Shown: positions 1-64,000 of the stretch, piece after piece
Position numbering within the stretch: position 1 is the stretch's first letter
How the letters are laid out: each line of letters starts with the position of its first letter
Assembly (NCBI RefSeq): GCF_945890115.1
Contig: NZ_CAMDCK010000009.1
Location: forward strand, 1 to 64,000
Length of the DNA stretch: 64,000 nt
Reading direction: 5' to 3'
DNA from: Sphingorhabdus sp. EL138
GTDB taxonomy: Bacteria > Pseudomonadota > Alphaproteobacteria > Sphingomonadales > Sphingomonadaceae
Position numbers and translations under genes: made by a program
The notes under the pieces: model-generated
What the model was told of the DNA's origin: nothing
Databases searched by the model: none
The model's input: only the letters and a program-made list of their open reading frames with translations

Positions 1-216
1 GTTGCGGGTCCCGCAATGGCCTGGTTCAGACGGTTTGTCCGGCGTCCGGAACAGCGTCATCACTGGACGAAATGGAGTACGCCAGCGCTTGTCTTTTTGC
101 GCTTTCGTCCAGATCCGCGTTCGGCCACCGCTCTTCGGCGCGCTGACCCATATTGGTTTCACCGATATAAGGAACTTGGAACGCGTGACGGCGTTACCCG
201 AAATATTGTGCTTTAA
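1..216 (+). CDS. nadD: Nicotinate-nucleotide adenylyltransferase, C-terminal fragment
   Basis: This is the last 71 codons of a gene that starts before the window. NadD adenylates nicotinate mononucleotide in cytoplasmic NAD synthesis. The visible tail has the features I associate with sphingomonad NadD C-termini: a Trp/Arg-rich stretch, then a LRFRPDPRSAT-like segment, then ADPYWFHRYK. The catalytic N-terminal HxGH region is outside the window. It ends 9 bases before rsfS, its usual alphaproteobacterial partner, and the two are probably cotranscribed. The overlapping frame at 2..229 gives no recognisable protein. Confidence 0.75.
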   Translation, partial: VAGPAMAWFRRFVRRPEQRHHWTKWSTPALVFLRFRPDPRSATALRRADPYWFHRYKELGTRDGVTRNIVL

Positions 217-225
217 GGAGCCATC

Positions 226-624
226 TTGATCGACACTGCATCCGTTCCTGCGCCGACCGCAAAGTCCAAGGAACCCACATTGACCCCCGACGCGTTGCAC
301 GCGTTGATTCTCCAATCGCTCGACGATGATCAGGCGCAGGAGGTGGTTACCATCCCGCTTGAGGGCAAAAGCAACATTGCCGACCATATGGTCGTCGCAT
401 CTGGCCGTTCGTCGCGCCAAGTCGCATCAATGGCGCAGAAATTGGCCGAGCGCATCAAAAAGGCTGGCCGTCATGCCCGCATTGAAGGTCTGCCGTCGGC
501 GGATTGGGTGTTGATTGATGCCGAAGATGTCATTGTGCATCTGTTCCGCCCCGAAGTCCGCAGCTTCTACAATTTGGAACGCATGTGGGCCTTTGGCGAC
601 GCGCCCGAAGTCGCGTCGCAATAA
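226..624 (+). CDS. rsfS: Ribosomal silencing factor RsfS
   Basis: The 132-residue product matches the RsfS/Iojap family. The conserved core is clear: an ALDDDQAQEVV-like start of the domain, then GKSNIADHMVVASGRS, then the DWVLIDAEDVIVHLFRPE segment near the end. RsfS binds uL14 on the large ribosomal subunit and blocks subunit joining in poor growth conditions. The start is a TTG at 226, chosen because AAGGAG lies 8 bases upstream and no ATG fits. The N-terminal 25 residues before the domain are Ala/Pro/Lys-rich and probably disordered. It lies between nadD and rlmH. Confidence 0.93.
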   Translation: MIDTASVPAPTAKSKEPTLTPDALHALILQSLDDDQAQEVVTIPLEGKSNIADHMVVASGRSSRQVASMAQKLAERIKKAGRHARIEGLPSADWVLIDAEDVIVHLFRPEVRSFYNLERMWAFGDAPEVASQ

Positions 625-648
625 GACCGATTGCCCGCGCCGATGGCG

Positions 649-1086
649 ATGCGCCTGCACATCATCGCACGCGGCAAGATTGGCCGTTCCCCGGAATCGG
701 CACTGGTCGACCGTTATCTGAAACGGATTAGCTGGCCGACCAAGCATAGCGAACTGCCTGACACGCCCGATAAGGGGCGCGGCGGTGAGCTTCCGGCGTC
801 GGACAGCCCTTATAAAACCATCATGTTGGATGAAAAGGGCGCGCAGCTCAGCTCGGTTGAACTGGCGCGCTTGTTGGAACGCTGGCGTGACGACGGCGTG
901 CGCGAAGTGCGCTTTCTCATCGGCGCAGCCGACGGCTTTGATGATACGGCGCGCGCAGGCGCCGACAAGCTGATCGCCTTTGGCAAGGCAACTTGGCCAC
1001 ATTTAATGGCCCGCGCGATGCTGGCCGAACAATTGTTCCGCGCGACATCGATTATCGCCAACCATCCTTATCATCGTGAAGGATGA
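649..1086 (+). CDS. rlmH: 23S rRNA (pseudouridine1915-N3)-methyltransferase RlmH
   Basis: This SPOUT-class methyltransferase methylates pseudouridine 1915 in helix 69 of 23S rRNA. The product is 145 residues, close to the usual 150 or so. The N-terminus MRLHIIARGKIGRSPE, the LDEKGAQLSS segment and the FLIGAADGFD motif (SAM-binding knot) are all present, and the ending in HPYHREG is typical. ATG codons at 643 and 649 are both possible; 649 gives the family-like N-terminus. Its stop overlaps an ATG of the ctpA frame (ATGA at 1083), so the genes may be coupled. Confidence 0.93.
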   Translation: MRLHIIARGKIGRSPESALVDRYLKRISWPTKHSELPDTPDKGRGGELPASDSPYKTIMLDEKGAQLSSVELARLLERWRDDGVREVRFLIGAADGFDDTARAGADKLIAFGKATWPHLMARAMLAEQLFRATSIIANHPYHREG

Positions 1087-1169
1087 CGGCCCTGCGCTTT
1101 GCAAAGCTGCTTTCACACTGGGTTAAGGCGAGATATAGCAGCAACAATATGATGAAATGGACATTATCT

Positions 1170-2537
1170 ATGAAGAACCGTTTGCTGCCCGCCACCCTTG
1201 CTATTGTCGCGGCAATAGCTGTGCCCGGCACGGTGCTCGTTGCGCAAAATATGCAGCAACAGCAATATGACGCGCAGCAGATTGAGGATCTTGACGAATT
1301 CCTCGCTGTCTATCGCAAAGTCAAATCCAGCTATGTTGACAAGGTCGATGACAAAAAATTGATGGAAGGCGCGATTCAGGGGATGCTGTCCAGCCTTGAT
1401 CCGCACAGCGGTTTTCTGGATCGCTCCGATTTCAATTCACTGCGGACGCAAATTGAGGGCGAATATGGCGGTCTTGGGCTTTCGGTAACGCTTGAGGATG
1501 AAGCGGTGAAGGTCATCGCGCCGACGAAGGACACGCCCGCCGACAAAGCAGGTATCAAGTCTGGCGACTTTATCACGCATCTCGACGGCAAGCTGATTGT
1601 CGGCGGCACCTTGGACGAAGCGGTGGAAGCCATGCGCGGCGCTCCGGGTACAATGATTAAGCTCACCATCTTCCGGCCTGGCCGCGATGGGCCCTTTGAC
1701 GTGACGTTGACGCGGGCGATTATCGACCTGAAACCCGTGCAATGGGAAGTGAAAGACCGCATCGGCATTATCTCCGTCACCGGCTTTTCCGAAAAGACCG
1801 GTGCCGACGTTGTTGCCGCAGTGGCGGGTATCAAGAAGAGTGTGGGCGGCAATCCGTTGGGTTATATCATTGACTTACGCTCCAACCCGGGCGGCATATT
1901 GGATGAGGCGGTTGTCGTATCCGACGCGTTTTTGACGAAGGGCGAGATTGTGTCCGAACGGGGCCGTGATCCCCGCAATGTGGACCGCTGGTGGGCCGAA
2001 CGCGCCGTGCCCGGTGACGTGACCGGCGGCGCGCCGATCATTGTGTTGGTCGATGCGGGTTCGGCTTCGGCTTCCGAAATTGTTGCAGGCGCCTTGCAAG
2101 ACCATCACCGCGCCCTCGTCATGGGGGAACGCAGCTTTGGCAAGGGATCGGTGCAGAATGTCCTGCCCCTGACGCGCGACACGGGATTGCGCCTAACCGT
2201 CGCGCGTTACCATTTGCCATCGGGCCGTTCGGTGCAGGAAGGCGGTATCAAGCCTGATATTCGCGTGCCCCAGTTGACGGACCCTGATTATAAAAGCCGC
2301 GTGTCGATCCGCGAATCTGACCTGCGCCGTCATTTGGTCAATGAATTGAAAGACAATGATAAGGATCTGGAACAAGACATCACCGACGATCCGCGCTTCG
2401 CCATGACAACCGAGCAGTTGAAGGCAAAGGGGATTGAGGATTTCCAACTCTATTACGCCATGGAAACACTGCAACGGCTTGGACCCCGGACGATGAAGCT
2501 TGCAGCAAAGCCGGTGAAGGGCAAAGCTAAGAATTGA
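1170..2537 (+). CDS. ctpA: C-terminal processing peptidase, S41 family
   Basis: From the ATG at 1170 the protein has 455 residues: a signal-type N-terminus (KNR followed by about 20 hydrophobic residues), a PDZ domain at about 85-180 and an S41 protease core at about 195-390. The catalytic Ser lies in GSASASE (about 298-302) and the Lys in FGKGSVQ (about 325). Such periplasmic proteases trim cell-envelope proteins and peptidoglycan hydrolase regulators. The frame is open from an ATG at 1083 that overlaps the rlmH stop, and ATGs at 1149 and 1152 are also in frame. I prefer 1170 because it gives a compact signal peptide, but no start has a strong ribosome site. Confidence 0.9.
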   Translation: MKNRLLPATLAIVAAIAVPGTVLVAQNMQQQQYDAQQIEDLDEFLAVYRKVKSSYVDKVDDKKLMEGAIQGMLSSLDPHSGFLDRSDFNSLRTQIEGEYGGLGLSVTLEDEAVKVIAPTKDTPADKAGIKSGDFITHLDGKLIVGGTLDEAVEAMRGAPGTMIKLTIFRPGRDGPFDVTLTRAIIDLKPVQWEVKDRIGIISVTGFSEKTGADVVAAVAGIKKSVGGNPLGYIIDLRSNPGGILDEAVVVSDAFLTKGEIVSERGRDPRNVDRWWAERAVPGDVTGGAPIIVLVDAGSASASEIVAGALQDHHRALVMGERSFGKGSVQNVLPLTRDTGLRLTVARYHLPSGRSVQEGGIKPDIRVPQLTDPDYKSRVSIRESDLRRHLVNELKDNDKDLEQDITDDPRFAMTTEQLKAKGIEDFQLYYAMETLQRLGPRTMKLAAKPVKGKAKN

Positions 2538-2559
2538 GGGTGACGGTGTAGGTGGTTTT

Positions 2560-2700
2560 TGGTCATCCCGCCTTCGCGGGGATAACGAGTTTGGTTCAGG
2601 ATGACGAATTTGCCTCCCACACCCCGTCATCCTGAACTTGTTTCAGCATCCATCGCGCAGCAAACTCTGGGTATCCATCGTGCAGGATGACGGTTTGGGG
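2560..2700. repeat. Intergenic hairpin repeats between ctpA and dsbB
   Basis: The 229-base gap holds no gene. At about 2562-2580 there is a short CCCGCCTTCGCGGGGA hairpin. At 2624-2634 and 2683-2693 the 11-base arms CCGTCATCCTG and CAGGATGACGG face each other around a GAACTTGTTTCAG core. The same core recurs near 26120, 29161 and 30340, so this is a dispersed family of short palindromic elements. None has a T-run that would make it a clear terminator. Confidence 0.7.
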
Positions 2701-2766
2701 GAGAGTGGCACCATGGGGTCACTTACAACTTGCTTCAACATGACACTTCTCTAGATATAACCATAT

Positions 2767-3246
2767 ATGACACCAAAATTCGATAAGGCCCATTGGTTGG
2801 CATTTTTGCTTCCCGCTGCGTTGCTCGGGGGCGCTTATGGGTCGCAATATATTGGTGGGCTTTTCCCGTGCGAAATGTGTTGGTGGCAGCGTTATCCGCA
2901 TTTTGCCGCCGTGGCGATTGCGCTGGTCGCCTTTGGCGTCAGCAACGCTGGCTATCGCAACGCCTTGGTCGCTTTGGCGGCATTGGCGATTGCCAGCAGC
3001 GGCCTGATTGGCGGGTTTCATGCGGGTGTGGAATATGGCTATTGGGAAGGGCTGACCGCTTGCACCGCGACAATTTCGGGCAGCGGGGAGGATTTGCTCC
3101 GGTCGATTATGAACGCCCCCTTAGTGCGTTGTGACGTTGCGCCGTGGAGCTTATTTGGCATTTCGCTTGCGGGGTATAATTTTCTCTTGTCGTTCGGCGG
3201 TGCAATGCTCATCTTGGCAATGATATGGCGCCGCAAGAAACTCTGA
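2767..3246 (+). CDS. dsbB: Disulfide bond formation protein DsbB family
   Basis: The 159-residue inner-membrane protein has four predicted membrane segments. It has the two periplasmic cysteine pairs of DsbB: CEMC at 35-38 and Cys99/Cys122 in the second loop. DsbB reoxidises DsbA and passes electrons to quinone. It is somewhat shorter than the E. coli protein, as is usual in alphaproteobacteria. The last 22 bases overlap the start of coq7, so translation is probably coupled. A quinone-linked neighbour fits its need for ubiquinone, though that may be chance. Confidence 0.9.
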   Translation: MTPKFDKAHWLAFLLPAALLGGAYGSQYIGGLFPCEMCWWQRYPHFAAVAIALVAFGVSNAGYRNALVALAALAIASSGLIGGFHAGVEYGYWEGLTACTATISGSGEDLLRSIMNAPLVRCDVAPWSLFGISLAGYNFLLSFGGAMLILAMIWRRKKL

Positions 3247-3773
3247 AAACCTCCGCGCAGCGGACACGGGCAATGGAACGCATGATCCGCGTGAACCAAG
3301 CGGGCGAGTTTGGCGCGAAACGGATTTACGCCGGGCAGCTTGCGGTGATGGGTGATCGCACGCCTGCGGCGCGCAGCATCGCGCATATGGCCGAACAAGA
3401 AGAGCGCCACCTCAACGCCTTTGACAAAATGATGGCCGAACGCGGCGTCCGCCCCACGGCGTTGCACCCGATCTGGAATGTCGCGGGCTTTGCGCTTGGC
3501 GCTGTATCTGCGGCAATTGGGCCGGAGGCCGCCATGGCCTGCACTGTTGCCGTCGAAACCGAAATCGACCGCCATTATGGCGAACAACTTGCCGAAATTG
3601 GCGACAGTGACCCCGAACTATCGGCGATGATTTTGGATTTCCAAGCCGACGAATTGGAACATAAGGCCACGGCCTTGGCGCAAGGCGCGGAACGTGCGCC
3701 TGCCTATCCGTTGATGAGCGCGTTGGTCCGCATAAGTTGCCGCACCGCCATTGCTGTGTCGAAACATATATAG
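3225..3773 (+). CDS. coq7: Demethoxyubiquinone hydroxylase Coq7
   Basis: This ferritin-like di-iron monooxygenase carries out the last hydroxylation in ubiquinone synthesis. The 182 residues show the expected carboxylate/His ligand pattern: VNQAGEFGAKRIY at the start, AEQEERHL (ExxH), VETEIDRHY, then ADELEHK (ExxH) near the end. The ATG at 3225 lies inside the end of dsbB in another frame; the next in-frame Met (near residue 17) would cut into the domain start less comfortably but cannot be excluded. Membrane-peripheral location is expected from the family. Confidence 0.93.
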   Translation: MAPQETLKTSAQRTRAMERMIRVNQAGEFGAKRIYAGQLAVMGDRTPAARSIAHMAEQEERHLNAFDKMMAERGVRPTALHPIWNVAGFALGAVSAAIGPEAAMACTVAVETEIDRHYGEQLAEIGDSDPELSAMILDFQADELEHKATALAQGAERAPAYPLMSALVRISCRTAIAVSKHI

Positions 3774-3837
3774 GCTTCATACAGCATTCAGCCTGCAATG
3801 TTCAAAAGCAGGCAAACAGTGATTTGGAGATGATCTC

Positions 3838-4425
3838 GTGAAAGCAATGACCAGAATTTCGCTCGCGAGCATCGCCTTGATGCTATCGGTTCAGGCATCG
3901 GCGCAGGATATGCCAGCTGCGAAGTCTGGTGATGAAAAAATCAATCAGCTTATTATTTATGGCGACGACAAATGCCCCGAAAGCGTTGGGGATGAAATTG
4001 TCGTCTGCGCCCGTATGGGGGAGGCGGACCGCTATCGCATTCCGACCAGCTTGCGCGCCGACCCCAATGACCGGCGCAACGAAGCCATGTCAGAGCGGAT
4101 TAAATCTTACGAATATGTCGCGGCAAGCGGGACGATGAGCTGCTCACCATCTGGCGCGGGCGGTTTTACTGGCTGCGGCTTGGCGGAGATTAACAAGGCT
4201 TATGCCGAAAAGGCACAAGACCCCGGCATCACTTTTGGTCGCTTGATCGCCGCTGAGCGCGCTAAGCGTATGGCAGGGATCGATGCCGAAGCCGCCGAAG
4301 TGGAAGCGCGCGTCGTGGACTTTGAAAAAGGCCGCGCCGAACGGGAAGCCAAGTTGCAGGCCGAGCTGGACGCCAAAGAAGCGGCCAGCGTCGATGCCGA
4401 GCCGCTGCCTCAACCAAAAGGCTAA
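3838..4425 (+). CDS. Secreted hypothetical protein
   Basis: I do not recognise a characterised family. The 195-residue product starts with a clear signal peptide ending SVQASAQ. The mature part has a Cys pair region (DKCPESVGDEIVVCARM) and a second pair near SCSPSGAGGFTGC. The last 60 residues are rich in Glu, Ala and Lys and look helical. I recall similar Cys-containing secreted proteins as common and uncharacterised in sphingomonads. The start is a GTG at 3838 preceded by GGAGATGATC. It stands alone, 64 bases after coq7 and convergent with the next gene. Confidence 0.75.
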   Translation: MKAMTRISLASIALMLSVQASAQDMPAAKSGDEKINQLIIYGDDKCPESVGDEIVVCARMGEADRYRIPTSLRADPNDRRNEAMSERIKSYEYVAASGTMSCSPSGAGGFTGCGLAEINKAYAEKAQDPGITFGRLIAAERAKRMAGIDAEAAEVEARVVDFEKGRAEREAKLQAELDAKEAASVDAEPLPQPKG

Positions 4426-4426
4426 A

Positions 4427-6178
4427 TCAGCTCTTTGCCTTTTCCGCCGCGACCCAGTCCTTGATTTGCTGCTCAAGCACGTCGAGCGGCACGGACCCTT
4501 GCCCAAGCACGGCGTCATGGAACGCGGCCAGATCAAATTTCGGCCCGAGTTCCTTGGTCGCCATATCGCGCAATGCGCGGATTTTCAGTTCGCCCAATTT
4601 GTAAGCGAGCGCTTGACCCGGCCAACTGATATAGCGGTTCACCTCCGCCTCGATATTCGCGGCGGACAAAGCGCTGTTGTCGGTCATGAAGGCGATGGCC
4701 TGCTGTTTGCTCCAACCTTTGGCATGAATGCCGGTGTCGACCACCAAGCGGCATGCACGCCACATTTCATAGGACAGCCGCCCCATATCTTTGGCAGGGG
4801 TGTCATATAGCCCCATTTCGATACCAAGCCGTTCGGAATATAGCCCCCAGCCTTCGGTAAAAGCGGTGAACGACGCGCCATATTTGCGGAAATTGGACAA
4901 GGGCAGCTCCTGCTGCAACGCGATCTGATGATGATGCCCTGGCACCCCTTCATGCACCGACAGCGCCGGAATTTCCCAGAATGGGCGCTGGCTCAGTTTC
5001 GAGGTGTTGACAAAATAGGTGCCGGATATCCCAATTTCGGGCGACCCTGGATTATAATAAGCTGTGGTCGTACCTTCTGCAGTTTCCGCCGGAATTTCTC
5101 TTATACCATATGGCAGGCGGGGCAGACGTCCGAACAGGCTTGGCATTTTGCCATCGATGATCTTTGTCACCCGCGCGACCTTCTCCATCAGCTCCTCCGG
5201 CGTTTTGGCATAATATTGCGGGTCGGTACGCAGATGTTCAATGAACGCTTCGCGGCTGGGATAGCCTGCCTTTTGCGCGACCTCGACCATTTCGGCGCGA
5301 ATGCGGGATACTTCGCTGAGGCCAATCTGGTGGATTTGCTCTGCGGTCAGGTTGGTCGTGGTTTCTTCGCGGATGCGAAAGGCGTAATAAGCCGCGCCAT
5401 TCGGCTGCGCGGACACGCCGGGGGCCTTGGCACAAGCGGGCTTGTAGCTTGCGGTGTACCATGCCAACTGCTTGGCCAGCGCCGGATGAATGATGTTTCT
5501 GATCGTTGCCTCGGCATTAGCCGCCAGCGCCGCAAAGTCGCTTTCCGAAATGCCGGCGGGACGCTTTGCCGCATAAGGGCCGTAAAAACGCGACTGGCGA
5601 ATGTCGGATGTGATAAGTCCGCTGACCGTCCCTTCAAATCCCGTCAGTGTTTCGCAAGGCTGCGTAAATTTGCCCTTAATGGCGACATTGGCGACCGCGA
5701 TATTCTCGTCATTGACGCGGCTATATTGCGCGAGACGCGCATTATAGCTTTCAAAATCCGTCTTGGTCTTGAACGGCAAGTTGCGCGACATTCTGGCGAG
5801 TTGTTGGTGCCAGCTTGAATAAGTGGTGAAGTTGATAGCGCGCTGACCGAACTGATTGCCTTCGATGGTGGACATTAATGACCGCCTTAATATGCCCGCC
5901 TCCACCTTTGATGCTGCACGCAATGCATTTGCGGGAATGGCATCCAAACGGGCGAGGAACTGTGCGGCATCGGCGGCTCTGCGGTCCTGCGCCGCCAGCG
6001 TATACTCGCCCAGCTCTTGGGCATAAGCATTCACGCCCAGCGCGCTGGCGTAGACAGGCGCCTCTTTCAATGTCGTCGCCCAGACGTCCTCCACCAAAAT
6101 GGTGAGATCATCATTAGCATCGGCAAAAGCTGGCGCCGAAAGCGCAAATAAGGATCCGGCGATTAACAGGCTACGCAT
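4427..6178 (-). CDS. DUF885 family periplasmic protein, metallopeptidase-like
   Basis: This is a 583-residue DUF885 protein. The motif HEGVPGHHHQ, near residue 400, resembles the HExxH zinc site of metallopeptidases, and FTEGWGLYSE follows about 35 residues later and may supply another ligand. Physiological substrates are unknown; related proteins are usually annotated as putative periplasmic peptidases. The start at 6178 gives a clean signal peptide (MRSLLIAGSLFALSAPAFA); a longer frame to 6235 adds 19 residues ahead of it and is less likely. It stands alone, convergent with the secreted protein gene to its left. Confidence 0.88.
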   Translation of the reverse strand: MRSLLIAGSLFALSAPAFADANDDLTILVEDVWATTLKEAPVYASALGVNAYAQELGEYTLAAQDRRAADAAQFLARLDAIPANALRAASKVEAGILRRSLMSTIEGNQFGQRAINFTTYSSWHQQLARMSRNLPFKTKTDFESYNARLAQYSRVNDENIAVANVAIKGKFTQPCETLTGFEGTVSGLITSDIRQSRFYGPYAAKRPAGISESDFAALAANAEATIRNIIHPALAKQLAWYTASYKPACAKAPGVSAQPNGAAYYAFRIREETTTNLTAEQIHQIGLSEVSRIRAEMVEVAQKAGYPSREAFIEHLRTDPQYYAKTPEELMEKVARVTKIIDGKMPSLFGRLPRLPYGIREIPAETAEGTTTAYYNPGSPEIGISGTYFVNTSKLSQRPFWEIPALSVHEGVPGHHHQIALQQELPLSNFRKYGASFTAFTEGWGLYSERLGIEMGLYDTPAKDMGRLSYEMWRACRLVVDTGIHAKGWSKQQAIAFMTDNSALSAANIEAEVNRYISWPGQALAYKLGELKIRALRDMATKELGPKFDLAAFHDAVLGQGSVPLDVLEQQIKDWVAAEKAKS

Positions 6179-6320
6179 AAATAAAGCTTCTCCATCACAA
6201 CTTGAAGTGACGAATAAAGCAGGGAAAGCGGCCATTGGCTAGCGGCGATTCCCAATATATATGCGGCTTGGTGGCCTGTGTGCAGGCTGAACAACGATGC
6301 CCAGCCTGCCGCAGTTCTTT

Positions 6321-9300
6321 TTACTCGGCGGCTTCCAACGCCTCATGGTCGGACAGTGGCTGGCTCAGCCGCGTGAGCATTTCCTTTGGACAAATCTGCC
6401 AAAACTCGCCGCGCCTGCGGTCCCAATCTTCAATGATTGATTTCGACCAAGCGCTGTCAGTTGTCCGCGCATGTTCGGTGATCAGGGCCTTCAGCGCATC
6501 TTCCCAATAGCCACTGTCAAGGCGCTGCCATATGATGCTGTCTGGATTTGCCATTTGGGTGAAGTCGCGTTCGGTATCGAGCACGAACGCCATGCCGCCC
6601 GTCATGCCCGCACCAAAATTGCTACCGACCTTGCCTAAGATAACCGCCATGCCGCCGGTCATATATTCAAGGCCATTGGACCCGCAGCCTTCAACCACGA
6701 CATGTGCGCCGGAATTACGGACCGCAAAACGTTCCCCAGCTTGTCCTGCCGCGAACAAATGGCCGGATGTTGCGCCATAAAGCACGGTGTTGCCGATGAT
6801 GCTATTTTGCTGGCTAGTCAACGGGCTGCTGACTGTTGGACGTACGATGATCGTCCCGCCCGACAGTCCCTTGCCGACATAGTCATTGGCATCGCCAAAG
6901 ACTTCCAAGGTGATGCCTTGGCACAAAAATGCGCCAAGTGACTGTCCAGCGGAGCCCCGCAAACGGACATGGACATGCCCTTCGGCTAGGCCCTTCATGC
7001 CATATAGCCGCGTGATTTCAGAGCTCAGCCTTGTGCCCACCGCACGGTGCGTGTTGCGGACATTGTAGGTGAGCTGCATCTTCTCACGCCGTTCAAACAC
7101 GGGCCGCGCGTCATGGATCATTTGCGCATCAAGGCTATCGGGCACTTCATTGCGGAAGGTCGGGATGCTGAAACGACGCGCGCTGTCAGGCGCATCGACC
7201 TTGGCCAAAATCGGGTTGAGGTCGAGATCATCAAGATGCTCGGCCCCGCGGCTGACCTGCCGAAGTAGCTCTGTGCGGCCAATGACATCATTAAGGCTGC
7301 GATAGCCAAGCTTCGCCAATATCTCGCGCACTTCTTCGGCAATGAAGGTCATCAGGTTAATGACCTTTTCCGGTGTGCCGGTAAATTTCTTGCGCAAGGC
7401 TTCGTCCTGAACGCACACGCCCACGGGGCAGGTGTTCGAATGGCATTGCCGCACCATGATACAGCCCATGGCGACAAGGCTGAGCGTGCCAATGCCAAAT
7501 TCTTCGGCGCCCAATATAGCAGCGATCACAATGTCGCGTCCGGTTTTCAGACCGCCATCGGTACGCAGTTTTACACGATGACGAAGGCCGTTGAGCGTGA
7601 GCACTTGGTTCGCCTCTGACAGGCCCATTTCCCATGGCGTGCCGGCATATTTGATGCTGGTTTGCGGACTTGCGCCCGTGCCGCCGACATTGCCGGAGAT
7701 CAGGATGACATCGGCATGCGCCTTGGCCACGCCTGCTGCAATGGTGCCGATGCCCGCCGCACTGACAAGCTTCACACAGACCCGCGCGCGCGGGTTGATT
7801 TGCTTGAGGTCGTAAATCAACTGCGCCAGATCTTCGATTGAGTAAATGTCGTGATGCGGCGGCGGTGAAATCAACGTCACGCCTGGCGTCGAATGCCGCA
7901 GACGCGCGATCATTTCAGTCACCTTGAAACCGGGCAATTGCCCACCTTCGCCGGGCTTTGCGCCCTGTGCGACCTTGATTTCAATTTCCTCGCATGCGCC
8001 CAGATATTCGGCGGTCACGCCAAAGCGGCCACTGGCGACCTGCTTGATGACGCTATTGGCATTGTCGCCATTTTCATAGGGCTTGAAACGCTTGCTGTCC
8101 TCGCCGCCTTCCCCCGACACGGCCTTTGCGCCGATGCGGTTCATGGCAATCGCCAATGTTTCATGTGCCTCTGGCGACAGCGCGCCAAGCGACATTCCGG
8201 GCGTGACAAAACGCTTTCGGATTTCGGTGATGGCCTCAACCTCGTCAATCGCGACCGGCTCTTTGGCGAAATTGAATTCGAGCAAATCGCGCAAGTAAAT
8301 GGGCGGCAATTCCTTCACGCCTTGCGCAAATTGGGTGTAGGTTGAATAGCTATCATTCGCGACTGAGCTTTGCAGCAAATGCATCAGGCCAGCGGAATAC
8401 GCATGTTCTTCGCCGCCGTCGCGTTGCTTGTAAAATCCGCCGACGGGCAGGCGGGCCACGGCAGCATCGAACGCGTCATCATGACGGTCGCGGGCGTTGA
8501 CATATAATGAGTGATATCCTTCGCCCGAAATTTTGTTCGGCATGCCGGGGAAGAAGTCGTTGACCAATGCGCGTGACAGGCCAACCGCCTCAAAATTATA
8601 ACCGCCACGGTAGCTGGAGATAACGGCAATGCCCATTTTGGACATGATCTTCAGCAGACCTTCGTTAATCGCGGTGCGGTAATTTTCGACCGCTTGCGTC
8701 AAGCTATAGCCATCAAGTAAGCCGCGTCCATGCCGGTCGGCAATCACCGCTTCGGCAAGATAGGCGTTAACTGTGGTCGCGCCGACGCCGATGAGCACGG
8801 CAAAATAATGCGTGTCCAAGCATTCGGCGGAACGGACATTGATCGACGAATAACTGCGCAGGCCATTGCGCACCAAATGCGTGTGCACAGCGGCGGCGGC
8901 GAGGATCATCGCGATACCGACGCGATCCGCGCTGATATTTTCATCGGTCAGGAACAGTTCGGATTTGCCCATGCGTACTGCGGCTACCGCTTCTTCGCGA
9001 ATACGCGTTATCGCGGCCCGCAGGCCCTCTTGCCCGGTCGAGATATCATAAGTGCAATCAATGTCGGCACCCAATGGCCCGAACGCGGCCTTCAGCCGGC
9101 GCCAATCGCGCGCCGTTAGGACTGGGCTGTCCAGCACCAAGACATCCGCATTCTGGCTCTTTTCCTCCAGGATATTGGCAAGGTTGGAAAAGCGCGTTTT
9201 CAGGCTCATCACATGCCGTTCGCGCAAGCTGTCGATGGGCGGGTTGGTGACTTGGCTGAAATTCTGGCGGAAGAATTGGCTGATCAGGCGCGGCTTATCG

Positions 9301-10847
9301 CTGATCACGGCCAATGGCGTGTCGTCGCCCATCGACCCAATGGCTTCCTTGCCATCTTCGATCATCGGCGCGAGGATCATTTCGACATCTTCCAATGTCA
9401 TGCCAGCGGCGATCTGACGCTTCGTCAATTCCGCGCGCGACCAAGCGGGCGCGCTGTCGTCGCCAGCCTCGGGCAAGTCGGCGATGCGGCGGAAGCCGCC
9501 CACCAATGCGCCATAATCCTGCTCGGCAGAAATGCGGTCTTTTAACTCGCCGTCGCGGTATAATCTGCCTTCGTCCAGATTGACGGCGATCATCTGACCT
9601 GGGCCAAGGCGGCCTTTTTCCAATATCGTCGTTTCGGGCAAGACGACCATTCCGGTTTCGGAACCGATCACTAGCAAATTGTCCGATGTGCGGCTGTAGC
9701 GCAACGGGCGCAGTGCGTTGCGGTCTACGCCTGCAACGGCCCATTGGCCATCGGTCATTGCCAAGGCGGCAGGGCCGTCCCATGGCTCCATGACGCTGGA
9801 CATATATTCATACATGGCGCGGTGGTTGGCGGGCAAATTGGGGTTTGACTGCCATGCTTCAGGAATCAGCATCAGCTTGGCCGTTGGCGCTTCCTTGCCC
9901 GAACGGACCAAGGTTTCGAACACCGCGTCCAATGCGGCAGTGTCCGATGATCCGGCGGGAATGACGGGCTTGATATCATCCGAATGCGCGCCAAAGGCGA
10001 TGCTGGCCATTTTGATTTCGTGGCTTTTCATCCAATTCTGGTTGCCGCGAATGGTGTTAATCTCACCATTATGCGCAAGGCCACGGAACGGCTGCGCCAA
10101 CCACCATTGCGGGAAAGTGTTGGTCGAATAACGCTGATGGAAAATTGCTACGCGGCTTTCAAAGCGGTTGTCTTGAAGGTCGGGGTAAAATACCGACAGC
10201 GACTCTGCGAGGAACAGGCCCTTATAGACAATCGACCGGCAGGACAGCGAACAGATATAAAAATCGCGGATTTGTGCGGCGATAATCTTCTTTTCGATCC
10301 GGCGGCGGACGAGGTAAAGGTTTTTCTCAAACTCGGTCGCATCAACCGCATCTGGCATTGGGCCAGCAATCATGATCTGCTCGATCTCGGGCCGCGTCGC
10401 TTGCGCCTTGTCGCCAATGACGGACACATCCACGGGCACCTGACGCCAGCCATAAATGGTGTAGCCAGCGTCGATAATCTCCGCTTCAACGATCGTGCGG
10501 CAATTCTCTTGCGCGCTGAGGTCAGTGCGCGGCAGGAACACCATGCCAACCGCCAACCGGTTGGGCATTGGCCGGTGGCCGCTATCCGCAATCGCATCGT
10601 CAAAGAAACGGACGGGCAAGTCGATATGCAAGCCTGCGCCATCGCCGGTCTTGCCATCTGCATCGACTGCGCCGCGATGCCACACGGCCTTCAACGCCTC
10701 AATCCCCGCCGCCACAACGCGGCGCGATGGTTTGCCATCCGTCGCCGCGATGAGGCCAACACCACAGGCATCGCCCTCGGACTCAGGATGATACATGCCT
10801 TCACGGGCAAGGCGTTCATGTTCGGTTGTGGGGTAGAATATGGTCAT
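6321..10847 (-). CDS. gltB: Glutamate synthase (NADPH) large subunit
   Basis: GltB transfers the amide of glutamine to 2-oxoglutarate. The 1,508 residues show the full domain order: class II glutamine amidotransferase starting at Cys28 in GDACGVG (the first 27 residues are a propeptide to be removed), a central domain, the FMN-binding synthase domain at about 800-1200, and a C-terminal beta-helix. The Cys cluster CIMVRQCHSNTCPVGVC binds the 3Fe-4S centre. Its ATG overlaps the gltD stop by 4 bases, so gltD is upstream and gltB downstream, the reverse of the E. coli order. Confidence 0.97.
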   Translation of the reverse strand: MTIFYPTTEHERLAREGMYHPESEGDACGVGLIAATDGKPSRRVVAAGIEALKAVWHRGAVDADGKTGDGAGLHIDLPVRFFDDAIADSGHRPMPNRLAVGMVFLPRTDLSAQENCRTIVEAEIIDAGYTIYGWRQVPVDVSVIGDKAQATRPEIEQIMIAGPMPDAVDATEFEKNLYLVRRRIEKKIIAAQIRDFYICSLSCRSIVYKGLFLAESLSVFYPDLQDNRFESRVAIFHQRYSTNTFPQWWLAQPFRGLAHNGEINTIRGNQNWMKSHEIKMASIAFGAHSDDIKPVIPAGSSDTAALDAVFETLVRSGKEAPTAKLMLIPEAWQSNPNLPANHRAMYEYMSSVMEPWDGPAALAMTDGQWAVAGVDRNALRPLRYSRTSDNLLVIGSETGMVVLPETTILEKGRLGPGQMIAVNLDEGRLYRDGELKDRISAEQDYGALVGGFRRIADLPEAGDDSAPAWSRAELTKRQIAAGMTLEDVEMILAPMIEDGKEAIGSMGDDTPLAVISDKPRLISQFFRQNFSQVTNPPIDSLRERHVMSLKTRFSNLANILEEKSQNADVLVLDSPVLTARDWRRLKAAFGPLGADIDCTYDISTGQEGLRAAITRIREEAVAAVRMGKSELFLTDENISADRVGIAMILAAAAVHTHLVRNGLRSYSSINVRSAECLDTHYFAVLIGVGATTVNAYLAEAVIADRHGRGLLDGYSLTQAVENYRTAINEGLLKIMSKMGIAVISSYRGGYNFEAVGLSRALVNDFFPGMPNKISGEGYHSLYVNARDRHDDAFDAAVARLPVGGFYKQRDGGEEHAYSAGLMHLLQSSVANDSYSTYTQFAQGVKELPPIYLRDLLEFNFAKEPVAIDEVEAITEIRKRFVTPGMSLGALSPEAHETLAIAMNRIGAKAVSGEGGEDSKRFKPYENGDNANSVIKQVASGRFGVTAEYLGACEEIEIKVAQGAKPGEGGQLPGFKVTEMIARLRHSTPGVTLISPPPHHDIYSIEDLAQLIYDLKQINPRARVCVKLVSAAGIGTIAAGVAKAHADVILISGNVGGTGASPQTSIKYAGTPWEMGLSEANQVLTLNGLRHRVKLRTDGGLKTGRDIVIAAILGAEEFGIGTLSLVAMGCIMVRQCHSNTCPVGVCVQDEALRKKFTGTPEKVINLMTFIAEEVREILAKLGYRSLNDVIGRTELLRQVSRGAEHLDDLDLNPILAKVDAPDSARRFSIPTFRNEVPDSLDAQMIHDARPVFERREKMQLTYNVRNTHRAVGTRLSSEITRLYGMKGLAEGHVHVRLRGSAGQSLGAFLCQGITLEVFGDANDYVGKGLSGGTIIVRPTVSSPLTSQQNSIIGNTVLYGATSGHLFAAGQAGERFAVRNSGAHVVVEGCGSNGLEYMTGGMAVILGKVGSNFGAGMTGGMAFVLDTERDFTQMANPDSIIWQRLDSGYWEDALKALITEHARTTDSAWSKSIIEDWDRRRGEFWQICPKEMLTRLSQPLSDHEALEAAE

Positions 10848-12286
10848 GCTGCAACCTTTTCGCGGCTTGCTTTTGTTTTCAGATATGTGTGCATATGTTG
10901 CGTGACATCGCGGCCATCGCGGATTGCCCAGACAACAAGGCTTGCCCCGCGTACGATGTCGCCAATAGCGAAGACACCGTCAAGGTTCGTCATCTGCGTC
11001 GTATGATCGACACGCACAGTGCCCCAGCGGGTGACGTTGAGGTCCGGCGCGTTGAACAATAGCGGCAAGTCTTCGGCTTCAAAACCCAATGCCGTAATCA
11101 CCATATCGGCGTTCAATGTGAAGTCACCTTCGGGGTCATTCTCCGGTGTGCGGCGGCCCGACGCATCAGGCGCGGCAAGTCGCATCTTGGCCACATGCAC
11201 GCGCTCGACTTTATCATTGCCATCAAAGCCCTTGGGACCCGATAGCCAGACAAATTCGACGCCTTCTTCTTCGGCATTGGTAACTTCGCGCTGTGACCCC
11301 GGCATGTTCTCACGGTCGCGGCGGTAAAGGCACTTCACTGATTTTGCGCCTTGGCGAATCGCGGTGCGCACACAATCCATCGCGGTATCGCCGCCACCAA
11401 TGACGACGACGTCTTTGCCCTGCGCATTCATCGCGCCGCTTTCAAACGCAGGCACCGCATCGCCAAAGCCCTTGCGGTTGGAGGTGGTGAGGAAATCCAG
11501 CGCCGGGACAATGCCCTCTAGCCCGATACCCGGCGTTGCAATCGCGCGCGCTTTATACACGCCCGTCGCAATCAACACCGCGTCATGCTTCGCCCGCAAA
11601 TCGTCAAGCGACGCATCACGACCAACTTCGAAATTGGCATGGAAATGAATGCCCGCATCCTCCAACCGTTTGACACGGCGCATGACAATGTCTTTCTCCA
11701 GCTTAAAACCGGGGATGCCATAGGTCATCAACCCGCCCATACGGTCATAACGGTCGTAAACATGGACGTCATAACCCGCGACGCGCAGATATTCCGCCGT
11801 GGTCAATCCGCCCGGTCCACCGCCGATGATGCCCACTGACTGCCCGCGTGATGGGCCAACTTCGACGGGCTCAACCCAGCCCTGCTCCCACGCGGTATCG
11901 GTGATATACTTTTCAACCGAGCCAATAGTGACGGCGTCATGGCCCGAAAACTCAATGACGCAATTGCCCTCGCACAAGCGATCCTGCGGGCAAATGCGGC
12001 CGCAGATTTCGGGCATAGTGCTGGTCAGGCTGGACATCTCATAGGCCTCACGCAAACGCCCTTCGGCGGTCAGGCGCAACCAATCAGGGATATGATTGTG
12101 CAATGGGCAATGGACCGAACAATAAGGCACACCGCATTGCGAGCAGCGTGACGCCTGATCCGCTGCTGCGGCGGGCGCATAACGATCCGCGATTTCGGCA
12201 AAATCTTCGGCACGCAATTCGGCTTCCCGCTTATGCGGATAAGCCTGCGGCTTCGAAATGAATTTCAGCATTGGATCTTTTGCCAC
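10844..12286 (-). CDS. gltD: Glutamate synthase (NADPH) small subunit
   Basis: GltD passes electrons from NADPH through FAD and 4Fe-4S centres to GltB. The N-terminal Cys clusters (CSQCGVPYCSVHC, then CGRICPQDRLCEGNC) bind the 4Fe-4S centres. GGGPGGL marks the FAD fold and GGGDTAMD the NADPH fold. The start is placed at the GTG at 12286 because AAGGAG lies 6 bases upstream; this gives 480 residues, the normal length. The frame is open to an ATG at 12328, but that start has no ribosome site. It overlaps gltB by 4 bases and is its upstream partner in one operon. Confidence 0.96.
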   Translation of the reverse strand: MAKDPMLKFISKPQAYPHKREAELRAEDFAEIADRYAPAAAADQASRCSQCGVPYCSVHCPLHNHIPDWLRLTAEGRLREAYEMSSLTSTMPEICGRICPQDRLCEGNCVIEFSGHDAVTIGSVEKYITDTAWEQGWVEPVEVGPSRGQSVGIIGGGPGGLTTAEYLRVAGYDVHVYDRYDRMGGLMTYGIPGFKLEKDIVMRRVKRLEDAGIHFHANFEVGRDASLDDLRAKHDAVLIATGVYKARAIATPGIGLEGIVPALDFLTTSNRKGFGDAVPAFESGAMNAQGKDVVVIGGGDTAMDCVRTAIRQGAKSVKCLYRRDRENMPGSQREVTNAEEEGVEFVWLSGPKGFDGNDKVERVHVAKMRLAAPDASGRRTPENDPEGDFTLNADMVITALGFEAEDLPLLFNAPDLNVTRWGTVRVDHTTQMTNLDGVFAIGDIVRGASLVVWAIRDGRDVTQHMHTYLKTKASREKVAA

Positions 12287-12445
12287 AGCACGCTCCTTGA
12301 GAAGCGCTGCGCGTAACGCGGCAAACATCTGTTGTCACGCAGAAATCCAATAATAGGGCAGCTTTATTGACTAAGTTAACCGATTTTGAGACGATAATTT
12401 ACGCGCGCGCAATAATATTTCACATTAAAAGGTCCGCGCCGGAAC

Positions 12446-13246
12446 CTATCGTAGATAGAGCCATATCAACGCAGCTGTTCCCGCGATGATTCGGTAATAA
12501 GCAAAAGGCGCAAATCCATATTTGCCGACAATGGCGACAAACGCCTTCACCACCACGACCGCGACCAGAAACGCCATGGTGAAACCAATCGCGATCATCC
12601 CCATGTTGTCCGCATTCAAAAGCGCTCGGTCTTTCCACAAAGCATAGGCCGTCGCGGCTATCATCGTGGGCACGGCCAGGAAGAAGGAAAATTCCGCCGC
12701 CGTCTTGCGTTCTACGCCCATCATCAGCCCGCCCATGATCGTCGCGCCCGAACGGCTCACGCCCGGCAACATGGCGGTACACTGGACAAGGCCAATCGCC
12801 AAAGCCGTGCCAAAGGGAATTTCCTCAACTGTGTTAAAGCGCACCGTCTTCACCACGCGCTCCAGCAATAAGAGGATGATGCCGCCAACGATCAACGCGA
12901 TGGCCACAATCTCCGGTGTCTGCATCGCGGTGCGAATGGCCTCATAGGCCAATACGCCAATCACCAACGCAGGGGCAAAGCCCAATAGGATATTGCGCGT
13001 GAACGCGATGGGGCCAGCCTCCTGCTTCAACAGCCCTGTGCCCACCGCCCAAAACCGCCGCCAATATACCAAAAGCACCGCCAATATCGCGCCGAGCTGG
13101 ATCGCGATTTTAAAGGCGACTGAGCTATTGTCGGTAAAACCCACCAGCTCGCCCGCCAAGATAAGATGTCCAGTCGATGATACCGGCAAAAATTCCGTCA
13201 GCCCCTCGATAAAGCCGAGGAACAAAGCGATCATCGTATCGCTCAT
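12446..13246 (-). CDS. uppP: Undecaprenyl-diphosphatase UppP
   Basis: This membrane phosphatase recycles the lipid carrier for peptidoglycan by hydrolysing undecaprenyl diphosphate. The 266 residues include the hallmark EGLTEFLPVSSTGH near the N-terminus and PGVSRSGATI in the second half, within seven or eight hydrophobic segments. The ATG at 13246 overlaps the stop of the upstream NDUFA9-like gene by 4 bases. That overlap and the family-like N-terminus (MSDTMIALFLGFIEG) favour this start over the longer frame to 13297. Confidence 0.96.
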   Translation of the reverse strand: MSDTMIALFLGFIEGLTEFLPVSSTGHLILAGELVGFTDNSSVAFKIAIQLGAILAVLLVYWRRFWAVGTGLLKQEAGPIAFTRNILLGFAPALVIGVLAYEAIRTAMQTPEIVAIALIVGGIILLLLERVVKTVRFNTVEEIPFGTALAIGLVQCTAMLPGVSRSGATIMGGLMMGVERKTAAEFSFFLAVPTMIAATAYALWKDRALLNADNMGMIAIGFTMAFLVAVVVVKAFVAIVGKYGFAPFAYYRIIAGTAALIWLYLR

Positions 13247-14166
13247 CCTTTTGGGCTGCTGCCAAAGCGGCCATGCTTGCGGTAAATGTGCAACCAATCG
13301 GCGGCAATGACATCCAACGGCGTCGGCACGATGCCATAAGCGGCCAGCCCGTCGGTGCCCGTTACGACATTATCGCAGCCCAACATTTTAAGCTGATCAT
13401 CGGTAATAGGCGCGCCGGGCATCCAGCCCGTGCCCTTGGCGAGCATCTTTGCAGCGATATCGGGCACTTCAACAAACAGGGGGTCGCGGCCAATCGCTTT
13501 GGCGATCCAACGGTTCAGTTCCATCATGGAGAATATCTCCGGTCCGCCAAGCTCCAGCACGCGGCCATCCTGATGCACCAATGCAGCGGCCACAGCCTTG
13601 GCAACATCGCCAGCAAAGACAGGCTGGAACTTTGTCGCCGCGCCGATGACGGGAACAATCGGCAACATGCGGATCAGCCCCGCAAAGCGGTTGATAAACT
13701 GGTCTTCGCGGCCAAAAACAATGGATGGCCGCAAGATGACGGCGGCGGGAAATGCCGCATGCACAGCCGCTTCGCCGCCTGCTTTGCTTTGGCCATATTC
13801 GGCGTCGCTATGTGCGTCCGCACCAATTGCGGAGATATGGACCAAAGCGCCAACACCGGCGTGCGCGGAGGCCTGCGCCACAATGCCCGCGCCCATATTC
13901 TGAACGGCATCCATATCGGCAAAGCTACCGACGAGATTGACCACAGCATCGGAATCGATCAACGCACGGGCAACGCTGGCGGGTTTCCGGATGTCGGCTT
14001 CCATCAATTGCACTTGGCCCAAATTGCCCAGCGGCTTGATATGATTGGCGCTATTGGCGTTACGGCCCACAATACGCAGCCGGGCGCCTTGACCAAGCAG
14101 CGTCTGCGCGACGTAGCGGCCCAAAAACCCGCCGCCACCAAAAACCGTTATCAACTTGCCTTGCAT
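13243..14166 (-). CDS. Complex I NDUFA9-like NAD(P)-binding protein
   Basis: The 307-residue protein is an atypical short-chain dehydrogenase. GGGGFLGRYVA at residues 10-20 is the Rossmann nucleotide site and YGQSKAGGE carries the family Tyr/Lys. It belongs to the group related to the NDUFA9 subunit of mitochondrial complex I, common in alphaproteobacteria and probably structural or regulatory rather than strongly catalytic. It is the first gene of a two-gene unit with uppP. The assignment rests on overall pattern, so SDR membership is safer than the complex I link. Confidence 0.85.
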   Translation of the reverse strand: MQGKLITVFGGGGFLGRYVAQTLLGQGARLRIVGRNANSANHIKPLGNLGQVQLMEADIRKPASVARALIDSDAVVNLVGSFADMDAVQNMGAGIVAQASAHAGVGALVHISAIGADAHSDAEYGQSKAGGEAAVHAAFPAAVILRPSIVFGREDQFINRFAGLIRMLPIVPVIGAATKFQPVFAGDVAKAVAAALVHQDGRVLELGGPEIFSMMELNRWIAKAIGRDPLFVEVPDIAAKMLAKGTGWMPGAPITDDQLKMLGCDNVVTGTDGLAAYGIVPTPLDVIAADWLHIYRKHGRFGSSPKG

Positions 14167-14363
14167 ATATGCTCCGTCAGCCCGCGTGAAGTCCTGCGCG
14201 CGCTTTGCACCACCGCTAAGCAGCTTTCAAGGCCGACCTGCGCTTGGCGTGCGCGGCGCGTGGATTTAATCCACCGCGCGTGCGGCACAGACGTTGACAA
14301 TATCACCTAATCGCTTAAAGGAGCGCGCCTACCCGACATGCAAAAAAAGCCTGCATGTCTCGT

Positions 14364-14450
14364 GCCCGGATGGCGGAATTGGTAGACGCACCAGCTTCAG
14401 GTGCTGGCGCTGGCAACGGCGTGGAGGTTCGAGTCCTCTTCCGGGCACCA
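14364..14450 (+). tRNA. tRNA-Leu(CAG)
   Basis: The 87-base gene has a GCCCGGA acceptor arm paired with TCCGGGC, a D-arm GGTAGACGC, an anticodon stem CCAGC/GCTGG with loop TTCAGGT (anticodon CAG, 14398-14400), a long class II variable arm, a GGTTCGAGTCC T-arm, and an encoded CCA end. It reads CUG leucine codons. A hairpin (GACATGC with GCATGTC) lies just upstream at about 14336-14359. Confidence 0.97.
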
Positions 14451-14566
14451 TTTACGAACCGACGTTGCGTTCTTGTTTGCAACATTTGCCTTTCGCACTA
14501 TCGAATGTTCCCAGGCAAAGCGGAACCTTTTTGCATAAGGGGGTGTTGGGGCCGGGGGACGTCTGT

Positions 14567-16756
14567 TTGATCCGAACAATTGCCATTTTATGTTTGAGCA
14601 GCGCAGCCATGCCGGTGCTTGCCCAAAATCTGGCGGCTGCGATACCTTCAACGGGTCCGCGTGCGCCTGTCATAACGGACACGGAGTTTAACGCCGCCAT
14701 TCCATCGCTGGACGATGCTCCGTTGGAAAGCATCGAAGCTTGGCAGGCCGATCAGGACAATCGTGCAGCAGACGGCTCTGCGGCGCAGCAAGCGGCGCAG
14801 ACCGCTGCCGACCCGGCGATATTGGCCGTGCAAGATAATGATGTGGTGGAATTACTGCCCGATCCGCCAGTGACCGACCCGCTGTTGGACGATCCTTTGC
14901 CGCCCATCGAAAATTTTGATGCAGACCCCCCGCCTGAACCCACGCAGGCTGCGGAACGCGAGGCAGGCACCGTGCGCTACATCCTACGCATGGACGGCTT
15001 GGATGCGGCGGCAACGGCAGAACTGGCCAAAGACCCCGACGGCATTGCGGTGGAGGCGGCGGCTTGGAATGATGTCCGGTCGCGCTTTCATGACCTTTCG
15101 TCACTGAAGGATAAAGGCGGTCGCGCAGACAGCCGCGCGGAGATCGGCCAACGTGCGCGTGCGGATCGGCAATTGTTGCTGGACATTCTAAACGGGCAGG
15201 GCTTTTTTGATGCCGATGTTCAGGTGAAGACCGAAACATCGGCAACGCAAGGCGGGCCAATCAATGTCATCCTGACGGTTCTGCCGGGCCGCCGTTATAT
15301 TCTTGGGCAGATTGCTTTTGCAGCCCCAACATTGCAGCCGGCGGACCTTATCAGCGTTAACTTCGGACCAAAAACGGGTGACGCGATCGTTGCCGATGTC
15401 ATATTGGCTGCTGAAGCACAGCTTTCTGTCGCATTGCCGCAAAATGGCTATCCTTTCGCCAATGTTGGCCAGCGCGACATATTGTTGGATGAAGCAAATG
15501 GCATTGGCGACTATACCTTGCCCGTGGACCCTGGCGCACGCAGCTATTTCGGACAATTGCGCACGGAAGGGACCGCAGCATTCGGTGCGCAACATATCGC
15601 AATATTGCGACGTTTTAAGACCGGCGATCTCTACGACAGCCGCAAAGTGGATGACCTGCGCGCCGCGTTGATCGCAACAGGATTGCTGTCTACTGTTTCT
15701 GTCGAAGCTGTTCCGGGCGAAGGCGTGGCACCCGATGGAACGCCTTATGCCGATTTGCGCGTCCGCCAAGAGGCCGCGCCGCCGCGCAGTTTGGCGGCAA
15801 GTGCGGGCTATGGGACTGGGCAGGGCTTCCGCGCGGAAGGCAGTTGGGCGCACCGGAACTTGTTTCCCCCAGAAGGCGCATTGCGCGTGGCAGCATTGCT
15901 TGGCACGCAGGAGCAGGCAACTAGCATCGTCTTTGACCGCAATAATGCCGGACGGCGTGACCGCAATATCGAAATCTCTTTCTCGGCACTCCACAGCAAT
16001 TATGATGCGTTTGAGGCATATACGGGGCGGCTGGCCGTTACGATGGCGCTGGTTTCAACCCCAATTTGGCAAAAGAAATTCACATGGTCGATGGGTGCGG
16101 AAATCTTGGGCACGTCCGAAGATGCCTTTGAATTGGCACGCGGTGCCCGCGACCGGCAGTTATATTATCTTGCCGCCTTGCCGCTTCAGGTCGGTTTTGA
16201 CCGATCAAACGACTTACTGGATCCTGTTCGGGGTTATCGCTTGAATTTACGCATATCGCCTGAGGCATCTTTAGGCACAGGCACGCAAATTTATGCGCGC
16301 GCCATATTGGATGGGTCTTTTTATTATCCGGTGCAGGACAATATAGTATTGGCGGCCCGCGCGCGCATTGGAACCATATCCGGCATAATGCGGGATAATC
16401 TCGCGCCATCGCGCCGATTCTACGGCGGCGGTGGCGGCTCTGTCCGCGGCTTTGGGTATCAACGGCTCGGTCCTTTAGATCCTAGCAATGATCCCATTGG
16501 CGGCAGAAGCCTGAACGAATTTGCGCTGGAGGGACGCTATCGCTTTGGCAATTTAGGCGTTGTTGGCTTTGTCGATGCGGGGCAAGCTTATGAATCGAAC
16601 ATCCCCAAATTTGACGACTGGCGCGTGGGCGTCGGCATTGGTGGCCGTTTCTACACCAATTTCGGTCCCGTCCGGCTTGATCTTGCAACGCCGTTGAACC
16701 GCCGACCAGGTGATTCCCGCTTCAGCGTTTACGTGTCGATTGGGCAGGCGTTTTAA
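14567..16756 (+). CDS. tamA: Autotransporter assembly factor TamA (Omp85 family)
   Basis: The 729-residue protein is an Omp85-type outer-membrane barrel that works with TamB in envelope assembly and lipid transport. It begins with a signal peptide (MIRTIAILCLSSAAMPVLAQ), followed by an acidic Ala/Pro-rich linker to about residue 120, POTRA repeats at about 130-370 and a C-terminal barrel ending with a terminal Phe. GGGGSVRGFGYQRLG is the conserved barrel motif. The start is TTG at 14567, with GGGGGA about 7 bases upstream. The frame is open back to 14294 but crosses the tRNA, so that extension is not real. Its stop overlaps the tamB ATG. Confidence 0.92.
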   Translation: MIRTIAILCLSSAAMPVLAQNLAAAIPSTGPRAPVITDTEFNAAIPSLDDAPLESIEAWQADQDNRAADGSAAQQAAQTAADPAILAVQDNDVVELLPDPPVTDPLLDDPLPPIENFDADPPPEPTQAAEREAGTVRYILRMDGLDAAATAELAKDPDGIAVEAAAWNDVRSRFHDLSSLKDKGGRADSRAEIGQRARADRQLLLDILNGQGFFDADVQVKTETSATQGGPINVILTVLPGRRYILGQIAFAAPTLQPADLISVNFGPKTGDAIVADVILAAEAQLSVALPQNGYPFANVGQRDILLDEANGIGDYTLPVDPGARSYFGQLRTEGTAAFGAQHIAILRRFKTGDLYDSRKVDDLRAALIATGLLSTVSVEAVPGEGVAPDGTPYADLRVRQEAAPPRSLAASAGYGTGQGFRAEGSWAHRNLFPPEGALRVAALLGTQEQATSIVFDRNNAGRRDRNIEISFSALHSNYDAFEAYTGRLAVTMALVSTPIWQKKFTWSMGAEILGTSEDAFELARGARDRQLYYLAALPLQVGFDRSNDLLDPVRGYRLNLRISPEASLGTGTQIYARAILDGSFYYPVQDNIVLAARARIGTISGIMRDNLAPSRRFYGGGGGSVRGFGYQRLGPLDPSNDPIGGRSLNEFALEGRYRFGNLGVVGFVDAGQAYESNIPKFDDWRVGVGIGGRFYTNFGPVRLDLATPLNRRPGDSRFSVYVSIGQAF

Positions 16757-19700
16757 TGCTGTGGCGGCGGCTTACAATTGCAGGTGCTGCTGTTGTAGCG
16801 ATTTTGCTGATTATATTGGCGGGCAGCATTATTTGGCTCGATAGCCCATCGGGACGGAACTTTGTTGCACGGCAGATTGCTGCTTTTGAACTAGAAAACG
16901 GTCTAAACATCCGGATCGGGAAAATTGACGGGTCGATTTATGGCGACGCGATACTGTCCGATGTCCGCTTTCGTGATCCCAAGGGCGAATTTGCGCGCGC
17001 GCCCGAAATCCGGCTGGACTGGGATCCTTTGTCCTATTTTAGCCAAGGAGTCGCCATCCATGCGCTGACGGCAAAAGAACTGAACATATCGCGCTTGCCC
17101 GCGTTTCGAGTGGTCCCCGACCGTGGCGACCCGCTGCTTCCTGATCTCGATATGCACATCACACGGCTGCAGGTGGACCGTATCGTCTTTGCCAAGGCCA
17201 TTACGGGTGCGGCGCAAGTGGCGTCCTTATCCGGCAAGCTACAGATTGCCGATAGGCGCGCGATCATCGACGCGACCGCAGGCAGTCTGCGCGGTGACCG
17301 CATCGTTTTGAAACTCGATGCCGTACCCGAAGATAATCGCTTTGATGTCGATGTGAAATTGGATGCACCTGCCAAGGGCCTGTTCGCTGGGCTGGCCGGT
17401 CGTGCGGTCCCGATGCAGGCGAATCTGAGCGGTCGCGGTAGCTGGCGCAAATGGGACGGTGCGTTGACTGCGCAATTGGCGTCTGAAGATATTGCGGACC
17501 TTAGGCTTACCGCGCGGGAGGGGACGTTTACCATGAAAGGCACCGCAGCTTTGGCCAAAGTCTTGGCCGACAGCTTGCTGGTGCGGGCGTTATCGCCAGT
17601 GGCCATGTTTGACATGGCGACAAGTTTTGACAATCGCGTTGCGAAGATTCGCGGCAGCATCCGTTCGGCTTCGGTAACGGTTGATGCCAATGGGGTGGCC
17701 GATTTGGGCGAAGGCAGCTTTGATGATCTGGCGCTGGATTTCCGTATACTCCGTCCAGGCATCATCGGGTCGAATGTCAGTGGTGCAAACATTCGCGGCA
17801 AGGCCTTACTCAATGGCGCTTTTGCTGGCCCCACGGTCACCTATTCCGCTAGCGCAGGTCGGTTGGCATTTGATGCCACAGCATTTGAGGATGTGACCGT
17901 CACTGGCGAAATGCAAGGCAAGGCGGATCGCTTCCTCATCCCTGTCAACGCCACGGCGCGCCGGGTAACGGGCATCAACCAAATCGCGGGCGGCTTGCTG
18001 ACCAACGTGCGCGTCAATGGCGATATTGCTATCGCTGACGGCCGTGTGCTCTCCGACAATTTGAAAATCCGTTCCGACCGGATCAGCGCAAAGGCGTTGC
18101 TGGTCGGTGACATGAACAAAGGCGTTTACACCACGGCGTTAAACGGAAAGCTGGATGGATTTCAGGTCAACTCGGTCGGCCTGTTCAATGTTGTTGCCGA
18201 TGTCGATGTCGAAACAACGCGTGGCCGTGGCTATGCTTTGGTCGGCACCGTAAAGGCGCGTTCAACGCGGCTATTCAGCCGAGGTTTCCAGAATTTCCTT
18301 GGCGGCCAAATGTTCGTCAACGCTGGCATTCGTTATGGCAGCAATGGCATATTACAGATCACCCGCACCAGTTTGGTCTCGCCCTTGTTCCGGATCAACA
18401 GCGGTAGCGGCACTTATATGACCCAAGGGGGCCGGGTCGTGTTCGACGGTCAAGGCTATTCTAACCAATATGGTCCTGTGCGCGTCGGGATGACTGGTAC
18501 ATTCGACCGTCCAACATACCGGATCACCGCAACCAATCCCGGCTTTGGGGTTGGCATGTCCAATGTTGCTGGCGTGGTGACATTAAGCCCGCGCGGCTAT
18601 GCAATCGCGATTACGGGATTAACCGATTATGGTCCCATGAGCGGCGATGTTGATGTACTCGCAGGTAATGGCCCGCTGACGATAGACATATTGCGCGGGA
18701 ATTTTGCAGGCATCGGGGTCACAGGACGCATAAGGCAGGCCGCGTCTGGCCCATTTATAGGCACGCTAACGGGCTCTGGTTCGGGCTTTGACGGAACGAT
18801 CGCTTTGTCGGCACAGGGCGCGTATCAGCGCGCCGTCATAGATGCCACCGCGTTAAATACTGCGCTTTCCGGCGCGCAAAAATTCTCGGTCGGGCGGGGA
18901 ATTATGAGCGCCGACATCATCTTATTTGATAGCCCGCAGGTCATTGCCGATGGGCAAGTTGAAAACGCTTTTGTGAACGGCATTGCGATCGCCGCAGCAC
19001 GGGTCAAAATGGATTATCGCGCAGGCGTCGGCACGGCACAAATATTGGCGGAAGGCAGGAGCGAGGTTCCTTTTCGCTTTGCTGCCAATGCCGGCTTCAC
19101 GCCGCAATTGTGGCGGATTGCCGCCAAGGGCCGCGCCAATAGTGTCAATTTTGCCACCGACGGCCCAATCCGCATTGTCCCGCGCCGGAACAGCTATGAC
19201 ATTTTGCCGAGCAATATCAATGTCGCGGATGGCACCTTGCGCATTGCGGGCAGCTATGGCGACGCCCTTGTCCTTCAGTCGCGGATAGACAAGGTCGATA
19301 TCGCAGTGCTCGACCCCTTCCTGCCGGGACTTGGACTTGGCGGGCGTGCAAGCGGCAGTCTAGATTGGTCTCAGACGTCCGTGTCTGCGTTCCCGAATGC
19401 TGATGTTCGGCTGGAGATAAACCGCTTTGTCCGGGCAAATTTGGGGTCGCGATCACAGCCAGTGGACATCAGCATGGTCGGACGACTGTTACCCTCAGGA
19501 GGGAATGCACGCCTTATCATCCGGCGGCGGGGCGCCGCGGTGGGCCGACTTCAGATTGACTTGACGCCATTGCCGCCTGGAGAGGCAAGCTGGACCGAAC
19601 GGTTGCTCGCTGCGCCCCTATCGGGCGGTATTCGCTATAATGGACCTGCCGATACTCTGTTTTCCTTGGCTGGGCTTGCGGACCAAAGCCTGACTGGCAA

Positions 19701-20916
19701 CATTGGCGTTGCCGCCGATTTTTCGGGCAGGGTGCAGAACCCGATATTGACTGGCGTCGTCCGCGCCAATGATCTAGTGTATGAAAATGATAGCTATGGC
19801 ACGCGATTGACCGATCTACGTGTGCGGGGCCTATTCACAAATGACCAGTTGGAAGTCACGGAGCTAAGTGCAAAAGCGGGCGACGGCACAGTGACAGGCA
19901 AAGGCATTGTCAACTTAAGTGCGGCCAAGGGCTTTCCTGTGCAGCTTAACCTTGACCTCGACCGCGCCCGCGTTGCCCGCAGCGAATTGATTTCGACAAC
20001 CGCGACTGGCCGAGTCAGCGTTACGAACACGCCAGACGGTGAAGCGTTGGTCAGCGGCACATTGCGTCTTCCTGAAACGCGGTTCAAGATTATCCGGCAA
20101 GGCGCGGCCAAGGTGGCAACCTTAACCGGCGTTCGCCGCAAAGCGCCAACTGGCCGAGCCCGTGTGTCCGGCGATGCCGATGCGATCAGAAGTCTTCCCA
20201 GCAATTGGAAACTCGACATCCGGCTAGAGGCCCCGGACAAATTATATGTGAGCGGCATGGGACTTGAATCCGAATGGGGCGCTAATTTGTCGATCACAGG
20301 GACCAGCGCCGCACCGTTGATTTCGGGCGACATGCAACTGGTGCGCGGGACTTTGGGTTTTGCAGGCAGATCCTTTGCATTGGAAAGCGGACGCATTTCC
20401 TTCAACGGCGGGCCTGCAAGCAATCCATCGATCCGCGTAACGGCCGCAAGCGAGGTTGATGGGACAACGGTGCGCGTTAATATTGCCGGCACCGGACAAA
20501 ATCCTGCCATTAGTTTTAGTTCAACCCCCGCCATGCCGCAGGATGAAATCATGGCGCGGATTTTGTTCGGAAACTCCATCGCCGAATTGTCAGCCATTCA
20601 GGCGGTCCAGCTTGCGGGGTCACTCAACAGCTTGCGCGGCGGGTCCGGCGGGCTAAATCCGCTGGGTGTGCTGCAATCGGCGACGGGTCTTGACCGTTTG
20701 CGTCTGTTGAATGCGGATGCGAATAGTGGGCGCGACATGGCGGTTGCCTTTGGCCAATATGTTACCAATGACGTCTATGTCGAAATTGTAACGGACGCCC
20801 GGGGCTATACCGCAACGCAATTGGAAATCAGTCTGAACCGCGCGCTGTCCGTGCTTAGCCAGATTGGCACCAGCGGAACATCGAATATCAATGTTCGGTA
20901 CAAAAAGGATTATTGA
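16756..20916 (+). CDS. tamB: Translocation and assembly module protein TamB
   Basis: TamB is an inner-membrane-anchored, periplasm-spanning beta-sheet protein implicated in lipid flow to the outer membrane, partnered with TamA. The 1,386 residues start with one membrane helix at about 7-27. They continue with long repetitive beta-rich sequence and end with the conserved DUF490 domain over roughly the last 330 residues (MQLVRGTLGFAGRSFALESG, then FGNSIAELSAIQAVQLAGSL). The 1-base overlap with tamA and the following lipoprotein gene suggest one operon. In a sphingolipid-making organism its lipid cargo could differ from that in enterics; this is inference. Confidence 0.95.
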   Translation: MLWRRLTIAGAAVVAILLIILAGSIIWLDSPSGRNFVARQIAAFELENGLNIRIGKIDGSIYGDAILSDVRFRDPKGEFARAPEIRLDWDPLSYFSQGVAIHALTAKELNISRLPAFRVVPDRGDPLLPDLDMHITRLQVDRIVFAKAITGAAQVASLSGKLQIADRRAIIDATAGSLRGDRIVLKLDAVPEDNRFDVDVKLDAPAKGLFAGLAGRAVPMQANLSGRGSWRKWDGALTAQLASEDIADLRLTAREGTFTMKGTAALAKVLADSLLVRALSPVAMFDMATSFDNRVAKIRGSIRSASVTVDANGVADLGEGSFDDLALDFRILRPGIIGSNVSGANIRGKALLNGAFAGPTVTYSASAGRLAFDATAFEDVTVTGEMQGKADRFLIPVNATARRVTGINQIAGGLLTNVRVNGDIAIADGRVLSDNLKIRSDRISAKALLVGDMNKGVYTTALNGKLDGFQVNSVGLFNVVADVDVETTRGRGYALVGTVKARSTRLFSRGFQNFLGGQMFVNAGIRYGSNGILQITRTSLVSPLFRINSGSGTYMTQGGRVVFDGQGYSNQYGPVRVGMTGTFDRPTYRITATNPGFGVGMSNVAGVVTLSPRGYAIAITGLTDYGPMSGDVDVLAGNGPLTIDILRGNFAGIGVTGRIRQAASGPFIGTLTGSGSGFDGTIALSAQGAYQRAVIDATALNTALSGAQKFSVGRGIMSADIILFDSPQVIADGQVENAFVNGIAIAAARVKMDYRAGVGTAQILAEGRSEVPFRFAANAGFTPQLWRIAAKGRANSVNFATDGPIRIVPRRNSYDILPSNINVADGTLRIAGSYGDALVLQSRIDKVDIAVLDPFLPGLGLGGRASGSLDWSQTSVSAFPNADVRLEINRFVRANLGSRSQPVDISMVGRLLPSGGNARLIIRRRGAAVGRLQIDLTPLPPGEASWTERLLAAPLSGGIRYNGPADTLFSLAGLADQSLTGNIGVAADFSGRVQNPILTGVVRANDLVYENDSYGTRLTDLRVRGLFTNDQLEVTELSAKAGDGTVTGKGIVNLSAAKGFPVQLNLDLDRARVARSELISTTATGRVSVTNTPDGEALVSGTLRLPETRFKIIRQGAAKVATLTGVRRKAPTGRARVSGDADAIRSLPSNWKLDIRLEAPDKLYVSGMGLESEWGANLSITGTSAAPLISGDMQLVRGTLGFAGRSFALESGRISFNGGPASNPSIRVTAASEVDGTTVRVNIAGTGQNPAISFSSTPAMPQDEIMARILFGNSIAELSAIQAVQLAGSLNSLRGGSGGLNPLGVLQSATGLDRLRLLNADANSGRDMAVAFGQYVTNDVYVEIVTDARGYTATQLEISLNRALSVLSQIGTSGTSNINVRYKKDY

Positions 20917-21101
20917 TGCGCCGCTTCCTATGTCTGCTCAGTCTGACCGTATCATCGTTGCTGGCGGCGGGGTGTCAGCAGGACTTTGACACGCAATATG
21001 CGGAGACGGAGCGCAAGGTGAAAGCGGCTGACGCAAAAATCGATGCTGAAATGTTAAAGGAAGCCCAGCGTGAACCTATTGAAAATGGCCATTCGGATTA
21101 A
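20916..21101 (+). CDS. Small lipoprotein
   Basis: The 61-residue product has a type II signal peptide with lipobox LAAGC (Cys near residue 20). A short charged tail follows, rich in Glu and Lys, that is probably helical. I do not recognise a named family. The ATG at 20916 overlaps the tamB stop as TGATG, so it is likely translated by coupling with tamB and may act in the same envelope process. A TTG one codon earlier is also in frame. Confidence that it is real rests on the lipobox and the tight coupling. Confidence 0.75.
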   Translation: MRRFLCLLSLTVSSLLAAGCQQDFDTQYAETERKVKAADAKIDAEMLKEAQREPIENGHSD

Positions 21102-21157
21102 TGCCCATGCTTTTGGGACGACGCCCCCTTCACTTTCTGTGTAACCGGTCCTAACAG

Positions 21158-21835
21158 ATGCAAATGTGGCAACTCCATCAATATCCGCTCTGTCCCTTTT
21201 CGCGCAAAGTACGTTTGCTGCTTGGCGAAAAAGGCGTTCCATACAGCTTGGTGCGTGAGAATCCGTGGGAGCAGCGCGACGAATTTGTGCAAATGAACCC
21301 GGCGGGACGAACGCCAGTGATGCGCGATTCCGAACGTAATATTACTTTGTCCGATTCGGTCGCGATTTCGGAATATATTGACGAAACCGTCCCTACGAAC
21401 CCGATGATCAGCGGCACCGCGCAATATCGCGCCGAGATTCGTCGCCTCGTGTCTTGGTTCGACGAACAATTTTATGGCGACGTGACGCAGCCGCTTTTGC
21501 ATGAGCGCATGAAGAAGCGACTGATTGACCGTCAACCGCCCGAAGCCAAAGTACTACGTGAAGCGATGAAGTTGGCGAACGGCCATCTCGATTATATCGA
21601 CTATCTCATCGACCACCGCGCGTGGCTGGCGGGTTCAACAATGACGATGGCCGATCTGGCGGCGGCGGCCCAGATTTCGGTAGCTGACTATCTTGGCGGC
21701 ATCGATTGGAATGGGCATGAACAGACCAAGGCTTGGTACGCCATGTTTAAATCGCGGCCCAGTTTTCGGCCCTTACTGTCCGAACGGATGGAAGTCATCG
21801 TGCCACCCAAGCATTATGAGCAGGTCGATTTCTAA
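21158..21835 (+). CDS. Glutathione S-transferase family protein
   Basis: The 225-residue protein has an N-terminal thioredoxin fold (LHQYPLCPFSRKVRLLLGEKG, with NPAGRTPVM and DSVAISEYID as the glutathione-binding segments). A helical C-terminal domain follows, with the SxTMADLAAA capping motif. It probably conjugates or binds glutathione in the cytoplasm; the substrate cannot be told from sequence. The CPFS site resembles the Cys-type active sites of beta/omega classes. It stands as a single gene between the tamAB unit and comM. Confidence 0.88.
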   Translation: MQMWQLHQYPLCPFSRKVRLLLGEKGVPYSLVRENPWEQRDEFVQMNPAGRTPVMRDSERNITLSDSVAISEYIDETVPTNPMISGTAQYRAEIRRLVSWFDEQFYGDVTQPLLHERMKKRLIDRQPPEAKVLREAMKLANGHLDYIDYLIDHRAWLAGSTMTMADLAAAAQISVADYLGGIDWNGHEQTKAWYAMFKSRPSFRPLLSERMEVIVPPKHYEQVDF

Positions 21836-21902
21836 GCCCCGAACACGGCTGATTTCCAACCTTTTCCTCACCCGCTTTGGTTATTGACAACGTCAAATTG
21901 GA

Positions 21903-21921
21903 TATACCAACGGTTGGTATA
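21903..21921. promoter_or_regulatory. Perfect 9-bp inverted repeat, operator-like
   Basis: TATACCAAC and GTTGGTATA flank a single G, giving a perfect 19-base palindrome in the 215-base gap between the GST gene and comM. The right half continues as TTGGTATACTAA, one base from the TTGGTATACCAA pattern bound by some FCD-type GntR regulators such as UxuR. A TTGACA lies at 21884. There is no T-run, so a terminator is unlikely. No regulator gene is adjacent. Confidence 0.45.
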
Positions 21922-22050
21922 CTAATCGGCAAAGCTTGCCATCGGGGTCGTTCGCGGCGCAGTCGGCCATGACGACCACTGGACCGGTCGTCCGGACCTC
22001 CGTTGCTACGTCATCCCAGTGCAGCGGAGGTCCATCCTTGGGGACAGTAT

Positions 22051-23559
22051 ATGGTGTCGATTGTTTCCACAGTCGCGTATCTCGGCTTGGAAGCCCGCAG
22101 CGTTGAAGTCCAATGCCAAGTCGCACCAGGAATGGTAGGCTTTGCCGTTGTGGGTCTTCCAGATAAGGCGGTCGCCGAAAGCCGCGAGCGGGTTCGCGCC
22201 GCAATCTCTGCGCTGGGTCTGGCATTGCCGCCCAAGCGGATCACTATCAATCTCTCCCCCGCTGACCTACCCAAAGAGGGTTCGCATTATGACTTGCCAA
22301 TTGCTCTGGCATTACTCGGTGCAATGGGGCTGGTAGATGCAGAGGCGCTGGCGCAATTTGTCGTGGTCGGTGAACTCGGTTTGGATGGCAGAGTGGCTGC
22401 ATCACCTGGCGTGCTTTTGGCAGCGCTTCATGCCTCGTCACGCGGGCTCGGGTTAATCTGTCCGGCGATGCAAGGGGCAGAAGCGGCTTGGGCTGGCGAG
22501 ATTGAAGTCGTGGCCGCACCCGATCTACTTGGCTTGCTGAACCATCTGAAAGGGAAATCCTTGCTGCGTCCGCCTGAGCCGGGGGTTGCCGCGCCGCGCC
22601 AAACGGGGCCTGATCTGAAAATGGTAAAAGGGCAGGAGACCGCAAAGCGCGCGCTGGAGATTGCCGCTGCTGGTGGTCATAATTTGGCTATGGTTGGCCC
22701 ACCGGGCGCAGGTAAGTCGCTATTGGCCTCATGTATGCCGGGTATCTTGCCGGAACTTTCGCCTGCTGAGGCATTGGAAGTTTCCATGATTGCATCCGTC
22801 GCCGGATCTTTGGACGGTGGCCGCTTATTGCGAACACGTCCGTTCCGTGCGCCGCATCATAGCGCGTCCATGCCAGCCTTGGTCGGAGGCGGTCTGCGTA
22901 TTCGTCCCGGCGAAGTCAGCCTCGCGCATCTCGGGGTCCTGTTCCTCGACGAGCTGCCCGAATTCCAACGCGGCGTGCTCGACAGTTTGCGACAGCCCTT
23001 GGAAACCGGTGAAGTCAGCGTCGCACGGGCCAACAGCCATGTCACTTTCCCCGCCAACGTCCAATTGGTCGCTGCGATGAACCCTTGCCGCTGCGGGCAT
23101 CTTGGCGACGCGGCTTTGGCATGTAGCCGGGCACCGCGTTGCGCTGCGGACTATCAGGCGAAGATATCTGGGCCATTGCTTGACCGTATCGATCTGCATG
23201 TCGAAGTGCAGGCAGTGCGCGCCGCGGACTTGGTCCTTCCGCCCCCTGCCGAAGGTTCGGCTGAGGTAGCCTTTAGGGTGCATGCCGCGCGTTTCCTACA
23301 AAGCGCACGGCTGCAAGGCACTGGCTTGCGTACCAATGCGGATCTTGATGGCGATACACTTGCTGAATTTGCCACGCCGGACGCAGCGGGGCAGAAGTTA
23401 CTGGCCCAAGCGGCAGAAGCGATGCGCCTATCGGCGCGTGGCTACACCCGTATATTGCGCGTTGCCCGCACGATCGCCGATTTGGCCAATGCCACGGACG
23501 TAGGCCGTATCCACATTGCCGAGGCGCTCAGCTACCGACGACAGCCGCCCCGCAACTGA
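22051..23559 (+). CDS. comM: YifB/ComM family Mg-chelatase-like AAA ATPase
   Basis: The 502-residue protein has an N-terminal Lon-like/ChlI domain (AYLGLEARSVEVQCQVAPG) and a AAA core with Walker A GPPGAGKSL and Walker B VLFLDELPEF. AMNPCRCGHLGD and the C-terminal Mg-chelatase-type segment (SARGYTRILRVARTIADL) follow. ComM helicases drive branch migration during integration of DNA taken up by transformation, but the family also occurs in species not known to be competent. ATG at 22051 is chosen because it gives the family N-terminus MVSIVSTVAYLG; the frame stays open to 22003. Confidence 0.93.
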   Translation: MVSIVSTVAYLGLEARSVEVQCQVAPGMVGFAVVGLPDKAVAESRERVRAAISALGLALPPKRITINLSPADLPKEGSHYDLPIALALLGAMGLVDAEALAQFVVVGELGLDGRVAASPGVLLAALHASSRGLGLICPAMQGAEAAWAGEIEVVAAPDLLGLLNHLKGKSLLRPPEPGVAAPRQTGPDLKMVKGQETAKRALEIAAAGGHNLAMVGPPGAGKSLLASCMPGILPELSPAEALEVSMIASVAGSLDGGRLLRTRPFRAPHHSASMPALVGGGLRIRPGEVSLAHLGVLFLDELPEFQRGVLDSLRQPLETGEVSVARANSHVTFPANVQLVAAMNPCRCGHLGDAALACSRAPRCAADYQAKISGPLLDRIDLHVEVQAVRAADLVLPPPAEGSAEVAFRVHAARFLQSARLQGTGLRTNADLDGDTLAEFATPDAAGQKLLAQAAEAMRLSARGYTRILRVARTIADLANATDVGRIHIAEALSYRRQPPRN

Positions 23560-23622
23560 GCCGCAATGTGAAGGGCGCATAGTCTTGATGATAAAGTGAC
23601 CCAAAGGGCGCCTAAGGCCAAT

Positions 23623-23708
23623 TGGTGCGGATGGCGGGACTCGAACCCGCACGCCCTTACGGACAACAGATTTTAAGTCTGTAGCGTCTACCATTCCGCC
23701 ACATCCGC
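23623..23708 (-). tRNA. tRNA-Leu(UAA)
   Basis: On the minus strand the 86-base gene has acceptor GCGGATG, an anticodon stem-loop ACAGACTTAAAATCTGT with anticodon TAA, a long variable arm, T-arm GGGTTCGAGTCCC and an encoded CCA. It reads UUA (and by wobble UUG) leucine codons. Confidence 0.97.
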
Positions 23709-23765
23709 TTAGCCATGCGCAGACAGCATTACGCTCGCAGGGTCAAGTGCCTTCGCACAAATGGT

Positions 23766-24044
23766 TTATTTGTTAAGGCTTTCGCGCACTTCTTTGCCCG
23801 GTTTGAAATAGGGTACGCGCTTTGATGGCACTTCAACCGATGCACCGGTGCGCGGGTTGCGGCCCTTGCGCGGGCTGCGGTCGCGGGTCGAAAAAGCACC
23901 AAAGCCGCGCAATTCAATGCGCCCACCATCGTACAGGCGTTGAATGATCTGGTTAAAAAACAGATCGACGATCTTCTCGATTTCCTCTGTTTTAAGTTCC
24001 AGATTCTCGGCTTCCAGCTTTTTGATCAACTCGGAACGGATCAT
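23766..24044 (-). CDS. ihfB: Integration host factor beta subunit
   Basis: The 92-residue DNA-bending protein is of the HU/IHF family. RGFGAFSTRDRSPRKGRNPRTG is the beta-arm region with the Pro that intercalates DNA, and the C-terminus VPYFKPGKEVRESLN is typical of the beta subunit. It lies downstream of rpsA, as in many proteobacteria, but a terminator at 24188-24218 separates them, so it probably has its own promoter in 24045-24187. A general DNA architecture role is expected, with IhfA encoded elsewhere. Confidence 0.95.
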   Translation of the reverse strand: MIRSELIKKLEAENLELKTEEIEKIVDLFFNQIIQRLYDGGRIELRGFGAFSTRDRSPRKGRNPRTGASVEVPSKRVPYFKPGKEVRESLNK

Positions 24045-24187
24045 ATTGTGTTCCTTTCTTACGGTTATCTAATACGACGCTGTGCGCTTCGCAAACTTCA
24101 CTTTACAGGTCTTTACAATAATTCCGAGACGCTGGCAGAAATTTTTCATTATTACAACGGTCTTCCAAGCGTTTCGTGCCAAAAACA

Positions 24188-24218
24188 TAAAAAGCCCGCT
24201 CCTCTTTCAAGGAGCGGG
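24188..24218 (-). terminator. Rho-independent terminator of rpsA
   Basis: On the minus strand, the stem CCCGCTCC/GGAGCGGG (24211-24218 with 24195-24202, loop of 8) is followed by a run of T (24188-24193 read in reverse). It lies about 55 bases after the rpsA stop and before ihfB. Confidence 0.85.
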
Positions 24219-24273
24219 TCTCTATTACGGCATTTTTTACTATGCCATTTTGGATGTAGTTTTTGGCCGAAGC

Positions 24274-25980
24274 TTACTTCTTCACGCCCTTGAGTGCTTC
24301 ACCCAAGATGTCGCCAAGCGATGCGCCCGAATCGGACGAACCATATTGCTCAACGGCTTGCTTCTCTTCGGCCAGCTGTAGTGCCTTGACCGAGAAGTTC
24401 GGCTTTTTCGAACGGTCGAAACCAGTAACCATGGCGTCAAACTTCTGACCAACCTGGAAACGATCCGGACGTTGCTCGTCACGGTCGCGGCCAAGGTCGG
24501 CGCGCTTGATGAAGCCAGTTGCGCCATCTTCGCCCGCTTGTACTTCAAGTCCGCCATCACGCACTTCAAGAACGGTCACGGTGGTAGTGCCACCCTTCTT
24601 CAGGCCGCTTGCCGAAGCAGCACCGGCTGCCGACGGGGCACCCTTTTCAAGCTGCTTGATGCCAAGCGAAATGCGTTCTTTCTCGGCATCGATGTCGAGA
24701 ACGATTGCCTTGACGGTTTCGCCCTTGCGGTGAAGGTGCAGGGCTTCTTCGCCGGTGATGCCCCATGCGATGTCGGACATGTGGACCATGCCGTCAACGT
24801 CGCCGTCGAGACCAATGAACAGACCAAACTCGGTCGCATTCTTGACTTCGCCTTCAACGGTCGAACCAACTGGGAACTTGTCAGCGAACGATGCCCATGG
24901 ATTGTCGTGCGCTTGCTTGAGGCCAAGCGAAATACGGCGCTTTTCCATGTCGATGTCGAGAACGACAACGTCGACTTCTTGGCTTGTCGAAACGATTTTG
25001 CCCGGGTGCACATTCTTCTTTGTCCATGACATTTCCGACACGTGGACCAAGCCTTCGATACCGGCTTCGAGTTCGATGAACGCACCATATTCGGTGATGT
25101 TGGTGACCGCACCCTTCAACTTGGTGCCGACGGGATATTTGGCAACCGCTGCATCCCAAGGATCGCTTTCCAACTGCTTCATGCCAAGGCTGATGCGCTG
25201 TGTGTCCTTGTTGATACGGACGATTTGCACCTTGACGGTGTCACCAATGTTTATGACTTCGCTTGGGTGGTTGATACGCTTGTAGCTGATGTCGGTGACG
25301 TGCAGCAGGCCATCGATGCCGCCCAAATCGACAAACGCGCCATAATCGGTGATGTTCTTGACCACGCCGTCGATGATCTGACCTTCGACGAGGTTTTGGA
25401 TGAGGCCAGTGCGCTGTTCTGCGCGCGTCTCTTCCAATATGGCGCGACGCGATACAACGATGTTGCCACGCTTGCGATCCATTTTGAGGATGACGAAGGG
25501 TTGGGCGATGTCCATCAATGGCGCAACGTCGCGCACAGGGCGGACGTCAACCTGGCTGCCGGGCAAGAATGCCACTGCGCCGCCCAGATCAACGGTGAAA
25601 CCACCCTTTACGCGGCCAAAGATAACGCCATCCACGCGGTTGCCCGCGTCAAATTCACCTTCAAGCACATCCCAAGCGGCTTCGCGACGGGCGCGATCGC
25701 GGCTGAGCATAGCTTCGCCGTTCATATTTTCTACGCGGTCAACGAAGACTTCGACTTCGTCGCCAACCTTCAGGTCGGCTTTTTGGCCGGGCATAGCGAA
25801 TTCACGCAGCGCCACACGGCCTTCGGATTTGAGACCCACATCGATGACAGCATGGTCATTGTCGATTGCGGTTACGGTGCCTTTTACGACGCGGCCTTCA
25901 AAGCCACCGTCTGCGCCGCCAAGTGATTCGTCGAGAAGTGCCGCGAAATCGTCGCGGGTCGGGTTTGGCGAAGTTGCCAT
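24274..25980 (-). CDS. rpsA: 30S ribosomal protein S1
   Basis: The 568-residue protein contains six S1 RNA-binding repeats, each with the VxGxVxxITDYGAFVDLG-type core. S1 recruits mRNAs with weak Shine-Dalgarno sites to the ribosome. The C-terminal ~110 residues include a Gly/Ala linker and a degenerate last repeat. The ATG at 25980 is clear, with the N-terminus MATSPNPTRDDFAALL. S1 may matter more than usual here, since several genes in the window use TTG or GTG starts and weak ribosome sites. Confidence 0.97.
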   Translation of the reverse strand: MATSPNPTRDDFAALLDESLGGADGGFEGRVVKGTVTAIDNDHAVIDVGLKSEGRVALREFAMPGQKADLKVGDEVEVFVDRVENMNGEAMLSRDRARREAAWDVLEGEFDAGNRVDGVIFGRVKGGFTVDLGGAVAFLPGSQVDVRPVRDVAPLMDIAQPFVILKMDRKRGNIVVSRRAILEETRAEQRTGLIQNLVEGQIIDGVVKNITDYGAFVDLGGIDGLLHVTDISYKRINHPSEVINIGDTVKVQIVRINKDTQRISLGMKQLESDPWDAAVAKYPVGTKLKGAVTNITEYGAFIELEAGIEGLVHVSEMSWTKKNVHPGKIVSTSQEVDVVVLDIDMEKRRISLGLKQAHDNPWASFADKFPVGSTVEGEVKNATEFGLFIGLDGDVDGMVHMSDIAWGITGEEALHLHRKGETVKAIVLDIDAEKERISLGIKQLEKGAPSAAGAASASGLKKGGTTTVTVLEVRDGGLEVQAGEDGATGFIKRADLGRDRDEQRPDRFQVGQKFDAMVTGFDRSKKPNFSVKALQLAEEKQAVEQYGSSDSGASLGDILGEALKGVKK

Positions 25981-26104
25981 AGGTTAGAGTGTCCTTACGT
26001 ACATTTTGTCCGGCCAGTCGGTTGGTTCCGACGGTCTTTGACCAGAGTTGCCCTGATGCCCGAATAGCAGCAAAGCGCCCAAATACGGTGCATATCGAGC
26101 CAAA

Positions 26105-26215
26105 TTACCGCGTCATGCCGAACTTGTTTCAGCATCCATCCATCAACTTAGACCAAGGGTCAGCGAGGCGAAATGAACCCTGAACCAAGCTCAGGGTGAC
26201 GGTGTGTTCTATCGA
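26105..26215. repeat. Dispersed palindromic repeat between rpsA and cmk
   Basis: The gap holds CGTCATGCCGAACTTGTTTC at 26111-26130, and at about 26178-26200 a CCCTGAACCAAGCTCAGGG hairpin. Both belong to the GAACTTGTTTCAG family found also near 2635, 29161 and 30340. No gene is visible in the 249-base gap. Confidence 0.65.
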
Positions 26216-26229
26216 TACACGCCGGCTAC

Positions 26230-26856
26230 TTAGCTTTTGCGAAGTCGAGACTCCACCAAAGCAATCGCAGCTTGAACGGCGTCGCCTATAGTCAAATCGC
26301 CGGTATCAAGCAATAGCGCGTCTTCCGCCGGTTTTAACGGTGCATCAGCGCGGCCGGTGTCACGTTCGTCACGCGCCCCAATGTCAGTCAGGATATTGGC
26401 AAATTCTACATCCATGCCTTGTCGTTGCATTTCATGATGACGGCGCTTCGCGCGGACCTCTGCGGGCGCGGTGACGAACAACTTCACGTCAGCATGCGGT
26501 GCGATGACTGTCCCGATATCACGCCCGTCGAGCAATGCGCCGCCGGGCTGATTGGCAAAGTCCACCTGCCGCTGGTTAAGCGCCGCACGCACCCCGGGGT
26601 GAATCGATACCCGGCTTGCTAACCCGCCAACTTCCTCGCTCCGCAGAACAGGGTCATCCAGCAAGCTGTCCGGGAACCCGCATCCCGCCAAAGCGTCCGC
26701 GGCATCGTCAGGGTTTCCTTTGTGCAATTGCACGTGGCACCCCACCGCGCGGTACAGCAGGCCGGTATCCAGAAACGGCAACCCGAAATGCGCGGCGAGT
26801 GCTCTTGCTAACGTGCCTTTGCCAGAGGCGGTTGGCCCGTCAACGGCGATGATCAT
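26230..26856 (-). CDS. cmk: Cytidylate kinase
   Basis: Cmk phosphorylates CMP and dCMP. The 208 residues begin MIIAVDGPTASGKGT (P-loop), then FLDTGLLYRAVG (nucleotide-binding), LLDGRDIGTVIAP and the RHHEMQRQG lid region. The ATG at 26856 overlaps the stop of the next upstream gene by 4 bases; the open frame up to 27021 is only the shadow of that gene. The order aroA - small membrane protein - cmk - rpsA, all on the minus strand, resembles the conserved aroA-cmk-rpsA-ihfB cluster. Confidence 0.96.
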   Translation of the reverse strand: MIIAVDGPTASGKGTLARALAAHFGLPFLDTGLLYRAVGCHVQLHKGNPDDAADALAGCGFPDSLLDDPVLRSEEVGGLASRVSIHPGVRAALNQRQVDFANQPGGALLDGRDIGTVIAPHADVKLFVTAPAEVRAKRRHHEMQRQGMDVEFANILTDIGARDERDTGRADAPLKPAEDALLLDTGDLTIGDAVQAAIALVESRLRKS

Positions 26857-27131
26857 TCGGCCGCCCCTGTATCGACACGGCGCTTCATCAGGGCCTTCAT
26901 GATGCCGAACACCGCAATGGCCATCCAGACAATTTCCAGCACCATGGTCGGTAAGTTGAAATTTACCGTCAACGAAATGGTCAGTAAGGCCGCGCCAAAG
27001 AAGTTTGCGACGTTGAACCATAATGCATTCATCTGCGTCGTGAGGTTGCTGTACGCAAACGCAGCGACAATGAAAAAACTGCCTGCAAACCCGATGAGGT
27101 CAGCCGCGAAGGGCGATATATATTCGGTCAA
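26853..27131 (-). CDS. Small integral membrane protein, CBU_0592-like
   Basis: The 92 residues have about three hydrophobic segments (FAADLIGFAGSFFIVAAFAYS, then the FNVANFFGAALLTISL region, then MVLEIVWMAIAVFGIM). This matches a small family of unknown function often labelled CBU_0592. It overlaps aroA upstream and cmk downstream by 4 bases each, so it is translated as part of that operon. No catalytic residues are apparent. The family label is from memory and only moderately certain; the gene itself is well supported by its overlaps. Confidence 0.8.
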   Translation of the reverse strand: MTEYISPFAADLIGFAGSFFIVAAFAYSNLTTQMNALWFNVANFFGAALLTISLTVNFNLPTMVLEIVWMAIAVFGIMKALMKRRVDTGAAE

Positions 27132-28462
27132 TGTTGAACCTGCAGATTATGTAATATGTTTTCAAATGTTGGAAAACTCGTCGCAATGGGCGACACGTCG
27201 TCGACGGTGACCGCATGATAACAATGCTGACCCGCGACAGCAAAGCTCATGGCGATGCGGTGGTCGAGTGCGCTTGTTACCGTCGCGCCGCCTTCCACAG
27301 GTTCTCCTCCGCTGCCGTCAATGATGAGGCCATCTTCGCGTTCTTCAACCCGTGCGCCAATCGCTTTCAAACCCGTCGCCATGAGCGCGAGCCGGTCGGA
27401 TTCTTTCACGCGCAGTTCATCCAGACCACCGGTCGTTGTTCGGCCCTGCGCCATGCTCGCAGCGACGAAGAACACCGGAAATTCGTCAATCATGCTTGGC
27501 GCAACATCCGGTGGCACGTCGATACCGCGCAGGACAGAATGCCGCGCGGTGATGTCGGCCACGGGCTCCCCGCCAACTTCGCGTTCGTTTGCATACGTAA
27601 GGTCAGCGCCCATCGCCTCCAACATCTTGTAAATGCCTGTGCGCGTCGGGTTCATGCCGACATGGGTGACGGTAACTTCGCTACCCGGCGTAATGAGGGC
27701 CGCAACAATGAAAAAGGCTGCGGAGGACGGATCGCCGGGAACCTCTATCTGCTGCGGCTGTAACTCTGCTTCGCCCATCAGGCGAATATGCCGCACACCA
27801 TCGGCATCAACATCGACGGTTAAATCTGCACCAAAACCGCGCAGCATCCGTTCGCTATGGTCGCGGGTGGGCACAGGCTCGATGACTTCAGTGATGCCAG
27901 CGATGTTGAGCCCGGCCAGCAAGACGGCGCTTTTAATTTGGGCAGAGGCGACCGGCAGACGGTAGCTGATCGGTATGGCGGGCACCAATCCGCGCACCAT
28001 CAACGGCAGCATCCCGCCGGGGCTTGCCGTAAACTCGGCGCCCATTTGGCTGAGTGGATCAATCACGCGGCCCATCGGGCGTTTGGACAGGCTGGCATCG
28101 CCAATGAAGGTCGCGGTCAAACGGTGGCTGGCGACCAGCCCCATCAATAGCCGTGTCGACGTCCCGCTATTGCCCATGTCGAGTGCGCCCGATGGCTGCA
28201 TCAGGCCGCCCACGCCCACGCCGTTGACGGTCCAATTGCCTGCACCGGTGCGTTCGATCTGCGCGCCCATTGCCCGCATGGCCGCAGCGGTGGCGAGCAC
28301 GTCTTCGCCTTCCAGCAAGCCTGTAATTCTGCTTTCACCCACCGCAAGCGCGCTCAACATAAGCGCGCGGTGCGAAATGGATTTGTCGCCAGGAACCTTA
28401 AGCGTACCAAATAACGGGCCGCTGGGCTGGAAACTACCGGGTCTGGGAACTGCGTTGTGCAT
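27128..28462 (-). CDS. aroA: 3-phosphoshikimate 1-carboxyvinyltransferase (EPSP synthase)
   Basis: AroA joins shikimate-3-phosphate and phosphoenolpyruvate in aromatic amino acid synthesis. The 444 residues show PGDKSISHRALM at the N-terminus, LGN-type DMGNSGTSTRLLMG, the basic RPMGRVIDPL segment and DELRVKESDRLALM near the C-terminus. DMGNSGTS has Gly96 and an Ala-free context like the class II enzymes of many alphaproteobacteria, but kinetics cannot be read from sequence. First gene of the aroA - membrane protein - cmk run. Confidence 0.96.
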   Translation of the reverse strand: MHNAVPRPGSFQPSGPLFGTLKVPGDKSISHRALMLSALAVGESRITGLLEGEDVLATAAAMRAMGAQIERTGAGNWTVNGVGVGGLMQPSGALDMGNSGTSTRLLMGLVASHRLTATFIGDASLSKRPMGRVIDPLSQMGAEFTASPGGMLPLMVRGLVPAIPISYRLPVASAQIKSAVLLAGLNIAGITEVIEPVPTRDHSERMLRGFGADLTVDVDADGVRHIRLMGEAELQPQQIEVPGDPSSAAFFIVAALITPGSEVTVTHVGMNPTRTGIYKMLEAMGADLTYANEREVGGEPVADITARHSVLRGIDVPPDVAPSMIDEFPVFFVAASMAQGRTTTGGLDELRVKESDRLALMATGLKAIGARVEEREDGLIIDGSGGEPVEGGATVTSALDHRIAMSFAVAGQHCYHAVTVDDVSPIATSFPTFENILHNLQVQH

Positions 28463-28617
28463 GATGTTTTGCGCTTTGCGGATGATGCGCGTTCAAGTCA
28501 ACGACCACAGTAATTTTTGACAGCGGCGCGTCGCTGTGGCAGAGGCCGCGCCAATTGACGGTGATTCACAGACGTGTGTTGCCTTTCCAAGCCAGTTTAA
28601 AAGGATTTAAGCCCGCC

Positions 28618-28935
28618 ATGATCAAGGCTGAATGGGGAACCAAGCGCACTTGCCCGAAATGTGGCGTTCGTTTTTACGACCTGACCAAGGACGAACCGGT
28701 TGAATGCATCGAATGCGGCAACCAGTGGACGCCAGAGCCAGTTTTGAAATCGAAGCAGCCCATGCCGTTTGAAGAAATCGAAAAGAAGAAGGACGACTCG
28801 GATCTGGCGGATGACGACCTCGACATTGACGTCGATGCGGTTGATGGCGACGTGTCGCCCGACAATGACGTCGACTTGGGCGGTGACGAAGATCTTGGCG
28901 TTGCGGGCACGGAAGATGAGCCCGACGACATCTAA
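28618..28935 (+). CDS. TIGR02300-type zinc-ribbon protein
   Basis: The 105-residue protein starts with a zinc ribbon (Cys12/Cys15 and Cys30/Cys33) containing the FYDL motif of the TIGR02300 'FYDLN acid domain' family. Its second half is extremely acidic (runs of Asp/Glu). The function is unknown; the family is typical of alphaproteobacteria. ATG at 28618 is chosen because AAGGA precedes it and it gives the family start MIKAEWGTKR; the frame is open back to 28555. A tRNA-Ala gene follows downstream. Confidence 0.9.
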   Translation: MIKAEWGTKRTCPKCGVRFYDLTKDEPVECIECGNQWTPEPVLKSKQPMPFEEIEKKKDDSDLADDDLDIDVDAVDGDVSPDNDVDLGGDEDLGVAGTEDEPDDI

Positions 28936-29009
28936 TCTTCGGACTTGATATATATAGGGGCGCCCGCTAGTGGCGCTCCTCACCAAGGCTGTCCAATGGG
29001 CGGCCAGAT

Positions 29010-29085
29010 GGGGCCTTAGCTCAGCTGGTAGAGCGCTACACTGGCAGTGTAGAGGTCAGGGGTTCGACTCCCCTAGGCTCCACCA
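29010..29085 (+). tRNA. tRNA-Ala(GGC)
   Basis: The 76-base gene has acceptor GGGGCCT paired with AGGCTCC including the G3:U70 pair that identifies alanine. Other parts are D-arm TAGCTCAGCTGGTAGAGC, anticodon loop CTGGCAG (anticodon GGC), T-arm GGGGTTCGACTCCCC and encoded CCA. Confidence 0.97.
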
Positions 29086-29149
29086 ACCTTCGCTAAAGCT
29101 TCGGCTGGCGGGCCGCTCTGCGCTAGCGACGACTTCTCGTTCCCTAAGT

Positions 29150-29225
29150 TTCGTCGTGCTGAACTTGTTTCAGCACAAAACGCTACGTTAGCGCTTTATC
29201 CCGAAACGAGTTCGGGATGACGAGA
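29150..29225. repeat. Dispersed palindromic repeat before obgE
   Basis: GTGCTGAACTTGTTTCAGCAC (29157-29176) forms a 7-8 base stem around CTTG. TCCCGAAACGAGTTCGGGA follows at about 29199-29217. These are two hairpins of the dispersed family. They occupy the gap between tRNA-Ala and obgE, which contains no gene. Confidence 0.7.
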
Positions 29226-29249
29226 TCGTTTTGATAGTCTAAGGGCTAA

Positions 29250-30305
<1,056 letters not shown>

Positions 30306-30327
30306 ACTTCGCGCCACGCCCTTCCAA

Positions 30328-30405
30328 CTCCGTCACCCTGAACTTGTTTCAGGGTCTTAATGCGTTGCAAGAAAAGTAAGATGCTGGAACGAGTTCAGCA
30401 TGACG
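30328..30405. repeat. Dispersed palindromic repeat overlapping proB start region
   Basis: Two hairpins (CCCTGAACTTGTTTCAGGG, 30336-30354, and TGCTGGAACGAGTTCAGCA, about 30382-30400) lie between obgE and proB. The distal end contains the ATG at 30400 that opens the proB frame. Same family as the elements near 2635, 26120 and 29161. Confidence 0.7.
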
Positions 30406-30423
30406 ATTTTCGGTTTAGCGTCC

Positions 30424-31539
30424 GTGGATAAACTCTCACCCGCATCCTGCCCCTTATTGGTGGTGAAGGTCGGCTCCTCGTTGCTGGTGCAGCCGGACGG
30501 AACTGTGCGGCGGGAATGGCTTCAGACGCTCGTTGCGGATATCAGTGCGCGGCATAAGGCGGGGCAGCGGTGCATCATTGTCACCTCAGGCGCAATTGCG
30601 CTTGGCGCCCGCCGCTTGGGCTTTGACAAAGGTGGCCGCGCCAGCCTTGCCGATGCGCAGGCGGCTGCGTCCGTTGGACAGATTGTGTTATCGGGCATCT
30701 GGGCGGACCTGTTGGAAGGTCAGTCCTTGGCCGCAGCGCAGATGCTGGTGACGCTCGATGATCTTGAGGACCGCCGCCGTTATTTGAACATCGCGGCAAC
30801 GCTTGACCGATTGTTGGGCGCCGGCGCGGTGCCTGTCATCAACGAAAATGACAGCGTCGCCACAGAGGAAATCCGTTTTGGCGACAATGACCGCTTGGCC
30901 GCACGCGTGGCGCAAGCTGCGGGCGCGACAGGTGTCATATTGCTGTCGGACGTTGATGGCTTGTTCGACCGCGCGCCACATTTGCCGGGCGCAATGTTAC
31001 TGCCGACAATAGAGAAGATTGACGGCCGCGTGCGGGTAATGGTGGCTAAGGGCTCGTCTTCTGGCATGGGGTCTGGCGGGATGGCATCCAAATTGGATGC
31101 CGCAGATATTGCAACGCGGGCCGGGATCGGCCTTGTAATCGCGTCCGGCTTGCGCGACCATCCGCTTGCGGCGTTGGAGCAAGGTGGGCTTTCGACCTTC
31201 TTCGCCCCGCGTGAGGGTGGCTCAGCGCGTAAAAGCTGGCTCGGCGGGCGGCTGACAGTCAAGGGCCGGATCCGCATCGATGATGGCGCGGTGCAAGCGC
31301 TCAAGGCCGGAAGCAGCCTTCTGCCCGCTGGCGCACTGTCGGTAGAAGGCGAGTTTAAGCGCGGCGATGTCATCGACATCAGCGCCGATGACGGCCTTGC
31401 GATTGCACGCGGACTTTCCGAATATGATGCGGTCGATGCGGCGCGGATTTGCGGGCATCGGTCAAGCGAGTTGGCCGCCATATTGGGCACCGTGCCGCGT
31501 TCTGTACTCGTTCACCGCGATCAATTGGTGCTTTTGTGA
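30424..31539 (+). CDS. proB: Glutamate 5-kinase
   Basis: ProB phosphorylates glutamate, the first step of proline synthesis. It has an amino-acid-kinase domain (VVKVGSSLL, TSGAIALG, VPVINENDSV, FGDNDRLAA, then the GMGSGGMASKLDAA signature) and a C-terminal PUA domain from about residue 275. The frame opens at an ATG at 30400, but that codon is inside a dispersed repeat, so I place the start at GTG 30424 (371 residues). Neither has a strong ribosome site. Its stop overlaps the next gene's GTG by 4 bases. Confidence 0.9.
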   Translation: MDKLSPASCPLLVVKVGSSLLVQPDGTVRREWLQTLVADISARHKAGQRCIIVTSGAIALGARRLGFDKGGRASLADAQAAASVGQIVLSGIWADLLEGQSLAAAQMLVTLDDLEDRRRYLNIAATLDRLLGAGAVPVINENDSVATEEIRFGDNDRLAARVAQAAGATGVILLSDVDGLFDRAPHLPGAMLLPTIEKIDGRVRVMVAKGSSSGMGSGGMASKLDAADIATRAGIGLVIASGLRDHPLAALEQGGLSTFFAPREGGSARKSWLGGRLTVKGRIRIDDGAVQALKAGSSLLPAGALSVEGEFKRGDVIDISADDGLAIARGLSEYDAVDAARICGHRSSELAAILGTVPRSVLVHRDQLVLL

Positions 31540-32444
31540 AGACTGTCGCGCTGACGGGGGCGACGGGCTTTGTCGGGCGGATTACGCTGGATCGCTTGGT
31601 CGCGGCGGGTTGGCATGTGCGCGCATTGACGCGGCGGGACCAGCCTAAGACAGCAGGCGTGACATGGGTGCATGGTCGCCTCAATGATGCGGCCAGCCTC
31701 AAAGAATTGTGCAAGGGTGCGGATGCGGTGTTGCATGTCGCCGGCATTGTGAACGCGCCCGATGCGGCTGGTTTCGAAAGCGGCAATGTCGCTGGCACGG
31801 CAAATATCCTCGCCGCTGCCCAAATGGCGGGTATCGACCGCTTCGTCGCTGTCTCGTCACTCGCCGCGCGCGAACCGGCGCTGTCCTTATATGGCGCGAG
31901 CAAGGCTAAGGCCGAAAATCTTGTGAAAGCGTCGACGCTCGACTGGATCGTCATTCGGCCGCCGGGCGTCTATGGCCCCGGCGACACCGAAATGTTTGAT
32001 ATGTTCCGTATTGCGGCCAAGGGCTGGGCTTTGCTCCCGCCGCGCGGGCGCGTGTCCGTCATCCATGTTGATGATCTGGCCCGTTTGCTGGTGACGTTAT
32101 TATCTGCTGAAAATGTGTCGAAACGCATTTTTGAAGCCGATGACGGGACGACGGGTGGGTGGAGTCATGAAGCCTTTGCCAAAGCCATTGGCGCGGCGGT
32201 TGGCCGAAACATTACGGCCCTGCATGCACCAAGCTTTCTTTTGAAATTCGCCGGATGGGCGGACCGCGCGATCCGCGGACCAAAGGCGAAGCTGACGCCG
32301 GATCGCGCCAATTACCTTACGCATCCCGACTGGACCATTGATCCAGACGCTGCGCCAGCGGCACAGCTTTGGCAGCCGGAAATTGCAACGGCTTCGGGTC
32401 TGAAAGACACCGTAGGCTGGTATCGCAAGCACGGGTGGATGTAG
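31536..32444 (+). CDS. NAD-dependent epimerase/dehydratase, CerR-like ceramide reductase candidate
   Basis: This 302-residue extended SDR has a Rossmann motif (GATGFVGR, residues 8-15) and a YGASKAKAE active-site Tyr/Lys, with SSLAARE as the catalytic Ser region. In Caulobacter an SDR beside spt (CerR) reduces the 3-keto group during ceramide synthesis. The position here, just before an acyl carrier protein and spt, argues for the same job. The GTG at 31536 overlaps the proB stop (GTGA), which decides the start over the longer open frame to 31449. The precise substrate is inferred from context. Confidence 0.75.
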   Translation: MKTVALTGATGFVGRITLDRLVAAGWHVRALTRRDQPKTAGVTWVHGRLNDAASLKELCKGADAVLHVAGIVNAPDAAGFESGNVAGTANILAAAQMAGIDRFVAVSSLAAREPALSLYGASKAKAENLVKASTLDWIVIRPPGVYGPGDTEMFDMFRIAAKGWALLPPRGRVSVIHVDDLARLLVTLLSAENVSKRIFEADDGTTGGWSHEAFAKAIGAAVGRNITALHAPSFLLKFAGWADRAIRGPKAKLTPDRANYLTHPDWTIDPDAAPAAQLWQPEIATASGLKDTVGWYRKHGWM

Positions 32445-32534
32445 CGCCCTAGCCTCGCCCTTTTGCCGCCTTATTCGCTTGCCATAGCGCGACCATATGG
32501 GGCATTGGCTGCCAATCATATCGAGGATGTAAGA

Positions 32535-32780
32535 ATGACTGACAGGAGCGAAATGTTTGATCGCCTGAAGGGCCTGATTGAACCGTTTAACAAAAAAGGC
32601 ACCGAAGTTAGTGAGGCAACGACCTTTGCAGGCGACCTTGAATGGGACAGCCTGACCGTGATGGATTTTGTCGCTGAAGTCGAAGACAGCTTTGACATCA
32701 TCATCAGCATGAATTTGCAGGCTGAAATCGAAACTGTCGGCCAGTTGGTCGATGCCGTGACCAAGCTAACCGCTGCCTAA
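32535..32780 (+). CDS. Acyl carrier protein, sphingolipid-associated
   Basis: The 81-residue protein is an ACP with the phosphopantetheine site in EWDSLTVMDFV (Ser near residue 40). Such a second ACP is usually found beside spt in sphingolipid-making bacteria, where it is thought to deliver the acyl chain for the serine condensation. GAGG lies 9-12 bases before the ATG. The start is set by this and by alignment of the DSL motif; a longer open frame to 32463 has no ribosome site. It is followed by spt after 19 bases. Confidence 0.9.
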   Translation: MTDRSEMFDRLKGLIEPFNKKGTEVSEATTFAGDLEWDSLTVMDFVAEVEDSFDIIISMNLQAEIETVGQLVDAVTKLTAA

Positions 32781-32799
32781 TTTTTTACGAGAGACGGTA

Positions 32800-33999
32800 A
32801 TGACTGACTTATTTTCAAAATTTGACGCCTTAATCGCCCAGCGCGAAGGTCTGCTCGCCACGGGTGTAAAAGACCCGTTCAGCCTGGTGATGGAAGAAGT
32901 GAAGTCGCCCACCGTCGCGGTCGTCAATGGCAAGGAAACGATCCTGCTTGGCACCTATAATTATATGGGCATGACCTTTGACGATGACGTCATTGCCGCA
33001 GGCAAGCAAGCATTGGACGAATTTGGCGCTGGCACCACCGGCAGCCGCGTTCTGAACGGTACGTTTCAGGGCCATAAGGAATGCGAAGATGCGTTGAAGG
33101 AATTTTACGGGATGGACCATGCCATGGTCTTTTCCACGGGCTATCAGGCGAATTTGGGCATTATCAGCACGATCGCGGGCAAGGGCGATTACATCATCCT
33201 CGACATTGACAGCCATGCGTCGATTTATGATGGCTGCAAAATGGGTGATGCCGAAATCGTCGCCTTCCGCCACAATGATGTTGAGGCACTCGAAAAACGG
33301 CTGAAGCGTTTGCCTGCCGATGCGGGCAAATTGGTGGTGCTTGAGGGCGTTTATTCAATGCTTGGTGACGTTGCGCCGTTGAAGGAAATGATCCGCGTTT
33401 CGAAAGAGGCTGGCGCAATGATCCTGGTCGATGAAGCACATTCAATGGGCTTTATCGGCGAAAATGGACGGGGTGTGGCGGAAGAGCAAGGCGTGTTGGG
33501 CGATGTCGATTTCATCATTGGCACCTTCTCCAAATCGGTAGGCACCGTTGGCGGCTTCTGCGTGTCGAACCATCCCAAGTTTGAAATCATGCGGCTGGTA
33601 TGCCGCCCTTATGTCTTCACCGCGTCGCTTCCGCCATCGGTCGTTGCCTGTTCGGCGGCAAGCATCCGCAAGCTGATGCACAATAGTAACAAGCGCGGAC
33701 ATTTGTGGGAAAATTCAAAGAACCTGCATCAGGGGCTGCGCGATCTGGGCTTCCAATTGGGCACGCCCAATGCACAAAGCGCCATCATCGCGGTTATCAT
33801 GCCCGATCTGGAAAAGGGCGCGGCGATGTGGGCGGCCTTGCTTGAAAACGGGCTCTATGTGAACTTGGCACGTCCGCCCGCGACGCCAGCGGGTATGACC
33901 TTGCTGCGTTGTTCCTTATGCGCAGAACATAGCAGCGCGCAGGTGGCCGACATTCTCGACCGTTTCGAACGCGCGGGCAAAGCTGTCGGGATCATCTGA
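32800..33999 (+). CDS. spt: Serine palmitoyltransferase
   Basis: SPT condenses serine with a palmitoyl thioester to 3-ketosphinganine, the first step of sphingolipid synthesis. The 399 residues are a PLP-dependent alpha-oxoamine synthase: His139 (SHAS) that stacks on PLP, DEAH at 211-214 and the PLP lysine at about 245 in GTFSKSVG. It is soluble, like the Sphingomonas enzyme, and of similar length. This enzyme is the hallmark of sphingomonads. It follows the ACP closely and should be cotranscribed with it. Downstream, a DUF1275 gene begins 10 bases later. Confidence 0.95.
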   Translation: MTDLFSKFDALIAQREGLLATGVKDPFSLVMEEVKSPTVAVVNGKETILLGTYNYMGMTFDDDVIAAGKQALDEFGAGTTGSRVLNGTFQGHKECEDALKEFYGMDHAMVFSTGYQANLGIISTIAGKGDYIILDIDSHASIYDGCKMGDAEIVAFRHNDVEALEKRLKRLPADAGKLVVLEGVYSMLGDVAPLKEMIRVSKEAGAMILVDEAHSMGFIGENGRGVAEEQGVLGDVDFIIGTFSKSVGTVGGFCVSNHPKFEIMRLVCRPYVFTASLPPSVVACSAASIRKLMHNSNKRGHLWENSKNLHQGLRDLGFQLGTPNAQSAIIAVIMPDLEKGAAMWAALLENGLYVNLARPPATPAGMTLLRCSLCAEHSSAQVADILDRFERAGKAVGII

Positions 34000-34009
34000 C
34001 GGGACGTTC

Positions 34010-34663
34010 GTGAACAGGCTGGACCGTAACGCCCGCCTTTTGGCCGTCGGTTTCGCGGCCATGGCGGGCATGGTCGATGCCATTGGTTTCCTCGCCAGCG
34101 GCGGGTTTTTCCTGTCCTTTATGAGCGGAAATTCCACGCGGCTCAGCGTAGGTGTGGTCGACGCCGCGCCGTATGTGGGCATGGTCGCTGCGTTGCTGGC
34201 AAGCTTTGTGATTGGCGTCGTTGCAGGGTCACTTATTGGCCGCAAAAGCACCTTCGCGCACGCGCGGCGTCAGGCAATCATTCTCGGCATCATATCTCTG
34301 CTGCTGTTTGCCGCGCCACTCATTGCAAGCTTTGGATTTCTGCTCATAGGGCTATGCTTTGCGGCCTTCTGCATGGGGCTGGAAAACACGCTCTTTGAAC
34401 GCGAAGGGTCGGTGTCGTTCGGGCTCACTTATATGACCGGAGCGCTCGTTAAAATCGGGCAGGGGCTTGCCACGATGATCAGCGGCGGTCCGCGTTTGGA
34501 GTGGGTGCCATATCTGTTGCTATGGCTTGGCCTGATCAGCGGCGCTGCCGTTGGCGCGTTGATATTTGGTATCTTCGGATACCACAGCCTTTGGTTGCCC
34601 GCAGCTTATGCCGGCATTTTCGCACTTGCATTATTGGTCCAACGAAACCGCTTTAGCGGTTAA
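34010..34663 (+). CDS. DUF1275/YoaK family membrane protein
   Basis: The 217-residue protein has about six membrane segments and the DUF1275 signature (AGMVDAIGFLA, FMSGNSTRLSVG, CMGLENTLFEREG, LTYMTGALVKIGQ). The function is unknown; members are inner-membrane proteins sometimes proposed as transporters. The start is GTG at 34010, 10 bases after spt, so it may belong to the same transcript. Its end overlaps the convergent nucleotidyltransferase-like gene by 4 bases. A link to sphingolipids is only by position. Confidence 0.85.
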   Translation: MNRLDRNARLLAVGFAAMAGMVDAIGFLASGGFFLSFMSGNSTRLSVGVVDAAPYVGMVAALLASFVIGVVAGSLIGRKSTFAHARRQAIILGIISLLLFAAPLIASFGFLLIGLCFAAFCMGLENTLFEREGSVSFGLTYMTGALVKIGQGLATMISGGPRLEWVPYLLLWLGLISGAAVGALIFGIFGYHSLWLPAAYAGIFALALLVQRNRFSG

Positions 34664-35583
34664 CGCACAGCGCCTTTTGCCCATAGTTTTGGCACCAGAA
34701 ACAGCGCCGCGACTAACGGCCATTTGCGTTGCCATGGCTGGATGATGATCTGTGTTCCGGCGTGGCGGTTTATCTTCCACGCCAGATAATCAATCCCGCC
34801 GGCATAGGTGAACGCAGCCTTTGCAAGCCGTGCGATGGTCAGCAATTTGCCGCGTCGGCGCAAGCCGGGCCAACGGTTTTTCTCTTGCGCAATTTTGCCA
34901 TCTACATCTGGCAATAACAGAATTCTGTCGCCGCGCATTTTGTTCGCGATGCTGGTGTGGTTCAGCGCAGCGATGCCAAAACGGCCATAGCGTTCGGGGT
35001 CGAATGCCATAACAGATGAGGGCCGGTCCTTGCTTTCGGCACGCAGTTCAGCGCTATACGTCATCTGAAACCCCGACTGCCACAAATCGAGGATGCCTAC
35101 CTCCCGCTCAACAAATGCCAGTGCTGCATTAAGCAAAGTTGGTGCTGCCCCGGAAATCGCCATTATCGCCGCTTGTCGCGCCGTTTCATCTGCGCACCAT
35201 GCGAGGCGTGAGGGCTGTGCAAATCTGGCCCAGACAGAAACGGCAGAGGCAGCTGGCCGGTTGAGGTTATGAAAGTCGCTCTCGCTTAACACCGCGACTT
35301 TGGCGATGAGGCCATTATGTTGAAACGGAAAGACGTTGGGCGGCAGACGGCGGTTCCATTTCGCGAGCCAGCTTTTGCCATAAGCAGTCTTGTAATCTGA
35401 AACGATCAGGTAAAAGTCGAGCATCTCGCCCTGCAATTGCTCCGAGCGTAAACATGAACCGTAGAACAGCACGGCGCGCGCGGCACCCTGAAATTGCGCC
35501 GCGATGTGCGATGCAAATTCACTTACGCCTGCCTGCACCGGGACAGCCAATTCTTCAGCGACAAGTTGCGTAAGCGAGAGCAT
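34660..35583 (-). CDS. Putative nucleotidyltransferase, Tam41-like
   Basis: The 307-residue protein has a nucleotidyltransferase-like GS motif, FYGSCLRS (residues 40-47), with an acidic DFYLIVSD about 10 residues later. LIAKVAVLSESDFHNL and WARFAQPSRLAW parallel the body of Tam41-type CDP-diacylglycerol synthases. That similarity is my reading, not a search result. It lies 33 bases after the lipid kinase, in one minus-strand operon. A cytidylyltransferase acting on phosphorylated ceramide or a related lipid is a plausible inference. The C-terminal 50 residues are basic with a hydrophobic stretch, suggesting membrane contact. Confidence 0.55.
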   Translation of the reverse strand: MLSLTQLVAEELAVPVQAGVSEFASHIAAQFQGAARAVLFYGSCLRSEQLQGEMLDFYLIVSDYKTAYGKSWLAKWNRRLPPNVFPFQHNGLIAKVAVLSESDFHNLNRPAASAVSVWARFAQPSRLAWCADETARQAAIMAISGAAPTLLNAALAFVEREVGILDLWQSGFQMTYSAELRAESKDRPSSVMAFDPERYGRFGIAALNHTSIANKMRGDRILLLPDVDGKIAQEKNRWPGLRRRGKLLTIARLAKAAFTYAGGIDYLAWKINRHAGTQIIIQPWQRKWPLVAALFLVPKLWAKGAVR

Positions 35584-35616
35584 GTCTGGGGCCTTAGCCG
35601 CCTTTATGGGTGCTTG

Positions 35617-36588
35617 TTAAGCGGCTAGTTTCAGGAACGGGACCGGCGGTGTTGAGCGCAGAACGATTGGGCTACCGGGATGGGCCTGAAACACTTCGCC
35701 GTCTAGAACGACACTGCTTTGTTCGCTTTCAATGCGAATGACATCGCCTTGTTGAAAATGCACACCGCGCATATTGGTTTGCCCTAATTTTCCGCGCAGT
35801 GAGGCCGCAATCATTTTCAGCATCGCCAATGGTTTTTGGTCAACCGCCAGAAATTTCATCAGCCCGCGCTGCTTATTGTTGCCCGCTTGGCCGCCCAACA
35901 GAAGCTTTTCCAAAGTCGTCACAATCAGCACAGAAAAAGTGCCGTGCAATACACCATTGCGGATGAACGTTATGCTGACTGGTTTCGATCGTTGAGGCAG
36001 GAAACTGGCCTTTACGCTGATGACTGCAGAAAACAGGACAGCAACTACGGTCAAAAAATGGCTCAATCCATTGGGTAGGCCCAAGGGGTAAATCTTGTGC
36101 CGACAATATAAAATCGTTTCGGCAAGCCCCGCTCCGCCAAGGAACATGCCCAGCACCGGACGTGCACCTTCGCTGCCATCGCTCAGGGCAATGAGTTCGC
36201 GTACCACGATATGCTTTGACAGGTCGCCTTTTGCGACCTCAATAATCCGAGAAAGCGCCTCCAACGGGTCGCCCTCTGCGCCCAAATCCAGGGCGATCAG
36301 GTTCGTCTTGCCGTTCGGCAAGACAGCCACTGGTGGCGGAGTGCCCTCAAAATGGCCACCATGATAAAGCTCGGTCAGGGCGGATTGAACCGTACCATCA
36401 CCGCCGTTGATGACTAGCACCTTGGGCTTCACGCGGGCAATCATCTCCAACGCCTTGGCAATCTGGCCGATCTCTTCGACCTCATAATGGAATATATCCG
36501 GATTTTTGGCGCAATAGGTGCGAACTGCCGGCAACATAGATTGATTGCCAGTTGAATTCGGATTCGACAGGAGCGCCACTAAAGCCAA
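35617..36588 (-). CDS. Diacylglycerol kinase/LCB5-type lipid kinase, ceramide kinase candidate
   Basis: The 323-residue protein has the NGGDGT motif at 61-66 and the GMFLGGAGLAETILYCR segment of DAGK-catalytic proteins. These enzymes phosphorylate diacylglycerol, sphingoid bases or ceramide. In Caulobacter a ceramide kinase of this family is encoded near spt and feeds anionic sphingolipid synthesis. Here it sits between a DUF2141 gene (10 bases upstream) and the Tam41-like gene (33 bases downstream), about 1.6 kb from spt. Ceramide as substrate is inferred from this context; diacylglycerol is the alternative. Confidence 0.75.
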   Translation of the reverse strand: MALVALLSNPNSTGNQSMLPAVRTYCAKNPDIFHYEVEEIGQIAKALEMIARVKPKVLVINGGDGTVQSALTELYHGGHFEGTPPPVAVLPNGKTNLIALDLGAEGDPLEALSRIIEVAKGDLSKHIVVRELIALSDGSEGARPVLGMFLGGAGLAETILYCRHKIYPLGLPNGLSHFLTVVAVLFSAVISVKASFLPQRSKPVSITFIRNGVLHGTFSVLIVTTLEKLLLGGQAGNNKQRGLMKFLAVDQKPLAMLKMIAASLRGKLGQTNMRGVHFQQGDVIRIESEQSSVVLDGEVFQAHPGSPIVLRSTPPVPFLKLAA

Positions 36589-36598
36589 ATAAGAACCC

Positions 36599-37075
36599 TC
36601 ACATATATTTCAGATTGACGGTAATGCGCGTAACGCCTGGGCCAGCTTGAAAAGCAACCTTGTGAACTGATGGCCTGCCCAAATTCAGAATGCTGATGCT
36701 TGGGTTATTGGAAAAACCACCACCGTCTTGGCTAATATCAGTCTTGTCGTTGCCATTGCGGTCATGCCGGACAGCGATGCCATATTTGCCTTCGGAGGGA
36801 AGGGGGATACAGATATTCATGCTGCCTTCATTGGCGGGGCTTTCGACACGGTGAAGCCAGCGACCCTTTGCCAACCATGCATCACGGATTGCAGGATAGG
36901 ACTGGACGCGGATTTTTCCGCTCGATTCCTTCACGCCGCGTACCTGCACGAGCACAGCCGGCCCACTGCCCGAAGTGCATCGTGACATATCATTATTTAG
37001 CTCTTGGTTGGCTGCCGCTGTGCCGGAAATCAGCAGCAGACCAACTATAACCACAAGAGCGACACATTTCTTCAT
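36599..37075 (-). CDS. DUF2141 secreted protein
   Basis: The 158-residue protein begins with a signal peptide (MKKCVALVVIVGLLLISGTAAA). A beta-rich DUF2141 domain follows, with the usual HDRNGNDKTD segment (probably calcium-binding-like) and GGGFSNNP. The function is unknown. It is the first gene of the minus-strand lipid kinase operon. CAGGAG precedes the ATG by 7 bases, and its promoter must lie in the 128-base divergent gap shared with the LptF-like gene. Confidence 0.8.
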   Translation of the reverse strand: MKKCVALVVIVGLLLISGTAAANQELNNDMSRCTSGSGPAVLVQVRGVKESSGKIRVQSYPAIRDAWLAKGRWLHRVESPANEGSMNICIPLPSEGKYGIAVRHDRNGNDKTDISQDGGGFSNNPSISILNLGRPSVHKVAFQAGPGVTRITVNLKYM

Positions 37076-37203
37076 TGCAATACTCCTGGAACTTTATGTC
37101 GGTTATCCGCACTTTTTTCGGATAGCATCGATATTGCCCCTGAACCTGTAAGCGTCTATTGAGTGAGTTTGCGGCCAAATTAGGGTGACAGGGCGACCAT
37201 AAG

Positions 37204-38442
37204 TTGAAACTTCTAACTGCCACTGACCGCTATATCTTCCGGCTTGTAATGTTGCCGCTGCTTGCGACCCTCGCAATTGCCGCATCATTATTGCTGCTGG
37301 AAAAAATGCTAAACCTGTTTGACTTCGTTGCGGCAGAGGGCGGACCGGTCAGCGTCGTTTGGCGCATGCTTGCCAACCTTATGCCTGAATATCTTTCCTT
37401 GGGCATCCCAATCGGCCTCCTGCTTGGCATCTTGCTGGCGTTCCGCCGATTGGCAACATCCTCAGAACTCGACATTTTTCGTGCGGTGGGCATGAGCTAT
37501 TTTCGCCTGTTGCGCGTTCCGTTCATGCTTGCAATCGCGCTTGCCGCCGTCAATTTCGCTATTGTTGGCTTTATTCAACCAAGTTCGCGCTATTTGTACG
37601 AAGAACTACGCTTTGAACTGCGTTCAGGTGCTTTTGGCGCGAAAGTGCGGGTGGGGGAATTTAACAATGTCGGCAAGAACCTGACCGTCCGAATTGATGA
37701 GAGCCGCAATAATGGCAATGCGCTGTCGGGCCTATTTGTTTTTGCGCAAAGCAACAGCGGGCAGACCATTGCAGTGACCGCAGAGCAAGGACAGTTTCTG
37801 CGGACCGATGACCCTGACACGATCTTACTACGGCTCGAAAAAGGAACGCTGATTCATGATGCGCCCAGTTATGGATCGCCGCGGGTGTTAAGTTTTACCA
37901 GTCATGACATTCCCATTCCGTTGCCAAAGATCGAAAATTTTCGCACGCGCGGTGGCAAGGATCGCGAATATCTGATCACTGAACTGATCCAAATTGGCTT
38001 GGATGCCCAGAAACCGGAGCTTGATCGCAACCGGGCTTGGGCAAATTTTCACTTCCGTTTGGTGGAAGTCGCCATGATGCTCTTGCTGCCGTTGCTGGCA
38101 CTGGCATTGGCGATACCGCCAAAGCGGTCAACGTCGGCGCTTGGGGTTTTTCTATCCATCGTCATGGTGGTGACCTATCACAAGATCAACGAATATGCCG
38201 AAGGCGTTGGCGGGATGGGTATCGTTGACCCCTTCATTGCCTTGTGGCTGCCATTTTTGCTGTTTGCAGCTCTGATCCTGTGGATGTACCATATTATAGC
38301 GCATGTGCCGGGCGGACAGCCGATTGGTGCGCTAGAGGTTTTTGCTACAAAAAGCGGCAAATGGGTCAAGCGCATATTCCGGTTTGGTCGAAAATCGCGG
38401 TTGGCGACCTTTGGTATGCCCGCGCCATCTGCGGAGACATAG
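37204..38442 (+). CDS. LptF/LptG family permease, first paralogue
   Basis: The 412-residue protein has the LptF/G layout: two or three membrane helices at the N-terminus (RYIFRLVMLPLLATLAIAAS), a periplasmic beta-jellyroll from about residue 120 to 260, and three helices at the C-terminus (LLPLLALALAIPPKRSTSALG). In canonical systems LptF and LptG with LptB lift LPS out of the inner membrane. The start is TTG at 37204 without a strong ribosome site. It is followed after 3 bases by a second such gene, and then by the ceramide-synthase-like gene, so a role in sphingolipid export is possible. Confidence 0.85.
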   Translation: MKLLTATDRYIFRLVMLPLLATLAIAASLLLLEKMLNLFDFVAAEGGPVSVVWRMLANLMPEYLSLGIPIGLLLGILLAFRRLATSSELDIFRAVGMSYFRLLRVPFMLAIALAAVNFAIVGFIQPSSRYLYEELRFELRSGAFGAKVRVGEFNNVGKNLTVRIDESRNNGNALSGLFVFAQSNSGQTIAVTAEQGQFLRTDDPDTILLRLEKGTLIHDAPSYGSPRVLSFTSHDIPIPLPKIENFRTRGGKDREYLITELIQIGLDAQKPELDRNRAWANFHFRLVEVAMMLLLPLLALALAIPPKRSTSALGVFLSIVMVVTYHKINEYAEGVGGMGIVDPFIALWLPFLLFAALILWMYHIIAHVPGGQPIGALEVFATKSGKWVKRIFRFGRKSRLATFGMPAPSAET

Positions 38443-38445
38443 GCC

Positions 38446-39534
38446 ATGCATTTTTTCCCGTCGCGCAACATCACAATATATATGGCAAAGCTGTTCATCA
38501 TTCGCAGCTTTGCCGTGCTGATCATGCTCGTTCTGATATTGATGACACTGGATTTGCTGGGTGAAAGCGGCAAGATTTTGGCGGTTCCCGGGAATGACCA
38601 AGGCGACGTGCTGCACTATGTTTCGATGCGCGCACCGCAGATTATTGCCAGATTTCTGCCGTTTTCCGTGCTGCTGGGCACCCTCATCACTTTTGCCGGG
38701 CTCAGCCAGAACAGCGAAGTGGTGGCGATGAAGGCGGCTGGATTATCTGCGCATCAGATTTTGGCACCGATGTTCGTCGCCAGCCTTGGTGTTGCGGTGA
38801 TATCCTTTGCCTTTAACGATGCCGTCGTTGCGCCCAACACCGCGCAATTAAAAGTGTGGCAGAAAGCGGAATATGGGGCGCTGGCACCCGATGGCAACGC
38901 CCGCAATAATATATGGGTGCGTGAGGGCGATGACCTTATCAACGCAGGCAACGTCCTTGGTTCTGGAGATGACACAGTGCTGGAGGACGTCCGCATATAT
39001 TTGCGTGCCAACGGCGGATTACGACAAGTCATCACCGCCACCCGTGCGCGCTACATCGGTGATGCTTGGCAACTTGAAGAAACAAAATCGTTCAACGTGG
39101 CGACAACAACCGGAACGACGGCAGATAGCCTCATCATCGGCAAAGGTATCACGCCTGACAGGTTCAATGTGGTGAAAGTCGACGGCGACAGCCTTGCCTT
39201 CTTGCCTCTTATGCGCGCGATCGACGATCTCAAGGCCGCTGAACGCCGCACGGATAATCTCGAAGGCATATTATGGCACAAGCTATCCGGCCCCTTGTCA
39301 ACATTGTTGATGCCGTTGCTGGGCGCCGTTGCGGCCTTTGGTCTTGCCCGATCCGGCGCGCTCTTTTTGCGCGCGGTCATCGGCATGGCTTTGGGCTTTA
39401 CCTATTTTGTCGCGGATAACTTCGCTTTGGCAATGGGCAATCTCGGCGCTTATCCACCATGGATTGCGGCATGGGGGCCGTTTTTGCTGTTCTTCTTGAT
39501 AGGCGAGACGGTTTTAGTCCGCACGGAAGAATGA
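38446..39534 (+). CDS. LptF/LptG family permease, second paralogue
   Basis: The 362-residue protein is of the same fold: N-terminal helix (LFIIRSFAVLIMLVLILMTLDLLGESG), coupling segment RFLPFSVLLGTLITFAGLSQNSE, a periplasmic domain, and C-terminal helices (PLSTLLMPLLGAVAAFGLARSGA). It is closer to LptG in length. The two permeases would form a heterodimer. No lptA, lptC, lptB or pepA gene lies nearby, unlike many lpt loci. The ceramide-synthase-like gene begins 35 bases downstream. Confidence 0.85.
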   Translation: MHFFPSRNITIYMAKLFIIRSFAVLIMLVLILMTLDLLGESGKILAVPGNDQGDVLHYVSMRAPQIIARFLPFSVLLGTLITFAGLSQNSEVVAMKAAGLSAHQILAPMFVASLGVAVISFAFNDAVVAPNTAQLKVWQKAEYGALAPDGNARNNIWVREGDDLINAGNVLGSGDDTVLEDVRIYLRANGGLRQVITATRARYIGDAWQLEETKSFNVATTTGTTADSLIIGKGITPDRFNVVKVDGDSLAFLPLMRAIDDLKAAERRTDNLEGILWHKLSGPLSTLLMPLLGAVAAFGLARSGALFLRAVIGMALGFTYFVADNFALAMGNLGAYPPWIAAWGPFLLFFLIGETVLVRTEE

Positions 39535-39569
39535 TGGCCGCAGGTCGTACAAGGTTTCAGGGATAATAT

Positions 39570-40721
39570 ATGATAGACATCAAAATTCGCTCCGTTGCGA
39601 CAAAAGCTGACAAGCAAGCGTTTGTCGACCTGCCTTTTCGCTTATACGCTAGCGACCCGAACTGGGTGCCACCTCTAAAAAGTGACGTCATGGCAACGAT
39701 CACGCCGGGTAAAAACCCATGGTTCGAACATGGCGAAGCGCAGCTTTTTCTAGCGGAGCGGGATGGACATATTGTTGGCCGCATTTCGGCGCATTTGGAC
39801 TATCTCGCTTTGGCGCAGCCTCCGGAACAGGGCATGGGGCCGGGTGTCGGCAATTGGGGATTTTTCGAAGCCGAAGATGCCGATGTTGCAAAAGTGTTGA
39901 TTGAAACAGCGGAAGGCTGGCTGCGTGACAAAAAAATGGTCCGCGCGCTTGGGCCATTGAGCCTCTCGATCTGGGAAGAGCCGGGATTATTGGTGCAAGG
40001 CCATGATCACCCCCCGACCATGCTGATGGGCCATCATAGCCCGGCATATGGCGCGTGGATAGAGGCGGCGGGCTATGCCGGCGTCAAAGACCTGTATACC
40101 TATCACATACCGATTGATGTGCCATTGCCGCCTTTGGTGCAACGTATCGTCGCATCGGGTGAACGCAATGAGCGGATTGTCATTCGGAAGGTCAATAAGG
40201 CCAATTTTGATGCCGAGGCAGCCATCATATTGTCAATATTGAACGATGCATGGAGTGGTAATTGGGGCTTTGTGCCCATCACGGATGCAGAAGTGGTCCA
40301 TACCGGTAAGCAGCTTAAACCCGTCGTGTTTAACGATTTGATCCGCATTGCCGAGGTCGACGGAGAACCCGTGGCATTCATGATGACATGGCCCGATATC
40401 AACGAAAAAATCGGCAGTTTCAGGGGATCATTATTCCCGTTCAACTGGGCTAGACTGCTTTGGTGGCTTCGCGCCCCCAAGGTGCGCAGCATGCGCGTGC
40501 CATTGATGGGCGTAGTCAAGAAATTGCAGGCAACACGATTGGCTAGCCAATTGGCGTTTATGCTGGTCGCCTATATTCGCGATGCTTCGACGCGCAAATT
40601 TGGTGCCACGCGTGGCGAATTCGGTTGGGTTCTGGACGACAATGGCCCGATGCGTTCGGTGGGCGAGGCCATGGAGGGTGAGGTCAATAAAGTATATCGC
40701 ATTTACGCAAAGCCGTTGTGA
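39570..40721 (+). CDS. GNAT-like acyltransferase, bacterial ceramide synthase candidate
   Basis: The 383-residue protein has the N-terminus of a family I associate with Caulobacter bCerS, often mis-annotated as dATP pyrophosphohydrolase: LPFRLYASDPNWVPPL, then FLAERDGHIVGRISAHLD (GNAT fold, acyl-CoA loop region) and GPLSLSIWEEPGLL. bCerS N-acylates the sphingoid base. GGGA lies about 8-11 bases before the ATG. The gene is the third of an operon with the two LptF/G genes. The family call is from memory of conserved stretches, so a profile search should confirm it. Confidence 0.7.
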   Translation: MIDIKIRSVATKADKQAFVDLPFRLYASDPNWVPPLKSDVMATITPGKNPWFEHGEAQLFLAERDGHIVGRISAHLDYLALAQPPEQGMGPGVGNWGFFEAEDADVAKVLIETAEGWLRDKKMVRALGPLSLSIWEEPGLLVQGHDHPPTMLMGHHSPAYGAWIEAAGYAGVKDLYTYHIPIDVPLPPLVQRIVASGERNERIVIRKVNKANFDAEAAIILSILNDAWSGNWGFVPITDAEVVHTGKQLKPVVFNDLIRIAEVDGEPVAFMMTWPDINEKIGSFRGSLFPFNWARLLWWLRAPKVRSMRVPLMGVVKKLQATRLASQLAFMLVAYIRDASTRKFGATRGEFGWVLDDNGPMRSVGEAMEGEVNKVYRIYAKPL

Positions 40722-40800
40722 TCTCGCGCCCAGGAATTTTATCCCCAAGCGGCGATAAAGGCTGACAAGTGGGCATCATCCGGGCTTATCGGAACAAGAC

Positions 40801-41520
40801 ATGTGCGTAGTGTCGATTGCATGGCATGCGCATCCGCGTTGGCAATTGATCGTTGCCGGAAACCGCGACGAATTTCACGCCCGGTCAGCAGCGCCTTTGG
40901 GGCCATGGGCAGATGATCCGTCCATTATTGCTGGCCGCGATAACTTATCGCAAGGGACATGGATGGGGGTGAGCCACACAGGGCGTTTCGGCGTGGTCAC
41001 CAATATCCGGAACCCAGAGGGGCCGGATCCGCAGAAGGCGTCACGTGGTGCGCTGGTCACGGACTGGCTCACGCGCGGCGCGTATCCTGACAATTTGGAC
41101 AAATTCAACCCGTTCAGTCTGATGATTGGTGACCAACATGGTCTGCAATATATATCAAACCGTCCGGCGGACGTCAGCGCCTCGTTGACGCATGGCGTGC
41201 ATGGCCTTTCCAATGCGGTGCAGGACGAACGCTGGCCGCGCAAAGAGAGATTGAACCGTGCGCTAAAGGGCTGGCTTGATGGCGGCGCAGCAGACCCCAA
41301 GACTTTATTTGGCATCTTGGGTGACGCTCATGTCAACGATGTGGACGCGCATCCGATATTCATCCGCAACGCAGTCTATGGCACACGCTGCAGCACCATA
41401 TTGGCGGTCGGGCGTGACGGTGTTGGACGCATTATGGAGCGGCGCTTTGATAGCGCTGGGAATAGCCTTGGGGACAGCGCCGAAGCTTTCCATTGGGCAA
41501 GCTTAGACTCTTGGGGGTAA
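40801..41520 (+). CDS. NRDE/TANGO2 family protein
   Basis: The 239-residue protein begins MCVVSIAWHAHPRWQLIVAGNRDEFHAR. It has the N-terminal Cys and the NRDE motif (residues 21-24) that define the TANGO2 family. TGRFGVVTNIRNPEG, SLMIGDQHG and GTRCSTILAV are other family blocks. The eukaryotic relative is involved in lipid or haem handling, but the bacterial function is not settled. The N-terminal MC suggests an Ntn-hydrolase-like fold. It follows the ceramide synthase candidate after 79 bases and may or may not share its transcript. Confidence 0.9.
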   Translation: MCVVSIAWHAHPRWQLIVAGNRDEFHARSAAPLGPWADDPSIIAGRDNLSQGTWMGVSHTGRFGVVTNIRNPEGPDPQKASRGALVTDWLTRGAYPDNLDKFNPFSLMIGDQHGLQYISNRPADVSASLTHGVHGLSNAVQDERWPRKERLNRALKGWLDGGAADPKTLFGILGDAHVNDVDAHPIFIRNAVYGTRCSTILAVGRDGVGRIMERRFDSAGNSLGDSAEAFHWASLDSWG

Positions 41521-41552
41521 AGCCTTCGCTCTGCGCCTATCGACCGCGCGGC

Positions 41553-41657
41553 CTAACGTCTGATAACGTCGCCCACAGTGACGACCAGCATGACGATCGC
41601 AAATGATGTGAGCATGCCTGCGAAAATGGCGACGGCGGGAATTTGAAATACGTCCAT
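41553..41657 (-). CDS. Small single-span membrane protein (34 residues)
   Basis: A 35-codon frame encodes a peptide with one long hydrophobic helix from about residue 6 to 28 (IPAVAIFAGMLTSFAIVMLV) and a basic tail ending VIRR. AAGGAAG lies 5 bases before the ATG, which is one of the better ribosome sites in the window. I do not recognise it. It fills the gap between the NRDE gene and the DUF952 gene, and lies just downstream of the latter on the same strand. Confidence 0.5.
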   Translation of the reverse strand: MDVFQIPAVAIFAGMLTSFAIVMLVVTVGDVIRR

Positions 41658-41704
41658 GTCAGCTTCCTTCAGTTAAGAAAGTCGTTATGGCGTACAAAGT
41701 TCCG

Positions 41705-42031
41705 TCAGGCTTTGATCTGGGTCAAATGTCCGATGATCGCGCGTATCGGCAAATCACCGTAAATATGGGGGAAAAGCGCACCGCCGCGTGACGGCTCCCA
41801 TTTGATCACATCTTTCAGCGCTGTTAAATCCACCTCGGCGATGACCAATCCATCCTGACCAGCAAAATGCTTGTCCAACGTGCCCTGAAGCTGATCTTGC
41901 GTCGACAGATGGATATAGCCATCCGCCAGATCGACAGGGGCGCCCTGAAAGATACCGTCAGCCTCAAATTGCGCCCATTGCGCAGCGGTCAGGATTTTGA
42001 AAGCGGTGGGTGGCTGCGGCATGTGTTCCAT
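41705..42031 (-). CDS. DUF952 family protein
   Basis: The product is about 108 residues and matches DUF952: FKILTAAQWAQFEADGIFQGAPVDLADGYIHLSTQDQLQGTLDKHF, then LVIAEVDLTAL and the ending PHIYGDLPIRAI. The fold is related to an ADP-ribosyltransferase-like domain, but the role is unknown. The start could be ATG at 42031 or 42022; the open frame extends to 42058. Its end is 47 bases before the small membrane protein. Confidence 0.88.
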   Translation of the reverse strand: MEHMPQPPTAFKILTAAQWAQFEADGIFQGAPVDLADGYIHLSTQDQLQGTLDKHFAGQDGLVIAEVDLTALKDVIKWEPSRGGALFPHIYGDLPIRAIIGHLTQIKA

Positions 42032-42133
42032 GCGGCATCCATGTCCAAATCGGACCATGAGGGCAAGCCGGTTTGTGGTCGACGCAAAGCGTGCCTATAA
42101 TATTTCAGCATTTTTGCCGTTTTATATTCATGA

Positions 42134-42232
42134 AACTATCTGCGCCGCTTCGACATTGGCCAGAATGATTTTGACCGTAAAATGAACGTTGACCGCCATC
42201 AGGCCCTCATTGGCCTCGGCGTGCGCTTTTAA
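42134..42232 (+). pseudogene. C-terminal relic of an outer-membrane beta-barrel gene
   Basis: Thirty-two codons directly after an in-frame stop (TGA 42131) read as the last two strands of an OmpA/opacity-type barrel. They include NVDRHQALIGLGVRF with the terminal Phe required for Bam recognition, then a stop at 42230-42232. A strong terminator follows 40 bases later. No barrel sequence is visible upstream, where the DUF952 gene now begins. This is the 3' end of a gene whose front has been lost. Confidence 0.65.
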
Positions 42233-42270
42233 TCCTTCGGCACTGCCATCTGGCTAAGCGCTAGAACACA

Positions 42271-42298
42271 ACCGCCGGGCGAAACCCCGGCGGTTTTT
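42271..42298 (+). terminator. Rho-independent terminator of the lost barrel gene
   Basis: The stem CCGCCGGG/CCCGGCGG (42272-42279 with 42286-42293), a 6-base loop and five T residues follow the relic at 42134-42232 on the plus strand. With its gene gone it may now only insulate the nuclease gene downstream. Confidence 0.85.
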
Positions 42299-42491
42299 GT
42301 GCACGGAAATCTGCAACCCGACTGCTCCAAATCCGACATAACCCACCGCGACTTTAACCAATTGTTGAGCCTAACATGTAAAACATGGTATCATCCGGCG
42401 GCAATGTCCGAACGTAGGTGGTGTTTACGAAGCAATGCGTAACACCCCGGTGTGCGGGCACTGCCGTCATACGCAAAGGTCCAGTGCTCAT

Positions 42492-42962
42492 ATGACTCGG
42501 TTTTTCTCGCTGACGCTGATGCTGTCGGCTGCCATTTTTTGGGGCGTCTGGACGCTATCCGGCACAGCCCCGGTTGGCGGCGTCGCTGCTTTGGCCGCAA
42601 GCGCCCCCGACACCGAAACCGCCGCATTTGGCCTCTGCAAAAGCGGCGGGGGCACGAACTGCGTCGTGGATGGGGATACGATCTGGTATCGCGGTAGCAA
42701 GATTCGCATCGCCGATATCGATACCCCCGAAACGCATCAACCCCGCTGCGCGGCGGAGGCGGCGCTTGGTGCCGCAGCAACACGGCGGCTGCATGAACTT
42801 GTCAATGCCGGTCCGTTCACCCTGCAAAGCATCAACCGCGACGAAGATCGCTATGGCCGCAAATTGCGCATCCTGACGCGCGGTGGGGAAAGCCTGGGCG
42901 ATATATTGGTCGAAGAAGGGCTTGCGCGTTATTATGAAGGCGGCCGACGCAGCTGGTGCTGA
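42492..42962 (+). CDS. Thermonuclease family protein
   Basis: The 156-residue protein is exported (signal-like hydrophobic segment at about 4-22) and has a staphylococcal-nuclease-type OB fold. VVDGDTIWY, IRIADIDTPET, RDEDRYGRKLRI and LVEEGLARYY are the key blocks, with the catalytic Asp, Arg and Glu of the family in plausible positions. It would cut DNA or RNA in the periplasm or outside the cell. ATG at 42492 (MTRFFSLTLML) is chosen for the signal sequence; the longer frame to 42435 lacks one. Confidence 0.88.
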   Translation: MTRFFSLTLMLSAAIFWGVWTLSGTAPVGGVAALAASAPDTETAAFGLCKSGGGTNCVVDGDTIWYRGSKIRIADIDTPETHQPRCAAEAALGAAATRRLHELVNAGPFTLQSINRDEDRYGRKLRILTRGGESLGDILVEEGLARYYEGGRRSWC

Positions 42963-42997
42963 ACAGCTTTATCGCCGCCCCAGACGGGCGCGGTTCG

Positions 42998-43279
42998 TCA
43001 TAAACAGACCGCCGCCAGCACAGCGGCACAGACGTGCAGTATCGCGATCTTGTGCAGGTGGCTGGAAAAGGGCTGCTTGCGCGTCTTGTGCCGGAATACC
43101 GCGCGACCAGCATATGCGCCGATGGTTCCCTCAAAAAACGCCCATGTCAGCAACGCCCCTTCCGACACACGGTCGGACCCCGCCCGAGCGCGGAGTTTAT
43201 CGACGCCGAACAGCAGGAACGTCCACAGGTTGATCAGCGCAAACAGGCCAAGCGTATTGGGGAGGGTGAGGAGGGGCAT
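42998..43279 (-). CDS. DUF1294 small membrane protein
   Basis: The 93-residue protein has membrane segments at both ends and the DUF1294 core: NLWTFLLFGVDKLRARAG (family form DKxxA), then GALLTWAFFEGTIGAYAGRAVFRHKTRKQPF. The function is unknown. It is convergent with the thermonuclease and is the last conserved chromosomal gene before the accessory island that starts near 43300. Confidence 0.88.
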   Translation of the reverse strand: MPLLTLPNTLGLFALINLWTFLLFGVDKLRARAGSDRVSEGALLTWAFFEGTIGAYAGRAVFRHKTRKQPFSSHLHKIAILHVCAAVLAAVCL

Positions 43280-43420
43280 GCGTGATATGCTGGTGGGTTA
43301 GTGTGTATTGATAGCTGGAATAAGGCGCACACGCCAGAGCGGCACCAATGAGCGCATTGCGGTAATTCCTATTAAATCGAAATTAGTAAACTTTTTCTAG
43401 AATCATAAATTCAGGATTTG

Positions 43421-43525
43421 TTAAGCAACAATCGTTTCATCAGACTGTTTCTCTAGTTGTTCAAGGGGCGATCCAGACACCAGTTCGATTTGATACGGCT
43501 CTGTAAAAATTTCCTCAAAAGACAA
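43421..43525 (-). pseudogene. 3' part of the disrupted HEPN-like gene
   Basis: These 35 codons are the true C-terminus of the gene whose front lies at 46177-47504. After removal of 43518-46176, the reading frame runs straight across the junction into LSFEEIFTEPYQIELVSG and on to a TAA at 43421. As the DNA stands, an open frame from an ATG at 43585 (inside the transposon) also reads this segment, giving a 54-residue chimera that probably has no meaning. Bases 43518-43525 are the target-site duplication. Confidence 0.88.
43518..43525. repeat. Target-site duplication, left copy
   Basis: AAAGACAA abuts the left terminal inverted repeat and is repeated exactly at 46177-46184. An 8-base duplication is the length expected for IS1595-family insertion. 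Confidence 0.95.
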
Positions 43526-43549
43526 CCCGTTTATCCCCTTGACGCATGT
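43526..43549 (+). repeat. Left terminal inverted repeat of the transposon
   Basis: This 24-base sequence starts CCCGTTTATCCCC and ends GCATGT. It is the exact reverse complement of 46153-46176. Flanking bases outside the 24 do not match. Confidence 0.96.
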
Positions 43550-43599
43550 TGATGGTGCAAACTCACTAATGCCCGAGTTGAGCATAGCCAATACAACTC

Positions 43600-44103
43600 T
43601 TAATTTGGCGGGTTTGGGGATTCTGGAGGCAAGTGGGCCGTGTATTCACTCATGTTAGTTATTCTTACTTTTAACGAACCCAACCTGACTTCGTCATCAC
43701 CTAAGTATGCCCTCACCGTAATCATACAGGGTTCGGTGATAATAAGGGGCGACATTCGCACAATATGACTGAGTTCAATAAACACCATGCTGTGTTCGTC
43801 GATTGGTGCTGGCAGTAAGTCTCTCTGACAGGCTGGTACATCGTAATCAAAAGAAGAAAGCACTTTAGCCTCTCCATCCGAACCGAACATGGATACAACG
43901 ACCTTTAAGCTATATGAATCGTCGTTTGGTTTGTTTCGAAAAGAGACAACAGCATACAACTGTGGAAGCGATAATGGAGCTTCACCATAAGCTGTAAGTT
44001 CGCCACCATAAACACCAACTATAGTAACTTTCCCACCGATTTCTTTCCTTACGTCATCGCAAAAAATGACGTAGCCCCCTGGAACGCTGGGCTGAAGGAT
44101 CAT
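43600..44103 (-). CDS. Passenger protein of unknown function, possibly DUF6941
   Basis: The 167-residue protein starts GGYVIFCDDVRKEIGGKVTIVGVYGG, which recalls a family of unknown function (possibly DUF6941) with a conserved FCDDIR-type start. The rest is beta-rich with no catalytic signature that I can see. Its ATG overlaps the stop of the HTH gene (ATGA), so it is the third gene of a coupled passenger operon. It ends 51 bases inside the left inverted repeat of the transposon. Confidence 0.7.
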   Translation of the reverse strand: MILQPSVPGGYVIFCDDVRKEIGGKVTIVGVYGGELTAYGEAPLSLPQLYAVVSFRNKPNDDSYSLKVVVSMFGSDGEAKVLSSFDYDVPACQRDLLPAPIDEHSMVFIELSHIVRMSPLIITEPCMITVRAYLGDDEVRLGSLKVRITNMSEYTAHLPPESPNPPN

Positions 44104-44507
44104 GATGCGAAAACCCTAGGGCCGTTAAACGTGCTTGCTGTGTTGATCCGCGGCGTTTCGTCGATTGTGCTCGGGCAAGAAGTGGTGAGCGCTTGCGTTT
44201 GTTCGCCGGACGGGGTGTAAATTTTGCCGTCCGTTCGGTCATAAACAGAAACTCGAATTTCAAGATCAAGCGCGTTGGCAATGTCCGAAACTGTATTTGC
44301 GGTCCAGTTTGGAGAGTTTGCAAACCAGCGTGAGACTACCGATTTATCAACTTTCAGTGCGTCCGAAAGTTGCTTCATCTTAAACGCGGATTTTCTCTTT
44401 TTCCTCGCTTGGATTACCGCCCAGAACATGCTGACTAGTGATGACCGATAAAAAAACCGATCATATTCAGCGAGCATTTCAGTGTCTTTATTTTCAGTCA
44501 TAGTCAT
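44100..44507 (-). CDS. HTH (Xre-like) DNA-binding passenger protein
   Basis: The 135-residue protein contains a helix-turn-helix of the Cro/C1 kind at about residues 45-85: LSDALKVDKSVVSRWFA, then ANTVSDIANALDLEI. It is basic before the HTH. The start is ATG 44507 (or 44501), which makes the gene overlap the previous one by up to 14 bases. It may repress its own operon, and could be the antidote half of a toxin-antitoxin-like pair with the upstream gene; that is inference from gene order. Confidence 0.75.
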   Translation of the reverse strand: MTMTENKDTEMLAEYDRFFYRSSLVSMFWAVIQARKKRKSAFKMKQLSDALKVDKSVVSRWFANSPNWTANTVSDIANALDLEIRVSVYDRTDGKIYTPSGEQTQALTTSCPSTIDETPRINTASTFNGPRVFAS

Positions 44508-45015
44508 TGTCCAAATCAATGTGCTGCGGTCCAAAATAATCCTCAAAATTATTGGACCGCATAGGCGGAATACCTCCGGTAACTTCGTCCCATGTGTCAA
44601 TCACTCTTGCCGCAACAGCAGCGTATGAAACTTTTGCAATCTCCTCGCGGGAAGCAATAACAGTGCCTACAAAAATATTGCGGTCCACAAATCGCCCTAA
44701 AAGCCTTCCTTGTCCCAGTTTCGGCTTCCTAAAAGCCATGATCCATACCTCATCGGTATCAACCATCCGCTTGAAATCTGCCCTCTTATCCATTGCCCCA
44801 GATACAGTAACCATATGTCCGCTTCTAAAACGGCCAAAAGTGAGTTCGGCAGTAGTTCGCGGGAAATACGGTTCTTTGGTGTCCAAAAACGCTCTAACCT
44901 CTTCTGTTACGAATACCCGTCTAACCACGTTTGGCGTTGCGCGCAGGCCGAAGCGCTCGACAAGCGTGGTTCGCTTCAATCGTTCAATAGATAGGGATGT
45001 TGCGTTAAAAGTCAA
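44494..45015 (-). CDS. Passenger protein of unknown function, toxin candidate
   Basis: The product has up to 173 residues and I do not recognise it with confidence. The middle (FGRFRSGHMVTVSGAMDKRADFKRM, then DEVWIMAFRKPKLGQGRLLGRFVDRNIFVG) resembles small proteins on phages and mobile elements that look RelE/HigB-like. It precedes and overlaps an Xre-type HTH gene, an order typical of HigBA-like modules. The frame opens with TTG at 45015; a second TTG 12 codons later is as likely, since neither has a clear ribosome site. Confidence 0.6.
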   Translation of the reverse strand: MTFNATSLSIERLKRTTLVERFGLRATPNVVRRVFVTEEVRAFLDTKEPYFPRTTAELTFGRFRSGHMVTVSGAMDKRADFKRMVDTDEVWIMAFRKPKLGQGRLLGRFVDRNIFVGTVIASREEIAKVSYAAVAARVIDTWDEVTGGIPPMRSNNFEDYFGPQHIDLDNDYD

Positions 45016-45095
45016 CTAACGGATGCCTCGATTCGTCGCAGAGTGACACAATTACCTTGCTTTTGAAATCGTAAGCGACGTGCTAATAATCGATT

Positions 45096-45290
45096 ATGGA
45101 AACACCAATTACATTATCAGAGGCTCTGGCGTCGGGCCAACTAGAGGCCTTTATTAGCCAAGCAGAAGCGGAAGGCATCGGCCCTGCTGATCGCGCTCAA
45201 TTCGAGAAAATGGTGAGGCGCGTCACAGCGCCCCAACAAGAAGATCAAACATCCCATTTACCCGCTGGCGATTGTTTGCCCGAAACGTGA
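45096..45290 (+). CDS. Small passenger ORF (64 residues)
   Basis: The peptide starts METPITLSEALASGQLEAFI and continues with an acidic helical segment (AEAEGIGPADRAQFEKMV). I recall similar 60-70-residue proteins in sphingomonads but know no function. Its last 68 bases run antisense through the end of the transposase gene. Either the overlap is natural within this element or the tail is read-through. It has no strong ribosome site. It sits divergent from the toxin candidate, whose promoter must share the 80-base gap. Confidence 0.45.
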   Translation: METPITLSEALASGQLEAFISQAEAEGIGPADRAQFEKMVRRVTAPQQEDQTSHLPAGDCLPET

Positions 45291-46128
45291 ACTCGCTCAG
45301 ATAGCGTTCCATGTGCTTGGCGCTAACTTGAACGTGAGTTGACCGGATAGACGCCTTAAACAGTCTCCAGAAGCCTTCCACAGTGTTTACATGGAACGTC
45401 TGGTTAGTCCGGTAGTCATAATAGGCATATTCTTTCTGGCCGTGCTTTACGGTGCCGTGCTTGTAACCATCGCCAGTGAGTAAATTGTAGCTGTAAAGTT
45501 CATCGGTCGAGACAAACGAACCGGCTTCCACGTTTTGCAGAACAACATCGCGCAGCGTGTCTTTCTTCACGTTGGGAATGACCGTTGCCTTCATCTGGCC
45601 GTCACGTGAAGCCAGACCCATAACGATAGTCTTGTTTGGAGCGCCACGACCGCGCTTGCCGACCGATGTGCGACCGCCGACATAGGCTTCGTCCAGTTCG
45701 ACGTGACCGGAAAGCAGGGCGTCAAACGATTGAGCCTTGGCGGTGAGATCGCGGATTTGCTGTCCGATGCGATAGGCAGTCTTATAGGTGACGCCAAGCT
45801 GGCGTTGCAGTTCCTTACCCGATACGCCGTGGCGCGTCGTGCAGAACAGATACATAGCATAGAACCAGCTAACCAGTGGGGTTCGCGTATCATGCAGAAT
45901 TGTACCAGCGGTCGGGTTTACGTGGTGACCGCAAGCGGCGCAGACATAGGTGCGGCGCTTGGCTAGTTTATGGTGGCTGCTTTCCTTGCCGCATGACGTG
46001 CAGACAAAGCGCGTTCCACCAAAGCGAACGGCCATGATGTGATCGAGACAGGCATCATCAGTCGGGAAGCGGGCGAAAAATTCGCGGACCGAAAATTCAG
46101 GCGATGCAGAGGGCGATTTCTTTTCCAT
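45223..46128 (-). CDS. IS1595-family transposase
   Basis: The protein of about 301 residues has an N-terminal zinc ribbon (CTSCGK...CAACGHH) and a helical segment, then an ISXO2-type DDE domain. The acidic residues are in HVELDEAYVGG, VSTDELYSYN and NTVEGFWRLFK. It ends RANNRQRVNGMFDLLVG, typical of the family. ATG at 46128 gives MEKKSPSASPEF; an in-frame GTG at 46134 is also possible. The gene is intact, so the element may be active. Confidence 0.96.
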   Translation of the reverse strand: MEKKSPSASPEFSVREFFARFPTDDACLDHIMAVRFGGTRFVCTSCGKESSHHKLAKRRTYVCAACGHHVNPTAGTILHDTRTPLVSWFYAMYLFCTTRHGVSGKELQRQLGVTYKTAYRIGQQIRDLTAKAQSFDALLSGHVELDEAYVGGRTSVGKRGRGAPNKTIVMGLASRDGQMKATVIPNVKKDTLRDVVLQNVEAGSFVSTDELYSYNLLTGDGYKHGTVKHGQKEYAYYDYRTNQTFHVNTVEGFWRLFKASIRSTHVQVSAKHMERYLSEFTFRANNRQRVNGMFDLLVGAL

Positions 46129-46152
46129 GCCCACTTGTTAGCATCATGTTCT

Positions 46153-46176
46153 ACATGCGTCAAGGGGATAAACGGG
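46153..46176 (-). repeat. Right terminal inverted repeat of the transposon
   Basis: Exact reverse complement of 43526-43549 over 24 bases. It lies 25 bases before the transposase ATG, so the transposase promoter must be in or next to it, or read-through from the disrupted gene drives it. Confidence 0.96.
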
Positions 46177-46184
46177 AAAGACAA
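46177..46184. repeat. Target-site duplication, right copy
   Basis: AAAGACAA, identical to 43518-43525, directly abutting the right terminal inverted repeat. Confidence 0.95.
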
Positions 46185-47504
46185 TGCAAAATCTTTAGCA
46201 TCTTTGACGTTGTCAAACACTGGCCAAGTCCGAAGTGCGCTTTTAGAAATGGATTCGGATGCTACGGCTTGAGGCATCAGTTTACATACTTCCTCTACAT
46301 TGCCTTGTACTGCCGCAACACAGATTCTAAATTGGTCAGAGGAAGCTGTCCAATCTAGCTCCGCAAGAATTTCCTCAGCTAATTCCCTTTTTCCTGCACG
46401 AGCATGAGAGTTTGCTAAATTTATATACATCATACGGCGGGTAACTTCATCAGCATCGCAATTTTGTTTACGTAAACAAAAATCCAACAAGTTTCCGGCT
46501 AACTTATATCTCCGTTTTACTATCAATTCGTAGCAAGCGCGGTTCATCTTTGTAAATGCTTTTGGGTCTTTCACTCCTAGCTTTTGCCATGCCATAAATG
46601 CAAGGGTGACTCCAAATTCAGCTAAGTGATCAACCGCCTTGTGTAGGTATTTTGGATCAAGCTTAAATTTTGATCCTATTTCTATCCCATCAGTAGGATA
46701 TTTATATTGTCTGCATTTATCTAAATATCTTTGCGTCACATTTCCAGATGCGTGCGCAATTTGATTTCGACGCTCAAATATTTCGAGATAATTGGGAAGC
46801 CTTTCGTAGCTTCCCAATATTTTCGTTTCGACTAATTTCTCGATATAATCTATCTGATCATAATGCGAGGTACGAAGAAGCTGCGCAACTTCATTCTCAA
46901 TTGCTTCATCAAGTAACTTTGAAACATTACCTATTTTAAAAATTTCTCTGTAGGTAATTGTCTTTTCACTTAACTGCACTCTTTCAGGTTTTAATTTGAG
47001 TAGTTCAGATATAAAATCACCTATTAAAGAATCATAGCTTGCGACTAGGCTAAGTAGAAGACTCGACGGAAGCGCAGATAAACCGGCAGTTATCTCATTC
47101 ATTTTTTCAAAGTGTTTAAATACAATTTCCGCACCGTCCTCCGTTAGCCCATAAATCTCTGACGTTTCATCTTTTTCCATGAGGGTGCCATGCTTTTTAG
47201 TTGGAGGGAGCACATGCCCCTCTAGCGCTCCTGATGACAGACTGCCTCCCACAATGGTAGTTATCGCTATCAAGTGATGAAATTTAAGTAGCTCTTCTTC
47301 AAATCTATCAATAAATTTGCTACAAAGTTGGCCTATTTCTGTTAATTCAAATTCATTTGTTGACGAATTCGATTCATCAACATCTTCTTCATTGTAATAT
47401 AATGGCCCATTAATGCTTTCTAGCGTAGAGGCTACGCGAAAAGAATTAAACGATTGATCTTTTTTTTCTTTGCTAAATCTGACAAATAAATAATACTCGT
47501 TCAT
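46177..47504 (-). pseudogene. 5' part of a HEPN-like gene disrupted by the transposon
   Basis: The AT-rich gene encodes about 442 residues before the insertion. Residues 246-251 are RNQIAH, the R-x4-H motif of HEPN ribonuclease domains, within a helical region typical of RiboL-PSP/MAE-type HEPN proteins. The segment from about 320 to 420 is helical and TPR-like. Joined to 43421-43517, the intact protein would be 474 residues. HEPN proteins often act in phage defence or toxin-antitoxin systems, so that role is a fair guess. As it stands, the frame reads on into the transposase in the wrong frame for 50-odd residues. Confidence 0.85.
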
Positions 47505-47572
47505 TCTCTAGAAACTCCGGAAATTTTTGCGTGCATTCTTAATCCGTCGCAAATCAAGCTGGCCGGAACAAA

Positions 47573-47672
47573 TACCGTCACTTTCGACCACGGGCTCATG
47601 GCCTATGACTTTCTTTTGCGGTTGTCGAAGTTGATCCATCGTTAGCCCCCAATGGCTGCGTGCGCTTGTTAC
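47573..47672 (-). pseudogene. Decayed copy of the nrdB 3' end
   Basis: These bases align with nrdB at about 47952-48052. GGTTGTCGAAG is identical, and the flanking CCGTCA (47575 versus 47954) lies 46 versus 47 bases away. Matching stretches continue through CCCCAAT and GCGTG. The reading frame is broken by small indels and substitutions. It has the same orientation as the live gene about 380 bases away. Confidence 0.7.
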
Positions 47673-47830
47673 ACATTTAACATATTGTCAAAAAATATGA
47701 AGTCAAACCCGATGTGGCGCTTGTCCACAACGTACCAGTGACTTGACTGCGGCGCGTCTTAAGCCGCTGCCGCACACCCAAATACACGGCGGTGACTGTC
47801 AGGCTCCCCACATCCGGATAGAATGCGCAC

Positions 47831-47866
47831 AAAAAACTGCCGCGCCTCTTTGCAGAAGCGCGGCAG
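47831..47866 (-). terminator. Rho-independent terminator of nrdB
   Basis: On the minus strand CTGCCGCGC (47858-47866 in reverse) pairs with GCGCGGCAG (47837-47845 in reverse) and is followed by six T residues. It lies about 50 bases after the nrdB stop. Confidence 0.88.
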
Positions 47867-47913
47867 GGTGAATGTCTAACGCGATAGCGTATAAATCGGA
47901 TTATTGAGAAGGC

Positions 47914-48966
47914 TTACTCTGCAGCAACCCCAGCCGCTTCAAACATGTCCATGCCGTCATTTTCGGCGATGATGACTTCGGCGACGTCTTTCTTCTTACG
48001 GTTGTCGAAGCTGTTCCATACTTGGCCCCAATCGCCGCGTGTTGACGCCTTGCTATATTCGGTGGCGCGGGTTTCGAAGAAGTTGGCGTGCTCGACACCG
48101 TTCAACAATGGCGCGAGCCATGGCAGCGGGTGGTCTTCGACCATGTAGATGGGTTGAAAACCAAGCTGACCCAGACGCCAATCGGCGATGTAGCGGATGT
48201 AGCGTTTGATTTCCTTGGCGGTCATGCCGGGGACTGGGCCCATTTCGAACGCGAGGTCGATGAAATTATCTTCCAGACGGACGACCTTTTGGCAGCAATC
48301 GATAATGTCTTCCCGCACCGATTTGGTGAGGCAGCCACGTTCGGCGCAGAATGCGTGGAACAGCTTGGTAATGCCTTCGCAGTGTAAGGACTCGTCGCGG
48401 ACGGACCAGGATACGATTTGCCCCATGCCCTTCATCTTGTTGAAGCGCGGGAAGTTCATCAGCATCGCGAAGGAGGCGAATAATTGCAGCCCTTCTGTAA
48501 AGCCGCCGAACATGGCCAATGTGCGCGCAATGTCTTCGTCACTGTCGACGCCGAATTGGTGGATATAATCGACCTTCGCCGCCATTTCTTCATATTCGAG
48601 GAATGCCGAATATTCGGACTCGGGCATGCCGATGGTGTCGAGCAAATGGCTGTAGGCCGCGACATGGACGGTTTCCATGTTGGAAAAGGCAGTCAGCATC
48701 ATCTTGACTTCAGTCGGCTTGAACACGCGGCCGTAATTTTCGTGGTAGCAATTCTGCACCTCGATATCGGCTTGCGTGAAGAAACGGAAGATTTGCGTCA
48801 GCAGATTGCGTTCATGGTCCGACAATTTCTGCGCCCAATCGCGGCAATCTTCGCCCAAGGGCACTTCTTCAGGCAACCAATGGATCTGCTGCTGACGTTT
48901 CCAGAAGTCATAGGCCCATGGATATTCAAAGGGCTTGTAGCTGTTGCGGGCTTCTAACAATGACAT
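47914..48966 (-). CDS. nrdB: Ribonucleoside-diphosphate reductase beta subunit
   Basis: NrdB houses the di-iron tyrosyl radical that starts ribonucleotide reduction in NrdA. The 350 residues show the ligand-rich helices (TQADIEVQNCYHENYG, FSNMETVHVAAYSHLLD, ESLHCEGITKLFHAF) and the C-terminal tail that docks into the alpha subunit. The N-terminus MSLLEARNSYKPFEYPWAYDFW is family-like. It follows nrdA after 62 bases that contain a CCCCTTGCGGGGG hairpin. Confidence 0.96.
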   Translation of the reverse strand: MSLLEARNSYKPFEYPWAYDFWKRQQQIHWLPEEVPLGEDCRDWAQKLSDHERNLLTQIFRFFTQADIEVQNCYHENYGRVFKPTEVKMMLTAFSNMETVHVAAYSHLLDTIGMPESEYSAFLEYEEMAAKVDYIHQFGVDSDEDIARTLAMFGGFTEGLQLFASFAMLMNFPRFNKMKGMGQIVSWSVRDESLHCEGITKLFHAFCAERGCLTKSVREDIIDCCQKVVRLEDNFIDLAFEMGPVPGMTAKEIKRYIRYIADWRLGQLGFQPIYMVEDHPLPWLAPLLNGVEHANFFETRATEYSKASTRGDWGQVWNSFDNRKKKDVAEVIIAENDGMDMFEAAGVAAE

Positions 48967-49028
48967 CTTCTATGCTCCAAATTCTCTTAATTTCTGTTCC
49001 CTCACCCCTTGCGGGGGAGGAGGATAAC

Positions 49029-50963
49029 TTACTGACAGGCCAAGCATTCTTCATAATCGGTTTGGGCCGCAAGTTCGATGACGGGTGCTTCAGCGGTATT
49101 ATCCGCCTCAACCCCGCCTGCAAAACCAGCGCGTTGGATCGACTTCGAACGCAGATAATATAGCGACTTCACGCCCAATTCCCACGCGCGGAAGTGGAGC
49201 ATGAGAAGGTCCCATTTTTCCACATCGGCAGGGATATAGAGGTTCAGCGACGTTGCTTGGTCGATAAACGGCGTGCGGTCGGCGGCCAGTTCGATCAACC
49301 AACGCTGGTCAATTTCGAAGCTGGTTTTGAACGTATCCTTTTCCTCTGGCGTGAGGAAATCGAGATGCTGAACCGATCCGCCCTTTTCCAATATGCTGTT
49401 CCAGACATTGGTCGAATCCTTCGACTTTTCCTGCAACAGTTTTTCGAGATAGGGGTTCTTGACAATGAAGCTACCCGACAAGGTTTTGTGCGTGTAGATA
49501 TTGGCCGGGATTGGCTCAATGCACGCGCTGGTGCCGCCGCAGATGATCGAAATCGACGCCGTTGGCGCAATCGCCATCTTGCAGGAGAAGCGCTCCATCA
49601 CGCCCATTTCTTCGGCGTCGGGGCAGGCGCCACGTTCATTGGCGAGCATCATCGATGCCTCATCCACTTGTGCGCGGACATGTTTGAAGAACTTCATGTT
49701 CCAAGATTTGGCAAGTGCGCTTTCAAAGCCGACGCCGCGGGACTGCAGGAAGCTGTGATAGCCCATGACGCCAAGGCCAATGGAGCGTTCGCGGCTTGCC
49801 GAATATTTCGCCCGCGACATTTCGGGCGGCGCACGATCAATGAAATCCTGAAGCACATTGTCGAGCATGCGCATCACATCTTCGATGAAGACCTTATCGC
49901 CGTTCCATTCGTCCCATTTTTCAAGGTTGAGCGACGACAGGCAACATACGGCCGTCCGGTCATTGCCCAAATGGTCACGGCCCGTTGGCAAAGTGATTTC
50001 CGAACACAAGTTCGATGTCGAAACCTTCAGCCCCAGATCGCGGTGATGCTTGGGCATCGCGTTGTTCACGGTGTCGCTGAAGATGATATAGGGCTCACCG
50101 GTTGCAAGGCGGGTTTCCACCAGCTTCTGGAACAAGGAACGGGCATCGATAGTGCTGCGGACTTCGCCTGTCTTGGGGCTGCGCAGGTGGAATTCTTCAC
50201 CAGCGCGGACGGCTTCCATAAATTCGTCGGACAGCAATACGCCATGGTGCAGGTTCAACGCCTTACGGTTGAAGTCGCCCGATGGTTTACGGATTTCGAG
50301 GAATTCTTCGATTTCGGGGTGGCTGACGTCCAGATAACAGGCGGCAGAACCACGACGCAGCGACCCTTGCGAAATCGCAAGTGTCAGGCTGTCCATCACG
50401 CGGACAAACGGAATGATGCCGCTGGTCTTGCCATTCAGGCCAACAGGTTCACCAATGCCACGGACATTGCCCCAATAAGTGCCAATGCCGCCGCCGCGCG
50501 ACGCGAGCCAGACATTTTCGTTCCAAGTGTTGACGATGCCTTCCAAGCTGTCATCGACGGAGTTCAAATAGCAGCTGATCGGTAGACCACGGCCCGTACC
50601 GCCGTTGGACAATACGGGCGTTGCCGGCATGAACCATAGACGCGAGATATAGTCATAAAGACGCTGCGCATGTGGTTCGTCATCGGCATAAGCGGACGCA
50701 ACGCGCGCGAAAAGGTCCTGATAGCTTTCATCGGGCAGCAGATAACGGTCCTGCAACGTGTCCTTGCCGAATTCGGTCAACAAGGCGTCGCGCGCGGAAT
50801 CAGTGACGACATTGAAACGACGCACGTCAACTGATTTGCTTGACGCTGGCGTCTTGGCTTCAGCGATCTCCGCCTTTGCCGCTTCAGCCACTTTTTCAAG
50901 CATATCTGTCATCATTCCTGCGGTCATGTCATCCGCCCCTTGGCCTGTATCCCTGAAATCCAT
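49029..50963 (-). CDS. nrdA: Ribonucleoside-diphosphate reductase alpha subunit
   Basis: NrdA reduces ribonucleoside diphosphates to deoxy forms. The 644-residue protein has the radical-site Cys region in NLCSEITLPTGRD, the glycyl-fold catalytic segment and the C-terminal CLACQ redox pair. A full N-terminal ATP cone is not obvious, so overall activity control may differ from E. coli. ATG at 50963 (MDFRDTGQG) is preferred; an ATG at 50981 is also in frame. A long antisense frame across this gene is a codon-usage shadow. Confidence 0.95.
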   Translation of the reverse strand: MDFRDTGQGADDMTAGMMTDMLEKVAEAAKAEIAEAKTPASSKSVDVRRFNVVTDSARDALLTEFGKDTLQDRYLLPDESYQDLFARVASAYADDEPHAQRLYDYISRLWFMPATPVLSNGGTGRGLPISCYLNSVDDSLEGIVNTWNENVWLASRGGGIGTYWGNVRGIGEPVGLNGKTSGIIPFVRVMDSLTLAISQGSLRRGSAACYLDVSHPEIEEFLEIRKPSGDFNRKALNLHHGVLLSDEFMEAVRAGEEFHLRSPKTGEVRSTIDARSLFQKLVETRLATGEPYIIFSDTVNNAMPKHHRDLGLKVSTSNLCSEITLPTGRDHLGNDRTAVCCLSSLNLEKWDEWNGDKVFIEDVMRMLDNVLQDFIDRAPPEMSRAKYSASRERSIGLGVMGYHSFLQSRGVGFESALAKSWNMKFFKHVRAQVDEASMMLANERGACPDAEEMGVMERFSCKMAIAPTASISIICGGTSACIEPIPANIYTHKTLSGSFIVKNPYLEKLLQEKSKDSTNVWNSILEKGGSVQHLDFLTPEEKDTFKTSFEIDQRWLIELAADRTPFIDQATSLNLYIPADVEKWDLLMLHFRAWELGVKSLYYLRSKSIQRAGFAGGVEADNTAEAPVIELAAQTDYEECLACQ

Positions 50964-51005
50964 TTTAACCTGTAGCTCCATTCATTGCGGCGACCTGAAA
51001 CTGGT

Positions 51006-51021
51006 TGTCGGTTTACCGACA
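51006..51021. promoter_or_regulatory. Palindrome upstream of nrdA
   Basis: TGTCGGT and ACCGACA flank TT, about 43 bases before the nrdA ATG. It could be an operator or an mRNA leader hairpin. I see no match to the NrdR box. Confidence 0.4.
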
Positions 51022-51045
51022 TCCAGCGATCAGCTGTATCTTGGC

Positions 51046-51061
51046 GGGAACCGATGTTCCC
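51046..51061. promoter_or_regulatory. Second palindrome upstream of nrdA
   Basis: GGGAAC and GTTCCC flank CGAT, about 85 bases before the nrdA ATG. It does not share sequence with the palindrome at 51006. Confidence 0.4.
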
Positions 51062-51773
51062 ATATTGTTCGACTCAGGGCACGAAACTCCCTTGTAGCAT
51101 TTTTTGACCTTGTCAGGGGGGAGTATTTTGACTTGTCCCCAGCTTATCGATGGGAAAAAGCGCCGCGGCCGATACATTCGTCCGCTGAAGCATAAAGCAC
51201 AATTGGTGGTAATGCCCCCTGTGGCCAACCGCTACCTATAGTGCCTTATTCGGGCTAAGACGCAAGATGTAAATTGCAATTTCTTGATCTCAATTCGTCG
51301 CTAATGTGATTCCATTCGTCGCACCCCGGCGCGTCGTAACAGCGAGCGACGCGCGGACCTGCTAAGTGAAATTCAGAGCGCAAGATGTAAAATGACCCAA
51401 TGCATATTTTTTATATGCCGAAATGAATGTATCGGTTGGGGGCCCATATTCGCTGTTCTGGCCGTGGGTGCAAACTAGGATTTGCTGAGTCAGATTCGGT
51501 GCACAAATCATGAACCGCGAAGGTGGGGATCTATGCCGTCTCGCAATGCCGAACCAACGCGATGTGCGTATGCCTTTCACAACTGGCGGATCCCCGCCTT
51601 CGCGGGAATGACGAGATGAAGTGCCGTGCGCGGGATCTGTCACACCCCTCATAAAGCGCTGTTGAGACACAGCGCTTGTTAGCCAATGTCCTTCTGGCGC
51701 TAGACCAAATGAGGCTTGAATAGGCGCTCGAGCGCGTTAAGGGGCATTGCATACTTAAAGCGTAGGGGCCGAC

Positions 51774-53297
51774 ATGACTGTAATCATCCGCAATGCCGAC
51801 TTGATCGAAAGCGTGGCCGACGCGTTGCAATATATCAGCTATTTCCACCCGATGGATTATATCCGGGCCTTGGGCGACGCGTATGAAGCGGAGCAATCGC
51901 CTGCTGCCAAGGATGCCATCGCGCAAATCCTAACCAATAGCCGCATGTGCGCAGAGGGGCATCGCCCGATTTGCCAAGACACAGGTATCGTTAACGTTTT
52001 CGTCAAATGGGGCATGGATTGCCGTTTGGAAGACACATCCGCATCTTTGCAGGACGTGATCGATGAAGGCGTCCGCCGCGCCTATTTACACCCCGAAAAC
52101 AAGCTGCGCGCGTCGGTGCTTGCGGACCCAGCCTTTACGCGGCGCAATACCAAGGACAATACGCCGTGCGTCCTGCATGTCGACCTCGTCCCCGGCTCCA
52201 AAGTGTCCGTCGACGTTGCCGCCAAGGGTGGCGGCAGCGAGAATAAGTCGAAGTTCAAGATGATGAACCCGTCGGACAATATAGTGGATTGGGTTGTGGA
52301 GATGCTGCCGCAAATGGGCGCTGGTTGGTGCCCGCCCGGCATGTTGGGCATTGGCATTGGTGGCACAGCGGAACATTGCGTGTTGCTGGCCAAACAAGCG
52401 TTGATGGAACCCATCGACATGGGACCATTGAAGGCACGAGGTCCGCAGAACGACATTGAAGCCATGCGCATCGAGATTTTTGACAAGGTCAATGCGCTTG
52501 GCATTGGCGCGCAGGGGCTTGGCGGACTTTCCACGATATTGGATGTGAAGATCATGGATGCGCCATGTCATGCCGCAGGTAAGCCTGTTGCCATGATCCC
52601 CAATTGCGCCGCCACGCGCCATGCCCATTTCACATTGGATGGAGCTGGCCCTGCCTATCTGGAGGCGCCAAAGTTGGACGAATGGCCTAAGGTCGATTGG
52701 AAACCCGACGCAGCGGCAATCCGCGTTGATCTCGATACGCTCACGCCGGACGTCGTGGCGGGTTGGAAGCAAGGCGATCGCTTGCTGCTCAACGGCAAGA
52801 TGCTGACTGGCCGCGACGCCGCCCATAAGCGCATTGCCGATATGCTGGCCAAGGGAGAAGAACTGCCCGTCAGCTTCAAGGGCCGCATGATCTATTATGT
52901 AGGCCCGGTCGATCCGGTTGGCGAGGAAATTGTCGGGCCAGCAGGGCCAACAACTGCGACGCGCATGGACAAGTTCATGGATATGATGCTTGAGCAAGGC
53001 TTACTCGCCTGCGTTGGCAAGGCTGAACGCGGCCCCGCGGCAACGCAGGCCATCGCCAAGCGCAAGAGCGCCTATCTCATGGCCGTTGGCGGCGCTGCCT
53101 ATCTCGTCGCCCGCGCGATCAAGGGCAGCAAAGTCGTCGGCTTTGCAGATTTAGGCATGGAAGCCATTTACGAGTTTGAAGTGCAGGACTTCCCCGTCAC
53201 CGTTGCGGTCGATAGCGATGGCAACAATGTCCACCAATTAGCGCCCGCTTATTGGCAAAAGCGGATTAAGGATGAAGGTTTGTTGCAGGGAGTCTAG
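51774..53297 (+). CDS. Class I fumarate hydratase, iron-sulfur type
   Basis: The 507-residue enzyme interconverts fumarate and malate in the TCA cycle. ICQDTGIVNVFVKWG carries the first cluster Cys, GIGIGGTAEHC the second, and PNCAATRHAHF the third, matching oxygen-sensitive 4Fe-4S fumarases (FumA/FumB type). The C-terminal domain has MIYYVGPVDPVGEEIVGPAGPTTATRMD. ATG at 51774 follows GGGGCC. It stands alone and faces the FKBP gene convergently. Confidence 0.95.
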   Translation: MTVIIRNADLIESVADALQYISYFHPMDYIRALGDAYEAEQSPAAKDAIAQILTNSRMCAEGHRPICQDTGIVNVFVKWGMDCRLEDTSASLQDVIDEGVRRAYLHPENKLRASVLADPAFTRRNTKDNTPCVLHVDLVPGSKVSVDVAAKGGGSENKSKFKMMNPSDNIVDWVVEMLPQMGAGWCPPGMLGIGIGGTAEHCVLLAKQALMEPIDMGPLKARGPQNDIEAMRIEIFDKVNALGIGAQGLGGLSTILDVKIMDAPCHAAGKPVAMIPNCAATRHAHFTLDGAGPAYLEAPKLDEWPKVDWKPDAAAIRVDLDTLTPDVVAGWKQGDRLLLNGKMLTGRDAAHKRIADMLAKGEELPVSFKGRMIYYVGPVDPVGEEIVGPAGPTTATRMDKFMDMMLEQGLLACVGKAERGPAATQAIAKRKSAYLMAVGGAAYLVARAIKGSKVVGFADLGMEAIYEFEVQDFPVTVAVDSDGNNVHQLAPAYWQKRIKDEGLLQGV

Positions 53298-53320
53298 GGC
53301 CTGGCCCTAAGCCCCCGCAA

Positions 53321-53944
53321 TTACTGACCGCGCATTTGGGCGTCAATTTGGGCCTGAATTTCGGGTGGTAGGCCTTGGGGTGCGCCGCCGGCTTGGCCGC
53401 CTGCGCCGCCTTGTTGCTGCTGCATCTCCTGCATCTGCTTTTGCATTGCTTCGATCTCGGCGCGCGACTTGAACTCGAGCAGCTCGACATCGAATGTCAG
53501 TTCGCTTCCACCGGGAATGGCGACTTCGCCTGTCTGCGGGTTGCGCTGATCCTCTGGGCCATAGCCAAGCTCAGCTGGAATCCACAGGCGATATTTACCG
53601 CCGCGCTGCATGATTTTTAGGCCTTCCGAAAAGCCGGGGACGACGCCCGTTACAGGAAAGCCAGCTTGCGGGTTTTGGTCAAAAACCGTGCCGTCCTTCA
53701 ACATGCCCTTATAACTCACAAGGACCACGTCATTGTCCGTAGGGTTGGGGCCTTCGCCAGCTTCCATGATTTTGTAGCGCAGGCCAGATGGCGTTGTCGT
53801 CACATCACCAAATTCCTGCCGCACGTCGCTGGTTCCCCAATAGGCCAAGCCGCCACCGGCCGCGAGAACCAACGCAATCGCCGCCCAATATTTGGTGAGC
53901 GAACCTTTTTTAAGAGGCTGAATGGGAACGGCGGTGACAGACAT
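53321..53944 (-). CDS. FKBP-type peptidyl-prolyl isomerase
   Basis: The 207-residue protein is anchored by an N-terminal helix (residues 19-36). An FKBP domain follows (GLRYKIMEAGEGPNPTDNDVVLVSYKGMLKDGTVFDQ, ELGYGPEDQRNP, LTFDVELLEF). A Gln/Gly/Ala-rich coiled tail (MQKQMQEMQQQQGGAGGQAGG) ends the protein. It would assist folding at the periplasmic face of the inner membrane. Confidence 0.92.
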   Translation of the reverse strand: MSVTAVPIQPLKKGSLTKYWAAIALVLAAGGGLAYWGTSDVRQEFGDVTTTPSGLRYKIMEAGEGPNPTDNDVVLVSYKGMLKDGTVFDQNPQAGFPVTGVVPGFSEGLKIMQRGGKYRLWIPAELGYGPEDQRNPQTGEVAIPGGSELTFDVELLEFKSRAEIEAMQKQMQEMQQQQGGAGGQAGGAPQGLPPEIQAQIDAQMRGQ

Positions 53945-54007
53945 GCAGAAATTCCTATTGGCTGGGTTGCGCGCTAACTAGCAGAAAGCGGCGCGGTTTC
54001 TAGACAC

Positions 54008-54034
54008 AAAAAAAGCGCCGATGAAAGGCGCTTT
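54008..54034 (-). terminator. Rho-independent terminator of rpsU
   Basis: On the minus strand the stem AAAGCGCC/GGCGCTTT (54027-54034 with 54012-54019) has a 7-base loop and runs into a stretch of T. It lies 23 bases after the rpsU stop. Confidence 0.88.
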
Positions 54035-54056
54035 CCTTGTTGTAGAGTGCAGACGC

Positions 54057-54263
54057 TTATTTCGCGCCGTCACGTTCCTGTTGCTTACGCTCCATCTTGC
54101 GGGCGCGACGGACAGCAGCAGCCTTTTCACGGGCACGCTTTTCCGATGGCTTTTCAAAATGACGACGAAGCTTCATTTCGCGATACACGCCTTCACGCTG
54201 CAGCTTTTTCTTCAGCGCGCGTAGGGCCTGATCAACATTATTATCGCGAACCATGATTTGCAT
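54057..54263 (-). CDS. rpsU: 30S ribosomal protein S21
   Basis: The 68-residue basic protein matches S21: [48 protein letters not shown]. It binds near the anti-Shine-Dalgarno region of the small subunit. The start at 54263 (MQIMVRDN) or 54254 (MVRDN) is plausible; the open frame to 54293 has no ribosome site. It is a single gene with its own terminator. Confidence 0.95.
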
Positions 54264-54543
54264 AAAAAACTCAACTCCGCATCGAATCGGCAAAATGGCT
54301 TAAAACTGCCACTTTGAAAGGCTAAAAACAAAAAAAGCCGCGCTCACAGCCGGCGTGTTGATGTGGCCCCTACCTATGTCGCCTCCAAATATCAAGCGGA
54401 AATGGCGCTTTTTGCGGGCTTGGTTGCTATCTTGGCGCGGTAACCAGCAAGAAAATTATCAGCACTTGTCGAATCGCCTAATACTTGCCCTCACGCCTTG
54501 TTCGTTTCATAATGCAACGCAACTGAGGAGCAGGAGAGAGCAT

Positions 54544-55308
54544 ATGGCCACCCAATTAAAGTCGAATAGCAAATATAGCGAGGCGGAATGGACTGCGCGG
54601 CAAGAGCTTGCGGCCTGTTACCGGATATTTTCGATGTTCGGCTGGGATGAGCTTGTGTTCAACCACATTACGGTCAAAGTGCCTGACGAGGACGGCGCGT
54701 TTTTGATTAATCCTTATGGCATGCATTTCGGTGAAATTACCGCGTCGAGCCTCATCAAAATCGATATTGATGGCAACAAGATGGACGTTGATAACCCGTG
54801 GCATGTGAACAAAGCGGGCTTTGTCCAGCACAGCCTGTTCCATCGCACCTTGCCGGACGCACATGCGATCATCCACACGCACACCACCGCAACCGTAGCG
54901 GTATGCAGCCTTGAGGGCGGCTTGCAGCCTGTGAACTTCTACGCATGCAATTTCATCGGCCAATTGGCCTATCATGACTTTGAAGGCGTTACCGTGCGCG
55001 AAGAAGAGGGCGCGCGGTTGGTCGAGCATCTCGGCGACAAGCGGATATTGATGCTGCGCAACCATGGCCCTGTCGTCATGGGCAAGACGCTCACTGATGC
55101 CTTTATCAAATATTGGGCGCTCCAGCGCGCGTGCGAGCATCAGATGGCCACGCTGCAAATGGGTAATCCGATCATGGTATCGCCAGAGGTAATCGCCGTG
55201 CATCAGCGCGATTTGTATATGGCATCGCCTCCCGGCGGATCGGGCCGCGTTGAATTTGACGCGATGGTGCGCAAGGTGGACCAAATCGACAAAAGCTGGC
55301 GGGATTAA
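54544..55308 (+). CDS. Class II aldolase/adducin family protein
   Basis: The 254-residue protein has the class II aldolase fold: GWDELVFNHITVKVP, zinc-binding IIHTHTTATVAV (two His) and LRNHGPVVMG (third His). Catalytic Glu is expected near GMHFGE. Substrates range from sugar phosphates to methylthioribulose; none can be chosen here. ATG at 54544 follows GGAGAGAG. The frame is open to 54355, but that stretch has no coding look. It ends just before a repeat that leads into the next gene. Confidence 0.9.
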   Translation: MATQLKSNSKYSEAEWTARQELAACYRIFSMFGWDELVFNHITVKVPDEDGAFLINPYGMHFGEITASSLIKIDIDGNKMDVDNPWHVNKAGFVQHSLFHRTLPDAHAIIHTHTTATVAVCSLEGGLQPVNFYACNFIGQLAYHDFEGVTVREEEGARLVEHLGDKRILMLRNHGPVVMGKTLTDAFIKYWALQRACEHQMATLQMGNPIMVSPEVIAVHQRDLYMASPPGGSGRVEFDAMVRKVDQIDKSWRD

Positions 55309-55320
55309 GATTGTGGGCAT

Positions 55321-55415
55321 CCCCCTCCCGCTTGCGGGAGGGGTTAGGGGAGGGTAGAACCATAAAATGATACCGCGACACGCCCTCCCCCGTCCCCTCC
55401 CGCAAGCGGGAGGGG
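55321..55415. repeat. Inverted pair of hairpin repeats (BIME-like)
   Basis: Two copies of a 20-base hairpin with arms CCCCTCCCGC and GCGGGAGGGG (55322-55343 and 55394-55415) lie in opposite orientation. Each is flanked by a related GGGGAGGG block on its inner side. The right copy ends five bases before the ATG of the 2Fe-2S gene and provides its ribosome site. A shorter relative with a CCCCTTGCGGGGG core lies between nrdA and nrdB at about 49003. Confidence 0.85.
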
Positions 55416-55419
55416 AGTG

Positions 55420-55959
55420 ATGACCAAATTCACCGTCAACGACCGCCCCGTCCAATATAAAATGGACCCGCAAACACCCTTATTGTGGGCGTTGCGCGAT
55501 GCGTCCAACTTGACGGGCACCAAATATGGCTGCGGCGTTGGCGATTGCGGTGCATGCATGGTTGAAATTGATGGTGAGGCTATCCGCTCCTGCCTTGTGA
55601 CCATATCTGAGGCCGAGGGGCGCTTTGTCACAACGATAGAGGGCCTGAGCCGTGACCGGAGCCATCCGTTGCAACAGGCGTTTGTGGCCAGCAATGTCCC
55701 GCAATGTGGCTTTTGTATTTCCGGCGTCATCATGGCGGCGTCGGTGTTGCTGAAGAAAAACAGTAATCCTACCGATGCTGAAATTGACACCGCGATCACC
55801 AACCTGTGCCGTTGCGGCATTTACCCACGGTTGCGCGGCGCGATCAAACGTGCGGGCCGAGTCATGCGCGGCGAAGAACGCATCGCCGCCGCCCCACCGC
55901 CGGGTATAACGCCTGAGGATGCAGCGCGCGCTGTGCCCGCGCTGACGGTTCCGAAATAA
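55420..55959 (+). CDS. 2Fe-2S subunit of a xanthine-oxidase-family enzyme
   Basis: The 179-residue protein has two [2Fe-2S] domains: plant ferredoxin-like Cys set CGVGDCGACMV...CLV at the N-terminus and helical CGFCISGV...LCRCGIYPRLR at the C-terminus. It is the electron-transfer subunit of enzymes such as isoquinoline 1-oxidoreductase. The molybdopterin subunit is not adjacent, so it is either encoded elsewhere or lost. The ATG at 55420 has its Shine-Dalgarno GGAGGGGA inside the repeat at 55394-55415. Confidence 0.92.
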   Translation: MTKFTVNDRPVQYKMDPQTPLLWALRDASNLTGTKYGCGVGDCGACMVEIDGEAIRSCLVTISEAEGRFVTTIEGLSRDRSHPLQQAFVASNVPQCGFCISGVIMAASVLLKKNSNPTDAEIDTAITNLCRCGIYPRLRGAIKRAGRVMRGEERIAAAPPPGITPEDAARAVPALTVPK

Positions 55960-55963
55960 GGAC

Positions 55964-56548
55964 TCAGCCCTCCAGTTCGATATCCCAGTATAACCAGTCG
56001 TGCCATGTTTCATGCAGATGGTTCGGCGGAAACGCGCGGCCCCGGTCTTGCAACTGCCAGCTTGTCGGCCGGATCGCCGCCATGTTAAGTTGCATATGCG
56101 CCTGCTTAGGCGTGCGGCCGCCCTTTTTAAGGTTGCAGTGCAAACAGGCGGTGGTGACATTTTCCCAACTGGTAATGCCGCCCAAGCGACGCGGGACGAT
56201 ATGGTCAAAGGTCAGATTGTCGCCCGACCCGCAATATTGACATTCGAACTTGTCGCGCAGGAACAGGTTAAAACGGGTGAATGCAGGATATTCCGACGGC
56301 TTCACATATTGGCGCAGCGCAATCACCGACGGAATTTTCATGTCCAGACTTGGACTATGCACATGCCGGTCATAGTTGGAGACAATGTCGACCTTGTCCA
56401 GGAAAACCGCCTTAATCGCGGCCTGCCACGGCCACAGGCTTAGCGGATAATAGCTTAAGGGCGTGTAATCCGCGTTCAGCACAAGCGCAGGACAGTTCTC
56501 CGGGTGCCTTGCCCGGCCCGCCGCCTCGAAAGTTCCGGTATGCAACAT
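55964..56548 (-). CDS. HNH endonuclease family protein
   Basis: The 194-residue protein has an HNH motif with zinc knuckles: CQYCGSGDNLTFDHIVPRRLGG, then ENVTTACLHCNLKKGGRTP. The first 70 residues (LVLNADYTPLSYYPLSLWPWQAAI) are the conserved N-terminus of a widespread bacterial HNH family. The cellular job is unknown; it is not next to a restriction system. It ends 5 bases from the convergent 2Fe-2S gene. Confidence 0.92.
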   Translation of the reverse strand: MLHTGTFEAAGRARHPENCPALVLNADYTPLSYYPLSLWPWQAAIKAVFLDKVDIVSNYDRHVHSPSLDMKIPSVIALRQYVKPSEYPAFTRFNLFLRDKFECQYCGSGDNLTFDHIVPRRLGGITSWENVTTACLHCNLKKGGRTPKQAHMQLNMAAIRPTSWQLQDRGRAFPPNHLHETWHDWLYWDIELEG

Positions 56549-56690
56549 CAGTGGAACCCTACTCCCTTTTTATCAAACATGCGTTAAGCATATTAGCATT
56601 ACAGCATTCTGACAGTCGCCAACCTATTTACACATATTGTAACGTCAAGTGGCTAAAGCTACCGAATGTGGTATTATTGGGGAAATTTTT

Positions 56691-57593
56691 TTGACGGCTT
56701 TAGACTTCATCCATTCCTATCTGGGCCAGACCGTGGAGCCGAAGGGTCCGGTGGTCACCAGATTTGCCCCGAGTCCCAATGGGCAGTTGCATCTGGGCCA
56801 TGCCTTTTCGGCGCTATGTGCCCGTGAATTCGCGCGCGCTTTTGGGGGTCAGTTTCGCCTTCGGATCGAGGATATTGACGGGACGCGCAGTCGGCCCGAG
56901 CATGTTCAGGCGATCCTTGCCGATATGCAGTGGCTTGGGCTTGCGCAAGACGGCGATGTGCAGTTCCAATCGCAACATACCGACCGTTATGTGGCCGCGC
57001 GTGACCGGCTGAACGCCGCTGGCCTATTATATCGCTGCGGCTGCACCAGAGGCGACATCGCCGAAGCGTTAAAGCATAAGGCGGTACCCCATGGCCCCGA
57101 CGGTCCGCATTATCCCGGCACCTGCCGGGACCAGCCCTTTGTGGGAGATGCTCCATTTAGCTGGCGCCTCGACATAAAAAAGGCCGTGGACTTGGTAGGC
57201 CCGCTGTTGTGGATGGATTTGGCGGCGGGACAGCAGTTTGCAGACCCAATGGCCTTTGGCGATGTTATATTATGGCGCAAGGACGTGCCGGCATCTTATC
57301 ATCTCGCCGCGACCGTTGACGATGCCGTTGATGGTATAACCTATGTGGTGCGCGGCAAGGATCTGTTCGCTTATACCGCCATTCATCGGCTGCTGCAGAA
57401 GTTGCTCGATTTACCGGAGCCAGTCTATTGGCATCATCGGCTTTTGCTGGATAGCGCGGATGAAAAACTGGCCAAGAGCAAATCCTCACCGGCTTTGTCC
57501 GCCCGCCGTTTGGCAGGCGAAAGCGGAAAGGAACTTATGGATAATTTGCGTCACCGAACGCTTCCGCTTGGAATTTCCTTATCGGATGCTTAG
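56691..57593 (+). CDS. gluQ: Glutamyl-Q tRNA(Asp) synthetase
   Basis: GluQRS attaches glutamate to the queuosine base of tRNA-Asp. The ~300-residue protein resembles the catalytic half of glutamyl-tRNA synthetase, with HLGHAF (HIGH), a zinc site CGC...YPGTC and KLAKSK in place of KMSKS. There is no anticodon-binding domain. The start is probably TTG 56691 with GGGG 9 bases upstream; the frame is open to a GTG at 56649, which lacks a clear ribosome site. Confidence 0.92.
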   Translation: MTALDFIHSYLGQTVEPKGPVVTRFAPSPNGQLHLGHAFSALCAREFARAFGGQFRLRIEDIDGTRSRPEHVQAILADMQWLGLAQDGDVQFQSQHTDRYVAARDRLNAAGLLYRCGCTRGDIAEALKHKAVPHGPDGPHYPGTCRDQPFVGDAPFSWRLDIKKAVDLVGPLLWMDLAAGQQFADPMAFGDVILWRKDVPASYHLAATVDDAVDGITYVVRGKDLFAYTAIHRLLQKLLDLPEPVYWHHRLLLDSADEKLAKSKSSPALSARRLAGESGKELMDNLRHRTLPLGISLSDA

Positions 57594-57636
57594 ATAGGGG
57601 CAACGGGGTATTGGCCCTGAACAAGGACTTCTCCCG

Positions 57637-57864
57637 ATGACTATATTGTTGGTTCTTCTCATCATTGGCGCAGCTGGTGCTGTTGCCTTCGCATTAATCC
57701 GCGGATTGCATGCTTTTGCCAATCTGCGTCCGGCAGATGTGGACGAAACGGGCCTACCTAAATCCCTGACTGTGCAAAACAAGATGATGTTTGCACGGGT
57801 GAAATGGCAGTTCATCACCGTCGTGTTGATTGCTGTTTTGGTACTTGTTGCCGGTTCGCAATAA
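57637..57864 (+). CDS. Small two-span membrane protein, HIG1-like
   Basis: The 75-residue protein has two membrane helices (3-22 and 55-72) joined by a polar linker with QNKMMFARVKWQ, which resembles the HIG1 motif. Related mitochondrial proteins help assemble respiratory supercomplexes. The similarity is short, so the label is tentative. It ends 11 bases before the adenosyltransferase gene. Confidence 0.8.
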   Translation: MTILLVLLIIGAAGAVAFALIRGLHAFANLRPADVDETGLPKSLTVQNKMMFARVKWQFITVVLIAVLVLVAGSQ

Positions 57865-57875
57865 GCAGAGCGATC

Positions 57876-58457
57876 ATGGTTAAGCTCAACAAAATTTACA
57901 CCCGGACGGGTGACGATGGCACAACGGGCCTTGTCGACGGCTCACGTGTGTCGAAAACGGATTCACGGTTGCATGCGATTGGCGAAGTCGATGAAACCAA
58001 TTGCGCGCTGGGCGTTGCGATCCAGTCGCTTGCGGCGGATGAGGGGGATACCCCTTTGGTGCAGGAACTGCGCCGCATTCAAAATGATCTGTTCGATTTG
58101 GGCGCAGATATTGCGACGCCGGGGGAGAGTTTCGAACCTTCACCGATGGAGCTACGGATAATTGCGTCTCAGGTTGAATGGCTGGAGGCGGCGATTGATA
58201 ATGCCAATGCGCAACTTCCGCCGCTGACCAGTTTCATCTTGCCGGGCGGCAGTTTACCAGCGGCACAAATGCATATGGCGCGGGTAACGTCGCGTCGGGC
58301 CGAGCGCGCACTGGTTGCCGCATCGCTTGAAGTGGCGATCAACCCGCAAGCGTTGCATTACCTGAACCGTCTGTCCGACTATCTCTTCACTTTGTGCCGT
58401 TTAATCAACGCAACACGAGGCGGCGATATTTTGTGGGTACCAGGCGCATCGCGCTAA
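57876..58457 (+). CDS. Cob(I)alamin adenosyltransferase, PduO type
   Basis: The 193-residue enzyme transfers the adenosyl group of ATP to cobalamin. YTRTGDDGTTGLVDGSRVSKTD is the ATP-binding N-terminus; GEVDETNCALG and RRAERALVAASL...YLNRLSDYLFTLCR are the other conserved helices, including the RRxE motif. ATG at 57876 gives the family start MVKLNKIYTRTG; the frame is open back into the previous gene. No other cobalamin gene is in the window, so the cofactor may be imported. Confidence 0.94.
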   Translation: MVKLNKIYTRTGDDGTTGLVDGSRVSKTDSRLHAIGEVDETNCALGVAIQSLAADEGDTPLVQELRRIQNDLFDLGADIATPGESFEPSPMELRIIASQVEWLEAAIDNANAQLPPLTSFILPGGSLPAAQMHMARVTSRRAERALVAASLEVAINPQALHYLNRLSDYLFTLCRLINATRGGDILWVPGASR

Positions 58458-58523
58458 GCAGCCGGAGGACGGCTTTTGCGGGCATGTCAAAATGGGCGGA
58501 TCGTTTGGCCCTTCATGCATTGA

Positions 58524-59378
58524 TTACCGGTTACGCCCGCACGGCCCTAACGATTCAATAACAAAGCTGTAGTCGGCCTGCGCGCGGGCGGTATCTGCCT
58601 TCGACGCGCCTTCAACACGGTCAGCAGGCAGAGCGCGCGGAAGACCGCATGCCAAGCGATACCATAACAAGGTCATACGCTGCGGCGCGGTTGCAGATGC
58701 GTCAATGACTTCGGCTGTTGAGACGGCCCATATTTTTTGCTGGCCCGGGCGGCTCAATATGGTGAGCGATAGCGGCTGATCATTGTCCGTTTTTACGAAA
58801 ATCTGCGTTTCGCCTTCCCCCAATACGGTCCCCACGCTGTGGAAGGCGCTGCTCACGCTGGTAATGCGGCGCGGAGCGTTAACTTGGACAGCCTCTTTCG
58901 TGATGGCCCGCACGAGCGCATCGTTAGTGGTGCTAAATAAAGCCAACGCATTTGGCCGTGCCAGTTGAACCTCGCTAGGTCGACCGGTCACCTGTCGACC
59001 AAATAGATATATGCGCTGTTTTTGCAGTTTGGGAATTTTACCCTTCGCGTTTTTGGGCACATCGAGCAAGAAACGCACGCGCGGCGTTATACCGCCTTCG
59101 CCACGAATCAATGCCATGACGTCGGCCTCTACCAGCACGCGTTCGAACGAAGTTGGGACACCTGAGGTCTGTTCAGCCGACAGTTTTCGGACATTTCGAA
59201 CGGTCACATCGACAATAAGTGGCGATATCACCACCAAATCGGCAATATCTGCATAGCTTGCCGTATCGGCTTCGATGACAAAGGAAGGCGGCAGGTCAAG
59301 TGGTGCTTGTGCCAAATTTGCCGAGCTTAGGCCCAGTAAAATCAAGCATAAACCCGTTTTTGCAGGAACGAATCGCAT
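58524..59378 (-). CDS. Secreted protein of unknown function
   Basis: The 284-residue protein begins with a signal peptide (TGLCLILLGLSSANLAQA). The body is beta-rich and includes DLVVISPLIVDVTVR and RVRFLLDVPKNAKGK. A C-terminal Cys pair (YRLACGLPR...LGPCGRNR) could form a disulfide. I recall uncharacterised sphingomonad proteins of this kind but no function. It stands between the adenosyltransferase and tonB, transcribed away from tonB across a 253-base gap. Confidence 0.8.
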   Translation of the reverse strand: MRFVPAKTGLCLILLGLSSANLAQAPLDLPPSFVIEADTASYADIADLVVISPLIVDVTVRNVRKLSAEQTSGVPTSFERVLVEADVMALIRGEGGITPRVRFLLDVPKNAKGKIPKLQKQRIYLFGRQVTGRPSEVQLARPNALALFSTTNDALVRAITKEAVQVNAPRRITSVSSAFHSVGTVLGEGETQIFVKTDNDQPLSLTILSRPGQQKIWAVSTAEVIDASATAPQRMTLLWYRLACGLPRALPADRVEGASKADTARAQADYSFVIESLGPCGRNR

Positions 59379-59631
59379 TCATTATCCCTTTCCTTGGTCG
59401 TCCGTGAACGTGCTTGAGCCCTCTATCACATTATAGAATTTTGCCTACCCATCCATGAATTGCGTCTTAATCGCAGAATCCGGATTGCTAGGCCGGTTAG
59501 GGTTGGCTAATGCAGCGGTGAATCGAGCAAAAAAAAACAGAATTCGATATCGTTGGGGTTCAGCAGGGGTGTGTGTAAGCATACTTCTACATTGTACTGT
59601 TTTGTTTTGAAGGTAGGAGAGTTGTTTCCGC

Positions 59632-60282
59632 ATGGCATATGCTGATCAAGATGGGATGAGCACGAACCGTTTGGTTTCTGTCATCATTGTTATCCTACTT
59701 CACGCTTTCCTCGGTTATGCCTTGGTCACGGGTCTTGCGTATGACGCGGTCACGATCATCAAGGAAAAGATGACCGTTGTAGACGTGAAGGAAGAAGAGC
59801 CACCCGAAGAAGAAGAGCCACCACCCGAGCCCGAAAAGCAGATCGAGCCACCAGTGGTCTCGCCTCCGCCATTGGTGCAAACGGTAACGCCGCCGCCAAC
59901 GATTCGTACCGTTGCTACGCCGCCACCTTCTGCGCCAATCGTGCCTACGGCTGCACCACCTGCACCACCTCCTCCGGCACCAGCAGGCCCAACCTCTGAC
60001 GCAAAGGCACGGGGTAATCCTGGCAACTGGGCCAACACGAACGATTATCCGTCGCGCGCGTTGCAACAGGAGCGTGAAGGGACCACGAGTTTCCGTGTAA
60101 CGATCGGTGTCGATGGTCGCGTCATTGACTGCGTGGTTACCCAGTCCAGCGGTCACGACGATTTGGATGCGGCCACATGCTCCAACGTGAAGCGTCGCGC
60201 ACGCTTTGAACCCGCCGTTCGCAACGGTGAAAAGGTTCAAGGCTCTTATTCGAACCGCGTACGGTGGCAGATACCGAAATGA
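59632..60282 (+). CDS. tonB: Energy transducer TonB
   Basis: The 216-residue protein has one N-terminal helix (LVSVIIVILLHAFLGYALVTGLAY), a Pro/Glu-rich periplasm-spanning region (PPEEEEPPPEPEKQ) and a C-terminal TonB domain (YPSRALQQEREGTTSFRVTIGVDGRV, then FEPAVRNG). It couples the inner-membrane proton motive force to outer-membrane TonB receptors, which are numerous in sphingomonads. The ATG at 59632 gives MAYADQDGMSTN, a typical family start. A terminator at 60289 separates it from exbB. Confidence 0.95.
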   Translation: MAYADQDGMSTNRLVSVIIVILLHAFLGYALVTGLAYDAVTIIKEKMTVVDVKEEEPPEEEEPPPEPEKQIEPPVVSPPPLVQTVTPPPTIRTVATPPPSAPIVPTAAPPAPPPPAPAGPTSDAKARGNPGNWANTNDYPSRALQQEREGTTSFRVTIGVDGRVIDCVVTQSSGHDDLDAATCSNVKRRARFEPAVRNGEKVQGSYSNRVRWQIPK

Positions 60283-60288
60283 TTTTAC

Positions 60289-60327
60289 GACCCGGCAAAG
60301 GGTGAGCCTTCGCGCCGGGTCTTTTTT
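60289..60327 (+). terminator. Terminator between tonB and exbB
   Basis: GACCCGGC (60289-60296) pairs with GCCGGGTC (60314-60321), followed by six T residues. It should reduce or stop transcription from tonB into exbB, allowing different levels of the two products. Confidence 0.88.
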
Positions 60328-60361
60328 GCTAGATAGTTCTATTTTTTGAGAGGTAGTTAAA

Positions 60362-61117
60362 ATGTCGATTTTGTTTCTGACTGCGGCGGGTGCCGCAAAC
60401 CCAGATGTGGCCGCACAATTCGGTCTTATCCCTGCGCTTAACGAAGGTGGTCCAATTTCATGGTCGATCTTCATCGTCATGGTCATCATGTCGGTTTTCT
60501 CATTCTACATCATGTTCACGAAGCTGTTTGAACAGCAGAAGGTCCTGAACCAATATAAAGAAGTCCGCACGCAATTCTGGCGCGCTGCAACGCTTGAAGA
60601 AGGCGCTGCAAAGCTCGACAAGAATAGCGCATATCGTCAAGTTGTCGACGACGGCATCGCAGCACAAAAGCAGCATAGCCTTTTGACTGACCCAATCGAA
60701 GCACATGATTGGTTGCACGGCGCGATGGCGCGTTCGGAAGATTCCATCAACAACAAGCTTGCGGGCGGTCTTCCGTTCCTCGCAACGGTTGGTGCAACTG
60801 CTCCGTTCGTTGGTCTGCTTGGTACGGTTATCGGGATCTATTCGGCACTGATCAAAATCGGTATCGCTGGTCAGGCCGACATCGGCAAGATCGCTGGTCC
60901 AGTTGGTGAAGCGTTGATCATGACCGCGATTGGTCTGTTCGTTGCTGTTCCTGCTGTTCTTGCGTACAACTGGCTTCAGGCCCGTAACAAGACAATCGCA
61001 CGTAGCTTGGCTACTTTCTCGAACGATGTGCTCGGTTACATCTCTTCGGGTGGTCGCGTGAAGCCTGCTACTGCAGTAGCAGCAGGCAAGCCAGCGCCAG
61101 CAGCGGTTAAGAAGTAA
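60362..61117 (+). CDS. exbB: ExbB, MotA/TolQ/ExbB proton channel family
   Basis: The 251-residue protein has three membrane helices: ISWSIFIVMVIMSVFSFYIMF, LPFLATVGATAPFVGLLGTVIGIYSAL (the conserved channel helix) and EALIMTAIGLFVAVPAVLAYNW. With ExbD it harvests the proton gradient for TonB. GAGAGGTAG precedes the ATG. The C-terminal tail is Ala/Pro/Lys-rich. Downstream, 93 bases with two hairpins lead to exbD. Confidence 0.95.
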   Translation: MSILFLTAAGAANPDVAAQFGLIPALNEGGPISWSIFIVMVIMSVFSFYIMFTKLFEQQKVLNQYKEVRTQFWRAATLEEGAAKLDKNSAYRQVVDDGIAAQKQHSLLTDPIEAHDWLHGAMARSEDSINNKLAGGLPFLATVGATAPFVGLLGTVIGIYSALIKIGIAGQADIGKIAGPVGEALIMTAIGLFVAVPAVLAYNWLQARNKTIARSLATFSNDVLGYISSGGRVKPATAVAAGKPAPAAVKK

Positions 61118-61127
61118 GATTGGGTGA

Positions 61128-61180
61128 GGGCTGCGTTAACGCGCAGCCCATCCGCCAGCCTGTGCTGGCGCTCGATTTTT
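61128..61180 (+). terminator. Tandem hairpins, possible attenuator between exbB and exbD
   Basis: GGGCTGCG/CGCAGCCC (61128-61149) is followed by CGCCAGC/GCTGGCG (61153-61170). A TTTTT run (61176-61180) lies five bases after the second stem. The offset T-run suggests partial termination that would make more ExbB than ExbD. Confidence 0.5.
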
Positions 61181-61210
61181 GACCCAATTTAGTTAGAAGA
61201 GGATTGGCCA

Positions 61211-61753
61211 ATGGCAATCAGTTCAGGAGGCGGCGGCAATGATGCGCCAATGTCTGACATCAACACGACGCCGCTCGTCGACGTCATGCTGGTGCTCCTC
61301 ATCGTGTTCCTCATCGCAATTCCAGTCGCCATTCAAACGGTGAAAATGGACATTCCAATCATCAAGTTTGAACCGACCAAAGCAAAGCGTGAAAATGTTT
61401 TGTTGTCAGTGACGACAACGGATGTCGGCGGACGTGATCCAGGTGACGCCGCGTATCAGGGTGCAAACCCTGGTGGCGAGTGCCGCATTTACTGGAACGT
61501 TACCCCGGTTGATTCGACTGAACTGGTGGATCGCGCGGCAAAGCATCTGAAGGCCGAATTTGAAAAGCTTGGTGGCCCAGAAGCCGCCGCTGCTGGTCAA
61601 ATCCTGCCCGAAATGTTGCCTGAGGCGCATATCCGTGGTGACATTAACACGCCCTATCGTTGCATCGGTGGTGCAATTTACACCATGCAAATGGCTGGTT
61701 TTTCGCGCGTTGGCTTCATTTCGTCGCCATTCGAAAACGCGAATGTCCAGTAA
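61211..61753 (+). CDS. exbD: ExbD biopolymer transport protein, first copy
   Basis: The 180-residue protein has the ExbD N-terminus MSDINTTPLVDVMLVLLIVFLI with the essential membrane Asp (LVDVML). A periplasmic domain follows, longer than usual, with two Cys (GGECRIYW and YRCIGGA) that could form a disulfide. It partners ExbB. A second exbD follows after 21 bases, a pattern known from Xanthomonas and sphingomonads. Confidence 0.94.
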   Translation: MAISSGGGGNDAPMSDINTTPLVDVMLVLLIVFLIAIPVAIQTVKMDIPIIKFEPTKAKRENVLLSVTTTDVGGRDPGDAAYQGANPGGECRIYWNVTPVDSTELVDRAAKHLKAEFEKLGGPEAAAAGQILPEMLPEAHIRGDINTPYRCIGGAIYTMQMAGFSRVGFISSPFENANVQ

Positions 61754-61774
61754 GCAATTTAAGGAGCAATCATC

Positions 61775-62230
61775 ATGGCAATGAGTGGCGGTAACGATGA
61801 TGGCCAGCCGATGATGGAAATGAACACGACGCCGTTGATCGACGTCATGCTCGTTCTCCTCATCATGCTGATGATCACCATCCCCCCGGTTTCGCACGCC
61901 GTAAATATCGACCTTCCGGTCAACGACCCTAATGCACCGCCGCCGGTGGATCCGATTGATCCTGTGATCAACAAGATCATCATTCTGCCGAACAGCACCA
62001 TCCAATGGAATGGCACACCCGTGACATTGCAGCAGATGGAGCAATATCTGGTGCGGACGCGGTCGATGAAGCCGGAGCCGGAACTTCAGTTCCAGCCAGC
62101 TCCAACGGCGCCTTATGACACCGTTGACAAGGCATTGGTTTCTGTAAAGCGCAGCGGCATTTCGAAGTTCGGATTTGTCGGCAACGAACAATATCGCGTC
62201 TTCGGTAAGGCGTCGCGTGAGGGACGGTAG
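61775..62230 (+). CDS. exbD: ExbD biopolymer transport protein, second copy
   Basis: The 151-residue protein repeats the ExbD helix (MEMNTTPLIDVMLVLLIMLMIT) with its Asp, then a shorter periplasmic domain that has a Pro-rich linker (NAPPPVDPIDP). In Xanthomonas a second ExbD is needed for some TonB-dependent processes. AAGGAG lies 8 bases before the ATG. The last gene of the exb operon, followed by a terminator. Confidence 0.94.
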   Translation: MAMSGGNDDGQPMMEMNTTPLIDVMLVLLIMLMITIPPVSHAVNIDLPVNDPNAPPPVDPIDPVINKIIILPNSTIQWNGTPVTLQQMEQYLVRTRSMKPEPELQFQPAPTAPYDTVDKALVSVKRSGISKFGFVGNEQYRVFGKASREGR

Positions 62231-62263
62231 TCTCTACGACTTCGAACTAATCGACATGGAAAG

Positions 62264-62290
62264 GGCGGTGCAGAAATGCGCCGCCTTTTT
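62264..62290 (+). terminator. Terminator of the exb operon
   Basis: GGCGGTGC (62264-62271) pairs with GCGCCGCC (62278-62285) with one G-T pair, followed by five T residues. It lies about 35 bases after the second exbD. Confidence 0.8.
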
Positions 62291-62372
62291 CTTTGGCGCA
62301 CGTACAGCCGCCTGGGCTTATATCGCCACATCCTGGGTTTGGGCCATCAAGGGCGGCGAAAGCCGAATCCTT

Positions 62373-62392
62373 GTCCCAGCCTACGCTGGGAC
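62373..62392. repeat. Intergenic hairpin repeat
   Basis: GTCCCAGC and GCTGGGAC flank CTAC, giving a perfect 8-base stem without a T-run. It resembles the short palindromes found elsewhere in the gaps. Confidence 0.6.
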
Positions 62393-62452
62393 GACGGTAT
62401 TTGGGTGCAAGCGTCCCGTTCAAATGAGTCGGGTAATACCTTCCAGCAAACG

Positions 62453-63763
62453 TCACTTCCCGCGGGAAAGCCGCGTCATCAATATCGCTGCCCGTTTTGC
62501 CTGACGCTTGATGCTCGCCAGATCGACGGTTTCGCCAGGCGCGTGGTCGCCCTTACTGTAGACGCCAAGCCCGACAAGGCCATCCACATCATTGGCGACG
62601 AAACTGATATCGCCAGCACCGCGCTTCAACGGGTCGAGCACGGGCTGTTCCGCAAGGCCTAGGTCGCGGTTGACAGCATTAAGACCGGCCAGAAGCACCT
62701 TGTTGCCGTCCGTTGGCGCCATTGCCGGATAGCTTCCCCGGTTAAAGCTGATGGCCGCTTTGGTCTTCGGTGCCGATGCGGCAACGATATTAAGCATTTT
62801 TGCACGGACACGTGCGCTTTGTTCTTCGGACAGCGTCCGGAAATCGCCGCGCGCAACGGCCAAGCCGGGGATGATATTGGTCTTGCCCTTGGCACTCACG
62901 CGGACGCCATCTGTATCAAAGTTCACTTCCTGCCCGGCGGCGACCAAGCCGATGTTAAACGTCAGGTTCTGCTCGGGCAGTTCCGTACGAAACCGGTGCA
63001 GGATGCGCGCCAATTCAAAAGCCGCGCCATCGCCATAAATATTATCGAATATCAGGGAGCTGTGTCCCGTGACACCGGACACTTCCAATTTCCAACTGTT
63101 GGACGACCGCCGCGATATAACGCCCATATCCTTGCCATTTTCAATAGAAAGTCCTTCAAAATCGAGCGCCACGTCTGCGGTTTTCCCCGCTGCGATCAAC
63201 GGCGCACGTGTGATATCAATCGGGTCGCCGGCATCCTCTTCATCCCCTGTCATATGGATTTCTATGCTGGCGTCCTTCAACGTGCCTGCCGCTTGCATCG
63301 CGCGTAAGGCAGACACGATGACCACTATGCCGCCCTTGTCATCGCCTGCACCCGGGCCAATCGCTTGTTCGCCATTGCGGACAAAGGTCTGGAACGGGCT
63401 ATCTGCCTCAAACACAGTGTCGAGATGGGCAATGAGCAATAGTTTCTTCGTGCCCTTTTTGCCCGCCTTGGTTGCGACGAGATGCCCCGAACGACCCGCT
63501 TTCGCCATATCGATCCATTCCACCTTGAAACCCAGTGGCTCCAGTTCGGCCCGCATCATATCGCCGACGATCTTTACGCCGGGAAAGTTCATGGTGCCCG
63601 AATTCTGGTTCACCAGCTTTTCAAGTAGGGTGATGGATCTTTCATATTCCGCATCGACGGTCGCGACCATTTTGGCTTCGGATGGAGACAATTTGGCATG
63701 AGCCGCTGGTGAAAGGGCGACGAGGGCAATGCTGCTACACAGCATCAAGGCACCGAATTTCAT
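62453..63763 (-). CDS. M20 family metallopeptidase, secreted
   Basis: The 436-residue protein has a signal peptide (MKFGALMLCSSIALVALSPAAHA) and an M20/M25/M40 di-zinc hydrolase body. LLLIAHLDTVFE holds the first His/Asp, GPGAGDDKGGIVV the bridging Asp, HMTGDEEDAG the catalytic Glu pair, and VALDFEGL the next acidic ligand. The lid domain spans about 215-330. It resembles carboxypeptidase G2-type enzymes that release C-terminal glutamate, but the substrate is not fixed by sequence. Confidence 0.93.
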   Translation of the reverse strand: MKFGALMLCSSIALVALSPAAHAKLSPSEAKMVATVDAEYERSITLLEKLVNQNSGTMNFPGVKIVGDMMRAELEPLGFKVEWIDMAKAGRSGHLVATKAGKKGTKKLLLIAHLDTVFEADSPFQTFVRNGEQAIGPGAGDDKGGIVVIVSALRAMQAAGTLKDASIEIHMTGDEEDAGDPIDITRAPLIAAGKTADVALDFEGLSIENGKDMGVISRRSSNSWKLEVSGVTGHSSLIFDNIYGDGAAFELARILHRFRTELPEQNLTFNIGLVAAGQEVNFDTDGVRVSAKGKTNIIPGLAVARGDFRTLSEEQSARVRAKMLNIVAASAPKTKAAISFNRGSYPAMAPTDGNKVLLAGLNAVNRDLGLAEQPVLDPLKRGAGDISFVANDVDGLVGLGVYSKGDHAPGETVDLASIKRQAKRAAILMTRLSRGK

Positions 63764-63838
63764 GATATACTCCCGATTAAGACCAGCATGATGTGCCGCG
63801 CTTTGCCAATTGAGGCAAGGGTGTTGAACAGGCGGATT

Positions 63839-64000
63839 CTACGCGGGATTTTTGTCCAACAGAATATGCTCCAAAATGAAATGCGGGACAGTCAGCGTGG
63901 ATATCAGAATGAATGCTGTCCGGATGATGCCCATGTCAGCGGGAACATCGCCCTGATACAGGAACATCAATACACCCAGACCCAATGACAAAGCGAATAC
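63839..64000 (-). CDS. C-terminal fragment of a membrane protein, possibly Brp/Blh family
   Basis: Fifty-three codons of a gene that enters from the right edge of the window end with a TAG at 63839. The fragment has two hydrophobic helices (ALSLGLGVLMFLY and TAFILISTLTVPHFIL). The motif LTVPHFILEHIL recalls the end of Brp/Blh-type beta-carotene dioxygenases, which make retinal for rhodopsins. The fragment is too short to be certain. Confidence 0.4.
   Translation of the reverse strand, partial: VFALSLGLGVLMFLYQGDVPADMGIIRTAFILISTLTVPHFILEHILLDKNPA

What the first reader, a model, noticed from the sequence alone, without database searches (positions are those of the whole stretch)
43518..46184. 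IS1595-family transposon carrying passenger genes, with exact ends
A 24-bp perfect terminal inverted repeat (43526-43549 and 46153-46176) and an 8-bp target duplication AAAGACAA (43518-43525 and 46177-46184) define a 2,651-bp element. An IS1595 copy normally holds only its transposase; this one adds a three-gene coupled operon and a small ORF. The perfect ends suggest recent movement. Elements of this design move cargo without a plasmid or integrase and are easy to miss because only the transposase is annotated.
Basis: partly seen in the sequence, partly recalled or inferred. Interest (0 to 1): 0.85.

Follow-up and report, generated by a model that had tools for sequence, protein, structure and literature searches.

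The report
Jumping gene carrying three-gene toxin-like module
This is a complete 2.65-kb bacterial transposon whose cargo is a three-gene set that looks like a toxin, its antidote and an unexplained third partner; related sets ride on other small transposons, on plasmids and beside phage genes, while the transposon type itself is a known kind.

Summary
Removing the element rejoins a 474-codon low-GC gene. Its premise fails: in this alphaproteobacterial clade cargo is the rule. Of 52 IS1595 loci examined, both ends could be placed in 41; all 41 have at least 800 bp outside the transposase match, and 31 have an exact 8-bp duplication. These are "transporter IS" (tIS), a known kind. One relative has two base-identical copies, cargo included, at different targets. 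The small convergent ORF is conserved beside related transposases, so not cargo. The unexpected part is the cargo. The order gene 1, Xre-type HTH, DUF6941 recurs in 15 of 17 assessable DUF6941 loci: three inside IS1595 elements, one beside an IS1-type transposase with tentative ends, others on plasmids, beside phage genes or in chromosomes. In three loci a ParE/Gp49-type toxin or likely relative replaces gene 1. Best reading: a three-gene type II toxin–antitoxin-like module with DUF6941 as third component. Gene 1 matches no known toxin family and fold searches were inconclusive, so toxicity is inferred. Element: new member of a known kind; cargo: probably a new variant.

The parts
43518..43525 (.). 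target-site duplication AAAGACAA, left copy
46177..46184 (.). target-site duplication AAAGACAA, right copy
43526..43549 (+). terminal inverted repeat, cargo end (24/24 with the other end; 27 bp at 96%)
   Evidence: the same end sequence, 22-24 of 24, in the nearest relatives L016-L018
46153..46176 (-). terminal inverted repeat, transposase end
45223..46134 (-). IS1595-family transposase, 303 aa, full length, GTG start
   Evidence: PF12762 2.2e-40, PF12760 1.8e-10; NF033547 1.6e-54
45096..45290 (+). small convergent ORF, 64 aa, overlapping the transposase 3' end; probable core accessory gene of the transposase subgroup
   Evidence: tblastn in relatives with different cargo, e.g. L043-L047 and L091-L097; not found in most of the more distant elements; no family match of weight
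44494..45015 (-). cargo gene 1, 173 aa, TTG start, putative toxin; no known family
   Evidence: no Pfam/NCBIfam/PADLOC/PHROG match of weight; homologues at the same place of the operon in L112, L113, L128 and others
44100..44507 (-). cargo gene 2, 135 aa, Xre/HTH_3 protein, putative antitoxin and autoregulator
   Evidence: PF01381 4e-5; aligned with L112, L113, L115
43600..44103 (-). cargo gene 3, 167 aa, DUF6941 protein
   Evidence: PF22091 4.7e-7, 30.6 bits against a cut-off of 27
46177..47504 (-). 5' part of the interrupted target gene (low GC, weak RiboL-PSP-HEPN match)
   Evidence: PF18735 2.8e-5, 24.5 bits, below its cut-off of 28.4; GC 0.38 against 0.55 for the window
43421..43525 (-). 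3' end of the interrupted target gene; with the element and one duplication left out the frame runs 474 codons

Best explanation
A complete, single-copy transporter IS (tIS) of the IS1595 family. Shown: its transposase has the IS1595 DDE domain, it is bounded by 24-bp inverted ends, and insertion left an 8-bp duplication inside an accessory gene. Inferred: the transposase acts on the two ends and moves everything between them. The cargo is one operon of three overlapping genes. Inferred: gene 1 is a growth-inhibiting toxin, gene 2 (Xre-type HTH) its antitoxin and operon repressor, and gene 3 (DUF6941) a third component that tunes the pair, either as a chaperone-like helper of the antitoxin or as a sensor of invading DNA or phage. 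The module would pay its way by addiction or by defence, which helps a small element stay in the population. The gene set moves between carriers independently of the transposase.
For: Ends, duplication and transposase. Same design as a rule: both ends placed in 41 of 52 IS1595 loci (window included); 41 of 41 have 0.8-3.7 kb outside the transposase match; 31 of 41 have an 8/8 duplication and one 7/8. Unit mobility in a relative: G707 has two copies, 2,434 of 2,434 bases identical, cargo included, with different duplications and flanks. Cargo: the order gene 1, HTH, DUF6941 is found in 15 of 17 assessable loci. Three lie inside IS1595 elements: the window, L112 Hyphomonas (3,263 bp, duplication 8/8), L113 Parvularcula (a distant transposase, 2,772 bp, 7/8); their end pairs beat 100 of 100 shuffles. 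A fourth, L122, is followed 6 nt later by an IS1 transposase (PF03400 3.6e-7). Gene 1 is one family over most loci (hhalign 95.2% and 94.6% to the window group; 100% between the L126/L115 and Bosea/Rhizobium groups). In L125 the first gene is a ParE toxin (PF05016 7.5e-7), in L127 a weak Gp49 match (0.003, below its cut-off), in L132 a protein aligning to the L125 ParE at 81.9%. Overlaps of 14 and 4 nt in the window and in L113. Cargo does not follow the transposase: against the window, L112 has transposase 57% and gene 1 28%, L113 has 34% and 37%, while L043 with an 84% transposase carries other cargo.
Against: Gene 1 has no match of weight to any toxin family, none in PDB sequences, and no significant fold match: best E 0.76 in PDB, 0.41 in BFVD; entries that are RelE/HigB-type toxins (YafQ, a pneumococcal TA toxin, HP0894 by recall, HigB2) appear only at E 2.6-4.8. 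hhalign between gene 1 and the ParE/Gp49 group is null (0.8% or less), and two direct links inside the gene 1 family are weak (22.9%, 19.2%). The L132 gene has no Pfam match. DUF6941 also stands alone: L121 and phage MR13 (L133), 2 of 17. The 15 loci are not all independent: L061 and L115, and L130 and L131, are close pairs. No toxicity data. The element is single-copy, so its own activity is unproven. L122's ends (16 of 22) were matched by 2 of 100 shuffles.
Confidence: 0.6

Rival explanations
1. The element is a tIS, but the cargo is a phage-type regulatory module or small-molecule switch, not a toxin-antitoxin set: gene 1 and DUF6941 would be regulators or enzymes under an Xre repressor, kept because they were captured from prophages.
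For: The set lies beside the phage portal gene in Sphingopyxis (L061) and beside a terminase-like gene (by recall) in viral contig L115; DUF6941 stands without the other two in the immunity region of Pseudomonas phage MR13; no toxin family match for gene 1.
Against: ParE/Gp49-type genes replace gene 1 in L125, L127 and probably L132; toxin-antitoxin pairs occur in prophages too; toxin-first order with overlapping HTH gene is that of higBA.
Confidence: 0.25
2. The cargo genes are ordinary host genes trapped by chance between two ends; nothing about them is selected as cargo.
For: Cargo differs from element to element and most of it matches no family.
Against: Several cargo sets recur between elements with diverged transposases: the window/L112/L113 (and L122), L043/L047, L044/L094, L098/L108, L050/L099, L008/L046, L056/L057. 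Gene 1 was seen in no other of 296 genomes of the order.
Confidence: 0.1
3. The element is an immobile relic with well-preserved ends.
For: Single copy in the genome; nearest transposases about 84% identical.
Against: Full-length transposase, perfect ends, exact duplication, target frame still open across 474 codons; a relative has two identical copies.
Confidence: 0.1

Closest known systems
Transporter IS (tIS) of the IS1595 family (Siguier, Gagnevin and Chandler 2009; not held, known through citing passages)
   Same: IS1595 transposase, inverted ends, 8-bp duplications, passenger genes unrelated to transposition
   Different: Nothing in the architecture. Here the cargo is co-directional with the transposase, whereas the longest cargo ORF runs opposite in 35 of 40 elements. 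This cargo was not recognised in the listings (no paper; 20 of 31 titles and abstract starts seen).
Toxin-antitoxin pairs in Tn3-family transposons (PMC7157771, passages read)
   Same: Type II toxin-antitoxin genes carried by transposons, with several independent acquisitions; Gp49 and ParE types among them
   Different: Those sit next to the resolution site inside a Tn3 transposition module; here an IS1595 element, in which I saw no resolvase gene, carries a three-gene set with an unclassified first gene and DUF6941
Toxin-antitoxin-chaperone (TAC) modules, HigB-HigA-SecB-like (PMC5105189, passages read)
   Same: Three-gene operon, HTH-type second gene with a C-terminal tail after the HTH (HTH at 35-84 of 135 aa), small third gene
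   Different: DUF6941 shows no sequence link to SecB; gene 1 is not a recognised HigB; chaperone dependence is untested
IS1-type transposase neighbour (L122 here)
   Same: A relative of the same three genes stands directly before an IS1-type transposase, between tentative ends with an 8-bp duplication
   Different: Another transposase family; ends pair at only 16 of 22 and 2 of 100 shuffles do as well

Membership tests
IS1595 family | IS1595/ISXO2-like DDE transposase with zinc ribbon | tested here: met
   PF12762 2.2e-40, PF12760 1.8e-10; NF033547 1.6e-54
IS1595 family | inverted ends and 8-bp target duplication | tested here: met
   24/24 and 8/8; related ends in relatives
Transporter IS (tIS) | passenger genes not needed for transposition between the same ends | tested here: met
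   three ORFs, 43600-45015, none with a transposition family; relatives carry other cargo
Transporter IS (tIS) | element and cargo move as a unit | tested here: inconclusive
   one copy here; seen in relative G707, two identical copies at different targets
Type II toxin-antitoxin | toxin of a known family or fold | tested here: inconclusive
   no family match of weight; AlphaFold model pTM 0.74, mean pLDDT 68, but no fold match at E <= 0.001
Type II toxin-antitoxin | adjacent, overlapping DNA-binding antitoxin gene | tested here: met
   HTH_3 gene overlapping gene 1 by 14 nt; conserved order in 15 of 17 loci. That it is an antitoxin is inferred.
Type II toxin-antitoxin | toxicity neutralised by the antitoxin | not testable with these tools
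   needs expression
Toxin-antitoxin-chaperone | SecB-like third gene | tested here: not met
   PF22091 only; PDB profile search gave nothing below E 0.55; the fold of DUF6941 was not predicted
Toxin-antitoxin-chaperone | C-terminal antitoxin extension that imposes chaperone need | tested here: inconclusive
   a tail of about 51 aa follows the HTH; its role is unknown

The most novel reading that the evidence does not exclude
DUF6941 is the third component of a mobile family of three-gene toxin-antitoxin-like or defence modules. The module accepts different toxins (an unclassified family, or ParE/Gp49 types) and is spread by small transporter IS of the IS1595 family, probably also of the IS1 family, as well as by prophages and plasmids. 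In Alphaproteobacteria, IS1595 elements would be a general, largely unannotated vehicle for such defence-like cassettes. (Odds lowered from 0.40 to 0.37 after one search showed the IS1 ends to be tentative.)
Probability: 0.37. Interest if true: 0.68.

Novelty: new variant of a known kind. Interest (0 to 1): 0.5.

Why it matters
If the reading holds, a domain of unknown function (DUF6941) gains a concrete, testable role, and the smallest autonomous transposons, usually annotated by their transposase alone, become recurrent carriers of defence-like modules. The survey also gives a practical rule: in this IS1595 clade, look between the ends, because 41 of 41 elements with both ends placed held 0.8 kb or more outside the transposase match.

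Tried and rejected
Chance origin of the window's ends was rejected (0 of 100 shuffles). An earlier chimeric control gave 0 of 60 above 15 of 22 with an exact duplication (54 with none of 14 or more), but it is not the whole story: L109 has an 18-of-22 pair with an 8/8 repeat whose letters do not resemble IS1595 ends (0 of 100 shuffles reach it). I left L109 unassigned, so odd pairs do occur and ends supported by score alone deserve caution. L122's pair (16 of 22) is matched by 2 of 100 shuffles. The small ORF as cargo was rejected. RNA families: none in 42500-48000. Promoter and terminator scans were not above shuffled expectation, so no separate cargo promoter is claimed. Fold of gene 1: a single-sequence model was useless (mean pLDDT 35); with five sequences pTM is 0.74, but Foldseek found nothing significant in PDB or BFVD, so the RelE-like fold I expected is not shown. 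Gene 1 relatives: none by direct search in genome contigs or viral contigs; one by direct search of plasmids (Rhizobium pMK-2); the rest came by way of the DUF6941 neighbour. The PF22091 genome search (5 of 289 genomes) missed the window's own protein, so its count is a lower bound. Eleven IS1595 loci were left without assigned ends (L006, L010, L012, L013, L048, L096, L100, L103, L104, L109, L110); L013 pairs ends around a 705-bp truncated copy. Nine of the 42 elements have no good duplication as called, so their ends rest on the inverted pair alone. DUF6941-only loci (L121, L133) are counted against; the contig-edge locus L123 is set aside. Plasmid hits H5, H6, H8 and phage hits H12, H13 were listed but not opened.
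Full report
Observation. The element is exactly as described. Sequence, repeat search and string comparison give 24/24 identical inverted ends, an 8/8 duplication AAAGACAA, and 2,651 bp between the duplications. No shuffle of 100 came near (at most 13 of 22 with an exact repeat, against 22). The transposase is full length and belongs to IS1595 by Pfam and NCBIfam. The genome held for the window (2.31 Mb, 37 contigs) has this one full copy and a distant IS1595-clade element on another contig: 1,880 bp, 8/8 duplication TTGTGCTT, other cargo (L056).

Target. Leaving out the element and one duplication rejoins a frame of 474 codons. The interrupted gene is low in GC (0.38 for its long part against 0.55 for the window), matches RiboL-PSP-HEPN only below the family cut-off, and had no match in the other 44 of 45 genomes searched in the genus, 34 of the 45 being at least 90% complete and at most 5% contaminated. 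It looks like an accessory gene, so no empty site could be looked up in relatives.

What the element is. I collected transposase relatives from 296 genomes of the order (22 genomes at E <= 1e-60, own included), 385 of the class (25 genomes, own included) and viral contigs (9 loci), and fetched larger regions for most of them. Searches examined 52 relatives with a transposase (51 IS1595 and the IS1-type L122). Both ends could be placed in 41 of these; with the window that makes 42 elements, 41 of them IS1595. Lengths run from 1,646 to 4,557 bp. Every one has at least 800 bp outside the transposase match. Thirty-two of 42 have an 8/8 duplication, one 7/8, nine fewer matches as called; among the 41 IS1595 elements 31 are 8/8. 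One, L105, has no cargo ORF of 80 codons or more. The 11 loci without placed ends cannot be judged. Genome G707 has two copies that agree in 2,434 of 2,434 bases, cargo included, with different duplications and different flanks: direct evidence, in a relative, that such a unit moves whole. The class is known: IS copies with passenger genes are called transporter IS, with the 2009 paper on the IS1595 family as source (PMC3129680 passages; the 2009 paper itself is not held).

Core gene, not cargo. The 64-aa ORF 45096-45290(+) meets the transposase tail to tail. tblastn finds it in the same place in the nearest relatives (L006-L009, L043-L048) and in farther ones (L091-L097), whatever cargo they carry, but not in most of the more distant elements. 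Its function is unknown.

Cargo. Gene 1 has no family. Gene 2 is HTH_3 (4e-5) and gene 3 is DUF6941 (4.7e-7, above its cut-off). Starting from DUF6941 I opened 18 distinct loci, the window included (with regions). One, L123, begins at a contig edge. Of the other 17, 15 have the order gene 1, HTH, DUF6941: the window, L061 (the same record as L111 and L114, Sphingopyxis), L112, L113, L115, L122, L124, L125, L126, L127, L128, L129, L130, L131, L132. Two lack it (L121, L133). The 15 are not all independent: L061 and L115, and L130 and L131, are close pairs. Overlaps are 14 and 4 nt in the window and in L113; in other loci the genes overlap or nearly abut (up to 46 nt apart in L132). Gene 1 forms one family across the window group, L122/L124, L126/L115/L111 and the Bosea/Rhizobium plasmids by chained hhalign links (95.2%, 94.6%, 100%), although two direct links are weak (window group to Bosea/Rhizobium 22.9%, L122/L124 to L126/L115 19.2%) and links to the ParE/Gp49 group are null. 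In L125 the first gene is a ParE toxin (7.5e-7), in L127 a weak Gp49 match, in L132 a protein with no Pfam match that aligns to the L125 ParE at 81.9%. This replacement, together with gene order and overlaps, is the main ground for reading the set as toxin-antitoxin-like.

Carriers. Three of the 15 sets lie between the ends of an IS1595 element: the window; L112 (Hyphomonas, 3,263 bp, duplication 8/8); and L113 (Parvularcula, a distant transposase, 2,772 bp, 7/8). Their end pairs were reached by 0 of 100 shuffles each. In L122 the set stands 6 nt before an IS1-type transposase (PF03400 3.6e-7); the best ends there give 3,654 bp with an 8/8 duplication but pair at only 16 of 22, which 2 of 100 shuffles match, so that carrier is tentative. 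In L124 the set lies just outside a 4,557-bp IS1595 element that itself carries a Panacea-type antitoxin gene (PF13274 4e-11). No IS1595- or IS1-like transposase was found in the regions of the other ten sets that I scanned: L125-L127 and L128-L132; L061 has none, and in L115 none was seen in the ORF list. Transposase and cargo do not descend together. Against the window, L112 has 57% identity in the transposase but 28% in gene 1, and L113 has 34% and 37%. L043 and L045, with 84% and 80% transposases, carry other cargo. So a related set entered IS elements more than once, or was exchanged between them.

Other cargo. Recurrent modules also include a two-gene set with a Cas2-like protein (L043 PF09827 2.2e-6; its L047 relative has no Pfam match but is 43% identical), a two-gene set in L044 and L094, and single genes shared by L098/L108, L050/L099, L008/L046 and L056/L057. 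I pooled 54 cargo ORFs: 53 of the 84 listed plus one, leaving out the DUF6941 sets, the second G707 copy and most short ORFs. Pfam at E <= 0.01 gave 18 families, among them Panacea, Cas2-like, N6 methylase with a specificity domain (both in L102), and trypsin-like domains in three members. PADLOC gave 71 families, 25 shown, led by candidate defence families PDC-S42, S45 and M35A and by methylases. These are counts of families, not of elements, and PDC entries are themselves only candidates.

Mechanism. Shown: ends, duplication, transposase, operon, recurrence, independence of cargo and transposase. From general knowledge of DDE transposases: the protein recognises both ends and inserts the unit with a staggered cut that gives 8 bp. 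Inferred: gene 1 as toxin, gene 2 as antitoxin and repressor, DUF6941 as third component. The fold model of gene 1 (pTM 0.74, mean pLDDT 68) found no significant match in PDB (best E 0.76) or BFVD (best E 0.41). RelE/HigB-type entries among the weak PDB hits (E 2.6-4.8, in the 50 of 93 rows shown) are noted without weight. DUF6941 itself was not modelled.

Literature. DUF6941 is in no paper of the held library. The search IS1595 with toxin-antitoxin found 31 papers; I saw 20 titles and abstract starts, none about such cargo. Passenger genes with insertion sequence, anti-phage and transposon gave two papers, seen as a listing only. Toxin-antitoxin pairs are known cargo of Tn3-family transposons (PMC7157771, passages), and three-gene toxin-antitoxin-chaperone modules are known (PMC5105189, passages; PMC11980606, passages). 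Most subscription journals are missing from the library and no IS reference database was searched, so absence here is weak evidence.

Verdict. The element is a new member of a known kind. The cargo is probably a new three-gene variant of toxin-antitoxin-like modules; its recurrence is well supported, its function is not tested.

Noticed in passing
45096-45290 (+): Small ORF conserved as a protein in nearer IS1595 relatives with unrelated cargo, convergent with and overlapping the transposase end; a likely core accessory gene of the subgroup.
   Followed up: partly
L094 and L095 (G707): Two base-identical 2,434-bp IS1595 elements with cargo at different targets in one genome, duplications TTTCTCGA and TAGAGTTA.
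   Followed up: yes
L056:4890-6769 (another contig of the window's genome): Second IS1595-clade element of the same genome, 1,880 bp, duplication TTGTGCTT, two-ORF cargo running opposite to the transposase.
   Followed up: partly
L122:3618-7271: IS1-type transposase directly after a relative of the same three-gene set, with a further ORF, between tentative ends (16 of 22, exact 8-bp duplication; 2 of 100 shuffles as good).
   Followed up: partly
L124:563-5119 and 5349-6712: A 4,557-bp IS1595 element with a Panacea-type antitoxin gene, and just outside it the DUF6941 three-gene set with a direct repeat of about 30 bp on either side (near 5170 and 6972).
   Followed up: partly
L102:1724-4087: A 787-aa fused N6 methylase plus specificity-domain protein as cargo of a 3.5-kb IS1595 element.
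   Followed up: partly
L043:6563-7617 and L047:2926-4044: A recurrent two-gene cargo set with a Cas2-like small protein (VapD-like by recall) in two IS1595 elements.
   Followed up: partly
L109:4309-7692: An 18-of-22 inverted pair with an exact 8-bp repeat around an IS1595-like transposase, but with letters unlike IS1595 ends; left unassigned.
   Followed up: no
46177-47504: The interrupted target gene is AT-rich (GC 0.38 in a window of 0.55) with a weak HEPN match and no relative in 44 other genomes of the genus.
   Followed up: partly
L128:5996-6910: On the Rhizobium plasmid the three-gene set is followed by a HEPN plus nucleotidyltransferase gene; the window element sits in a HEPN-like gene. 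Possibly coincidence.
   Followed up: no
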